Shown here: piece after piece, positions 1-64,000 of the stretch
How the letters are laid out: every line of letters starts with the position of its first letter
Position numbering within the stretch: position 1 is the first letter of the stretch
Assembly: GCA_002261195.1 (NCBI GenBank)
Contig: MVBO01000006.1
Span: forward strand, 2,878-66,877
DNA length: 64,000 nucleotides
Reading direction: 5' to 3'
DNA from: Bifiguratus adelaidae
Lineage: Eukaryota > Mucoromycota > Endogonomycetes > Endogonales
The notes under the pieces: model-generated
Seen by the model: only the letters and a program-made list of their open reading frames with translations
What the model was told of the DNA's origin: nothing
Databases searched by the model: none
Position numbers and translations under genes: made by a program

Positions 1-406
1 AGACGAAAAAAAAGGCTTTACAGTTGTGCCGCGGCATATTGTTGCATGCCGAAAAATCACCGGTTATCAACGGGGCTAATAAAGTAGTACAAAGCTGCGT
101 GAGCACTTTATTGACAGGATGTCACGTTTTGAATCTTGAAATGACCAAATGCATTGACAATCCCCGTCACCTGGTTTGTGTGTTTGAAATCCGTCTAATT
201 CCATTTTTGGCAGATACTGTTTGTTAATCCCGATGCCTCTAGATCGCTATATAGCACAATGTATTGCACCCCGTACTTTCAACGTCACCCTTGTTCCTTG
301 TTCCCGAGCATGTCAATGAATCCGAGTGATACAGGATAAGGATCGAAGTTTAGGATTTCTGCTTCCTGCCACAGCCGTCAGCCCTTGCTCGACATTCATC
401 AAGCAC
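1..406. other. left-edge non-coding stretch
   Basis: No reading frame here resembles a known family, and no tRNA or repeat was recognised. It lies downstream of the cupin gene stop and probably holds its 3' untranslated region. Confidence 0.5.
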
Positions 407-871
407 CTACTTTTGAGGCGGCTTATCCTTGCCCTCTTCCTCTAATTTATCGCCCTCTTCCTTGGTCTTGTGGACAGCATGTTCATCATGTTCAGCCGGA
501 GCATATACCGTCGCCAGAATCAACGGAGTTGGGCCTTGAGATGCATGAGTCTCTGTTCAAATCTTGTACCTCCGCTTACCTACCCGTGTTAATGAAATTG
601 TGCTTGGATCCTTGAGGCACAACGACCAAATCACCGCCTGTGATCTGCTTCGTTTCACCTTCGATGATCGCTTCACCGGAACCAGAGAGAAAAAACAAGT
701 GTTGATCCACCGCATGGATTTCTTCGCCAATCTCACCCTTGACGGGTGCAGTCATGATGACCAGTTGCTAAGGAGAATGAGGAAGCCGATGCTGCCTTGC
801 TGGTCGAGACTTACCGAATGATCGCCCGTCCAAAGGACCCTGCGAAAATCGCCAGAGTCAGCAGCGGTTTT
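407..871 (-). CDS. small cupin-domain protein (multi-exon, 5' end unresolved)
   Basis: Splicing the minus strand by eye gives exons 871-815, 767-584 and 534-407, joined by GT..AG introns. The product reads FRRVLWTGDHSQLV, then GEIGEEIHAVDQHLFF, then GGDLVVVPQGSKHNFINTG, then YAPAEHDEHAVHKTKEEGDK, ending at a TAG at 407. This is the layout of single-domain fungal and bacterial cupins of about 120-150 residues: the E-x-H..D beta strands and the P-x-G-x-x-H..N second motif. The metal-binding and enzymatic role is unknown for this subfamily. The first coding exon is unclear. A start near 942 or further upstream, up to about 1060, is possible, because an in-frame TAG precedes position 871. The gene lies tandem to and downstream of the OPT transporter. 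Confidence 0.75.
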
Positions 872-1173
872 CTAGGGAATAGATATCAGCCAGAGTGTCT
901 TGTGCGCATGCCACCACTTGCCGATATTCTCCAGAGATGCATCTTGTCTATTTTTCACGGGTTGTCCGTGGCCCGATTAGATTATATACTGTCCCGTTGC
1001 GGCATGTACGGCTTCTTTCATTGTGATGCCACGGATACCCAGAATGGTAATCGGCCCTGGCATCGGAGTCAGGCGATTGGTAGAATTCGAACTTGCAACA
1101 ATGTAAATGAAATGGACCGATACATAGCTCAATTAAAGGAGTATATGATACAAATACGAGTTTGGAGCAAGGT

Positions 1174-3414
1174 CTACATGCCATAGTAATTGACAGCGGA
1201 GTTGGGACAGTTGTCCACCGTCGCATTCTTGCCCCACCAGTCAGCAGAATAACCAGTGGTTTGGCTCACAATGAAGATGACTAACGCAGCAATCGCGACT
1301 CCAGAATCTTGTGAAGCAGAGAACACGTAGTTGTACTTATGCCACCAGGCGTTGTGGTACTTGCGGATGTAGTACATGAACACGAAGCCGATACCGCACC
1401 ACATGGAGAAATTGAGGGGCACAGCTGGAGGCATCATGCCGGTAGCGTTGAAGATAAGAGGAATGTGGACATAGCGAAATAAGCTGTTGGGAAATCTGCG
1501 ACCCAGGAAGTAGAAGGGAATGGGGAGGATGGCACCGATGAGGAAGAACCAGAGGGTAGGGCTGTAGGGAGATGGGGCCGAGAAAACCTTCTGGGGACCA
1601 ATGGCACCCCAGATGACAGAGGCAGAGTAGAAGGTGTGAGCGCTGGGGCAGGTGAAGGGGTATCCATCTGGAGTACAAATGCCCGGAACAGTGTCCATTA
1701 ACCAGCGGGCGGTAGCCAAGTTGACAATGGCAGCGATAAAAGTACCGGCAACTTGAGCAAAGAACATGGGTCTCGGGGGAACCTTGCAGTAGTGACCAAG
1801 CTTAAGATCTTGTACGAAGGTAATGGCTTGAACCATGGAAATGTAGCCATAAGTCTTGAAGGTAACATTGGCGATGGGGTGGCCAGGAAGAGCGTAACCA
1901 ATAATGAATTCGGTGAGAACGTTCAAACCAGGAGTCTGATTGGTAATAGCGGTGATGATGCCGATGGGAAGAACAAAGATGGCGGTAAGACCAACAGACA
2001 AGAAGATACCCCACCAAGGCAAGTAGATGGGCCAGACATAGATGGTGACAAATGCGAGAGCGATAGAAAGGATGAAGACGATGTAGTACCACCAGTTGGG
2101 AACTTCCTTGTAGGCACGCATCAGCTTCATGTGGACATCTTCGTTGTGGTCACGGGCGCGGCGCCATTGAGCCAAGATTTCCTTGCCATGGTACAAGTAG
2201 GTATGAGTCAGGACGGAGGTAAGACCAGCAAAACCAATACCATAGGTGATGGCAAAGAAGGCAGAGAGACGAAGAGGTCCATATTCCTCGTATGCAGTCT
2301 CGTTGAGGATCAAGTCCGGAGTGAGGACAGCATGGATGTTGTAGGCAGAGCCGTTGGTTTGGAAAAGGCCATTGGTGATGATGGGGAAAGCTTTGGCGTC
2401 CCAAGTGTTGGTATAATAGAGAGCGGGAGCCAAGACCCAAGCGATGAAAACGAAACCGACTGCAATATTGGCAATGGCCCACCAGGGGACAATCAAGGGA
2501 GATAGCAAATAACCGACGATGGTGTTCCAATCGAAGGCAAGGGCACCCATACCAAGACCAGCATAGCCCCCAGTAAGTTGGCTGAGTACGATGTTGTTGG
2601 GATTGATCCAGCAAATCCAAGAGAAAGCAGTAAGAATAGTCATGAAGTAGCCGGGCAACCAATAGTAAACGAATTGACAAGCGAAGGCGATCAAGAAGAA
2701 GTGAATGCGAGAGAATCGCATCATACCACGACCAGGCTCTTCTTTCTTGCCATGGAAAGAGCGCAACAAGGCAACATTGACCAAGTTGGAAGGCCAGACC
2801 ATGGAAGCTGGGTATACAAGGTAAGGACGAAGGAAACCAGCAATACCGTAACCCATGAACTGAGTAGTGAGGGTCAACAAGAGACCTCCACCCCAGCCAA
2901 GATCTTGCTTGTACCAGACGCGTTGGATGGTGATGACATCGATAGAGTAGGCAGTTTGGTAGCAAGAGTTCACCATAGCAACGATCAAAGCGTGTTCTTT
3001 CATGTTGAATGGACCGGGATTGAAAAAGCGGGACTTGGGAATAGCCCTCTCCATAGCCTTACCAAGAGGATAAGTCAACAATTGAACGACCAAAGCAGTC
3101 AGCAAGAAAGGATTATTACGGAACCAAAAGAACTGATTGACGAAGGCGAGACCAGCCGTAAAGGCAGGACCCAGAAGAACCATGCGGAAAGTGACGACAG
3201 GCGTGTTGGGATCGTCAGTGTTGGGGACGACGGCTCGGACTTCTTCGATAGGCGAATCATCTTCATCGACAACGGCCTCGACGTTCTCGTAGTCACCCTC
3301 CTTTTCGAAGTAGTGATCTGTCGCCTCCTTCTCGTCCGCATAGGCCGGAGGCGGAGTGGCTTCGTGAGGTGGGTAAGCCTCGCTGCTCACGCCATCATCG
3401 TGGTGAGAAGCCAT
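1174..3414 (-). CDS. OPT-family oligopeptide transporter
   Basis: Single open frame of 746 codons without introns, unusual for this gene-rich, intron-rich window. The product has an acidic N-terminal tail (residues 1-75), then about 14-16 hydrophobic segments. The OPT signature SRFFNPGPFNMKEHALIVAM lies near residue 125, and the C-terminus carries QDSGVAIAALVIFIVSQTTG followed by a CP-rich tail. Fungal members (S. cerevisiae Opt1/Opt2, S. pombe Isp4) import tetra- and pentapeptides or glutathione with protons across the plasma membrane, and the length fits. The substrate cannot be read from sequence. Start ATG at 3414 is the first Met of the frame. The 1.3 kb upstream to the divergent CUE gene would hold the promoter. 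Confidence 0.93.
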   Translation of the reverse strand: MASHHDDGVSSEAYPPHEATPPPAYADEKEATDHYFEKEGDYENVEAVVDEDDSPIEEVRAVVPNTDDPNTPVVTFRMVLLGPAFTAGLAFVNQFFWFRNNPFLLTALVVQLLTYPLGKAMERAIPKSRFFNPGPFNMKEHALIVAMVNSCYQTAYSIDVITIQRVWYKQDLGWGGGLLLTLTTQFMGYGIAGFLRPYLVYPASMVWPSNLVNVALLRSFHGKKEEPGRGMMRFSRIHFFLIAFACQFVYYWLPGYFMTILTAFSWICWINPNNIVLSQLTGGYAGLGMGALAFDWNTIVGYLLSPLIVPWWAIANIAVGFVFIAWVLAPALYYTNTWDAKAFPIITNGLFQTNGSAYNIHAVLTPDLILNETAYEEYGPLRLSAFFAITYGIGFAGLTSVLTHTYLYHGKEILAQWRRARDHNEDVHMKLMRAYKEVPNWWYYIVFILSIALAFVTIYVWPIYLPWWGIFLSVGLTAIFVLPIGIITAITNQTPGLNVLTEFIIGYALPGHPIANVTFKTYGYISMVQAITFVQDLKLGHYCKVPPRPMFFAQVAGTFIAAIVNLATARWLMDTVPGICTPDGYPFTCPSAHTFYSASVIWGAIGPQKVFSAPSPYSPTLWFFLIGAILPIPFYFLGRRFPNSLFRYVHIPLIFNATGMMPPAVPLNFSMWCGIGFVFMYYIRKYHNAWWHKYNYVFSASQDSGVAIAALVIFIVSQTTGYSADWWGKNATVDNCPNSAVNYYGM

Positions 3415-4715
3415 CGTGTACGCGCAAACCAGATTTCATCCATCGTCTTATATACGCACTAGTCCCCCGCAATATTAAGCGCGCGGAGATTCAATTCACC
3501 CTCAACAAGGCGGCTTTGTTTCAACCGGCGAAACCAGTTAAGGTAGTTTGACACCCAAAAGGAAAAGTTCTTCTCTTGAGCTCGTTCTGCTGGGCAGGCA
3601 CAAATCTAAGCGGAGTATTCTGATTGGGTTTCTCGGTCGGAGTTTCACCCATATAGAGTGCCTTGCCTTGTGATCTCGGTTACCTTTTGCTGGAATCGCT
3701 TATCAAATGATCCGCTTCGCACTCCGCTCCGGCAGAGTACAACAGATGCTGCATGTTCAAAACCAATGGACAGAAGGACCCTGTGACCCTGCCGTCTGCG
3801 CAAACATCTAATCTACCCTGAACGCCACCGTCAGTGCCATGAGCTCGAAGTTTCCCACGTATCTCATGGATGTGATTGGTGGGGCACTAGCATTATTTTG
3901 GGGGTTATTGCCATTTTGGGTATATCCTGGTTGTCTGGCACGGACAAGATGACAAAATGCTGGATGAAACCGTTCCCAATTTTGTTGCAACCGATCGTAC
4001 ATGGGTCTAAGATACACAAAAAGGGTTGATTGACTTACGTTCTATGCGGAATGAAATTTTCAGATGATATTCGCAGCAGCAATTTTATTCTCCGCGTCTG
4101 TGGTGAGTCAGAATATGTCTTTCATCGCAAGAGTAGATCCAGGCTAAGCCCAAGCTGAATCCACGTGATTCCGTTGCAAAACTGGAACTCACTCGATACA
4201 TAGAGTCGCACAAGTGATTGTGAATGCCCCTACCTAATCAAGTATCGAAAAGTGGTCGGAGACGATACGCAGATTTGCATCTTCTCAATCGATTTCGTGC
4301 CCTATTTGGACTCTTATTGTTCGGCCATGTGCACAACTGAACCTGACAAGGTGATGTTTCTTTGAGTGCAACTGTTTTACGAAACATGTCTTTGCATGGA
4401 TGTGTACACAGTTGTTGAGAGTAGGACATACTTGAGTCGATCTTGCATTGCATTTCTGAATCACATACTCCTACACGCCCTTCATCGAAACGCGACTCGG
4501 CTCTGTTGCCAAGACTCAGTTCAGTAGGCGCGTATTTCGTGTCGAGATAAAATGGTCAATTGCGCTGAGCATGCGCAAGTTCTTGGCACTCGAAAAGAGC
4601 ATTTTTTGCATTCACTTTGCAGAAATTGCCAAGGTCTCGAACATAAGCTATGGCCCATGTGACTGTCACTATTAAAGCTTCTCGCTTGACGTAACGCTGT
4701 CCACCTTTCATTGTC
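3415..4715. other. intergenic region between divergent OPT and CUE genes
   Basis: No conserved coding frame, tRNA or repeat was recognised in these 1.3 kb. It should contain the promoters of both divergent neighbours. No defined operator could be identified. Confidence 0.5.
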
Positions 4716-6393
4716 ATGGAAGCCAAGCCAGCAGACACTACAACGACAGAGCCTCTCGTCCACGCCGAGGCGACACATGAGCAACCAGTCGAACTAACTG
4801 GGCCACTTGCAACGCTCAAGGAAGCCTTCCCTGACGTTGACATTGAAGTCTTGCAAAGTGTGTATGAGCATCAAGGACAGGACATGGAGAGGTCCTTTGA
4901 GGCTCTCTTGAGAATATCGGACCCAGACTATCGCGAGCGACCTCCTTCAGCAACGCCGGACATGTCTGGACAGCATCCGCAAGGAACCGGTGCCGCCGTA
5001 CCTTTAGAACAAGCGCATTCGGTAAGTGTTCGCCAAGACAAGGCGGAAATGGCGGAAATGGTTACATATGCTAATATCGGGACATTGTACACAGACCACC
5101 ACCTCAGAAGAGCAAATGCGTCAGGACGAGCAACTAGCGATGCAGATGGCATTGGAAACTCAAAGAGAGTTGGAGGCTTATCGGGGGCAACAGGCACAAC
5201 GTAGGTCTGGTTCGGCAAAGGTCAAATGTATTGATAGGGCAATTTAGGCGGACAAAGAGGTCCAAACCAACAGCAACCCGGTCAGCCTAGCCAGCAAGTA
5301 TATGGTCAGGCGCAACAGCCGGTACAACAGCAATCGAACGAACCTGGATTCTTTGACACCCTCGAACGTAAGCTGTCGAGTCTTTCATTTGCTTTGGAAA
5401 TGCGTCTAAATCAAATTTGTAGAGGAGATTCCTGTCATGACACAGAAAGTTTCCGAAGCTGCCTCATGTAAGGGATTGGATTCAGAGATGGTTGAGTCGG
5501 TTATTGACCTGTGCATGCCAGTTGCCAAGTCAAAATTCATGGATTTCTATCGAGGTTTGTCTCAGCCAAAATCTAATGGACAAACTGGCGGGCAAATCAA
5601 TGCGCAATATGGGTAAGCGGCACGTCAAGAAAGATCTGAGCAAGGCTTACATTCGATAATAGTGGTCTACAAGATGACTTACTGACTGGTGATATGTCTG
5701 CATTGCATTTATCCGACGATGATGTTGCCAACCGTGCTAACCGACGCTCCAACCGTCAAAACAATACCAGTAAGTTCAGCACTCATGCATAGCATAAAAT
5801 GCCATACAGTACAAACTACATTTCGATTTCTTACAGAGGTATCGGTTGTGCCACCGCAAATGCCACCTAGGAGCCCAGCGCGCAAGTCGTCCACATCGGC
5901 TGATCAGATAAAAGCTGATGAAGAGTTTGCACGGCAGTTGGCGATGAGAGAACAAACTGGGTTCGATGTGGAAGGTGAGCGCGCGTTGTGTTTCGATACG
6001 AGCCGTTCACACGTCAACAGAAACGTACTCGCCTCGGACCGAGAATCCCAGCAAATTGACCGGTGATGTTGGAGCACAAACCCATCGACCAGTATCCGAT
6101 CTGGGCAAGGTCTCCCTAGACGACAACGAGCCTGGGCGGCAGTCTAAAGAGACCTTGCTTCAGCCCAGCTTGATCACGGAGACATCGGCTTATCCCTCTT
6201 CGGGCTCAGGCGTAAAACACGATCAGTTGAAATCTGCGGGAGCTGCACATGAGGAGGGTGACGAGCTCGAAGGTAAACGCATTATTGGGACACAAGGTCT
6301 CGAACACTCATCCTTCTTTGCGATTTAGATTTGATTGACGATGATGAAGAGGATGATCACCATCAGATCAAGATTGTGCGCGACGACGCCTAA
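4716..6393 (+). CDS. CUE-domain ubiquitin-binding protein (about 8 exons)
   Basis: Exon 1 (4716-5021) encodes an N-terminal tail and a CUE domain: LATLKEAFPDVDIEVLQSVY followed by the GQDMERSFEALLRISDPDY helix, with the FP and LL ubiquitin-contact positions. Later exons (5095-5200, 5248-5367 and on) encode a Gln-rich linker, then EEQMRQDEQLAMQMALETQ and DEEFARQLAMREQ, which resemble UIM/MIU-type ubiquitin-binding helices. The acidic tail is DLIDDDEEDDHH and ends at TAA 6391-6393. Introns are 45-60 nt with consensus GTAAG/GTGAG donors. Architecture resembles yeast Cue5, an adaptor linking ubiquitinated cargo to autophagy, but no Atg8-interacting motif was confirmed. Confidence 0.8.
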
Positions 6394-6504
6394 CTACGCC
6401 GCGAAATATACTCTAGGTTATATCAAGACTACATGTATCTTTATGGGCAGCTTTGTACCTCGGTTATTGAATACAAGGCGATGGGTGTGTGTGCGATCGT
6501 CTGA

Positions 6505-7547
6505 TTACCAACATGAGTAGCCTCCATCTACAGTGATCTCAGCTCCAACAACATAAGAGCTGGCATCACTAGCCAGCCAAACCACAGCGCCTCCAATCTC
6601 TTCAGGTGTACCGAATCGCTTTAGTGGCGTCAATTCTTGCCATTGCTTTCCCATAGCCTCATTCTTGCTGATAAACTCGTTGGTCATATCGGTGAGAACG
6701 TAACCAGGGCATACAGCGTTCACCCGAACCCCTCTGGTCGCCCACTCCGTAGCTACACACTTTGTCAGCATGCTTACGGCCGCTTTTGATGAATTATACT
6801 AGACAGCTCAGTTTAATGCAGCAGTAATGCAGTCCAAACTTACAGCTGCTTGAAATTGTGGTCTGTTGACGATGGATGCAGAAATTGATGACATGGTGAT
6901 GATGTTTCCTCCACCTTGCTTCAACATGATCCTACAGCGGTGCATAAGCGATTGATTACATGTCATTGAGGCATCTACCTACTTGGCGCCTGCTTGTATG
7001 GTGAAGAAGACGCCATTGACATTGACGTCGTGGATTCTCTTAAAAAGGTCAGGATCAAAGTCCTAAACGCTTGGGTCAGCTGGCTGTGTCGCTTAAGTGG
7101 ATTTACTTATTGTACCTCCGTGTTGCCGTTGGCTGAAATGCCTGCGTTCGCTACCAGAATGTCCAATTTACCATAATCCTTGGCGATGGCATTCAAGGCA
7201 CCTGCAATCTTGATCCAGGATAGGTCAGTTGTACGAGTGCCTTTTAAATATGGCATACCGCAACATGATCGGTTATCTCGGCTTTGTATGCCAGGCACTT
7301 TACACCAAACTCTTGGCTCACTTGCCTTGCAGTTTCATGAGTAGCGTCGCTAGACACATAGGTGATGGCAACGTCGGCGCCTGCGGCAGCGAGCGCTTTG
7401 ACCACAGCTAGGCCTATTCCGCTTCGTATAAAGAGGTCAGCGCGCTCAGGTACGCGGTCAAACAAGGACTCACCGACTACCACCAGTCACCGCCGCAACC
7501 TTACCACGCAAACAGAATGATTGCAAACCCTTGGGTAGTATCTCCAT
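6505..7547 (-). CDS. short-chain dehydrogenase/reductase (classical SDR)
   Basis: Spliced minus-strand product begins MEILPKGLQSFCLRGKVAAV and continues TGGSRGIGLAVVKALAAAGA, the NAD(P)-binding TGxxxGIG motif split by an intron. Further exons give LVANAGIS (the NAG motif) and VNVNGVFFTIQAGAK. They also give TMSSISASIV with the catalytic Ser, YNSSKAAVSMLTK with the catalytic Tyr-x3-Lys, and NAVCPGYVLTDM. It ends with AEITVDGGYSCW before the stop. About 270 residues, as usual for the family. Similarity is greatest to fungal Sou1/mannitol dehydrogenase/L-xylulose-reductase-type NADPH enzymes, so a polyol or sorbose substrate is plausible but not shown. Divergent from SRP9 across a 294-bp shared upstream region. 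Confidence 0.85.
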
Positions 7548-7841
7548 ATGACTTGTGAGAAAGAGAACACTTGCGAGTCCGAAGGTGTCCGCGGGGACGT
7601 GACTTGTTTGATGTCGATCGATGTCAAATCAAAGTAATGTCTTGTTCATAGGCGACACGCAGCCATTGAGCGGGCAAACTCGACATCATTGAATGAAGAC
7701 CATCGCTGCTATGATCCCACAGCAGACAAGCTGAATGCGACGATGATCCATGGTACACAGTGACAAAGACAAGAAAACGTGACGTCACGAGTCATCTCGG
7801 TGACAATTTCAGTTGGATTTGGACGTTTAGAGACGTCGACG

Positions 7842-8358
7842 ATGGTTTACATTGAGTCCTGGGAGCAGTTCCAGGAGGCTGTAGAGGGTCTCTATGAACA
7901 TTCGCCAGTCAAGGTAGGTTTATTGTGAAGGTTTATTGCTTTGAATCCTGTCTGACGTGCTGATGCAGACGCGATATGTCACATCTTACCGACATTGCGA
8001 TGGCGTGCTAGTACTCAAAGTAACCGACGATAACCTTGTAAGTTTGTCACGGGATCCTCAACTTTTCAAGAGCTCAATCAGACAATAGTGTCTCAAGTTC
8101 AAAACCGATCAACTCGCGGACCTTTTCAAATTCGACACCCTCAATCGCTCACTCATGAACAAGATGCAGAACAGATCGGCTGCAGATCTAGAAGGTAAGC
8201 CTGCTGTAGATGGTCTTACATCTATCGCTCCAATGCTTATTGCTATCGCAGCTGCACAAGCACAAGCGCAGCCATCAAATACCATGCATGCCCCGAAACC
8301 ATCACACACAACAAAAGGCCCATCCAAGGGCGGTAAAAAGAAGAAGGGGCGGCGATGA
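7842..8358 (+). CDS. SRP9: signal recognition particle subunit SRP9
   Basis: Four exons start at ATG 7842 with MVYIESWEQFQEAVEGLYEH. Spliced continuation is TRYVTSYRHCDGVLVLKVTD, then CLKFKTDQLADLFKFDTLN, then a short basic tail ending in GGKKKKGRR and TGA at 8356-8358. This matches the SRP9 Alu-binding fold (alpha-beta3-alpha). SRP9 pairs with SRP14 on the Alu domain of SRP RNA and slows elongation during targeting to the ER. The last intron, 8195-8251, is 57 nt and has no stop in frame, so retention would add 19 residues. Small size and short introns are normal for the family. Confidence 0.88.
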
Positions 8359-8527
8359 CGACAATGTATATACCCATATGACTAAAAAATGATCCATCCC
8401 GCTGCACAGGCATACATATATGACTGTCGAGATGGACAAAAAGACATGGATATTTCGGCTTGATTTCTACACTAAGCTTGCCCAAGATTAGCCGACCGAC
8501 GTTGGCATCATAGTATCGGTTCCTTAT

Positions 8528-9831
8528 TTAACAGTGCAGAGACGCAACAAGCATAGGTAGTGCTGCTAAAAGTGATGCAATGGACACTTGTGTAGCCGAA
8601 CTCTTGACTGGCTTACTTTGACCAACAACGCCATTGACAGTAGCGTTATCTCTTGCGTTTTGGGCAAGGGGATCAAAGACACCATCCACAACATGTATGA
8701 TACCTGAAAATGACGCGCGCGTTAAGTTTCTATATCCATGTCTGTGTAATGCAACTTACCATATCTCGTCATCACATTGGGGACCGAAACATTGAGGCCA
8801 TTGACGGTCCAGCTGCGGTCAGGGCTCTTGACAATGTTGACGGTCCCACCATGAGTGCGGTCCAATTTCTGCCCATTCGTCAGATTGGCACTATACCACA
8901 TACCGGGGATGATGTGAGTATTGAGCTGCAATCCAATGTTGGAACTAGAATTTGATCGGGCGAGAAGAGTGTTATGCCCCCATTGGAAGGAGCGAAAAGC
9001 GTTTGACCGTAGAAACTCAAACTGTTGAAGGTCATGTTGAGGTTGGTGAGGACATTGAACATCTTCGCTGTCTGGCTCATTTTGCGAATCGCATTATCGT
9101 TGGTTGGAGGCAGGTCCATCACCTGATCGATAATGTGGATGTAACCGTTGCTGCATTCAATGTCACTCTGAATAATATTGGCTGCCTGCGTGGGAAGCCC
9201 CGACCACAGTTGACCCGATGTGGGCGAGGATATGTTAGCTCCCAGGAGAATAGTTTGCGTCGTAATTTGCGTCTTGCGCACATAGTGCATATAGTTTGGA
9301 TCATTGAGCATGGTTGACAATGGCATAGTGGATGACATTTGCTGCAAATCTGCCATGCTATGTTTGCCCACCATCATGTGAAGAGCCCATATGTCGCGAG
9401 TATCGTTGGTTGCGCTGAGCGTATGGCTATTCATCATAGCCGCATTGTTTGGAGCAAAGAATGTGAACGGGCCAGCGGATCCTAGCTGCGCAACAATGTC
9501 TGGATTATTTTGAGACAAATTAAGTAGACAGAGCGCTTAAGCCTTGAGCATCGAAAGTTGCAGATATTGACCTGGCTCCAAGTGATGCAGCTCCAGTCCC
9601 CGTTGAACCATCATTTACAGACAATCTGTGCCTTGCGAGCTGCAGCAAAGAGATGTCATCTTTTTGAACCACGCCATGATCGGGTTGGCTGTTTGCAGCC
9701 AAGACCTGCCCTCCGACGGCTGGACTGATGAGGGTGTTGCTCGTTTCAACATTCTCGACTGGCCATTTGAGACTGTACGCAACACCAGGTAGAAGAATTA
9801 GGCCCAGGACTGTAAAAGACAGCCTTCGCAT
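8528..9831 (-). CDS. secreted, probably GPI-anchored fasciclin (FAS1) protein with two apparent frame breaks
   Basis: The N-terminus MRRLSFTVLGLILLPGVAYS (start 9831) is a good signal peptide. Two FAS1 domains follow. The first carries NPDIVAQLGSAGPFTFFAPN and YIHIIDQVMDLPP. The second carries QTLFAPSN, LNTHIIPGMWYSANLTNGQ and the spliced VPNVMTRYGIIHVVDGVFDP. The tail ends in a hydrophobic stretch (SIASLLAALPMLVASLHC), suggesting GPI attachment. FAS1 proteins act in cell adhesion at the wall. The frame changes without a plausible intron near 9520-9560, and again near 8945-8975. So either single-base indels have broken the gene or the sequence has errors. The small intron near 8731-8758 is normal. 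Confidence 0.65.
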
Positions 9832-10259
9832 GATAAAGATGCCGGCAAAGGAAAAGAAGGCCTGCTCAGTTTACCGTTGTATCCATGTACAGTTTTTGCT
9901 CTCATCCGTAGTTCTACCTCACATTGACCATCCATGACATGGCAAATTTCTCGATGGGCACGCCGATACCAATAACCATGAGCATAAAATGCTGATCTTT
10001 TCTAACAACGGAAAGGCAACATTTGATTGGACTGCCATTGTCAAGTTACAATGGTCGACATTCCAACATGGCTGCCTTGCCCCTGCAAATTTTCTCGCCC
10101 AAGCTTACTGTCAATGCGCGCGTTTGATGACGATGCCAATTGAAAGCCATTTCCAGACGGGGTTATCGCCATGCCAATGCAATGTGCCAGCATGTAAAAT
10201 CTTCCTGGATCCCCAAATATATAGGCACTATTGAAGCTTTTGCTGGGATATTTTGCAGA

Positions 10260-11432
10260 ATGAAGAGCTTGCAAGTACGATTTCTACTCTGTGCACTCGG
10301 TGCGCAGATGATTCTGAGTACCGTCAATGGCACCGTGATCAAAATGGATATGAACGATGCGGGTCCCCGAATCTCAAAGCGACAGTTTATGCCGGGCACG
10401 AATCCGCTCAATAACGTCGCAGGTATTGTATACGATTTCCTGTTGCACGCAAGATAACTGGACTCACAAGCAACTAGCACCCGCAGCGGTAGTGCAAGCA
10501 CAAGGAGTGATACCCGATCAGGCTCAAGCCCAAGCTAACTCGTTACCACAAGTTCAGCCACAGGCTCAAGTTCAGGCTCAAGGACAGGCACAACCACAAG
10601 CTGGGGCTGTACAAGCGCAGCAGCAGTCCGCCGCTAACAATAACCAGAATCAAAACCAACATCAAGCTCCAAATCAGAATCAGAACCAAAACAGTCCGCC
10701 GCCTCAGCAGCCACAGCAAGCTCCCAAACCAGCCAATGGTCAGCAGCAGAAGGGACAGCAAACGCATGCCAATCAGAACCAGCATCCACCGGCGCAGAAT
10801 AATCAAAACAACCAAAACCCTGGTCAAGCGCCGGCCAAACCGGCTGCCCCGCCGCAGAACAATCACAATGATCAGAACGCGCAAAATCCTAATCAGGGGG
10901 CCCAAGCTAACCAGGGAATCGCACCTGTAACCTCTCCGACAGTCCCTGCATTGACGACTGAGACTCCGCCAGCGGTAATGCATCCTACCACTGCCACGCC
11001 AACCAGCCAACCAGCCAACCAGCACAAGTAACTACACCACCAGTTGCAACGGTAGCTGCTGCGACTAATGCACCTGCTGCGCAACCCAACACAAAAGCAG
11101 CACCGCCTACGACCGCACCTGCCGCGACAACACCAGCCCCAGCTGACACACCGTCCCCCGTTAACGCCATCCCCCCGCTCAGCGCAAGAAATCCAAATGG
11201 CGCGCAGAACAATGGTGCTGGTGGTGCCGCTGGTTTTGATCCTGGAGCAGGACGTAGCGTTAATGGCTCCAGTCAACCTACCGGTCCCGCTCAACCTCCT
11301 CCTGATGCCCCTGGTACGCCTAACGTAGCCACATTCCATAATAGCGCGGCAAAAGCTGGAGCGACATCTTCACTTCTACTTGCACCAAGGTTGTTGCTGA
11401 TGGTATTCATTACCCGCGTATTGTATATCTAG
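10260..11432 (+). CDS. Q/N/P/A-rich secreted, probably GPI-anchored protein with out-of-frame 8-bp repeat
   Basis: Start ATG 10260 gives MKSLQVRFLLCALGAQMILS, a signal peptide. After an intron near 10422-10476 the product is low-complexity: QAQ, QNQNQ and PQQPQQ runs, then Ala/Pro/Thr. In the reading frame from the start, translation stops at TAA 11029-11031. A second frame from about 11020 continues the same composition (VTTPPVATVAAATNAPAAQ ... GTPNVATFHNSAAKAGA). It ends in a hydrophobic GPI-like tail (SSLLLAPRLLLMVFITRVLY) with TAG at 11430-11432. The switch falls exactly at three tandem copies of GCCAACCA (10998-11021). Function is unknown; composition suits a wall or surface protein. Confidence 0.6.
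10998..11021 (+). repeat. 8-bp tandem repeat (GCCAACCA)x3 inside coding sequence
   Basis: Three perfect copies at 10998-11005, 11006-11013 and 11014-11021, followed by GCACAAG. The unit length is not a multiple of three, so each gain or loss changes the reading frame downstream. The present copy number leads to a stop at 11029. Confidence 0.85.
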
Positions 11433-11544
11433 AGGGCTTCTATATCATGCACGCATTGTTCTTGTCATTTCCCAAATTTGGATAACGAGCATTCAAGCTA
11501 CGCGTCGAAAGTCGTGTCTCTAAACCTGCCGTTGCTTTGCCAAT

Positions 11545-12049
11545 ATGGTGCAGGTCTTGGTACGCGCTAACATAAGTGACATCCCCATAGTACTTTGCGA
11601 GCTTCAAGGAAGTCTGGAGAGTGATGCTACCGACTTGCGTGGCATGGAGCTCGGCAACATTGAATTTGGCAACAAGGTAGGTCATGGCGCGAAAACATGG
11701 AAGATTGGACGCTAAGAGACACCCCTACCAGGACACTGCACATATTTACATTGGGCATCATCGACTCGAAGGCAAAAAGGTGAAGCTATCCAAACCACTA
11801 GCGTTGCTACGAAAACAAACAACAGATATGGAGTTGGACCAAGACCCGAACCCACCGTTGCCCACGTCGGAAATATCGTCTACTTTAAATACTGCAACAA
11901 GTGGCCATTTTGAGAACAACGAGTTGAAGGCGAGCGAGACATCGTCGACGTATTACGACGTTGCATTTATATTGCGCGAAAAGTACGTCTTCAGCATGCG
12001 GCCAGAACTACTCGTGCAAGAGGATCTGCGCGGTCTGACGAGGATATAG
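11545..12049 (+). CDS. CTF8: Ctf8-like subunit of the Ctf18-RFC clamp loader
   Basis: Two exons. Exon 1 (ATG 11545) reads MVQVLVRANISDIPIVLCEL ... GMELGNIEFGNK and ends at a GTAGGT donor. After an acceptor near 11731, exon 2 reads AHIYIGHHRLEGKKVKLSKP followed by LALLRK, a Thr/Ser-rich stretch, and YDVAFILREKYVFSMRPELL. The G-x-H-x-LEGK-x-V-x-L-x-KPLA block and the closing beta strand of type IL+-K-x-x-F-x-x-RP are diagnostic of Ctf8. In yeast Ctf8 and Dcc1 join Ctf18-RFC, loading PCNA at forks and supporting sister-chromatid cohesion. About 150 residues, in the family range. Lies 112 bp downstream of the surface-protein gene. Confidence 0.82.
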
Positions 12050-12081
12050 TGTGTATTACCGGCAATACTGTACATAGAAAG

Positions 12082-13668
12082 TCACGCGTCCTGCTTTTTC
12101 AAGTCTAGCAACCATAATAAAAGACTTTTGATAGAAGAGCGCACCATGCGGTGATCCGAATGCATGCTGTTGAGGACAGTCGCAGTAGCGATGGCGAAGG
12201 CGCCAATCTCGCCGATTTCCTTGACAAGGCTATTGTTGAAGAGATGATTACCGGGTCGTTCAAGTGTTCTTTTACAGACAGAGTATAATGCACGTGGAGC
12301 GACGTACAATGCCATTTCACCTCGTCTGTGCTTGTTCTCTATAAGCAACGAAAGGCCACACATCATGCAGCCCATCAGCGGTGCTAAGGTATTGTCCAGC
12401 CGTTGCTGAGGCACCTTCAGGACCGTATGCCCTATGCGCGTCCGAGTCAAGCATACCATATACCATATGGTAGCAATGAACGTGGCAAGAAAGGCGGAAG
12501 ATCGGCAGGAAGAGAGGAGAATGTGACAGCCAGAAGATATTGGATTAGAAAGAAGCTTTTGTCGGCGAAAGAGGAGAGGCGGAAGCGCGTGTACAGGGAG
12601 ATACATCTTTTAAATATGAGAAATCGATCTCTGCTAGCTCGCTGCAGCCACATACCTTCATTGCGAGCGCAAAACCATTGAACCATCGTCTGATCGCATT
12701 GGCTTCGCAACCTTCAGGGTTGCCATCATGTACAATTGTACAACTTATCCTGCTCACCTCAGCAATATCTCCTGCTGAGGCCGGCAAACCCAATTCCGCC
12801 GCGTAGTCACGCAAATAAGTCAGGTCTCCAAGCTTTTCACCGTAGCGTATTTCACCATTTCTGATCGCTCGGAGAGCGGTTAATAACCGCTCATCCATAT
12901 TTGCCATGTACGAAATCCAGCGATTGTAGGTCCTACACAAAATCGTCGGTGAGTGAACCTTGAGATGTCTATTGCTCCTTACCTTGGCAAACGTTGGGGC
13001 TCATAGAACCAATTGAACATGATTTCCGTGCAACTCACGCAAAACGCCAGCACATCCCCGTGCTCGAGGATAATAGTTGGAACATAGTCGCGGACGCGGC
13101 GCGAGTAGTAAGCGCGATGTGCCCATATGTCGAAAGCACGTACAGTGGCGAAAAACGTCAGGTCAATTGTCGTCGTCTTTGGAAAAAGATGATGTACAAT
13201 ACTGAGTGCTAATGCCGACGCAAAGAGACTTGAGCGAAAGTAATCGTTCCTGCTACGATCTGAGCACTTTTCTTCCTTTGACACTTTGTTCAGGCCATGT
13301 CTTGTACATTTCAATAGCCATTCAGGATGTTTTCGCAAGAGATCAATGCCTTCACTCCCGCCGAACGTGAGGGCAAATAGCCAAGGCGTACCGTTGCGGA
13401 CCAGGCTAGACACGAGCACCTTTCGCAAACGCGTCGCGAATAGCGTAATAAAGTTGACGAAACCAACCCTGCCCAACTTTCTTATACTGAGTAGCAGACG
13501 TACAAGCGCTGGTGCCGTCGTTATCAACCACGCGAAGACAAAGGAGCGCTTCAGTACCCTAATAACATGTTGTATATCCGGATGCCGTGTCTTTGGACCA
13601 ACAACTGAACGTTCCGATCTCTCTCCTTGAGTGCTCCTTGTCTCATCATCTCCATCAAGCGTCGCCAT
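12082..13668 (-). CDS. TMEM135-like multi-pass membrane protein
   Basis: Three or more exons on the minus strand, start ATG at 13668 (MATLDGDDETRSTQGERSER). The product has hydrophobic segments (SFVFAWLITTAPALVRLLLS, SSLFASALALSIVHHLF), then EIMFNWFYEPQRLPR. The next exon holds TYNRWISYMANMDERLL. The last exon has several membrane segments and RGEMALYVAPRALYSVCKRT, and ends ...LLLWLLDLKKQDA. The pattern matches fungal homologues of TMEM135/PMP52, proteins linked in animals to mitochondrial and peroxisomal dynamics. The R-x-E-[ML]-x-L-Y-x-x-P-R-x-x-x-[SA] block was decisive. The intron near 12601-12650 must be removed to join the last two exons. Confidence 0.7.
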
Positions 13669-13909
13669 AGCTCGCTCCAATAGGTCCCTGAAGGGTGGTC
13701 TCTTTCACATGCAATTTGAGAGTCAAAATTTCAATAACGCAAGAACGTTCCACATCCCGTGGAGACGAAGCGATATCCAATGAATGAAAGGTATTGATGC
13801 TACCCAATGATTTACACTACGTCGTTAGATCGTACACGAGGCAGTCTGGATCCCTCCTTTCAAGTAGGGAGCCTGCCCAATAGCTGCAATGTATTGTACA
13901 CGGGAATGA

Positions 13910-16900
13910 TTAGTTAAGGGTGCCTCTGCAGCCACTTGAGCCACATAAACAGGGAATCTTGTCAGCTTCTATAGGGAACTTATAGTCGTAGGTGATCTCC
14001 TCATCCTTCTCAATATCACGGTTGGCGTAAATGACGATCTTCTTTTGCTTGTCGACCGTGATGATCTTGGCACTGCAATTAGGCTAAGGGTGACAGCAAT
14101 GAGAACTCAGAAGGCATATTACCGCAATCACCTTCACCTACCGTGCAGCAATGATTGATGAACCGGGCCACATTGCCCTTCTTTGTCGCATCAATTACCG
14201 TATCGTCATCGACTCTGAATAAATATGAGCTGCCTATACCAGAACGTTCATATTTCTTCTCTCGGAGATCCGCTACTTGCTGTCGAATGACTTCGCCGAC
14301 ATACTCAATCACCATGTCATGAGCATCGATGTGTTCCTGTGCAAATAGTCCCCAGTCATGAATGGGTGATTTTGCAAATTTGAGTTGCTTTTTGCGGTTC
14401 TTGAGTTGACTGAACTTGAGCAAGTCAGAGTCGTTTGCCATGGACTTCTTTTGGTTGTCAATGTCCACGAGCAGACGTCGATTATTGACACGATTCGTAC
14501 GTGACGTGATCTGCCCAGAAACAACTGGAGTTGTGTCGAAGACGGACTTGTTCTTGGGAAGATAGGTAGCCTTGACTTCGTCAGGGATAACATAATAGCC
14601 TCTGCTACGAGCACATTCAGTTGGAGCAGTAAACAAGGCATCATCAACTTCCAGTCGATATGGTGCATGCTGCCCAAGATCCCGCTGACGTATTGCTATA
14701 GCCTTACGGAGGAAATCGGCATCTTCGGCATCACTGACCGGTTCAAATTCTGCCCAATCGTCCATTGAACAATCTGATGGCGTATCCATGCCACTCGAGA
14801 TTGATTCAAGATCGTCCTCGCGGGCATCTTCTCGCGATCCCACCGTTACTTGCGACTCTACGGATCGTTCCTTTTCGTAACGTTGCCGATCGCCTTCGGA
14901 ATCTTCACTCTTCGCTCGTTTGACCCTGTCGCTCTCGGTGATCGATAGGCCGTTCGCTTTTCGCTTTTCGCCAACAGCCTTGATGCTGGATAACTCGGTT
15001 TCACTCTCGCTACTGGTAAAATCAATGTCCCGCTGAGCGATCACCACTTTGTCCGAGTCTTTGTCGTGCCGGCGTTTCTTTCTCGATGGCTGCGATTTCG
15101 TCTTGCTTGGCACTTTCTTGAGGGGTGGCGATGGACTCGGGGACCTTGAGGAGCTTACTACCGACTCGACATCGTCATTGACAAGGAAACCATCGTCATT
15201 ATCCCATCTGCGTCGAGGAGTGCTTTCTGAATCCGATTCGAACGCTCTTTCGTCTTGCAAATGTAATTCCCTGAGAAAATCGCTATGATTTTCATCTTGA
15301 TCGTCACTCTCGCTGAGGTAGTCTCTCAAACGGGTTTGCTGCTTTTTCCGCAACTGAGTGCGACTCGTTTCCCGGAGCGACTCACTTCCTGGCGCCTCTG
15401 AGTTAGGTATGGATTTGGGCTCCGACTCTGTCACCACTGAAGCATTAACATCTCCAGTGACAGATTTTGCTGGGAAAGATGGTACCTCTCCAGGCTCGGG
15501 AGATGAAACTTGTTGTCTTGGGGATATGCTACCTCTGCCAAGCTTGTGTTCCAAATGTTCGCGCTCTCTGTCGATCGACTCTTGTAAATCACGCTTGTCA
15601 GACTTTCGTCGCCGATGCGCCTTTGATTTTGCACCATCGGTTGTATCTCTGTTAGACGATTGATTTCGCCGTTTAAATTTGGGAAGCTTCCGAATCGCGC
15701 TCAAGATATCTTCAGTTGCATCGTCGATACTCTGCAATCGGGTATGAATTTCTGTGTCACCTTTTGATAGAGCGTTTGTTTCATGGTCACCATTCACGGT
15801 CGGTTTCGCCGTCACGACAGATGCATCAACATCCATCCCATCTCCAGATCCAGCATCCTCAGTCTTCAAGGCGAGGTTAGCAGTGCCGCTTTCTTGGTCT
15901 GTAGTTTGTATCGAAGGTGTCTTTTTGAGCTCCGAAGGTTCTGCCGTTACCGGTTCATTCGAAGTTTCCTGTGTCATTCGTCGAGGGTGAGTGGAGGGAT
16001 TCAGAAAGTCTTGTATGCACGGCGTTATAACGCGAGCTTTGACATCCTTAAGAAACACTTCAGACAGCTCCGCCATGAGGATTTCTTTCGTGTGCTTGAG
16101 TAATTCCTTGCCTTCCATTGAACGGTACCGGTAAGAGTTGAGTAAGTTCTTGGGTGTACTTTTGCCCAAAGGTATGGCGTCGCTTTTGGTTGTTGACAGC
16201 TCGGTGCCTTCGGTCTGCTTTTGTATGATATTAGGGTCAGGCTTTGAGAATAGGGATGGCGAATTTGAAGGTTTCTTGCCGAGTTCGGGTTTAACGCCAG
16301 CCTCTCCCTTCAGCACTCCGCTGCGACGGTCAGAAATAGAAAGGGGATCGCCGGCCGTTGGTGGAGGTGGGCTTGAGATGGTGACGGATTCTTTCAGATG
16401 TAAAGCATATCCCATCAAGCTGGTGCCGTCGAGCTTTGCGCGCGCAGCGTGGGCATACTGACGGGTTGGGAATACTACAAACCACTCCTCTGCATCATGA
16501 TATATCTATATACGAATGTCAATCATCATTCATTGTAACAAATTATGAGTCAACTTTGACGACTTACATCCAGAGAAGAGAATGGTGCAAACTTCTGTTC
16601 GAGTTTCCCTAGTATTCCGCGCTGAAACGGCAATGAATGTCGCGAGATAACGAGGCAAGGTTGTCCCCGCCCAATCCTCTCACTAGGTCGATTACTTTCA
16701 TGAGGAAGATGAGAACGAGGCGAATTGCGTTGATAGTCACGATAATCAAACGATGGTCTTCTGTCGGCAGGACTAGATGGCTGCTGATAGTAGTTACCGT
16801 GTGGTGGACGCTCAATGCGGCGTGACCCATGGGGTGTCCTGTGGTCAAATGATGAATGATACGACGGCCGATCCCAGTCAAATTCGTCGTATGGCCGCTC

Positions 16901-18250
16901 ATGACGCCAGTGACCATCGTACGAATAATCCAAGCTAGGCTCGCGCCCCCTATCCCTTCGATCCATATCACGCCGATACAAGTAATCATACGAGTCCCGG
17001 CTATGGCTCCTTGTAGGGCTTCTATCCCAAGATCGACTTCTGCTTCGAGACCCTGAGAAACTCCTCGTGTAAGATCGATCGCGCGACCTTGAATGAGACC
17101 GTGACCGTGAGACAGAGGGACTGCGTTGCCTACGATGTAAGTCATCCGTTGCGTTCGTCCCATTGGCGTTGGGAGCTATATGCCGAAAAGCTTCAGGTGC
17201 AGGTCGTCCATAGTGTTCCAGTGAGTTGTCATCTTGATAAAAATGATGGGGTTTCATGTGTTCTTGCGTTCGTTTGGTGCCATTGCGCATAACGCCGATT
17301 TCGCCTTCTTCATAGTCCTCCTGTTTCGGGCTAACAAGAGGCAGATGGTTTGACCGGTTGGTCGAGGCACCTGTTCCATCGCCTTGACCGGATATTGCAG
17401 GTCGTTTTGTTTGTGTGTCAGTGGTAATCCTTTGCTTTCCCAAGGCTTGAACAGCAGCTTCCAACTTGGTGCCATCGTCATCAAGCTCGACCCTCACGTA
17501 AACTCCGTTCCCTAGTCGACGTTCCTTTCCCTTTTCGGCTGCAACTCTTGCGGCTTCAAAAGCGTTGTCACCGCCGAAAACGATTCGTCCTAAGCCAAGA
17601 CTGCCTCCCGTGTCCGGATCTTTCTCGATATGCACACTTTCTATCGGGCCGTAGAGTGAGAAAAAGGTGGTCAACTGATCTACTGTGGTTAATGGTCCAA
17701 GCTGAGAGAGAAATATGGCGAGGGGAGGAGGTGGACCGCGGGAGTTTGTATCGTACTAAGTGCGCCCCGTGTGAGTACACAATATAACGACCGGCGTCAA
17801 CCGGGATTACGGATCTACATACCTGGAACTGGACCCGTAGCAACGACTCCACCCAACCTTGCCGACCTTTAGAGACATGTCGTCCATACGTCGGTAGATC
17901 GCGTCGTGGATCCCGTGGTTTGGCCGCCAACTCCTAAATTGCGCGCAAAGGAAACCGTTTAGCTTGATGGTGTGGAGAGCAAGACGCGTGCATGTGGCCG
18001 ATGCACACGTCCGCTACCAGATTCAATTGCAACTTACCCCCGCCTTCCCTACTCCCTCAAAGCGATAGACTACTCCTCCTTTCTTGCTGCTGTTGTTGTC
18101 GAGTTCAGGATCATAGACGACTTTGTAGTCGCGTTTGGCAGAACGTTTAGCGGCGTCTTTTGCTTGTTGTAACGTGATTATGCTTTTTTCCAATTCCACG
18201 CGGACAGCTGCGAAGCCGAAATGGCTTCTATCTTGAACCGCCCTGTACAC
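13910..18250 (-). CDS. SET1: histone H3 lysine-4 methyltransferase, COMPASS catalytic subunit
   Basis: N-terminal exons give [11 protein letters not shown] and, after an intron, [23 protein letters not shown] 1 follows ([20 protein letters not shown] ... GLGRIVF). RS-rich sequence leads to a second RRM-like block ([20 protein letters not shown] ... [17 protein letters not shown]). A long acidic/Ser region follows, then the n-SET part ([16 protein letters not shown]). The SET domain is [33 protein letters not shown] and, across an intron, [11 protein letters not shown]. It closes with ITYDYKFP and post-[16 protein letters not shown], stop 13910-13912. This is the full Set1 layout: it mono-, di- and trimethylates H3K4 at active promoters. 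The first exon is uncertain, so 18250 is the upstream limit of recognisable frame, not a proven start. Confidence 0.9.
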
Positions 18251-18561
18251 GTCTCTTGAAACCTATAGGAACTTACCAAGTACAAGAGCGAGAGCTCCTG
18301 TCGACACCGTGAAATTTGTGTGACGTCACGAATTTAACCACCCAGAGCTGAGATTGCACCAATGTTGCCTCTTGTACTTGGAACACTTTGCTTTTCATGA
18401 CCGGGGTCTACGTTATCGCTGTTAGAACGATGGTTCACCGAGAAAGACAGCTATTCAGCTCAAGCTGACATGAGCAAGCCTTATTAGACTTGATAGATTA
18501 CTGCGGATATCCATGGAATGCATCGTTCCACTGATCAATTGTTCCGACGGTATCTACAGTA

Positions 18562-20850
<2,289 letters not shown>

Positions 20851-20938
20851 AGCCTGCCAAGAAGAACAATGTCTCAATTTCCATAATGGGTTTGCATGAA
20901 CATGAAAGCGCGAGGAAACCATTGTTCCATTGCTCTGT

Positions 20939-22701
<1,763 letters not shown>

Positions 22702-22770
22702 GTCAAAGACGGAAAGGGTGGTCCTGGCTTTTGATCAACGGGATCAACAGTCACATTTTTATTTCTAACT

Positions 22771-23754
22771 TCAAGGCTGGAACACAATGCGACCTTGACT
22801 TTCATCCATATCCCATGCAGTCTCCACATTGGCGAGCTTTTGGTGGTTGATGGAAACAGAAAGATCCTTTTGAACAATCTGCTCAATCATATCCTTCATT
22901 TCTCCCTGGAATTGAGCCTTAGGAAGAGCGCCGACTCCACTTCCCGAGAGGCCACTTCCCGAGAGGTAGAGATTGAGTTGACGGAAAGGAGCAACACTGA
23001 GATTGCCCGACGGACCATTCATGGATCCAACGTTGATCCAGTCCAGTCTCTGGGTACTGTCGCGTCCAGAAGTTGAAATCGCACTGAGCACAAGCTCAGC
23101 GACATCGCCCCAAAGGTAGTCGAGAATCACATCGACATTGCGCCCTTCTTTGGCAAAGGCGGCCTTGTTGGCTTGTTCATCGTCTGTCAAAGTGATTGAA
23201 GCATCCATTCCAGATTGAAGAAGCTTGTCCAAGACTTGTTGGTTGCGGCCGACACCAATGATGCGAGACGCGCCGAGTAAGCGTGCAATTGGGACGGCCA
23301 TATGACCACTTGAGCCTGTCACGCCGAGAATCAGAATACTGAAGCCCTTTTTGACCGGTACACGTGTTCGCAAGGCTAGCCATGAAGACATGGCAGGATT
23401 AGCAGTGCCAGCGACCGTTATCGGGTTCGCATTGGACGGAATCGGAATACAATCAGCCCTTGGGACGTTGGCGTATTCGGCAAAGACCTCGGCCCTAGGA
23501 GACATGGTCAAAAAGTACGTCAACTCTCCGTTCGGCAGACGCCCAACGCCGTCGAAACCAGGTACAAGGGGAAATCCACCGGCTGTTGCGGAATAATGGG
23601 CTCCAGAAGCACGAGCACGCGTCAAACGATGCAAACCAGTCGCGAGGACCTGAACTTGAACTTCATCGCCATCCGGATCCCTAAGCTCTCGCTGTTCGTA
23701 TTTTGGCGCTTGATTAGGTCCATGAATAATCGCTTGATAGATGGAACGAGGCAT
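22771..23754 (-). CDS. medium-chain dehydrogenase/reductase (quinone-oxidoreductase-like)
   Basis: Single exon of 327 residues from ATG 23754 (MPRSIYQAIIHGPNQAPKY); an upstream in-frame Met at 23799 would add 15 residues. N-terminal GroES-like fold (GDEVQVQVLATGLHR, GFPLVPGFDGVGRLPNG) precedes a Rossmann segment ILILGVTGSSGHMAVPIARL followed by LGASRIIGVGRN. The structural zinc cysteines are absent, as in zinc-free quinone reductases (zeta-crystallin branch). These enzymes reduce quinones or enones with NADPH; the substrate is unknown. It is the immediate upstream neighbour of the 4,6-dehydratase on the same strand, with 69 bp between its stop and the next start. Confidence 0.85.
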   Translation of the reverse strand: MPRSIYQAIIHGPNQAPKYEQRELRDPDGDEVQVQVLATGLHRLTRARASGAHYSATAGGFPLVPGFDGVGRLPNGELTYFLTMSPRAEVFAEYANVPRADCIPIPSNANPITVAGTANPAMSSWLALRTRVPVKKGFSILILGVTGSSGHMAVPIARLLGASRIIGVGRNQQVLDKLLQSGMDASITLTDDEQANKAAFAKEGRNVDVILDYLWGDVAELVLSAISTSGRDSTQRLDWINVGSMNGPSGNLSVAPFRQLNLYLSGSGLSGSGVGALPKAQFQGEMKDMIEQIVQKDLSVSINHQKLANVETAWDMDESQGRIVFQP

Positions 23755-23973
23755 GGTGGATAAGGATCGACAAACAACGCTAATCATTATAAACCCCACA
23801 CGCGGTTAAATTCCGACGGCGCCGTTTCGGCGAATTGTTGGCCCCTGTATATCAATAGGGTTAGGGTCTACGTAAAGAATGAGGCTTTCGCTAAGAATTA
23901 TGAAAAATTTTTAAGCACAGCCATTGAACCCTCCACACTCTCTCTTTCTTTCACTTTTGCGCTCTTTGCCACC

Positions 23974-24711
23974 ATGCCTATCCATCTATGCTATGCTTCT
24001 ACAGAAGGAACACTAGATGCGTCGATGGGTTCTTGTGTAAGCAGCGGAGATTTTGCACAGAAAGAGTCTAACCATACTGTTGACAGTGATGAATGCTATG
24101 GATTTAGACTAGCTGGAGATAGATGCTCTAGTAGCACTCCACCGCTCACACGACATTCATCACCATGTTCAACAGATACTGTTCTGTCAGAGGACGGATA
24201 TTCTGTCAAAACGCCTCCTCAGGATTGGACAGGTAGTGATGTGGCGATAGGCTATGCGTATCAGCCTACTCACATGGATGCGATGGATATGGTCAGTAAG
24301 CACATGGAGCAGGGATTAAGTATTCATTCTCCTATGCTAACAGCCAACTCTTCAAGCCTTTTGATGGGTAGTGATTCATCTACCGCAAAAGAGTTTACGA
24401 GTCATGTCAAAACGCCCTATTTTATTCCGAGTCCATCGTCCCAAATTTACGACGACATCATCCAAGGCGATCAGTCCGCTCTTTCTGGCTATCTATTTCC
24501 CAGTTTCGAGGACGACAAACCTTACTGTCCATCGGGAGTACCTTACGGCTGGATCCAAGACGATATCCGCATGGAGGAGACATATACGGTGGATGAAGAT
24601 TCCATTGACACTGCGCTCTTTCTCTCTGAATTGGAAGATTTTATGCAAGAAATCGAATACGAGGATCTGCGATCCTCACTTGTACATGATATACCTGACG
24701 AATGTAAATAA
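23974..24711 (+). CDS. unknown Ser/Asp-rich protein
   Basis: Uninterrupted frame of 245 codons from ATG 23974 (MPIHLCYASTEGTLDASMGS) to TAA 24709-24711. No domain was recognised. The protein is acidic and rich in Ser, Thr and Asp, with SHVKTPYFIPSPSSQIYDD in the middle and an acidic end (SLVHDIPDE). No signal peptide, membrane segment or zinc finger is seen. A pyrimidine-rich tract (TCTCTCTTTCTTTCAC) sits just before the start, common in fungal promoters, which supports a real gene. It could be a rapidly evolving regulator; that is only a guess. Confidence 0.55.
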   Translation: MPIHLCYASTEGTLDASMGSCVSSGDFAQKESNHTVDSDECYGFRLAGDRCSSSTPPLTRHSSPCSTDTVLSEDGYSVKTPPQDWTGSDVAIGYAYQPTHMDAMDMVSKHMEQGLSIHSPMLTANSSSLLMGSDSSTAKEFTSHVKTPYFIPSPSSQIYDDIIQGDQSALSGYLFPSFEDDKPYCPSGVPYGWIQDDIRMEETYTVDEDSIDTALFLSELEDFMQEIEYEDLRSSLVHDIPDECK

Positions 24712-25097
24712 TTTTATTTCATCTTGTCGTATAACAAAACGCTTGATGATAGTCAACTTCTGCAATTACTTTCTCTATCACACCTGTCACTCGTCTGCTT
24801 TTTGCAATGCTTACAAGAAATTCTTGAGCAAGGACTAGCTTCCTGTCATTTCGGACATTTATTTGCGGAATTGGTTCCCATTATGATACACATTTTCAAC
24901 CATGAAACCTTCTTTTGACAAGGTTTGTACACGAATGCCGTGAGCAGTGTACGTGCAGCAACTCAGTAAAACCACAAGGAATGTGAGCCGCTTGTCAGCG
25001 CATGCCTTTCGCAGGTGGTGCAAGATTTGTCTGATTTTGTACAGATCTGCCATGAAGACATGCAAGTGTGCCATCAAACGAAGTGTGGACGCGACGC

Positions 25098-25544
25098 ATG
25101 CTCAAGACCGCATCATCAAGCTTGACAACGACTGGACAACAGAATGGCGCTGAAGCAATGTACCAGAGGTGGGAAACTTTGTCTACAGCCATCAGGGGCG
25201 CAAATGTAAGATTTGTAAACTCTTCTCTCATCTGTGCACCTTATCGAATGGCTTCCACCTTTCAACGCTAGATAGAGCTATTGATGTTAAGAGACAAGCT
25301 AAACGATCGACTGGTACAAGAAGCAGCTTTAGACCATCAAATCACGGAATTGCAGCTGAACATAGAGCGGCAGTCTCAAATACAGGTTACCGATACCTTC
25401 ACGTCCATGGAGCACAAGCAGGACGCCTTCACCTCAACCAAGTGCCCAAAAGTGGCACAGCAACGCGTCAGGAATAACTTTACTTTACATTGCGGAGTAT
25501 TGCTGTGTTCAATTCTGCTGGCGGGTCTTTTTAGAGTTCTGTAA
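25098..25544 (+). CDS. small tail-anchored coiled-coil protein, unknown
   Basis: Two-exon model: exon 1 from ATG 25098 to 25205 ends at a GTAAG donor, and exon 2 runs 25272-25544. The joined frame is open and reads MLKTASSSLTTTGQQNGAEA, MYQRWETLSTAIRGAN, then a heptad-like stretch (LMLRDKLNDRLVQEAALDHQ, ITELQLNIERQ). It ends in one hydrophobic segment (LHCGVLLCSILLAGLFRVL) directly before the stop, the layout of a C-tail-anchored membrane protein. Upstream exons between 24900 and 25098 are possible but could not be joined convincingly. Convergent with the PRA1 gene. Not recognised as a SNARE. Confidence 0.4.
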
Positions 25545-25678
25545 GACATTTAGTGGTATACTGGATAATTAAATCAGCGCATAAAAAGGTGACAAAGCTA
25601 TATATGTGTCGATTGATCATTATGCTAGCGATATACAACCACCTAGAATGTATGTGCAAAACGCAATGTAAGCCGATT

Positions 25679-26429
25679 TTAGACTTGGACGGCGCCGGAT
25701 GCGAAGTCGCCCTCCACACCAGGCTCCAAGATGGCAGCATGACCAAGAACGACAAAGGCCGCCGCTCCTATTCGATGTTAGACTAAATGCATTGAACATG
25801 ACGAGTTGAACATACCGATAACCCAAAAGACGGCACTTCCAGCGCTGCTGATCCACAAAAGGACAATGGATGCACCAATTAAAGCGGCATACAATTGCTT
25901 GCTGGTCACGACAGAGCCTCCAATGGCCAGAGGTTCGTCTCCAAGCGAGGAAATGAAGCGCAAAGCCAGCATGATGAACACCACGGTCAGAAGCAGCCAC
26001 GCATTGGTAATGCTATGATATGGTAAACATCAGTACTTCACCCTTGCGCCTCCATGTAAACTTACAGAACATATACGAGCAAGGCAAGAATAATGAGGAA
26101 GTAGTTTGATTGGAAGTAGCGCAGGTTATAGCTGCAGGAAGGCGCTTATCAGTCAAAGTTCTTCGGAATCCAGTGAGAGAGCGCCAAGCTAGCGGACCAG
26201 AGGTAGTCGCGCTAGATCGACAACTTTTCACATACCTCCATCGGCGGGCTACGTCTTGGAAACCATTGGGTTTTGATAGACGGTTTCTGTCCACAAACTC
26301 ACTGACTGGACGCAGATTGCCAAGTCTCTCTTCGCGGAACTTGGAGATGAAAGCAAAGCGCGGGTCATCAGCAGAGGGAAGCGGAATAGTAATGGAATTT
26401 GAAGGCTGAATGGTGTTTGACGAAGCCAT
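25679..26429 (-). CDS. PRA1/YIP3-family prenylated Rab acceptor
   Basis: Start ATG 26429 (MASSNTIQPSNSITIPLPSA). Exons give FREERLGNLRPVSEFVDRNR, then YNLRYFQSNYFLIILALLVY. Next come TNAWLLLTVVFIMLALRFIS and LYAALIGASIVLLWISSAGS. The last exon reads GAAAFVVLGHAAILEPGVEG and ends with TAA at 25679-25681. The RP-hydrophilic head, two hairpin-like hydrophobic pairs and the closing GHAA-x-x-EPGVE motif define PRA1. Family members bind prenylated Rab GTPases in ER and Golgi membranes and help their membrane cycling. About 180 residues, the expected length. Confidence 0.85.
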
Positions 26430-26531
26430 ATAAGATAGAAAAGTGTCACAGCTAAACTGCTAACAGATGCCAAGGCGTGAAGAAGTGCCTTGAAATCTAG
26501 TTCACTGGAATTTGGTATACAATTCCATTAT

Positions 26532-28755
26532 CTAAGATTCGTACAAACTGCCATAGCTATTTACGCTGCGATTATCTTCCTGGTTGGCAGATGTTGTGGC
26601 GCCGAGCAATTGCTCAGTCTCTAGGATTTCACCTATATCACCGAACTGGGCCAATTTACGCTCTATTTCAAAGCGGACTGCGATTGGATCCTCAGCTTGT
26701 TCGAGAATTTGCTGCACTCGCTCTATCTCGCCAGCACTTGCACCGCTGAAAATCAACGTCATCTCTTCCAAGCTTCTTCCCTTCGTTTCGACGTAGCAGA
26801 AATGCTGATAATAGCTTCATCAGCATTGCAATACTGGCATATCAGTACCCATATGTATTTCGACCTACCACCACGAGAATCATTACCGCATTGATAATCG
26901 CGAAGCACAGGTAAAGCCTGTAGCCGATACTGTTTTGCAGGGGAGGTACAGAGACGCCAATTAAAGTGTTGAATAGGAAGTTGGACAGAGTAGCTAATGC
27001 CGCACCCTTCGCCCTCTAAATGCACGCGACGCAATTTAGTATGGAAGGTATTGAGGGTGACTCAGCAACTAACCGTTCGTTGAGGAAAGATTTCGGCAGG
27101 ATACATCCACGGAATGGGAAGCCAACTTGAACCGAATGCAGCAGTATATATGATGACGCCAGTTGCTACAAAAGCGGCCCCAGATTTGGTCTCGCTTGCC
27201 AGCGAACCAGCAACCATGCACATGGCAAGACTTTGCAAGAACGCGCCGCCAATCAGAAGTGGCTTTCGGCCCCACCGATCGATAAAGAAAACAGGAACAA
27301 AGGTGGAGAGATTGTACACGAGTGCTGAATATCATCGATAAGCACCTGGTGTGTGGCAGTATACAAGTGACTTACTGTTCACGCCAGCGATAAGCAAAGC
27401 TGTCTGATTCGTTATACCCGCCTGAATCATATGCTTAGTCTCGCTTAAGGAATTTCAGTGATATAACACACCTGCAGGTATATAAATACTTGATAGTACG
27501 CAACTGCATTGATCCCGCAAAGCTGTTGCATGGCTTGTATTCCCATTGCCAGCAAAGTCCGGTGACGTTGATTCAAGCCTGAAGTCTGGAACATTTCCTT
27601 CCATGTCGAATCACCATAGGAATTCTCGAGTTCCATTGTCTTTTCAATATCTCGGAACTCAAGCTCTACGAGTTCGCTTTGCTCGTCACATTGACCGATC
27701 GTCTGGTATAGAACACGCTTTCCGTCCTGTAGCCGTCCTTTTGAAATCAACCATCTGGGAGACTCTGGAAATATATACGTCCCAATGAACAGGATGACCG
27801 CGAAAATAATCTATCACCAAGCCTCAATATAGGTGGCAGAGCATCGCAAACCGTTTCCTCACCTGTACAGCGATTGGAACGCGCCAAGACATATCATTCT
27901 GCACATGTGAGAGTAGGTAATCTAGCCAATAAGCAAGGACTACCCCTGTGTGCCTGCGTTAGTGACAATTCAGTTGCGACGCAAGTCAATAGTACCGAAG
28001 ATATTCAATACCCATTGAATACATTGTTGGCGGCCGCGATGTTCTGCTGAGGCAATTTCGCTTTGATAAACGGGTATAGAGGTCCTATACTACCGTTAGT
28101 CGGTATTCACAGGCGAAAGCTCAATTCACTTACATTAGAAAGCCACAGCCAGCTCCGGCTATCAGGCGACCCCCTATCATCATGACAATGCTCACGGTGG
28201 GATTCCCAAGAGCTCCAGCTTGTAAAGCAGCACCAATAATCAATATTATGCTTCCAATATGGATGGAGCCTAGACGACCTCTAGAGTCTGCCGTGCGTCC
28301 AGAGATAACGCTGCCCACTATTGCAAACGTTACATGGCCTTTAGTAACATTGGCAAAGCTGTGACCTTGGCTAACTTACCCAGAGCACCTACTTCAAAGA
28401 CTGCTACTATCGTACTTATAACAATAGCGGAAGGGTACCCAAATTGCTCATTGAAAGGCGGGCCTGCGCAATGGTCAATGATATGTTAAGGTCGCCTGAC
28501 TTGCCTTCGGCACTTCTCACCAGTTATCAGACCGCCCATTACACCTGCAGATCGCACTCGTTAAGTTGGGCTTCAGCAACCTAAAGCATACTCACCTTGA
28601 TCATAACCGAATAGCAGAACTCCGATGCCTGGCGCAGTCGTATGGAGTGAGACATCCAAACTAAGCTTCTACCCGCATCGTTACATACCGGCATATATTG
28701 TGATAGCCTGTATCAAAGAGTCGCCCGAGAGCCGAAAGAAGCTCATTTTTGCCAT
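26532..28755 (-). CDS. MFS sugar transporter (many introns)
   Basis: ATG 28755 (MAKMSFFRLSGDSLIQAITI). Spliced blocks give LLFGYDQGVMGGLIT and GRTADSRGRLGSIHIGSIIL (the loop 2-3 motif G-R-x-x-D-x-x-G-R). They also give GRLIAGAGCGFLM, AMQQLCGINAVAYYQ and FFIDRWGRKPLLIGGAFLQS. The end is SWLPIPWMYPAEIFPQRT, then ETKGRSLEEMTLIFSG and a cytosolic tail. These are the PF00083 sugar-porter signatures (about 12 membrane segments, proton symport or facilitated uptake). The substrate is unclear; hexose, pentose or polyol are all possible. At least ten short introns interrupt the gene. It is the last recognisable gene before the repeat island. Confidence 0.85.
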
Positions 28756-30815
28756 GTTATCTTGCGAGTGCAAAAGACGTGAAACATGCGCGTTATCGCG
28801 TTAGAAACTTTTCAGGCGACGTCGGAGTTTGAATGAAATGTTCAGGGTCATTCCAAATTGGGTATACCCGAGCTAGTATGCATTTGCGTAGTCTTTTTTA
28901 GCAGGCATACTTGTACTGACGGTGGTCTTGCTCTGGTCATGCAAGCTCGTAGTGATAGGTGCCACGTACTGAACCTTATCTGTCTTGAATGTGGCGTTTT
29001 GGCGGTAACCCAGCTCACCAATGCAGGGTGTCCTTTACTTGATACTCACCTTCGACTTGTACAATATCGGTTCTTTGGTTACTACTAGTGCGAGTCACGA
29101 AAATACCAAGAGGTCTAGCATCATTATTCTTCAACACGCTACAGCTCCTCTTGCATCCGTACAAGGACGAGTATTATAGAGAGGGGATTTCAGGCCCTAC
29201 ACGAGGCCTTCGGATGTGCTTGTTTGTATGTCCACGGCAAACCCAATCCGCGACATCCTTGCAGTAACATTTAGACCAATGCCACGTCCAATTAAAGACT
29301 TCCATTAGATGTCATCGGCTCATACCAGATGATAAATCCGCACAATAATGGTAGCAAGGTTCTCGACGCGCAAGGAAAGAGTGACTGCGCTCAGGTGACC
29401 CAGAACCTGGGTAACTTGAAGATTGTTAGTGCTATGGCTAGCGTGAAAGCATGTAAGGCGTGCAAGTCGCAAATGAAAGGCAGCTGAGTCAATTATATCC
29501 ATAAGAAACGGGCCGAATTATGGGTGTTTCTTCCCAATGCTCAGGCAGTCGATGCTTGGTTACGAGATGCAAATTCGCATCCATATTGTAGCATGCATTT
29601 TCGCTCGTTCTTTTATTGGATATTCCGGCTTTCTCGTCATTGAACCTATGGCTAACGTACGAGTACTATAGGTGATCTAAGCGAAGCTGACTAGGTCAGA
29701 CTTCATCAATATTTCGAAATTGATAATACTCGCGGAAGAGATGTACCTTTGCAGGTGCACATTGCTATCTTGTGTCATTCAGCAAACTTGCAGTCAACAA
29801 CAGTATCATGCGCAGAGAGCGAACATTTACTTTTGCTTGTGCTTGGAGTGGAATGGCAAATGATGTTCGCAAGAGGAGGTTCGTCACGTCAGTAAATCGT
29901 CTTGTGAAACAGACATTTGTTGCTTTAAGTGTTTGTCAGTATCCAGGTAATCGTCCCGCGCATTCTCAAAGTGACCGAGACTCCGATGAATGGCAATGCT
30001 CTTGATTAAACTCTGGTGCCATCACTGCAGTCCTATGAGTGCAGCAAGACAGCCCCCCAAGAAAATACCTGTGAGGCGAGACGCGAGCGTTATTGGATTA
30101 TAAGAACAGCTGTCCGGAAGAGCACCAGTATTCACCGGCTCATTAACGCAGAATCCAAACAAACTTGGATAGCGAAAGAAAATGTCAAATATCGCAGTCG
30201 GATTTAGAAGGGAACCATTTGGAACCCATCAAATACCCTATCCATTAGCCTCCGATCAATTCCGGGAAAGAGGGATATTGATCAAGTTCCAGGTTGGCGT
30301 TAAAGGTGCCCATAGGGTGAACGTTTGTCAACTTCTTTCACTCGCTGTCCCGACCACCTGCTGCATTCGTTATCTGCTTGCATTCTTCCTGACAAATTCA
30401 CGAAGACAAGTATTGCGCAAATGGACAAAAATTGATCACAGGAACGTCTGTGTTTCAAGTTCCTTGCGACTTTCGCAGCTCGAATGGCTGCTTTTGACGC
30501 TGGATCGAAAATACCTACAAAGTGGTAATGCACGTAAGCTTAGAAAATACCAACAGGGGCGGGTTCTAGATAACTGTGGACTAGTATCGTGAGTATCCAA
30601 TTGAAGGAACTTGTGATGCACTTGGTCAAGGGCAAGGTAAGGTACGTAGCGCAGGCAGCATGGCATAACAACGCGATGGCGGCAATAGTGAGCTTGCGCA
30701 GTAAGATTACCATAAGAAAGAACGCCACCTGGTTTGCTAAGACGTAGCTTGTATTGATATACTGTACTGTATGTAGTTACTACGATATTAAGCTTGGCGG
30801 CTAAGACGGGCTGGA
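28756..30815. other. gene-free stretch, left flank of the repeat island
   Basis: About 2 kb in which no frame longer than about 140 codons occurs and none resembles a known family. No tRNA was seen. It marks the transition from the gene-dense arm to the transposon-bearing island. Confidence 0.5.
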
Positions 30816-31383
30816 TGCTAAGCTTGGGACTTTGGGGTCGACTAGGAGAGGTGCCAGGTGTTGCAGGCTGATTGCGGCTGGGGCTGTAAGACTAAGAAAG
30901 ACCAGAGAGACTAGGAGAGAGCGTTTGTTATGGTGATAATGGACAATCTCAATGTTTCCCTTGTTCTATGCTTAAATACAGTACGTTCTAGGTCTATAAT
31001 CTATGCCTGCGTCTCTGAGATGATGACTGGTGCGGCGATGGTTAGTTCCATCACTGTGCAGAAGTTGTTCCGGCATCAGAGCTGATTGTGTTCGGACTTT
31101 CAGGCGGCCTTCGTTGGTGATGGATAGATAACCTGAGTTGGAATATGGGAACATAAGTCGAATGAGTAAAGTCGAGGTTCGAGACTGCGGCTATTCATGG
31201 GATCTTCCTATAGTGCGGAAGCTGATGATTGCAACTGTATGCAAGAAGAGTTGTAATGTTGCGTGGTCGTAGAGAAAATTGCTTGTAAAACCCGAGACCA
31301 ACTCCGTGAAATCCAGGTCGTCACCCGAAAAGGGAATTTACAGTAGTACGAGTTGCTGCACGAAAGCTTCACATCATTACATG
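30816..31383 (+). repeat. LTR family 1, copy A (interrupted)
   Basis: Begins TGCTAAGCTTGGGACTTTGG and keeps CTAGGAGAGGTGCCAGGTGT like copy C. After about 30925 it is interrupted by unrelated sequence to about 31110. From about 31113 it matches the reverse complement of 33684-33950 closely, including GTGGTCGTAGAGAAA and TACGAGTTGCTGCACGAAAG. It forms the left arm of a 250-270 bp inverted repeat. Confidence 0.75.
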
Positions 31384-31513
31384 TATTCTGGCTACCTTGT
31401 TGATCATAATGTATTTGATCGTAGCGGCTGGCGACTAGGCTTACTTCTTTGAACGTGTTGACACCGGCTTCTTCTACCTCCATGTGTGTAGCGAGTTTAA
31501 GCTATAAAGATGT

Positions 31514-32208
31514 TCATAACAAGCGTCCGTAGCAGAAACCGTGAAACCAAGGAGTAGTAAAAGACTTTCCGAAGCGATTTGTGCAGTCCATGACTTTTCC
31601 TGTCTTCCGCAGGCTCACATATTGATCTCGGATTTCCCGCTCAGAATTGACGGGTTTGAATTCGGAGGTCAACGACGCGGCTAAAGGCCTCCCTAGTGAC
31701 TTATTCGCCTTGGAGTGTTGAGCATCCATAATTTCTCCACCAGAGTCTAGCTTCTCCGTGTAGTCTCGTGATGGCAACTGGCAATGTGGAGGCTGAATCC
31801 AAACCATTGAAATCGGCGAAGTCCTCGACCTGGTAGAGCCAACTCTCAAGCTTGGCGGCATCCCGCTCGCCACTGTGCTCCAGTGGTTTCTCCATCTTCA
31901 GCCCACCACTGATGGGGCTTGCAAGGGTCATATCTTGCGAGCTTAATAACGGATAGGCTTGGTATCCTGCGGATGCGGCAGTGGCTTGCTGCAGCTCTAT
32001 GACCTGGCGGCTAGGCTGCGGATAGTCTCTTCGGCAGACGGATTGACTGGCTTTTGATGCTTGGACTTCGATGTTCCGGGGCTTGTGAATGGTGTCGAAC
32101 TTTCATTCGAACTGTCCGCGGCCATGGTGTCGCGGGCGATACGATACATTTCGGCGTGCCGCTACAGAACAAAATGCTACGAGGCAGTATCCAGGCAATA
32201 CAGTACAA
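31514..32208 (-). pseudogene. gag relic of a Ty3/gypsy retrotransposon, inverted
   Basis: Minus-strand frames show a retrotransposon gag capsid segment: an ESWLYQVEDFADFNGL block, then ARLWWRNY. In a shifted frame the EFKPVNSEREIRDQY block follows with a VMDCTNRF end. The reading is broken by frame shifts near 32005 and 31745. It reads away from the LTR at 32266-32382, as expected for a 5' LTR plus gag. It is opposite to the pol relic at 34090-37184 that appears to belong to the same element. Capsid and zinc-knuckle end are incomplete. Not expected to be functional. Confidence 0.8.
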
Positions 32209-32265
32209 GTAGTTCTAGGCGTTAACTAAGGCAACAGGTCGGTGGATGGCTCCTGACGCTAACAC

Positions 32266-32382
32266 TGTAAGGGTGGGGAGCAGTTGCTACTGTAAGAAAG
32301 AGGAAACTTTGTTTATTGATCAAAGACGAAGTTTATAAGCGCCCTACGATTAGGTTGCAGAGAATTGGGTAGGCGTGTAACA
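32266..32382 (-). repeat. LTR family 2, 5' LTR of the gypsy relic (inverted)
   Basis: 117-bp repeat which on the minus strand starts TGTTACACGCCTACCCAATT and ends CCTTACA (TG..CA). It is closely similar to 37185-37299 on the plus strand; both share TTGATCAATAAACAAAGTT and GCAACTGCTCCCCA. The 5 bases outside its TG end read GTAGT, the same as outside the right LTR. Confidence 0.88.
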
Positions 32383-33070
32383 ACTACAGTAACCTTACTC
32401 TACAGTAAATCTGTGGATTACTGTCCTTGGTCTTACCGAATTCTCTATTATTCACTGACAGTATTGTACTGTAGCTTACTGTACATCCAGGATGGTACCG
32501 TATACTGTACTACAGTACATCTTTATTACTGTACAGTATATGCTGAACTACTGTACTTTTCTCCACCGCAAGAAAAGTACAGTAAGTACAGGACCATCTA
32601 CAGTACAGTACAGTACGATACCAATTGTTTGTACAGTATACAGTACTTACAGTAACTTTGTGTAGTTCGTCATGTATATACTGTACTGTACTACTGTACT
32701 GTACCTCTATGGTGTATTGCGGCACCGTGATTACAGTACACTGCTGTACTGTACACTACAGTTTTGGACTTTACAAGATTATACAGTATGCAGTCCATCC
32801 GCGGATGCAGTTTTGTGACATGGTGCTTCAGACGATGAAAATCAGCATTATCGAGTGTCTACTTGTGTTTTTGTGGTCCTCTGGTACTGTATACTGTACT
32901 TAAAGTCATCTCAATGAACATGGAGTGTTGTACAAGGCTACAGTTACAGTATTCGAGCATATAGCAATTCGATTGCTGCACAGTTAGATGGAACGCGATG
33001 GAATGGAGGCGGCGTGGTGGGCAATTGTGTTAACCACCAATGACCCACCCAATTTTGATATACTGTAGAG
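32383..33070. repeat. TACTGTA/TACAGTA motif cluster, left part
   Basis: Between about 32440 and 32800 at least 20 copies of the 7-mer TACTGTA or its reverse complement TACAGTA occur, several overlapping (TACTGTACTGTAC, ACAGTACAGTACAGTAC). TACTGTACAGTA, a perfect 12-nt palindrome, is at 32527-32538. There is no fixed unit length, so it is a dispersed-motif domain rather than a simple tandem satellite. It directly abuts the LTR at 32382. Confidence 0.85.
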
Positions 33071-33683
33071 TATAATTAAGCCGATACATTAGTCTTTCGT
33101 AGGAACGTTCGGAGCTACATTGTATTCGATCTGTATCAACATTGAATAATCTGGCCTGCCCGAAATTTACAGCATATTGTTCTCTTAATATCATCGCGTA
33201 TACTACCGTTCGAGGGTGGACTTTGCGCTCTTCGCACCCGACAGAAACACATACTCATGATTTGACATGCTGTACACATAGGCCCAACCCTCGTTCCAAG
33301 CTCTATCTGTCAAGTTATGTCTCGTACGCTGAAGTGGAACTTTACTCGATTGATTGCGAATCGTATGAGCCAGCTCTGCTTTACCGTAGACAGCTCCGAG
33401 TGTGCGGACGTGAAACCTCTTACAGATCTGAAATGCGAACACAAGACGCCTTTCACCAATGTCTAGCGTCATTATTGAGTCTCAGTTCCTGCACCAATCG
33501 GTATCCTACGGCTGCTTCACAAGATTTCACCTTTGCGCAACTTCTGCATGTATATACTGTAATGTTAGAGTTTAGAATCGTGTGATTTGTCTGCAATCAG
33601 CGTAGCAACCACCATATTAGCCTGCTCAAGTCTTTCCGGTCTAGGCCCCTGGTTTCCCCAATGATACCTTGCAATTGTGATAG

Positions 33684-34065
33684 TATAATGACACGAAGCT
33701 TTCGTACAGCAACTCGTACTACTGTAAATTCCCTTTTCGGGTGACGACCTGGATTTCACGGAGTTGGTCTCGGGTTTTACAAGCAATTTTCTCTACGACC
33801 ACGCAACATTACAACTCTTCTTGCATACAGTTGCAATCATCAGCTTCCGCACTATAGGAAGATCCCATGAATAGCCGCAGTCTCGAACCTCGACTTTACT
33901 CATTACTTATGTTCCCATATTCCAAGTCCAGGTCACCAATCACCAACATAGCAACCAATTTTCTTAGTTTCTTCTGGCCTATTCCCCTAGCTTCGTAGTC
34001 CCGTCTATGTCCCGCCCACAACGCCTGGCACCTCACCTAGTCGACGCCAAACTCCCAGCGTAACA
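33684..34065 (-). repeat. LTR family 1, copy B (longest copy)
   Basis: On the minus strand starts TGTTACGCTGGGAGTTTGGC, followed by TAGGTGAGGTGCCAGGCGTT and GGCCAGAAGAAACTAAG. It continues through the segment shared with copy A to GTACGAAAGCTTCGTGTCAT. At about 380 bp it is the most complete of three copies. It lies between the inverted gag block and the pol relic and supplies the right arm of the inverted repeat. Confidence 0.78.
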
Positions 34066-34089
34066 AAGGAACAGTGCCTCAAGCGCGAT

Positions 34090-37000
34090 CATCCTATTAG
34101 GCGTCACCGAAGGACCTTGGGTGCTGCAAGAGGAGATCGAAATTGATTTGCAAAAAGATGGATACGATCCAATGCATTGCGCTGAGCCGCTCCAGTGCTC
34201 TTTGTAAAGAAAACAGAGGGCACTCTGCGGTTGGGCCATGATTATGCTCAACAAGCACACGATAAAAACATGGTACCGTCTACCCTTGGTGCGGCAACTG
34301 CTGGAAGTGGTCAAAGTTGCCATGAGACCCTCAAAATTTGGCCTACAGTACATCCTGGGTACAACCGACTTCGCGTTAAGGAAGACGAGATCCCGAAAAC
34401 GGCCTTCACGATGAGGTATGGGTTATATGAGTATTTAGTCAATGCCATGCGGCTTGGTGCTCCCGCAACGTTTCAAGCACTACGCAATCAACTGTTTCGG
34501 CCTTAACTTGTTTAAGTTTATAGTCATACTGTATATATCGACGATATTCTAGTATTCTCGCGCGGCAAAGACGAGCAGATGGAGCATTTGGGTACAGTCC
34601 TTCACGTTCTGCCAAAGGAGAGGCTGTACGTTAAACGGAGTAAAAGGCAAGTTTCTACAATATGGCGTATCCTATCTGGGCCCTGTCATCGCGGAATGAA
34701 AGGGTGAAGGTAGACGAGAGGAAAACCAAAGCTATCAAGGAGTGGCTGATGCCGGGCAATGTCTCATGAGATCCGATCCTTCCTAGGACTTGCAGAATAT
34801 TACAGACGATTTATCTGGAATTACGCGCAAATTGCTTGCAGCACCGCTTACCAATATGACTCGGCAACGCGTACCGTATCAATTATCTCGCGAATGCGAG
34901 GTGGCTGTCGAGGCGCTCAAATGCGCCATCTGTTAAACCTCCTGTTTGCCGATACTATGAAATCATTTGTGCTTGTGGGGGATTCATCGGGCTTCGCTAC
35001 TGGAGCTGCGCTGATGCAAGATTCGGAAAAGGCTTACAACCCGCCGCTTTTCATTTGCACAAGTTAACGGACGCTGAGACCTTATTCACGAAAAAGATCT
35101 GTTAGCAATAGTTCTGGCTTTGCAGGAAAGGCAATGTCACCTCCACGGCAGCCAGACGACAATATATACTGAACATAAGTCGATTATTCAGCTTCCGACC
35201 CAGTCGACTGTCAGCAACCGCCAAACCCGCGGGCAGGAGAAGCTTGCAGTATATGAGGATGATATTGTATCCCAGCCAGGCAAACTCAATGTCGTCGCAG
35301 ATGCAATATTCAGAGCGCCCTGATAGAGAGCCTCCAAAGGCGCCAACACCGCAACCTCGAGAATTTATCTGTGGCGAACGTGTCAATGTCCACCATTAGC
35401 AAACCTAGGGACGAAGATATTAGCATCAATCGCCGACGACGATCATCTCGGTATGAGTGGTTCGACCTTGCGGAGGGAGATAAAAGCGAAGAAGGGTACG
35501 TTACATCTCAAGGCCATACTGAAAGGTGGACATATGTATGTCCCGAGTGTCGTATCGACATACTGTATAGATGGTAGCTAAGAGCGACTATGTTATTCAC
35601 ATATATATAAGGGCGCAGCAAAAGACAACGTATGAGACTAAAGTGATTTTACTTGTGACTACAAATCATATATACATGAACTAGACAAAGAGAGTTAACA
35701 ATCTCTCACTTAGCGCAACTAGGAGCGTGGAGCGTAGCTCCCGCACCGATAAGCGCAATAACACCACTACATTGTAGTATAGCGTATTTACGTTAGATGA
35801 GACTTGAAGTTCATGTATATAAGTCATCAGAAGCATCTAGAATGGATAATCCAGTCTCACTCAGCTTTAGTGCCTTACAATGCGGAAAAAATTGTCAGAG
35901 AAATTCGTGAATGGATGCGTACAATGCCAACACGACAAAGGATGAAAACTCACCCCGCAGGTCTTTTGCAACCTTTGCCAATACCGACAACGACCTGAAC
36001 GACAAAGCCATGCTTTAGCTACTCAGGCTACCGAAGACGAAGGAGGTATCACGCTATATTGGTTATTGACAGACTCAGTACAATGGCGCACTTTATACCG
36101 ACGAAAACGACAGTCTTTGCGGCAGAGACAGCAACGCATTTTCTGAATAACATGTTTCGATATCACGGGCTGCCGGTGACCATAGACAGCAATGAAGATC
36201 CACGCTTTACGTGCATATTCTAGAGAAACCTCACCAAAGCTCTTGTGACTGCCTCTAGCGATGAGCACGGCATTTCATACGCAGAGAGACGGTCTGACTG
36301 AACGAACCAACAGAACCCTCTAGCAAATGCTACCGACATACGTACGTCGCCCCCTCACCGAAAGGACTGGGAAGACTTCCTGCCCCATGTGGACGTCGCG
36401 TTTAACTCATCGAAGCAGGTGTCTACCGGTAAGTCGCCTTTCGAGCTGATGACCGAACAACAACCTCTGCTACCGAGCGCACCAGATTTGCAAGAGCTGG
36501 GAAAGTATTCCGGCAACCAAGGACATCCTTGAACGAGTGCGAGCAAACGTTGAAGAAGCAACGTAAGCCGTTGTTGAGAAGGCACAAGTGAGGGAAAAGC
36601 AGTAGGCCGACCAAAATCGCAGGGAAGAAATTCATGAAGTTGGCGATTTGGTGCTCCTCGCTACTACAAATCTCAAGCTCCACAAACAATTGACGCGCAC
36701 AAGTAACTCGCTAGCACCTCGCTCCATCGGCCCTTACGAGATGAAGAAGGCCATTTCACCTACAGCCTACCAGTAACAGCTACTTGCAGATATGCAGATC
36801 CCTTTTTTAAGGTCTCATTGTTCGGGCGCTACGTTACGAACGACTAATACCAGGGTGCCGTCCGCCCGCCTGCAGACATCGTGGTCGAAGGTCAGGAGGA
36901 ACTCGAAATACTGTATGAAATCGAGGAGATCTTTGGGCGCAGAGTCAAGAAGAGACGACGCAAGCGCCCCACACAGTATCTTGTTAAATGTAAAGGTTAC

Positions 37001-37184
37001 GGCATTGAACACAATATCTGGATGAACGTGGAAAACCTACAGTACCTCATGCGGAAGACGCTATTCGAGAATCTCTCAACGAGACAAACAAGGAACAGCA
37101 CGACACGGAGGATCTTAATACGAGTTGCCGATGGCGACCAACGGTTACGGAGAACATTATCCTTTGGAGGGGGGATGATTATAC
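34090..37184 (+). pseudogene. pol relic of a chromodomain Ty3/gypsy element (RT, RNase H, integrase, chromodomain)
   Basis: Plus-strand frames, broken by many stops and shifts, show these parts in order. Reverse transcriptase comes first (PVLFVKK-like entry at 34195, KTAFTMRYGLYEYLV near 34390, the YIDDILVFS catalytic block near 34533). RT/RNase H connection FLGLAEYYRRFI lies near 34771, and RNase H follows (35090-35320). The integrase zinc-binding and core parts (HFIPTKTT near 36087, FHTQRDGLTERTNRTL near 36270) come next. A chromodomain is at 36881-37060 (YLVKCKGYGIEHNIW). Order RT-RH-IN-chromodomain is that of fungal chromoviruses, whose chromodomain steers insertion to heterochromatin. 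It is a dead copy. Confidence 0.88.
37166..37178 (+). other. polypurine tract of the gypsy relic
   Basis: Purine run GGAGGGGGGATGA ends 6 bases before the TG of the right LTR, the expected site for plus-strand priming of an LTR retroelement. Confidence 0.65.
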
Positions 37185-37299
37185 TGGAACACGCCTACCC
37201 AATTTCTTCCTGTAACCCAATCCTAGGGAGCTTATAAACGTCGTCTTTGATCAATAAACAAAGTTACCTCTCTCTTAGCAACTGCTCCCCAGCATTACA
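37185..37299 (+). repeat. LTR family 2, 3' LTR of the gypsy relic
   Basis: 115 bp from TGGAACACGCCTACCCAATT to CAGCATTACA, closely similar to the minus strand of 32266-32382. The next five bases (37300-37304) are GTAGT, matching the sequence outside the left LTR. Confidence 0.88.
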
Positions 37300-40240
37300 G
37301 TAGTCTGGTTTACATATACAATTTACTGTATTTTCCATGCAGGTCAGACAGAATCCGAATGTTTCTATAATACAGTAGACTCCAAAATTTTGATTAGATA
37401 TAGGAACCTTGTTTAGTTATCTGCCAGCAACCTCGAGGCGTCACAAAATCTAATACGAATTTGCATGTCACGTATATTGACCCATCTACTGCTTCCGCGT
37501 GCTACTGTACCTGGGGCTTGCGCATACAGTACAACCCATCCCGTCGGGCTTTCCCTGAGACCGGCTGCCGGGAAAGGGCCTTGCGTGTACTTGCAGGATA
37601 CTGTTCCTTTCCTAGTGTCGCCTCTAGCATCAATGACAAGTTCATTCTCTTACGCTAATAATTTAATTGACAGTGATGATGGACGTGATGAAGTATTCGT
37701 GCTTGCTGTACGGTACAGTACAGTATATCCGGTTGTATAGAATACAGTATATGAAGCCATTATCTTGCAGTATCTTCAGATCTGTATTTACTCTTTCATT
37801 AAGTTACTGTACAGTATATTCATGCTTTAAGAACGCAGTGTGGTTAAATACAACAACCGAAACAAACTTCCGCCACACAGTACAGTACTGTAATTGCAGG
37901 AAGCTTGCTGAGTCATAAAATCACCGTACTGTATATGTCATTGAACTTCTCGTTAATTGTACAAACAGCTACTACTTTTCCTATTGTACAGTAACGTACA
38001 GTATACTGTACGTAGGGTTTGTGTTCCTAATATTCACCGTCTACAGTACTACTGTAACGTACTATGCAATACTGTAAGTCTTCAGCTTAATGGTTGCTTT
38101 CCTGTAAATCCAGAATAACGAAGGTTATTCTAATGGTTAGTATACTGTACAGCAGCCAATCCATCTGCTGTATTGTACTGTACTCCATTTTTGACTTTCA
38201 ATTACAGTACCTACACTATGTAAGGGCAGCCGGTACAATGTACAGTAGAGTGCTGTATCCTTGGCAATGACGAATGGAGTATTTTGGACAACCTACAGTA
38301 AGCGATAGAGAACAAAAGGAAAAATAAATTTCTCCAAGAATTGATCTTACAGTGGAAATCACCGTGAACACACACGCACACGAGCTGCATACTGTATTGC
38401 CTTCCAGTACTGAGTGATAAGCGCGCTCCTCGTTCAGTACGGTACCGTACGCCAAATACAGGATACGCACTACTTGTACTGTACAGTTTGTATTGTACCA
38501 CAAGCTCAATAGACTGCGTTGTCATATTCTAAATTTCAAAATGGATGCTCCCAAGCAGGCTCGAACTGCTGACCTTCAGATTATGAGACTGACGCTCTGC
38601 CAACTGAGCTATGGAAGCTGTGTCACGGGACCGTCAGCAGTGCATAATACTGTTAAGGCAATCAATTCCGTATGTTAGGGATGTCAGAACAGGATGCGGT
38701 ACAGTATATACCAAAAAGAAGCTATTTACCGTACAGCGTTTTAACGTAGTATTTTCTACAAGTTTATTTATGTTTATACTGTTGCCCGTTCTAACTGTAC
38801 TGTACCTACATATTCAGTTGGGTCCTCTACTGCATGTTTATGTCTAAGTACAGTACTGTATCCCGCGAATGTATGCAGCAACGGAAAGTAGACGACTGGG
38901 TTAGTGTACAGAATTATCAACCCTCATTTCAACACCGACTAGAAACCATGCCTAGGACCTTCAACTTTCTCCGACACCCTTGCTTGTGAATTTCCCCCAA
39001 ATACAGTATGTCACTGTGGCCAACCATACTGTACTGTATAATATGACCTCCTGTATGGGTTCAATGGCTTAATATACAGTACATCCCAAGGGCTGCCCAC
39101 ATAGGAACGTTACAGTATACTGTATTGTAACGGGATACTGTACATTACTGTACCTTATTAGCACCCGCTGCATGACTATAAAAAATGTACTGATTTTGGT
39201 CTACTGCCCGTACTGTACTGTTGCCTTTGCTACAATACTGTATTTCGCGATACAATATTTTCTTCATATATTTCTGTCAATTTTGTACAGTGGTCGCTTT
39301 GACTTGAGTTCAATGTTTTTACAACAGTATCTTGTATTATCCACGCCTGTACTGCATTTGGCGGAATGCATTACCGTATACAGGAGCAAAGAAAAAGATA
39401 AAATACTGTAGAATTGCTCTCTATTTCACAGCTTACCGTTAGCTTATCGTACTGTATCCTAAGACTTCTGACCAAGCTCAAGCTCTACAGTAAATGGTTA
39501 CGGCTCTCATGTATCCACCTTAACATAGTGTACATTATGATTGCTTTGGTGCGATCCAAAGATACAGGAAATAAGATCAAATAAAGACCGGACTAGCGAA
39601 TCAGACCTTCCAGAGTAATTTAATAAGGGCAAAGAAACACAAGGCTTTTTGGCAACAAAAGGATACAGTAATAAGAAAGGAAGCATATAATATTGCGAAA
39701 TCCAGAAAGAAATGCTGTATACTGACTGTAGATACTGCAATTTTTGACACTGCTGCTCATTTTTACGCAAATCAACTATTTACTGTACGTACAGTACAGT
39801 AAACTACTGTACAGGAGATGAGCTACTGTACCATGGTTGCTCTTGTATAATACCATACAGTATTATGGGCAATGGAACGATTGCTTCGTAAACAAAGTGC
39901 CCATTACGGTACAGTATATAGCACCATCTGAATTACTGTATAGCACAATACAGCATGCCATGGAGTGAGCGCATTACAGTGACTCGAATAACTGTCCAAC
40001 CAATTGGAATTGTCCCTCGAAGGCGAAAATCTCCGAATCAGCTAAACGCAAGGAAGTTGACCTTACTATCCTACTGTAGATAGAATTTCTAAAGGGCTAC
40101 ATGCTCCTGTATTATCAAAAGCAATGCCTGCTGAATAAAGAGCTATCGTTTTGCCGAAATTTCCTATACCCTTGGCAAGTTTTGGATTTTGCCATGCCGA
40201 AAATTTCGAAGTCAACGTACTGTAAGTCGAGATGTAGTCT
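37300..40240. repeat. TACTGTA/TACAGTA motif domain, right part
   Basis: About 3 kb with dozens of TACTGTA/TACAGTA copies in spacer of no coding potential. Examples are TACTGTACAGTA at 37805-37816, the 18-nt perfect palindrome CGTACAGTATACTGTACG at 37995-38012, and a cluster at 39110-39155. The motif is rare in the surrounding genes. Density fades after about 40000. A tRNA-Met lies inside. Confidence 0.85.
38546..38618 (-). tRNA. tRNA-Met (CAT), elongator type
   Basis: Minus-strand 73-mer starts GCTTCCATAGCTCAGTTGGC and ends TGGGAGCA. Acceptor arms GCTTCCA and TGGGAGC pair throughout, with one G-T pair. The anticodon loop CTCATAA carries CAT, and the T loop is TTCGAGC. The sequence is close to eukaryotic elongator tRNA-Met, including GCGTCAGTCTCATAATCTGA. 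No intron. A T run follows the 3' end. It is embedded in the TACTGTA-rich domain. Confidence 0.93.
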
Positions 40241-40745
40241 AGCAACACCTCGACTCCAAAAACGTCAAGCACGCGTAGGTATACTATGAGCCATTATCAT
40301 GCGAGAAAAAGGCAAATGGCGGATCATTCACGCTCGAGACGTAAATGAAGTTGATGAATACTTGTCCGCTCTAGCTCGCGCACAGCAAGATACTTGCTCA
40401 AGGGTAACCCAATGTCATTCAACCAAACGAGGCTCGATGGTGGCAACAAGCATTTCCAATAGTCAAAATTGAATTTGCAATGGCTACTGGTGCTAATTCC
40501 GAGGTCCACTCCAGACCGATGCTCCGGTTTGTCCGGGCTTGTGTCGAAGGAGGCGAGCGGAAGCACACGACTAAGGTACGTTTCGTATCGCAAAATAACT
40601 ATTGGCGAGGTAAATGCACTGGAATGATGCATGCACCACAAGTCTTTTGATAATAGACACCGTTACATGCTTGGCTACTACGATACTTTTATTAATGAAC
40701 TATAAAAGACGTTTGCTGATACGATACAAATGGTTGCAAAGTAAG
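40241..40745. other. spacer, no recognised gene
   Basis: A 105-codon minus-strand frame (40324-40641) exists, but resembles nothing known and lacks supporting structure. No repeat was recognised. Confidence 0.4.
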
Positions 40746-40985
40746 TGTTAGGCTTGGGACTTTGGGAATCTTCTAGGAGAGTTGCCAGGTGTTTCAGGCG
40801 GGAAATAGACCGGACTACGAATCTAGGAACTAGGCCAGAAGAGACTAGGAAAATTTAGTCGCTATGTTGAGTGGTCGTAGAGAAATCGTTTGTAAAGTTC
40901 CCGAAACGCGAAATCGAGGTCGTCGCCTGAACAGGAAATTTAGTTACGAATTGCGGTACGAAAGCTTCATGTCAATACTGTAATA
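40746..40985 (+). repeat. LTR family 1, copy C (internally deleted)
   Basis: Starts TGTTAGGCTTGGGACTTTGG, keeps GAGAGTTGCCAGGTGTTTCA, GGCCAGAAGAGACTAGG and GCTATGTTGAGTGGTCGTAG, and ends near GCGGTACGAAAGCTTCATGT. Compared with copy B about 140 bp are missing between GCTATGTTG and GTGGTCGTAG. No internal coding sequence is attached, so it looks like a solo LTR. Confidence 0.75.
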
Positions 40986-42879
40986 TAAGCGCCATGAGTT
41001 TCTTGTGGTCTTGCTGGATTGCCGCTATCAGGCAGCGAAGATGAGTGATAGTGGCACGCTTAAGGCAGCTTCTGCTTCTTTTCGCCCCAATGCCGCAAAG
41101 AAAAGACAATGGCGCCCTCGTAACTTTTCAAAAAGTAAGCTACAATCATGTGGGACCTAGTATCAGCAACTTTGCTATCGTTTTTAAGCCATGCTGAGGT
41201 TCCAGATCAAGATATTGCAAGCTTCGCTCTTGCCTGTCTGCATCACCTTGTATGGTAAAAGTCGGATTGCGCGCCGTTCATTATCAACCGCACTTCACAG
41301 TGACCCCAGCGATGAGCGCTAACCCGCTAATACTGGTCATGCGCTTTTGGATGCTAGAAGTCGACTCATAGTGTCTGTACTGTCGGCAAGGCAAATCGCA
41401 GTTTCTGGGGACGAGGCTATCTTTCTACATAGTCTTGTGTACATACATAAAGCTACGTTATGGATGAGCAAACCTGAGCTGTCGCATACGACGACTCTGA
41501 ATCCGAATGATATCGATTCATTGAAGAAATATTATACTTGGTTGCAAAACGTGACCATCGAGTGATCCGCATCTGTTCTACAGCTGAGTTCAATCTAAGT
41601 TGAACTGAGTTGTAAGTGAGTCAATAGTCATCAATGGCTAATATGGCGCACAGTCAATGCCTATAAGCAATTGACTGGCACATTGTCTGAATTCTCTTCG
41701 GAGTATGTTCGGAGTAAGTATGTGAATCTCAATTGACTCTCATTGGTAACTGTCTAAGACTGATGCCCTCTTATAGGCACTTAACTAGTCTAGATGCTGG
41801 ATCAGTTACATAGATTGTTATGTAACGTAAGTTATAGGTCATACATATAGACTATTGTTCAGGAGGAGTTTACTGATAAGATACACTGTTCTAAACTCAG
41901 CAATCTATTCCCTTTGGTGTCGGCTACGACAGTGTCCATGCAGGAAGTCAAAATGTGTTATTTGGTCACTGTATGAGAGTACAAAAGAGACATTTTAGGA
42001 AGGATGGTCAATGAAGAAAACATAGTGGGCTGCTGAGTGTTATACAAAGAGACATGACGATGGCATATGACTACATCTATAATATCAACCATGACATAGG
42101 GGGATGCATATGGACATCTGATACTAAAGCAGTGTGACATAGAATAATGACAGTGCATATCGAGACATAACATTACGTACCTACAGGCTAATACAGAAGA
42201 CTACAGACAATGTGAACATGTAACATAGAACACTACGCGCATGCTGAATGGATAGTCAAGTCTCGGTGTATTCCACTTTGCTCTAATCTATAACCTAGGC
42301 TACATCTACAACAATGAGAGATGGAATGACAATCGTAAGACAGAGACAGATAGGAAACAAATAGCGACACACCGTTTCAGAAATGTGCATATAGGAGTAC
42401 TCATGATTTGTTTAGTTACACATGAGATGCATCACGATATCCATTCCTGGCCATGAAGAAGTAAAGTGATTCGTTACCGAACTTCTTCATGCTCAAGCTG
42501 CAATCAGAGACACATGAAGTCTATACAGTTGCTTGAGAAAAGTCCGCTGTTGCTAGACTTCTCAAGACGGTTTGTCACAGCATAGGGCGGTAGCGCGTTG
42601 AATTTCCTGCTGCGCAATGCGTAGCAAACAACTTTGTCTATTGGTGAGCTAAAAAATGCTCTACAAGAGCAACTTACAACGTGAGTGATCATTAAGCGAA
42701 GGTCGCATCTCTGTTACACGAATCGATGTCGAAGCATAAAGTTAGGCAAAGTCGGACGCTTTGGATATCAGTTTACTGGAATGCTGCATACAGCAGTTAA
42801 CCTTCCTAATGAGATGTTTACATCGCAAAGTTCACCATGAACCTCAGATTATTGCTCTGAAATAAGTGTCCGCCATTGG
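40986..42879. other. gene-free right flank of the repeat island
   Basis: About 1.9 kb, AT-rich, with only short frames. Local sequence around 41580-42400 is rich in ACATA/GACAT-like words and could be an eroded mobile element, but no ends, coding domain or duplicate copy were recognised. Confidence 0.4.
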
Positions 42880-45029
42880 TTCAGGCAGTACGTCGACGCT
42901 TGAAGATGATTTTCAACTCAGCCGGGTGCTCAAAGAAACCTCGCGAAAATTTGATGCCGTCCCTGTGCGGCGAGTCACTCGGTAGAGAAAATTCGAACCG
43001 TTTCACTGTGCATTTGTGATTGTGAGATCTCTTTTACCAACATGAAACACACTTACACAACGTGGAAAGGACAACCCTCTGTTCAATCAACGAGAATTGG
43101 CTCCCGATACCTTAGCAAAGAGTCGATAAACAGCCTTGATGGTGTCACTATCGCATTCTTACATGATCGACTTCCATTACTGAACGGTAGCCACTCCCAG
43201 AATCTTGCATTGTTGCTATCGTCCTGCAAAAACCTCTCAGGCCAAAACGAATCTGCATTGTCGCCCCAATATCGCTTGTTGTGGTGAATGCTGTAGATGT
43301 TCAAGAATACTGGAGTGCCTTCGGGTATCACGTAGCCATCTTGTAGGTCGATGTCCTTTGCTGCGACACGCATCGGTAACATAGTCAGCGGTGGATACAA
43401 ACGCAGGATCTCTTTGATGACGCAGTTAAGGTACGGAAGGGTTTGAATGTCTTTGATAGTGGGCTGATAATCCCATGGTCGTTCCTCAGAGATCTCGCCA
43501 AGTGCGGTAAGGACTTCAAGACGAGCCTTATCTTGGACTTCCGGGTGAAGAGCGAGCATGCCGAGCGTGCAAGCCAACGCGTGCGCTGTCGTGTCATGCT
43601 AGAAAGAGAAGCGAGTTAGATGGTTTTAAACAAACTCGCCGTTACTGATCCACTACTCACCCCTGCGACAAAGAAGATCATCATGTTGTCGCGTAGTTCC
43701 TGAACACTGAGCCTCTGTCCTGGATTCTCTTCATCAAAACATGCCTTGATCATCAGCGTTAGGAGATCATCCTGCTCAGAAGAGGTATTGGAGTTCTGAA
43801 GCTGCTCTCTTCTCTCGTCGATCAAGCGATAAATGAGTGAGTCAAAATGATTTAGTTGACGGTGTTCCTTCAGACGAGATCCGAAAGGATACTTGTCCAG
43901 AAACGGAAAGAGGAAATACTGTGGTTTCATTATCGCTGCATTGAGATAATTTAGCTTGCGTGTATTCTCATCAACAACAGCCATGCCTTTGGTTATACCG
44001 TTGTATGCAACAACATATTTCCCATCAGGGTCTGCGATAGACTGAGAAATAGTTAAACAACAAAGGAATATTGCGACCGTAATCCGTAGAAGCTCACCTC
44101 GAAATCATATCCGAATACCGCTAAACCAAGTGCATCCAGAGTAAGCCTGCTGTTGGTAAGTTTGTGAGAACATATATTACGTAGTAAACCTACCTTTTGA
44201 ACAGGTCATCGACCTCAACTCCCGCTGTCCTGTAGTCCGGCGTGCTTTCTACCTTCGCACAAAATCTGTCGGCCATAAGGGCGAATACTTTGGTGTCCCA
44301 ACTTTTGTGGAAGGCAGGATTTGCCTAATGCAAGTCAATATGATCATGGACCATGCAGACATGTTGATCAACTCACCACCTTGCGATGACGCCTCCAAAC
44401 ATCACCGTTACTGAAGACGAGATTCACTCCGCCCATAAATCGGTTAAAGAGTGAATATGGTCGGACTTGGGCGGGAATGCTCTTTGGAAACAGATCTTTT
44501 GGAAACGCGATTTAGCAATCTTGGCACTTCTATTAAAATTACTGACCTATTCTTGTTAGAATTAGTTTAGCATACTCGGGCGTAGCCAGTTGCACTATGA
44601 CAGTCGAAAAAAGGCTACGCATCTAAGCGCCGTTCACCAATTGGAAGGTCAGAGCTGCGCTAGAAGCTAGTCCTATTTGCTTACCTTGACGATGCCCTTG
44701 TCCTCAAGACTAGACTTCATACCGGCTTCGTATCGTTCCCGAAAGCTACGCCCAGTGATGATATACCAGATGTCAACGCCGCTGTTGCCGCTGGGTATAC
44801 TTTTGAAACCTTTAGGCTCGCGGATACTTTTCCTCTTTAAAAGAAAGCCGATGAGGAACAAAGTGATAGCGATACCAACTCGTCCTGTTTTGCTCCGCAT
44901 CTGACTAAGCAATCGTCTATACATCTCCCGTATATTCACTGAACCTCCCAGAAGAGCGGCATTGGTCCCCTTAATCGAGGCTGATATTGAGGATCCTTGC
45001 ATGATGGAGTGAGAGATTTCGCACCGCAA
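42880..45029 (-). CDS. cytochrome P450 monooxygenase
   Basis: N-terminal membrane anchor (VGIAITLFLIGFLLKRK) is followed by a proline/glycine hinge (PKGFKSIPSGNSGVDIWYII). Then come DDLLTLMIKACFDEENPGQR, NMMIFFVAG, HDTTAHALACTLGMLALHPE (I helix, acid-T pair), IKEILRLYPPLTMLPMR (E-x-x-R) and FWPERF. The heme block is split by an intron: FSNGSRS joins CIGSQFSLIEQRVVLSTL across about 43120-43170, restoring F-x-x-G-x-R-x-C-x-G. A further exon gives KRFEFSLPSDSPHRDGIKFS and ends in the stop at 42880-42882. The redox substrate is unknown; the family was not assigned. The start is uncertain among several Met codons (45029 is the most upstream). Divergent from a Zn2Cys6 regulator. Confidence 0.85.
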
Positions 45030-45402
45030 TTTAAGGCTTGATTGAATTCAGGGCTTGGGTTACGGACCGGCTTACACGGAGGATTGAAAGGGGCTATTCT
45101 CATGTTACTTAATTGCAAAGCCAGTGGCTTTGTGAAATGCCAATAAACAATGCTCCAGTGGTATCCTTTGTGCTCTTTCCAGGCTAACTGGTGAGTGTAG
45201 TGTTGTCGGTCCAAGTGCCAAACAGAACCTGCGTCAGTTTGTCCAATTTTGGTAACACCGACCAATTTGGCGGGTGTGGGGTAAGGCTGCCGAGCACCGC
45301 CTTTCGAGGATTGCTTTGAAACACTCCCTGTATGCTCAAGCGAGAGCCAAGGCAACACACAATATCTTTTGTGCTCTATTTGTGACAAGGTTGCAATTAG
45401 GC

Positions 45403-48327
45403 ATGTCCTTGACAACTCCAGACGGGTCCAAGGAAGACTTGCAAAGGGAGTCCGTCCCCTCCTCAAGAAGTGACAGAGTCATCCGGCGTCTCAAAGTCGG
45501 GAGAGCGTGCTACACCTGTCGATTGAAGAAGATAAAGGTGAGTCTCTCTTTATCTCGGTGCTATTTTAAGCGCTGTAGCTAACCGTTGTCTCTGAAGTGT
45601 GATGGATTGCAGCCGTGCATGCAGGTAAGTTGTCGCAGTTTCTTGCCAGATAACTTTCGCTAAAGGCTTCACATGGCTTTATCTCGACCACTTAATAGTG
45701 CAAAGGTATGACTTGTGTGGATTTCCGTCTCGTATTATCTCGCGAAGAAGCTTGAATAACCCGCGCAATTTGCAGCTCGTCGACGGCCATGCTCCTTTTC
45801 CCGCGATGGAGCCCTAAACTCGCCAGACGAGTGGGACGAATTAGGCGCAGACGCTGGCGATGCTGCCACAAATGGCAGCTCTGACTCTCCACCATCGCAA
45901 CATATATCCTCCGACGCTGATACCAACTCCCATCAATACGCTCAAAACAGTCCACATGAGGGCCGCTATACATCGATCCTACGTCACCTTTCAAGCGACA
46001 GCAATGAGCTGTACATTCGAAATCCATCTACGGCGGGAGATCTGCAGCAAAGGATTTGCATATCTGATCATCGGCTTCGGGCAGAACCTCGATTACCTAA
46101 GAGATACCGAGGCTCTCTGCAAATGCCTCCCAGAGAAACCCAGGGTAAACTCATCGACACATATTTCCAATACCTCTATGGTTTCTTTCCTGTCGTTCCA
46201 AAGCAGCAGTTTATACGGCAAATGCAACAGAAGGGACCGCTGATATCGCCGCTGTTGCTCAACATGATATTTGCGCATGCCTCGAAACACTTTTTGGACG
46301 AGAGTTTCCGCACCGATCCGAGGGACCCTTTTACGCATGGTGACGTTTTCTATGAACGTGCAAAGTCCTTGATTGGTGACTTCTTGGATGAGGCACGAGT
46401 CGGCACAATTTTCGCGTTGCTTCTAATGTCTACATACGAGCACGGCTCCACGATCGATCCTTCTAAAATCATGTGCGTTGATTATGAGACATGTCAACGA
46501 GAGCAGATGAATGCAACACCTTTGCGTATGGGGTCCACACGATCTTGGACTTATGCAGGCATGGCTATACGAATGGCACTAGACCTGGGTTTGCACCTCA
46601 ACGTTGAAGCATCTGTCGCGAATTACACGGGGGGAAATGACGATTTCGAGGTTAAGCGTAGAATAGTCTGGGGCTGTTATTGCGTCGACAAGGTTCTTAG
46701 TTCGCTGAATCGACGGCCGTGCATGCTTCCAACGTCTGTCATCACTGAAGCACTCCCCCAATCGCAACACGGTGATGACGAGGAAGAGCTTCACATTCTG
46801 GAAGGGTTTCTGGCGAACATCAGGTTGATGCAGATCTGGGAGAAAATCATCTCAATATCCGAGATGACAGCTTGGAATGCGCGAATGCGTATGGAGATTC
46901 CTTCTCAGCAACAGCAAGTCACTGCGCACGCGATCAAAGGCTTAGAAATGGATATGTCATCGTGGTTGCTTTCATTACCCGCATCTCTTCAATGGAACGG
47001 TTCGATCTCTCCCGAAACTGGTGTAGGGAATCTCACAGCACTTCCGCCCGTCAATCCCATCACCGCCAATCTTCATTTCATGTTTAATGCCGCATTGTTG
47101 CAGACGGCGAAGTTTACAGCGACCTCTTATGATTATGTGAATCTCCAAAGAAGTTGCGCAGCGGCACAAGTTGTGTCTCAACTGGCGAAAGCAATGACTG
47201 AGCGAATCTTTTGCGTCAACAATTTCAGCGTGATTGCACACGGTCTGTTGACAGCAAGCTTGGTGGTGATCTCAGATTTTGTAGATGGCAACGGATCGAT
47301 CCGGTCGCAAGCTCAGCACATTTTCCGACGGAATATGGACTACCTTAGCATTCTGCTGCATTGCAGAGTCATTGATGGCGTTATGCCATTTCTTGATCTC
47401 ATAATGAATGAACTCGGCTTAGACAGCCGACAACTAGCCTCCTCACCTTCTTTGAACAATCATGGAATTAGGCAGCAAGGACAGCATGTCGGTTTTCACC
47501 ATCAGCCTTCCCAAATGAAACGATTGCATCAGGCACAATACCCTTCGCCGCCGGTGAATACAGTGTACTATCAGCCTCTCAGCGCCCCTACGTCACACCA
47601 GACAGTTCTTCCAGCACGAAATGGTCTTTCAACGGTTGCACCGATGGTACAGACTCCTTCAATGCATCCCAACCATTATCTTCATCCGCTACCCTCTCCT
47701 CAGATTGGAAATGGCCTGCAAGGGCCATCAGAAGAGCTTCATTCCGCTCATGTTGGCGAGGCAGCGCCAACTAATTCCAATTTGCCTTATGGGATGTTAT
47801 CAAAGCCTGGACAGACTCAGACCAATAATACCGTCATGTCATGGGATCCGAATGCGACACCGCTGTCTGGCACTTCCAATTTATCTCTACGTGCAGGACA
47901 CATTTCACCACCGACTTCTAACAACCATTTGCAAATGAGGCAGCCTACTCCAAGCCTATATCCAACAACGTCAAGCTCTTCCTCTGCATCCGTTGCATCT
48001 GGTGAAACCCCCGTGGTGCCACAAACTCCATCCGACAGTCAAGCTGTCGCAGGAGGACAGAAACCAACTCCACGGTCAAAACCACCCTCCCGACCTACCT
48101 ATACGGCATCGCAAGCAGAGTTACGGGAGCTTTGGAAAAGTCAACGGAAGAAGAATGTACTTAAACGTCCATCCGATGCTGGACAAGAGGATGATGGAAT
48201 ATTTCGGGCATTGTCACCCACCAGCAACGTGCGACCAGATCGCAGCTCTGCCAAGCGTCCTTCTGTCAGTCGTGAGCCGCCTGATGATGGAAAATCGAAT
48301 ACCATGCAGGCTAACGCGATACAATAG
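45403..48327 (+). CDS. Zn2Cys6 fungal-type transcription factor
   Basis: ATG 45403 (MSLTTPDGSKEDLQRESVPS). The zinc cluster is assembled from four exons: ACYTCRLKKIK, CDGLQPCMQ, CK and ARRRPC, giving C-x2-C-x6-C-x5-C-x2-C-x6-C, the canonical binuclear cluster. A long exon then encodes the fungal-specific middle homology region (LIDTYFQYLYGFFPVVPKQQ, TFALLLMSTYEHGS-like block, RRIVWGCYCVDKVLSSLNRR). A Gln/Pro/Ser-rich C-terminus ends at 48327. Such factors bind CGG-type sites and often control metabolic genes. It is divergent from the P450, with about 370 bp between the starts. Target genes cannot be deduced. Confidence 0.9.
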
Positions 48328-48632
48328 ATGTAGATGTAATAATAATCATTGAAATGTTATGTGTTAATACACACGTCGTGACCACATGACCTTGAGACGC
48401 ACAGAACGCCAAATCCATTTTTGGTCATTCGACAAAAGGAATGTGACAGCGCGATTCTGAAATGCGGCAATCTGATTGGCTGACTTTGTCTTTCCCCTCA
48501 CCCAATATCCATCGACGGCATTTTCTTATAAGCAGCGTGACATTTCCCACCAATTTTCTACTTCTCTCTCACCGACTTTTAGGTTTTTCTAGCAAAGTTT
48601 TCCGTTTACCTCAACAGTTGCACGCGACAATC

Positions 48633-49661
48633 ATGTCTTCCAGAGCCTCAAAGACTGCGAAGAAGGGCGACCATCCCAGCGTAAGTATATTGACGAAGGA
48701 GATAGGGCATTGCTCGCCACATTCAGATAAGGTCATTCCGCATGCATTATGCTGAGTGCCGGCGCAAAGGCGTCGGGAATATTCATTGCAAATGGAGTCG
48801 GCTGCCAGATACTGCGAAGGCTCTCCGACTATTGCAACGCGTACAATTGGTCAAATGTTAACCTTCGCTTTTCTTCTTCCTTCGCACTTACGCTTATCTA
48901 CCAATCTGGCGCTGCGCTTGTATGCAACGTCTATATAGTATGAGGAAATGATCAAGGGTATGTATCAATGCACCCTATCCCGCTATTGCTAATGCATTTC
49001 CTTCTCTAGGAGCCTTGGTTTCCCTCAAGGACCGCAAGGGGTCAAGCCGATCGGCCATCAAGAAATCTATCCTGGCCAACAACAAAGTGACCTCTAATGC
49101 TCATTTTGACGCTCAGTTCAACGCTGCGTTGAAGCGCGGTGTTGAGAAGGGTGTTTTCCAACAACCGAAGGGACCTGCAGGTAAGCGCAGCATAATAAAT
49201 CTCTTATGAAGAAACCCTTATGGCGCATTCCCTTAGGCACCACTAAGCTTGCCAAGCCCGAATCAAAGAAGACGGCCGTTGAGAAGAAGAAGAAGCCTAC
49301 TGAGAAGAAAGCGCCTACTCCCGCTAAGAAGGCACCTGCGGCCAAGAAGACCACACCCGCTAAGCCTGCTGCGGCCAAGAAAACCACCACTGCTAAGAAG
49401 ACTACTACCAAACCGGCCGCTGCGGAGCCAAAGGCTGCGAAAACGACGCCTGCCAAAAAGACCATGAAGACTACAACGACCAAAGCCAAGCCTGCGGCTA
49501 AGAAAACGACTGCAAAGAGAGCCCCTGCCGCCAAAAAGCCGAAGGCAAAGACTACTGCCAAGGCTGGAATAGCTGCGCCCAAGAAGTCAGCCGCTAAGGC
49601 CAAGAAGGCTGCTCCCACAAAGACCGCTACAAAGGGAAGAGCCGCCAAGAAGACCGCTTAA
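48633..49661 (+). CDS. linker histone H1
   Basis: ATG 48633 (MSSRASKTAKKGDHPS), a 259-nt first intron, then a tiny exon YEEMIKG. The exon ALVSLKDRKGSSRSAIKKSI follows, continuing NNKVTSNAHFDAQFNAALKR and GVEKGVFQQPKGPAG. This is the winged-helix globular domain. The last exon is a Lys/Ala/Pro/Thr tail with repeated PAKK and TTAKK units, ending in KKTA and TAA at 49661. One globular domain plus one basic tail matches filamentous-fungal and basidiomycete H1. It compacts nucleosome linker DNA. An ATTGG (inverted CCAAT) box lies at 48474-48478, and a pyrimidine-rich region precedes the start. Confidence 0.93.
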
Positions 49662-50090
49662 GGCGTCGGAGGCCGCTAGTGACGCGATCCCTGCCCAATC
49701 CGCCCTTGTATATGATCATGAAATCTTAATCGGTGACAAGATGTGCTTTGCACATCGCACTGCTTGTAGTAATTTGTAGTATGCATGATGATACATAAGT
49801 GCTATATCTTCTTGACCATGTTTTGTTCGCTTTTGCGTGAGCTCACGTGGTATGCCTGTGGACAACTAGTGGCGACCCTAAATTTACGTAAAAATAAAAC
49901 GTTGTATAACGTGCTGGGACGATCGAATTTTAGCGTGAGAATTAGCGCCAGCAGTTTTTGCAGCTCTGAAAGACGTACGATATAGCTTAGATACTCTTAG
50001 GCTTTACGCGGCAGCTAAAAAGCGCCTTCAAAGGTGGGCTCCTGTGTAGAACAGAATATATTATTAAAAATTTGCTCTATTTTTGTACAA
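49662..50090. other. intergenic region between histone H1 and tRNA-Gln
   Basis: AT-rich spacer without a recognisable gene; carries the H1 3' region and tRNA 5' flank. Confidence 0.5.
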
Positions 50091-50164
50091 GCTCCCGTAG
50101 TGTAGTTGGTCTATCACCCAGGACTTTGAATCCTGTGACCGCAGTTCGAATCTGCGCGGGAGCT
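50091..50164 (+). tRNA. tRNA-Gln (TTG)
   Basis: Acceptor arms GCTCCCG and CGGGAGC pair perfectly. The anticodon stem CAGGA/TCCTG encloses CTTTGAA with anticodon TTG. The T loop is TTCGAAT with stem GCAG/CTGC, and the discriminator base is T. No intron. A TTTT stretch for Pol III termination follows at about 50168. Confidence 0.93.
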
Positions 50165-51010
50165 AATATTTTGTCCCTTTTGAGCATGAAAGTTACAGGT
50201 GGCCCCTTGTAAACCTTTGTAGAGACTTCACACACTATTGAAGTTCGCACAAGAGCTTTACGTCCCCGGCAGATCGTCAAGTGAACATCGACTAATACCC
50301 GACAGTTTGTGACTAGCTAGTGTGCAACTGCATTTAGGCTTGATCGGAAGACACAACGTCAATCCCCTATCGGCCGTGAGGCTCTTTCTCTGCGAAGTGG
50401 ATACAACGCCCTATCGCTAATGACCACGACATGTCGAAACAAAATGGCTAAATCCAAGATTTGATATATATAGATGCATGATCTGAGCAGTGTTTCAAGC
50501 TAATAACTGAGGATTGCCAACTACGGGATGCAACGGGATGCTGTATGAACTTGTAATCGCGTCCAATGGCCATAGAATACCAATGTCAATGCATAGCTTG
50601 TCCAATAAACCAACAGACGATAAGCATGGCGAAGGCCGATTGGCTTGCGCCCAATGACTTCCGTTTGGCCTAAATTTGGAAGTGCACTGTTGGGGTCTTG
50701 CGCTTTGTCGAGAGGAGCCTAGATCCTCCTCATCGATGCATACTTTTTCAACGTCACTGTATTGATTGACCTGTTCTTGTGAGCAAGTTGGTGGTCCGTG
50801 GATTCTGATCGAGAAAAACTTCCGTAGATACTGGACTCGGTAAGTTGTGGTTTGAGGCGATGCTACAGGTGTTGGCGCTTGTATGGCTTTGGTTTCTGAC
50901 TGATGAGGCTGTGTATGCTATCCGGAGCCATGGTTGTGGGACTTTGGGTTGCTGTGTACCTTTCTTTTTACGAGTTGTTCATAGCATGGTACTAATAGTT
51001 GTCGCATACT
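50165..51010. other. intergenic region upstream of the PH-domain gene
   Basis: About 850 bp with no conserved coding frame. The last part probably holds the promoter and possibly a 5' untranslated intron of the following gene: an acceptor-like TTTGCAG lies at 51013-51019. Confidence 0.45.
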
Positions 51011-54000
51011 ATGTTTGCAGATATGGATCAACATTCACAATCGCCACCAGCATCAGAAGCCATCGGACAGCTTTCTGTATTTAATGATGCGACGAGGAAG
51101 TTTTTCGAGCCCTATGATGGCGTGGAACCAGGCCTTCATGGGGCAAGTTCGCCAGCACTCGGGCTCAACGGAGTTGTGAGTGAAGATCGGCGACAATCAC
51201 AAATATTCTATGCTCAAAAGTACGGGCTAAATACTCCTTCCATGTACGGTCCGCAAGCAATGTCTCCGAGTATGTCAACGGAGCCATCGACCGATCCATC
51301 AAGCGAATATTCCGCCGGTTCGTCAACCTTATCTTCTCCAATTGTTTATTCAAGGCAGCATTCTTCGCAAACATCCAATGGCGGGTCAGTCAAACGTCCC
51401 ACTTCCTATCGTAACGCGGAGACTCCTAAACATACGCGTCGTCCCTCTCAGTATGTCAAACCGGCAGCGATGCCCATGACGTATCGACCTGAAGATGTTC
51501 CCTCGCATCTTCTCCCAGTATTGAAGCTCTACGAGTCGTTCAATGCCAAAGTGTATATGGGAGGTTATCTGATGAAGCAAAACGATATTACTCCTGAAGG
51601 AAAGCCGTTCAACGATCGTAACTGGAGCAAATGGTACGTTGAACTCTGCGGTCCTATTTTATCATTCTGGGACGCCGAGTCGGTTTCGGGCGTTGTTAGT
51701 GGAAAAGACGAAGCATCTATTCTCCCTCATTATACCAACATTACCGACTGTCAAATTGCGGTCATTGGTGATTTTCCGGATCCATATCGAATCCAACCAT
51801 TAAGAACAAACGTATTTGCTCTCAATACAGCTGGCGCAAACCGATTCTACCTCTCTTGCCCTGATCAAGCGACACTCAATCAGTGGATATCGGCGATACG
51901 TCTAGCGAGTTTTGAAATTGCCAAACTTCACGAGATATATACACGATGTCTCTGTACAAACTCCCATTTGCCCCTGCTTTCTGGCGTGCATTCTCCGCTT
52001 TCCGATCCATCTTCAGCTATTTCGTCAGCTCTATCCAATCTTCACGCTACATTTAAGGAGGTTTTGGTGACAACAACGTCTGGACAATTCGAAGGTCACG
52101 TACAAGCGAGGTTGATGGGAAAAACGGATTGGCAAAAGTATTGGCTTGTTATCACGTCTGATCAAGGGCCTGGGAAATTGGCATCTGGTAAAGGAAGTCT
52201 TTCGTCCATCTTCTCAGGTACCAAAAAGACGCCGCCTCGTAGTAAAACTTCAGGATTCGCCCAGTGCTTCCTCTACGCCAACCGCAAGTCCAAGGAGCCT
52301 ATCGTGACGATAACAGCCGTACATCAAGCGTACGCCGTGTATCCCGAAACCCCTCAGCTAGTGGACAAAGCTACAATCTTCAAGCTAGAAGGTAACATGT
52401 TGAACTCACAGTCACCTCAATCAAGCAGCTTTCAGCAAAATTCACCTAGCAGCTTCGATGGCTTTGGACAGCAATCTAGCGGGTTCCTCCTCTTAATGTC
52501 CAGCTCACCACGAGAGATGGCGTCCTGCTTGGTAACGATATGGAATGCCTTCCAGCTTTACGGACGCCCACAACAGCTATTGGACAGCGCCGCCGATCCA
52601 AGGTCGCTTATTTTCGGAGCTACAGCGTTGACTCTTTCGCCAGATTCTCAACGGACGAAGCACCAGTCATGGCTTCCCGCACCACAGAGTACTCTCTTTT
52701 TGAATCCTGAGGATGTTAAAGACACGCCCTTGTACGGAAAGAATGCCATCGAAACCAAGATGATCTTCCTTTCCATGCTCACTGAGAAGCTTAATTCGCT
52801 CGGTCTCGGGCAACGCCCAATTACACCTCCGCATGCTGCAGGATCAACCTTACCTCGCATCAACAGGTAGTGTTAACAATTATCATTATATGTAAGGGTG
52901 TCTAATCCGTCATCTTGAACAGCCAACCTATGCCCGCTTCGCACGAGCCACCGTTCGTCAGGCAACGCACAGCGTCCGGAACAGCATTGATGCACCAACC
53001 GGCACCAATGCCTCGACAAAATTCGAGCCCATCGTTTGCTCCAACTAGCAGACCGCAATCAGTTGCTGGATATCCGCGATTGCAACCTGTTCCTCGGCCT
53101 TCATATAATGCTAAAGGCAAAGTCATCGTTGATTCTAGTGGAGAAAGCGAAGAAGATTCGGCCAAAGAAGAGGACGAAGATAGCGATGATGAGCCTATCA
53201 TCCATGTGCTTCAACATACAAAGGAACAGAAGCCCACAGAAGATGAACATAGAGATTGGAGACCACATCAAGCCGATAACGCCAAAGTTACTCGTCGGGT
53301 ACCAATCGCATCTGATACGGAAGACGATGAGCCAGCGGAAGCTGAAGAGAGTGACAGCGAAGACGATAGTGAGCTGTCAGCTCCATCTCGTTCGGCACAG
53401 CCTCCAAGAACACAATCATCCAATGATGTCGCCTCCAAGAGCACGGCTAACAAGGGAAAACAAGTCCCTCGAAATCGCATCTGCTCAGAGATTTTCGGTG
53501 AGATAAACTGGGAGTCAGAAGAGACTTTTGCTCGAAAGGAAAAGGATAACATTTACGACGTTCCCATTGGTCCTCAGACCTATGCTGAGGCCCGAAAGTC
53601 CGATGCAGTCGAGAAAGAAGAAGCGCCGGCGGTTTCCTCAAGCCGCAGACATAGTGACCAACCTGATCCCGCTTTACGGGCACAGCTGGCGGCGCTTGCA
53701 GGTTTTGATGTTGAGGAGCATCAACAAGACTCAGGGAAGATTGAGGGCATACTGGACAATGATCTGTCGAACAAACAAACAATTGAGGGTGCCGATCGAA
53801 CAAGTTACGGTACATCAACTGCCGATTCTGATGGTCAGCAACAGTCAGGTACTCAAGCACAAAGCTTTATGCATCCCAACACGGTTGGAGCTGGTTATAT
53901 GGCGATGCCGCCGGGTACGCCGGGATATAATGGCCAACAGTACGCAGGTGTCCATCCTCAATTCTGGAATCAACCATCGGAAATGGCCGGAAGTCCATAT

Positions 54001-55018
54001 GATGACGAGCACAGGTCCATCGCACTTGGTGAATATTTGCGACCCATGAATGTTCAGGGTGGTGGACGACTCAGAGCCGATGATACAATGTCTGCTTACG
54101 GCGGCAGCGACTATTACGAAAGGACGGGCCCGCAGATCCCAGCTCTCGGTCAAGGATTTGCGAAGCACGGCAGTCTACTTGGTGCTTATTTGAACGAAAA
54201 GATGTCGGCAATGGAGCAGACAGAGTTCGCCAAAGCAACTGGGCAACCTCTTATCAACGTGCCACAGAAACCGCCGGAGCCGCAAACTGGATTAATAGGC
54301 ATGATTACCCAACGTGAAGCGGAGAAGAAGGCCGGAAGAGGCAAGATACAAGACAAACTCGGAGCCATGCGCGAGGAGATAGCTATAGAACGAGAACGCG
54401 AGAGAAGATTGATGGAACAGAGGCAGCAGTACATGATGCAGCAGCAGGTATGTGTGATCATGAAAGGACGTATTCCAACCTTTACTTATCAATGTCTCCT
54501 CATAGATGATGATGAGGAATGCATACGGAACTTACGGCATGGGAATGATGAACCAACTCTATCCTTTCGGCATGATGCCAATGATGAGCCCCATGATGTC
54601 CCCAGGCAATATGACTCCCGTGGGAATGATCCCTGGACAGCAAATGCCGATGATGATGAATCAATCCGGTTACTTTGACCCTCGCATGTCCATGATGGCA
54701 GGAGGCATGAGTCCAATGTCTCCGTACGCGATGGGCATGGGCACAAACTTTGGTAACAACGTCAGGAATAGCATGTACGGTGGTGGAAGTGTTTATGGAG
54801 GAGTTCCGCCTTCTCATTTCGGACAACAGCAAGCATTTCAAGGAACTAAGCCAGCAACTTCAAACGAGGTCATAGACGAGGATGATAACGTACCCATTGG
54901 GCTGGTGGCCACCCCCCAAAATTCTTCTCAGCGAAAGAGTTTTGTCCAGCCTGGCAATCGAGGATCATCCGGCAATCAGAGTGCGTCATCTGGAAATTCC
55001 AGCGTACCAGGCAAATAG
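51011..55018 (+). CDS. PH-domain protein of the CAF120/SKG3 type
   Basis: Start near 51011 or 51023 (MDQHSQSPPASEAIGQLSVF). After a disordered head, residues about 175-310 form a PH domain: KVYMGGYLMKQND, WSKWYVELCGPILSFWDAES, FALNTAGANRFYLSCPDQAT and LNQWISAIRLASFE. A second conserved block follows (FEGHVQARLMGKTDWQKYWL). Introns near 52868-52921 and 54448-54510 join long acidic and Gln-rich regions to a coiled coil (EEIAIERERERRLMEQRQQY). The Met/Gly/Pro-rich tail (GMMPMMSPMMSPGNMTPVGM) ends at 55018. Yeast Caf120 associates with CCR4-NOT and Skg3 localises to growth sites, so a role in mRNA regulation or polarity is possible. Confidence 0.78.
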
Positions 55019-55147
55019 ACCATCCCTTGTCCCCAGTTTAAACTTAGACAATCGCATTCCGATTTCAGTTGATGTTCGGTTGAAGAATGTATATTATTCG
55101 ACGTGACAATTAACGTGACAACGCATTATCAATTCCATTCCATTCCA

Positions 55148-57907
55148 TTACTCATTGCCATAAAGACGTGCATATCTACCCAAAGCCCAAATGGTGAAGG
55201 AGAACTTGTAATTAGGGTACGAGATCATACCTAGCGTCCTCAATGAGTGATGGAATTCACAAAAGTATCACGACTCGACTTACAATTACGGTTGAACACA
55301 CCCTCAATGCCTTCCTGTAGCCATTCGCCGTTTGCTTGTTGACGACTCATGATCAACTCAATACCTCGTTTGATAGGTTCCTTGTGCGGGTATTTCGCAG
55401 ACATCAATGCGAGACACGCCCATGCAGTCTGAACCACTTGCGATTGCGGATGCTGACAATAAACGCCAGTCTCGCAAGACTGTATTGTCGGTCAGCTACG
55501 TTGTACCTTTTCGGCCTGCGAATATCTGGCGGCGGGACCTACCTTGTACAATTCTCCCCAACCTCCGTCCGCTTGTTGTTTGCTGATCAGAAAGTCACAG
55601 CCGCGTCGCGAATGTTCACTAAATCAAGTCAGCACGCATCAAATGTTTTGCAGCACATCATCCTACCAGGTCTCATAAGTATCGCCGACACTTGCGAGCG
55701 AATCCAAGGAGAACAGTGCAGCATAGGTAAAGCAAATAGCCCATGAGCCGAACCAAGATCCGTCAGGTCTTTGCTTCTTTCTAATGTACTGTACCGCTTT
55801 TCTGGACACTTCATCAATTTCAGCGCGTCTGTAATCGGGAAACGTCTTTTTGAAAGACGACAGGCCTAAGAGGACTGCAGTGGTGCATTCGGGGTAGCTG
55901 TATTCAATCATGATGTCGCCTGGAAAGGTGAAGCAAGTAACGAGTGAGCACATATGGCGCAAGCAGTGGACGCAGACTTACCAAATACTTCGGCCGGATT
56001 GAGCCATTCCAGCCATTGGGGACCTCGGATACGTTCGTAAGATGCGAATCCACCGTCGCTGTTCTGCATCGTGAGTAACACATCCACGGCCTGCTTGAGA
56101 CGGTCGTCGTTGACCAATTTGGGCATTTGACTAGAGGATCCATTAGCACTCACTCTTTTCGTTCCATGGACTCATAACGTACCTCAGCTTCTGCAACTGT
56201 AGGACGGACTTCAGACCTTCGGCTGTGCAGTCTGAAACCGTATAACCCTGGTCGCGTGTGCTAAATGGCCAAGCACCCAAGGAAACGTGTCGGTAGCATT
56301 TGTCTATGTCAGGAACATTGCGTTTGATCTATCCGTGCTCATAAATCAACTGTTCGCAGCGTGCGCCTATCAAAAGAATCGTACCTGACAATCATCCAAA
56401 AATTCCAATGCCTTTCGCATGGCGGGTATATTCTTGGCTTCATCGGCAAAGCCTGCCTCACAGCATGCTTGCGCGACAAAGGCGGTATCCCAAAGCTGAC
56501 TTCCTCAGCATCATACCCACGGGACCTAGCCACATAAAATCGGCATTCCGGCGAACATGCTCCTTGAATTCCCGAGACTCTTTGCCATAGTGATAATAGC
56601 AGACGAGCCAATTGAGCACCTTGTTGACTGGGCCAATATCCAGAAAGAAGGTATTCTCATCCTCCATGCGGATGAGGTCAACTGTCGCGTCAAGTGCGTA
56701 CTGGCGAAGCTTATTGACCGAGAGTGGCACTTTCATGTAGTAAACGAGGATCTCTAAAGGCATACAATTAGTACTTACATCGTGAGCTGGCAACACTAGC
56801 ATACCATCAATGAAGTCTATCAGCTTTGTATGCGGCATGTACAGGTCTTCCTTGGCAATATTGTTTCTCTGCGCATTCCAATCAATGCTTTCATAAGGTT
56901 GGACATAAATCTCCCTTCGCAAGTCGTGGATAAAGTCCGTAGGCTCAGGTCGAAGTTTTTTGGCGTATATGTAGCCCATGGGCAAGTAGACCATTCGAGT
57001 GTGGACCCACCATTTACCGGGATGAATGGGTAGAAAATTAGGCAGAACCCTAGGATGTGTTCAACCTTGGGCCAAGCGTCGTACAGAATTGACCTACTCA
57101 CCACAGTTCCGGAGGCACAGGATTCATGCCTTCCCATTCATACAAACCCATGGCACAAAGCCAAAACTTGCCCCAGGCAGGCGCGCCCGTTGCGCCGCCT
57201 GTGAAAAGATTAAATGCACTGCGTAAAACAAGGGCGAATCTACATACCCATCTTGTGCAAAGTGCCTCGTGCCTTGATTAAAGCAGGATGATCTGCTCCC
57301 AAGCCCAAAATACGCAAGGCTACGTACGTGAGCGCGGTGATAAAGACTGTCGAATGGCCTTCAATGTGAAGACCCCAGCCTCCGTCATCTGGATGAGCCC
57401 GGTTCAAGAGGTACCGTATAATTTCAAGTCTTTCGTGATCAGGAACAGGTGTGCCGGTAATGTAATGTGAGATGATTAAACCAGGCACCATAAACCTAAC
57501 GTGAAGATCCAGTGAGTACTGGTCAAGCTGTCGAGTATGCGTGCCGTCAACCTACATGGGACCTCCGTATTCTCCAGCCCAATGGCCGTCTTCTGTCTGA
57601 AGTCGCTTGTAGAACTCGAATCCTTTCTTTGCCGCTTCGATGGGAGTCTTGGCCTTGGGTAACTCGGGAGCATCCTGTTCCATGTTGCTGTTAGTCTCTA
57701 AACGACACCTTAAGAGCCTTGCCTTACCGACGGGAGGCCCAGAAAGTATCTATCGGCAGCCGTTTGAGGCCACGTCTTTACCTCTTCTTCCGTCAAGTAG
57801 TGCCATGTCTGAGCACCTTCCTTGACACGCAGTCTCCATCTAGACAGATCTGTATACTTGGGGTTCTCTGTGAGGTTCAGCAACGCCGAGCGATACGTTT
57901 CCTTCAT
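55148..57907 (-). CDS. ERG7: lanosterol synthase (oxidosqualene cyclase)
   Basis: Likely start 57907 ([20 protein letters not shown]). Exons carry [20 protein letters not shown] and the catalytic motif [14 protein letters not shown] near 56200, with Asp-Cys-Thr-Ala providing the proton donor. QW repeats include [20 protein letters not shown] and [20 protein letters not shown]. The final exon, joined over an intron, reads [20 protein letters not shown] and ends with TAA at 55148-55150. The enzyme cyclises 2,3-oxidosqualene to lanosterol in ER or lipid-droplet membranes, the first cyclic step of ergosterol synthesis. At least nine short introns. Head-to-head with PIG-H, 37 bp between start codons. 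Confidence 0.92.
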
Positions 57908-57944
57908 GCTGTCAGTCGCTCCGCAATAAAGCAAGGACCACTTT

Positions 57945-58649
57945 ATGGGGGAGCTCAAGGTCACTACTCTAGGAGAGAACGCGGTGGAATACACGCTGCC
58001 GAATGGAACGCCTGTCCTAGGGATACTTGACCTGGTGCCGTTCTTGTTTTGTGGCTATCTTTGGTCGGTAAGTTCTGCGTTGCACGGAGCATCGTGGATG
58101 GGTGCGTCACGCATCATGGAACACTATGGCTCATTGGCGAGTTTTTCTTTCTCTCTCTCTCTACTAGCATGACAATGCAAGCTACAAGACCGTTTGCATC
58201 CTGGTGGCCGGTCTCTGGCTGTTCATTAAGCTTTCCATTGTGCGAGAAGGTAGGGAAACCGAGTGAGCGAGATACGAGACATCCATGGGCCTTGCGCTCA
58301 TCTCCAGAACATGTTAGAGAGCATTCTTGCCATCAGAGAAGTCGGTGTCCAAGTCAAGACGACCTATGTGAGCGGTCAGAGCAAGATACGGTTCATTGAC
58401 AAGTCCAAGCTCGTGAATATCGTCATTCATGAAGGCATTACCATGTGGCAGCTCAAGTCCTATCTCACCATCTTGGTGCGGGATGAGCATCGCACCACAG
58501 TCGTCTTTGAGGTACGTGTGCTTCTCGTCGATCTTTTGCACTGCACCGGGATCTCGAACATCTTGTAGCATCTATTACCACGACTTCGACCTACATTACT
58601 CCAAGTCTATCATGGAGTACGGGGTATCATGTTGATCGAGACAGACTAG
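57945..58649 (+). CDS. PIG-H / Gpi15 subunit of GPI-GlcNAc transferase
   Basis: ATG 57945 (MGELKVTTLGENAVEYTLPN). A hydrophobic hairpin crosses an intron (YKTVCILVAGLWLFIKLSIV), then comes ESILAIREVGVQVKTTYVSG. The PIG-H core follows: IRFIDKSKLVNIVIHEGI and LVRDEHRTTVVFE. The last exon reads HLLPRLRPTLLQVYHGVRG and ends at TAG 58647-58649. The E-S-[IL]-L-x-x-R-x-x-G-V-Q and HLLPRL blocks are diagnostic. PIG-H joins PIG-A and partners to add GlcNAc to phosphatidylinositol, the first step of GPI-anchor synthesis on the cytosolic ER face. Four exons. Confidence 0.88.
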
Positions 58650-58717
58650 ATATACCTTGACTATACATCCTGTACCATATGTATATAAACGCGCGTGTCG
58701 CATTCTATCCATTTCAC

Positions 58718-59535
58718 ATGTCTCGCAAAGAACACGTCAAAGACTTGCAGTCGCGCCATGCTCAAGACATTCTAAAACGACCACTCTCGGACGCCTACTG
58801 GCTGTATGAGCTCAAGATTGAGCTGTAAGTAGACGCGATGGCTCGTCATGAGCGAGCGACGTCGGTACTGGGCTCAACTGTTCCATTCATAGTGCAGGCT
58901 TGCAACGTCCCAATCAATGTCCTCTCGGTGTCTATATCCTACCTTCCGTAGACAAGCCTCGAGGTAAGGTATTGCGAGTGCCCTTGCTCGATCCTTATCG
59001 CTTTTAGTATGGTACGGCACGATATTCATCGACGCTGGCTTCTACAGCAACGGCGTCTTCAAATCCCGCATCCTTGTTCCACCCGCCTATCCCTACCAGA
59101 CACCACAGATCCAATTCTCTACCGAAATGTTCCATCCACTCGTCGATCGACAAGGATACCTCAACACTTTGCAACGATTTCCAACATGGCATCCAGAACG
59201 GAATCGGATCAAGCAGCTCTTGTTCTACCTACGAGACATCTTTGAAGAGAGCACGCTTGATGGGATAGCGCCGCAGGCTTCAAAGAATGATGATGCGTAT
59301 AGAGTGTAAGTTTTGGGCCAAACCATGCGAGCCTTGGATCATGTCTCATTTCGCCAACAGATATCGAAAAGATCGGGGTGTGTTTGGCAAATTGGCACAA
59401 CAATGCGCGTTACTCTCGATTGAAGAGTCCATCATCTTGGAGAATGGTCCAGACGACAACCTGTTGCGGTTTGGGGCGGCAAATGGTTCGAGTCTGAAAG
59501 AGATCAAGAAAAAATTCTATGCGTACCGATCCTGA
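58718..59535 (+). CDS. E2-variant (UEV) protein of the FTS/AKTIP type
   Basis: ATG 58718 (MSRKEHVKDLQSRHAQDILK). Spliced exons give CPLGVYILPS and WYGTIFIDAGFYSNGVFKSR. They continue ILVPPAYPYQTPQIQFSTEM and FHPLVDRQGYLNTLQRFPTW. The last blocks are NRIKQLLFYLRDIFEEST and a helical tail, stop at 59535. The UBC fold is complete, including the Y-P-x-x-x-P strand and W after the catalytic region. However, the position where E2 enzymes carry Cys reads YLNTLQRFPTW, so no active-site Cys. This and the VFHPLVD-type segment match AKTIP/FTS, which with Hook and FHIP links early endosomes to dynein (FtsA in Aspergillus). Confidence 0.8.
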
Positions 59536-59662
59536 ATTACAGTATACCCTGCATGTCCATACCCCCATGATACACGTCTAATAACATTACAACCCACGGG
59601 AATATGCTGTTGATCCGCAAAAGATGCCAACACACCATGACTTAGATGGTGCGACTTACATT

Positions 59663-61776
59663 TCAAGAAGAACGATGTTGATGCGGCCGTTTCCTATCAA
59701 GCTTGATTCGTTTGTCTATTGCCGTATGCGACGAGTTTTCCTGAGAGGGATCCCTAGTCCTCTTTCGATTCCTATGCCTAAGTCTACTCCGGGCTCTGGA
59801 AGAGCCTTCCCTCTTTTGCGTAGGGTTTGACGCCGTCTGTCTTCGTGTTGATGTAGACGTAGATGCGATCGCGCTTGCCACAGTTGTCGTGGGACCGGAA
59901 AGGTTGCCTTTGTCATTGTCCCTCGGCTCTGACAAACTGGGATGATTGAAGGTGTCCGAAGCGTCACCATTTGGCTTTTGTCCCTTGGTACGTGCCTCCC
60001 CGACAATGATGACTTTTCCCTTTCGCCCTTTATCCTTGTGCTCAAGCTGTTCTCGAGGAACATGCTTTGGCATGTGTACACAATTTGCATTGTCACCAGC
60101 GGTACTCGGTGGCCGTTCTATCGTTGTGTCGACTTTAGCCTGTTGCTGTTCGAACTGTTCCCTTTCTTTCCCAAGGGTTTCGTATCGAGTTTGTTGTGGT
60201 TCGTATGTCTCTTGTTCGTCTTCGGGCCCGCGCTTATTCGGGGATGGCTCATTTGTTGATTTAGGATACTCGGCCTCGGTGGCCATTTGGGATCTCTTTT
60301 CGAGCTTCATTCTCTCTGCAGCTGCCCTCCTGTCTGCTTGTTTTGCCTCTTTGGCCAGTCTCTTGAAATTGGCCTGTTCAGACGCTCGTGTAGCGTCTCG
60401 TTTACTCTGTGCACGTGTCCGATTTGCGATTACCAAAAGCTCGTCATTAATGTCGTCCAACAGATCTCCTATGGGAGCGCGTCCATCGAACCGTGACCAA
60501 CTAAGCTTCATTGTGCTTCTACAGCATGTTTTCCGTAAGCTGCGTTGGGCGTGAGATAGTTGCAGATAGTCGGGCAGGATGAAGAGTGTAGGATCCCGAG
60601 TGTTGTGTGCTGTGACAAGGTTGAGCGTGATGGTATCGAGTAAATATCGCATTGGCGCTAGTAGGGTTTGGATATGCCGAGCCGCCCGGGTAATGTTCGC
60701 AGCTGCAAAAATTGCGTTCGTCAGTATACGGCCGGCCAATCATCCAGCGTCGACATCTACCTGAATTACTGTCTAATATGTATGGCTTGGCAATATTGTC
60801 GATGCTTTGCGAGCCGCTCACAGTGTCCTGGTTCAAGTCTGAGTTATACTATTGAACCTAAATCCAGTGCACGCACTTTTTTAATGATCTGATGGGGCTC
60901 TACGAATAAAGCCTCTTCCTGCCAGTCAAAATTGAGATAATATTCCAGCATGTCAAGAAGACATGCCCCGAGATTATCATCATCTTCAGAGATAAACCGT
61001 CTTCGTTCCTGAAATCCATTAGCAACCTTAACCACTCCGAGAAGAGGCTTACGTGTATATAGAATTGTACCAAGCAAAGAAGCGCATGTGGAGCGATACC
61101 GCCCATCGATGTGTCCGTGTAGTCCGTTTTATCATTCAAGGCTACCTTCACAAAAGCTTGCTTCAGCAGTAAGAACAAGGGCCGCAAGAATGGATAGGTT
61201 GTCTGCCATTGTTGTGTTCGCCAATGCGACAGGGTATCGGTATCGGTGGCATGGAACGTCAATTGAATGAGGAGATTGGTCTTTTCGTAATAGAATGAGA
61301 TATTGGGTACCTAGGTTCCATCAGTCCCGCCATTACAAAGCCAAAAAGAACTTGCCTTTGCCCTCTTGACTATCTTGATGTCATGCAATCTCGCAAAGCC
61401 AGAAGCCTTTAGCCTTGACATCCATTTCTTGCTATTGAACGCTGTGGATCCAACTATCGCAACATCAATATCACTGGCATAGGCAGGGTCAGATACCAGT
61501 CTGCAAGCACAAGCGCGTACACTACCTATCAGGAATAGACAAGCCGCTTGCAAAACTACCAAAGATATGAAACGTCTGGTCCTTCAGTTGCAGAGATTCG
61601 AGCCAGTAGAAGATATCAAAGCATGCTTGGAATCGGAGTCCATATTCCTGAGGTTGCAAGGTAATGTGTCGTTCAAACTGACGAATCTCCTCCCCGAGAC
61701 TATAATTCCATCAGCGAATGTCACTTGTCTCTGTCTCCGCCTACCGCTCACACGTGTCTCTATCCACTTGCATCAT
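59663..61776 (-). CDS. Trf4/Cid14-like non-canonical poly(A) polymerase
   Basis: Likely start at 61773-61776, joined over an intron to LGEEIRQFERHITLQPQEYG. FHIFGSFASGLSIPDSDIDV follows, the nucleotidyltransferase G-S-x-x-x-G-L...D-x-D motif split by an intron. Then VPNISFYYEKTNLLIQLTFH, YPFLRPLFLLLKQAF, and GGIAPHALLCLVQFYIH from the central domain. The PAP-associated part is SQSIDNIAKPYILDSNSG, then AANITRAARHIQTLLAPMRY. The last 300 residues are a basic, Gln/Arg-rich tail (KRKRPHQHR-type end) closing at 59663. Trf4/Cid14 enzymes add short A tails to nuclear RNAs within TRAMP so the exosome degrades them. A coding intron must be removed near 60860-60890. Confidence 0.82.
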
Positions 61777-61977
61777 GCATCCATTGTTCCCAAAAAAGAA
61801 TTACAATGTCACACTTCAAAGCTTCTCCTGCTTTTGCAAGCCATTGCCACGTCCAAGATCGTATTACGAGTATACGAAGCAGGTAGATGGGACATGATAA
61901 GTAAGAAAATGTTCGCTGTCCATTGGATGGCAAAAAGAGCAAACCAACCATCATGTACAATAATATATAGAGGCCAT

Positions 61978-64000
61978 TCACCGCAGTCTTCGCGACACTT
62001 CATTGGCAAACATTTGGGTCAAGCCTGGATTCTCTTTTTCTGCTTCCTGAAAAGCGACTCGAAGGGTTTCGAGTGCAGCATGACCTTGGGTTGTTCTGCA
62101 TTTGGTTTGTATCTGAAGGGTACACATATTAACAGCCAAAATAATCAAACAGGGATAAAGTCAGGCTTACCGCATCCAGTGTGGGCTCCACTACGTTCTT
62201 CAATACACCAAAGCTCGCTACGCGCTTCGAGATCCTTGTGGGTGATTCCTCCCCGGGGCCTGGGCTGCTCTTTGCACTTGATGGTAAGCTGTTGGGATTT
62301 GCTTGTTCGCGATTATGCTCCTTAATTTGTTTCACAGTGTCGTATGGATCATCTGAACCTCCCATATCCATGTGAGATAACTTGGACTAAGGCAGACGTG
62401 AGTTTGCATCCTAAATACTAATCATCTACAGACCGATAACACATGTCCATCTTCTCGGCGCTTTTGGTTCCCTGCTGCATCGGTTGAAAAGAAGGTAGAC
62501 TTCTGTGGGGGTGGGGTGACGGTGCTCACGGAGGTTGTGGATGTGCGTTGGTATAGTGCCGTAGGTTTGGGAGGTGTTTGTGGTGGTCGATAGGGTGCGG
62601 TCGGCGGCAGAGCTTTAGCTACAGTTCCAAAATCCCAACCTTCGTCGTCTCCATTATGGTGCCTGCGTAGACAATACGCGTTTGTCAAGCAAGGTCAGAG
62701 TAGTCAATGGTACTTACATTGGTGCTTCATCTTCTGAATCACTTTGTTGTCCGTTGCCGCTGGCTAGCCAATTCTCGTGGCGCACCAAGAGCTCAGTCAA
62801 GTACGAGATCTTTTTAGCGCTTTTAATGAACCGATGTTTCAATAGCTCTTTGGCCGTGGGACGCTATAGTGGGTCAATCTTCCGCAAACACACAGCACGA
62901 GGCACATACCAGCTTGGGATCCCGTTGAAGACACAGAGCAATGAAATCCTTGAAGCTCTTGCTGAAGTTTCCCTCTAATTGAGGCGGTGGGTTCTTGGGT
63001 ATCAGAAACAAGACTTTCATTGGATGCAAATCCGCATAAGGCGGTTCACCCTTGGCTAGCTCTATCGCTGTTACTCCCAGGGACCAAATGTCTGCCTAGT
63101 ATGGGTTAGCATTGGCTAAGAGATTAACAGGATTACCTTGAAATCGTAGCCGGATTGCTTAATTACTTCCGGAGCCATCCAAAACTTGTTGTGTTTGTCA
63201 GCACGCAAAGACAAACCAGTCCTGACGGGAGCTTACCGGTGTCCCCACAAACGTGTTCTTCTTGGTCAATGTGGCTGTCAACTAAAACCGAATGTTAGCA
63301 TGTTATGAATGCTTAGTTTCGCAACTGCACCTGGCCAGAGACGCCAAAATCGGCCAATTTTACTGAGATCCTGCGTCAGCGTCCTTTCTCTCCACAACGT
63401 CACGTCAACCCTTACCATCGCCAGTCGAACTTAGTAGTATATTGGCAGCTAAACAGGATGAGTACCTCGTCAACGGTTTCTAGAACTTACCTTTAATGTC
63501 TACAAGAACATGTCAGTGAGAAGGCAAAAAAGCGATGAGTTTCCGTGCAAACCTACCCCGATGCATTTTGCCTTCTGAATGCAGATACTCCAAACCTTTG
63601 ATCAACTCTTTCAATATGATGGCTATAAACTCCTCCTTGATCAATCCCGGTTTCATCTACAAAGTCAAAGCGCATCAATAAGGACATCGAGAGCGAACAA
63701 CGGCCATCCAACGTACCAAGTCAGAGCAGGACCCTCCCGAACAATATTCCATGATAATCCATAGCTCTGACCCTTTCAGATAGGAACCGTAATATCTTTG
63801 ACAAAGCTCAACATCTCCTTTCTACCGTGCATCATGCTCATCACCTACTTTGTCACATAGGAAGAATCCAATTGCGAGAGAATATTGATCTCTTGCTGTA
63901 TATCATCAATCTCGTCTTCCGCATTCTCCAAATCAATGATTTTGATCGCAACAGGTCGTCGATGTTGTTTATCAAATCTAAACCCGTCTATTGAGACACA
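61978..64000 (-). CDS. germinal-centre (GCK-III/Nak1-type) Ser/Thr kinase, N-terminus beyond window
   Basis: The minus strand enters at the right edge with [20 protein letters not shown] (catalytic Lys) and [17 protein letters not shown]. Next come [33 protein letters not shown] and [20 protein letters not shown] (HRD and DFG). After these come [20 protein letters not shown] (APE) and [20 protein letters not shown]. The C-terminal part holds [20 protein letters not shown] and ends [20 protein letters not shown], stop at 61978-61980. The [11 protein letters not shown] activation segment and terminal coiled region fit the Nak1/Kic1/MST3-4 class, kinases of the polarity (RAM/MOR) network. Truncated at its 5' end by the window edge only. 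Confidence 0.9.

What the first reader, a model, noticed from the sequence alone, without database searches (positions are those of the whole stretch)
31113..37304. Gypsy element split by an inversion, proven by a shared 5-bp target-site duplication
The two LTRs (32266-32382 minus, 37185-37299 plus) are in opposite orientation, which a simple insertion cannot produce. Yet the five bases outside both outer TG/CA ends are identical, GTAGT. So they belong to one insertion whose 5' LTR plus gag block was later flipped. That block lies between two inverted copies of another LTR family (31113-31383 and 33684-33950), giving the obvious recombination partners. Read back, the order would be LTR, gag, family-1 LTR, pol, LTR. 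The coordinates, orientations and duplication are directly visible; the mechanism is inferred.
Basis: partly seen in the sequence, partly recalled or inferred. Interest (0 to 1): 0.75.

Follow-up and report, generated by a model that had tools for sequence, protein, structure and literature searches.

The report
Fungal retrotransposon split by inversion
A decayed virus-like jumping gene in a soil fungus appears to have been cut in two when a 2.3-kb piece of chromosome flipped between two partly near-identical inverted repeats, a known kind of accident that is unusually legible here but that an assembly error could also mimic.

Summary
LTR1 (32266-32382, minus) and LTR2 (37185-37299, plus) lie in opposite orientation, with GTAGT flush outside each outer end. 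The organism is Bifiguratus adelaidae, by a 100% protein match.

GTAGT alone is not proof: a chance match is about 0.1-0.3% for random sites, but 3-11% if the family prefers GTA targets. Further evidence supports one insertion:
- The gag block matched nothing else at DNA level. The pol block's 19 other matches are nested or neighbouring LTR sequence, except one weak 171-nt match.
- Related elements on C167 and C128 have gag and pol collinear on one strand.
- Both outer ends abut the only TACTGTA-dense DNA in the window, as if one island had been split.

The inverted arms are larger than reported (30816-31381, 33684-34065) and share a 198-nt identical run between diverged ends, a conversion-like signature.

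Best account: a chromodomain Ty3/gypsy insertion, invaded by another LTR family, losing about 1 kb, then split by recombination between inverted LTRs. Misassembly across the identical run is the main rival. The process is well known, so interest is low.

The parts
32266..32382 (-). Gypsy LTR1, the 5' LTR of the element, inverted relative to LTR2
   Evidence: Alignment with LTR2, 101 of 112 aligned bases identical; one of three places found in the genome (a lower bound by the tool's own note)
32383..32387 (-). GTAGT (LTR sense) flush outside LTR1: one copy of the target-site duplication
   Evidence: Read directly
31382..32265 (-). 5' internal block of the gypsy element: leader and broken gag, cut off at the family-1 LTR
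   Evidence: 31384-32265 matched only itself in the genome; protein pieces match gag on C167, C128, C29 and C209
30816..31381 (-). Left family-1 LTR, 566 nt, TGTAATG...TTAGCA: left inverted arm
33684..34065 (+). Right family-1 LTR, 382 nt, TATAATG...GTAACA, 184 nt shorter than the left copy: right inverted arm
32383..33683 (.). Non-element DNA carried inside the flipped block; its first ~700 nt are TACTGTA-rich, the rest much less so
   Evidence: 31 CTGTA/TACAG motifs in 32383-33082 against a median of 1 per 700 nt; the 250-nt bins starting at 33000, 33250 and 33500 hold 3, 2 and 3
34066..37184 (+). 3' internal block of the gypsy element: broken RT, RNase H, integrase remnants, chromodomain, polypurine tract (the last by eye)
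   Evidence: RVT_1 over its cut-off at 34357-34686 with 2 stops inside (converted from contig coordinates); RT_RNaseH and Chromo over their cut-offs; integrase pieces match C167, C128, C29 and others
35546..35872 (.). Another LTR-like repeat (family 3) nested inside pol; limits approximate, ends not established
   Evidence: 13 of the 19 other matches fall here
37185..37299 (+). Gypsy LTR2, the 3' LTR
37300..37304 (+). GTAGT flush outside LTR2: second copy of the target-site duplication
37305..40000 (.). Right part of the TACTGTA-rich island
   Evidence: 73 CTGTA/TACAG sites, 37 on one strand and 36 on the other
40746..40979 (-). Third family-1 copy in the window, not part of the flip; outer end approximate

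Best explanation
One chromodomain Ty3/gypsy element inserted into a TACTGTA-rich stretch and duplicated GTAGT. Later a second LTR family (family 1) became lodged between its gag and pol, where about 1 kb was lost, and another family-1 LTR lay outside the element in opposite orientation. Homologous recombination between these two inverted LTRs, marked by a tract of about 220 nt of near-identity, flipped 31382-33683. The flip carried the 5' LTR, gag and about 1.3 kb of flanking DNA with it. The coordinates, duplication, opposite strands, lack of a second DNA copy, island and identity tract are shown; the order of events and the crossover are inferred.
For: GTAGT at both outer ends. LTR1 and LTR2 are closer to each other (90%) than either is to the one other copy found (82%). 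The gag block matched only itself. Of the pol block's 19 other matches, 13 lie in the nested family-3 repeat, 5 in the first ~119 nt of the query, which is family-1 LTR, and 1 is a 171-nt match at 69% identity (lower bounds by the tool's note). Related elements on C167 and C128 have gag, RT, RNase H and integrase collinear on one strand. CTGTA/TACAG counts per 700 nt outside the two outer ends are 31 and 16, against 3 and 3 inside and a median of 1; 0.1% and 4.7% of all 700-nt windows reach those counts, the island itself included. TACTGTA is about 170-fold enriched in the island. The inverted arms share a 198-nt identical run although their ends differ; 0 of 20,000 permutations gave so long a run. 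The right arm is 96% identical to the left over 258 nt, against 74-80% to the other 15 places.
Against: No strain, read or empty-site evidence was available. The family-1 flanks do not show a clean exchange of duplications: 4 of 10 bases match under exchange and 1 of 10 as assembled, with 2.5 expected by chance. About 1 kb between gag and RT is missing, so the simple reading-back is incomplete. The third LTR copy also lies beside TACTGTA motifs and may carry GTACA duplications, so a GTA or island preference would weaken both the GTAGT and the island arguments. A third contig with both gag and pol matches, C29, has them on one strand but with gag about 4 kb beyond the chromodomain, so it gives no collinear support. 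C128 also gave one weak RT hit out of order. A crossover is not shown; conversion without crossover leaves the same tract.
Confidence: 0.72

Rival explanations
1. Assembly artefact: the cell has the ordinary order, and the assembler flipped the block across the near-identical inverted arms. Gene conversion between the arms is real but no inversion exists.
For: The arms share a 198-nt identical run, longer than many short reads. The genome is in 286 contigs. A flip at such a repeat would give exactly this picture of a perfect duplication plus a reversed block.
Against: Read pairs or 250-300-nt reads would usually cross 198-220 nt (general knowledge). The contig is 339,580 nt long and the window has no N. 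The sequencing method was not found in the passages seen.
Confidence: 0.18
2. Two independent gypsy insertions in opposite orientation, each truncated next to a family-1 LTR; the GTAGT match is chance or reflects a target preference.
For: The third LTR copy also sits near TACTGTA motifs, with a possible GTACA duplication. If both sites begin with GTA, the mean chance of a match is about 11%, and 11 of 322 for GTAGT itself.
Against: It needs two complementary half-elements, each cut exactly at an arm, in a genome where three LTR copies were found and neither half showed a second copy at DNA level. The two LTRs are closer to each other than to the third.
Confidence: 0.07
3. The inverted order arose at or before integration, by self-integration or recombination of the cDNA, rather than by a later chromosomal flip.
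For: Rearranged retroelement cDNAs are known in general (recalled, no call).
Against: The outer end of LTR1 faces 1.3 kb of DNA, TACTGTA-rich at first, lying between the two halves, which a rearranged cDNA does not explain.
Confidence: 0.03

Closest known systems
Inversions by ectopic recombination between transposon copies (Galileo in Drosophila buzzatii, inversion 2z3; PMC2775673, passages seen)
   Same: Two copies of one repeat in opposite orientation bound the inverted segment, and target duplications are used as the evidence.
   Different: There both breakpoint copies show exchanged duplications and both are chimeric, with non-inverted chromosomes for comparison. Here the arms' own duplications are uninformative; the informative duplication belongs to a different element that the flip cut.
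Gene conversion between LTRs (PMC7251063, abstract and passages seen)
   Same: A locally identical tract inside otherwise diverged LTRs.
   Different: Here it lies between two LTR copies in inverted orientation about 2.3 kb apart, and may have come with a crossover.
Chromodomain Ty3/gypsy elements (chromoviruses) of fungi (family features recalled)
   Same: RT, RNase H and integrase followed by a chromodomain, TG...CA LTRs, a purine-rich stretch before the 3' LTR, 5-bp duplication.
   Different: This copy is degraded, lacks the region between gag and RT, and has its 5' part reversed.

Membership tests
Ty3/gypsy chromovirus | pol order RT, RNase H, integrase, then chromodomain | tested here: met
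   RVT_1 33.9 bits over its cut-off with 2 stops inside, though a single stop-free piece stayed under it (27.2 against 29.6); RT_RNaseH and Chromo over cut-off. Integrase was not found by Pfam in pieces 7-9, only by similarity to C167, C128, C29 and others.
Ty3/gypsy chromovirus | Paired LTRs with TG...CA ends and a 5-bp duplication | tested here: met
   the two LTRs are in opposite orientation as assembled.
Ty3/gypsy chromovirus | gag upstream on the same strand as pol | tested here: not met
   gag on minus, pol on plus as assembled. Collinear on one strand on C167 and C128; same strand but not collinear on C29. Read as later rearrangement. PF03732 itself gave 3 matches, none on the window's contig.
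Ty3/gypsy chromovirus | Primer-binding site after the 5' LTR | not tested
   The sequence after LTR1 was only looked at by eye.
Inversion by ectopic recombination between repeats | Homologous repeats in opposite orientation at both breakpoints | tested here: met
Inversion by ectopic recombination between repeats | Exchanged target-site duplications at the two repeats | tested here: inconclusive
   4 of 10 matches under exchange, 1 of 10 as assembled. In five other copies the flanks match at 4, 0, 2, 0 and 2 of 5 bases, so the test has little power. Of the ten copies printed, three (L012, L015, L018) were left out of that count because their hand-set ends were off by a base or two.
Inversion by ectopic recombination between repeats | Non-inverted order in a related chromosome | not testable with these tools
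   states that the genome has no relatives here.

The most novel reading that the evidence does not exclude
The two homogenised arms keep recombining, so the 2.3-kb block exists in both orientations within the species or even within one culture: a small, repeatedly flipping inversion driven by two old LTRs.
Probability: 0.1. Interest if true: 0.35.

Novelty: new member of a known kind. Interest (0 to 1): 0.2.

Why it matters
If real, it is a compact, readable record of nested insertion, loss, conversion and inversion in an early-diverging fungus. The target duplication and the split host island let the flip be read from a single assembly. It also shows how LTR arms could fool an assembler, so such loci are worth checking with long reads. 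It does not change any general understanding.

Tried and rejected
Exchange of duplications at the family-1 arms was tested and is uninformative, because the flanks of most other copies counted do not match either. A flip using the third family-1 copy (40746-40979) was considered by reasoning on the coordinates and rejected: it would not bring the two halves into one element. Searching for a second DNA copy of either half found none. Pfam on gag pieces gave nothing useful and the PF03732 search did not mark the window, so gag rests on similarity to relatives. In the listings of the paper searches no title pointed to this locus; passages of PMC10386755 and PMC8070225 gave no sequencing method for this strain. 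That is not a full literature review.

Full report
Source. The window is contig C240, 2878-66877, of an 18.6-Mb genome in 286 contigs. The protein read from 45760-48324 matches Bifiguratus adelaidae BZG36_00974 at 100%, on a contig of the same length, 339,580 nt. That is a Mucoromycotina fungus of the Endogonales.

Observation. LTR1 lies at 32266-32382 on the minus strand and LTR2 at 37185-37299 on the plus strand; GTAGT flanks both outer ends in LTR sense. The LTRs agree at 101 of 112 aligned bases. Three places with this LTR were found in the genome, the third on C232; the third is 82% identical to either.

How strong is GTAGT? Two random 5-mers agree with probability 0.0011 over the window and 0.0029 in the motif-rich island. 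All pairs of 5-mers within 700 nt of the two ends agree at 0.0031. If the family prefers targets starting with GTA, as the third copy's possible GTACA hints, the mean chance is 0.11, and 11 of 322 for GTAGT itself. So the match is good evidence but not proof.

Independent evidence for one insertion. First, the 882-nt gag block matched only itself. The pol block has 19 further matches besides itself: 13 fall in the nested family-3 repeat, 5 in the first ~119 nt of the query, which are family-1 LTR, and 1 is a 171-nt match at 69% identity on C46. The tool calls such counts lower bounds.

Second, stop-free protein pieces of gag and pol match related elements. Among the loci searched, three contigs other than the window's gave both gag and pol at E up to 0.01. 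On C167 (plus) and C128 (minus) gag, RT, RNase H and integrase follow in order on one strand; C128 also gave one weak RT hit out of order (E 0.003). On C29 both are on one strand, but gag lies about 4 kb beyond the chromodomain, so the two are probably not one element. None of the three has gag and pol on opposite strands, as the window does. Of the four stretches fetched, C206 gave no hit and C46 pol hits only.

Third, a dispersed heptamer, TACTGTA or its complement, marks the host target. CTGTA/TACAG occurs 31 times in the 700 nt outside LTR1 and 16 times in the 700 nt outside LTR2, but 3 and 3 times on the inner sides, with a median of 1; 0.1% and 4.7% of all 700-nt windows reach those counts, the island itself included. 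Removing the element in the flipped-back order joins these two parts into one island. A caution: the third LTR copy is also near such motifs, so preference for islands cannot be excluded.

The arms. One search found 17 places in the genome; the right copy is 96% identical to the left but 74-80% to the other 15. In the left-right alignment (31112-31381 against 33684-33950, 274 columns) the differences crowd at both ends and a run of 198 columns is identical; 0 of 20,000 permutations of 13 difference events gave so long a run. That is the mark of recent exchange between the two inverted arms. The gypsy LTRs are about 10% diverged, so the exchange is younger than the insertion if rates are similar (inference).

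What is missing. On C167, 1,476 nt separate the end of the matched gag piece from the start of the matched RT piece. In the window about 346 nt remain on the gag side and 120 nt on the pol side (counted from the coordinates). So roughly 1 kb was lost at the family-1 insertion. This rests on one relative, since C128 appears deleted there itself.

Mechanism. Insertion, then family-1 LTRs in and near the element, loss of about 1 kb, then recombination between inverted family-1 LTRs with conversion and crossover, flipping 31382-33683. Only the end state and the identity tract are shown. Conversion without crossover plus a misassembly would look the same, and no reads were available. The exchange of duplications at the arms, decisive in the Galileo case (PMC2775673, passages), is uninformative here.

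Novelty. Inversion by recombination between transposon copies and conversion between LTRs are established (PMC2775673, PMC7251063; passages). This is a new example. A search for papers on LTRs in opposite orientation or inversion within an element listed four papers, none of whose titles points to this locus.

Noticed in passing
32383-33082 and 37305-40000: An island dense in the heptamer TACTGTA/TACAGTA, 78 sites in 3.4 kb against 6 in 52 kb of background. TACTGTACTGTACT occurs 21 times in the genome, against 1 for its reversed control, on 13 contigs, 10 of which also gave transposon matches. Its nature is unexplained.
   Followed up: partly
35546-35872: A third LTR-like repeat nested inside pol, between RNase H and integrase, with diverged copies elsewhere.
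   Followed up: partly
L003 / C232:91369-91489: The third gypsy LTR, near a long family-1 copy and a TACTGTA run at the contig end, with a possible GTACA duplication.
   Followed up: partly
L019 / C209:135958-136584: On C209 a family-1 LTR (136148-136373) lies between two gag matches on the plus strand, so family 1 interrupts a related gag there too.
   Followed up: no
38538-38621: An 84-nt stretch of the island's right part is 99% identical to C198:143623-143706.
   Followed up: no
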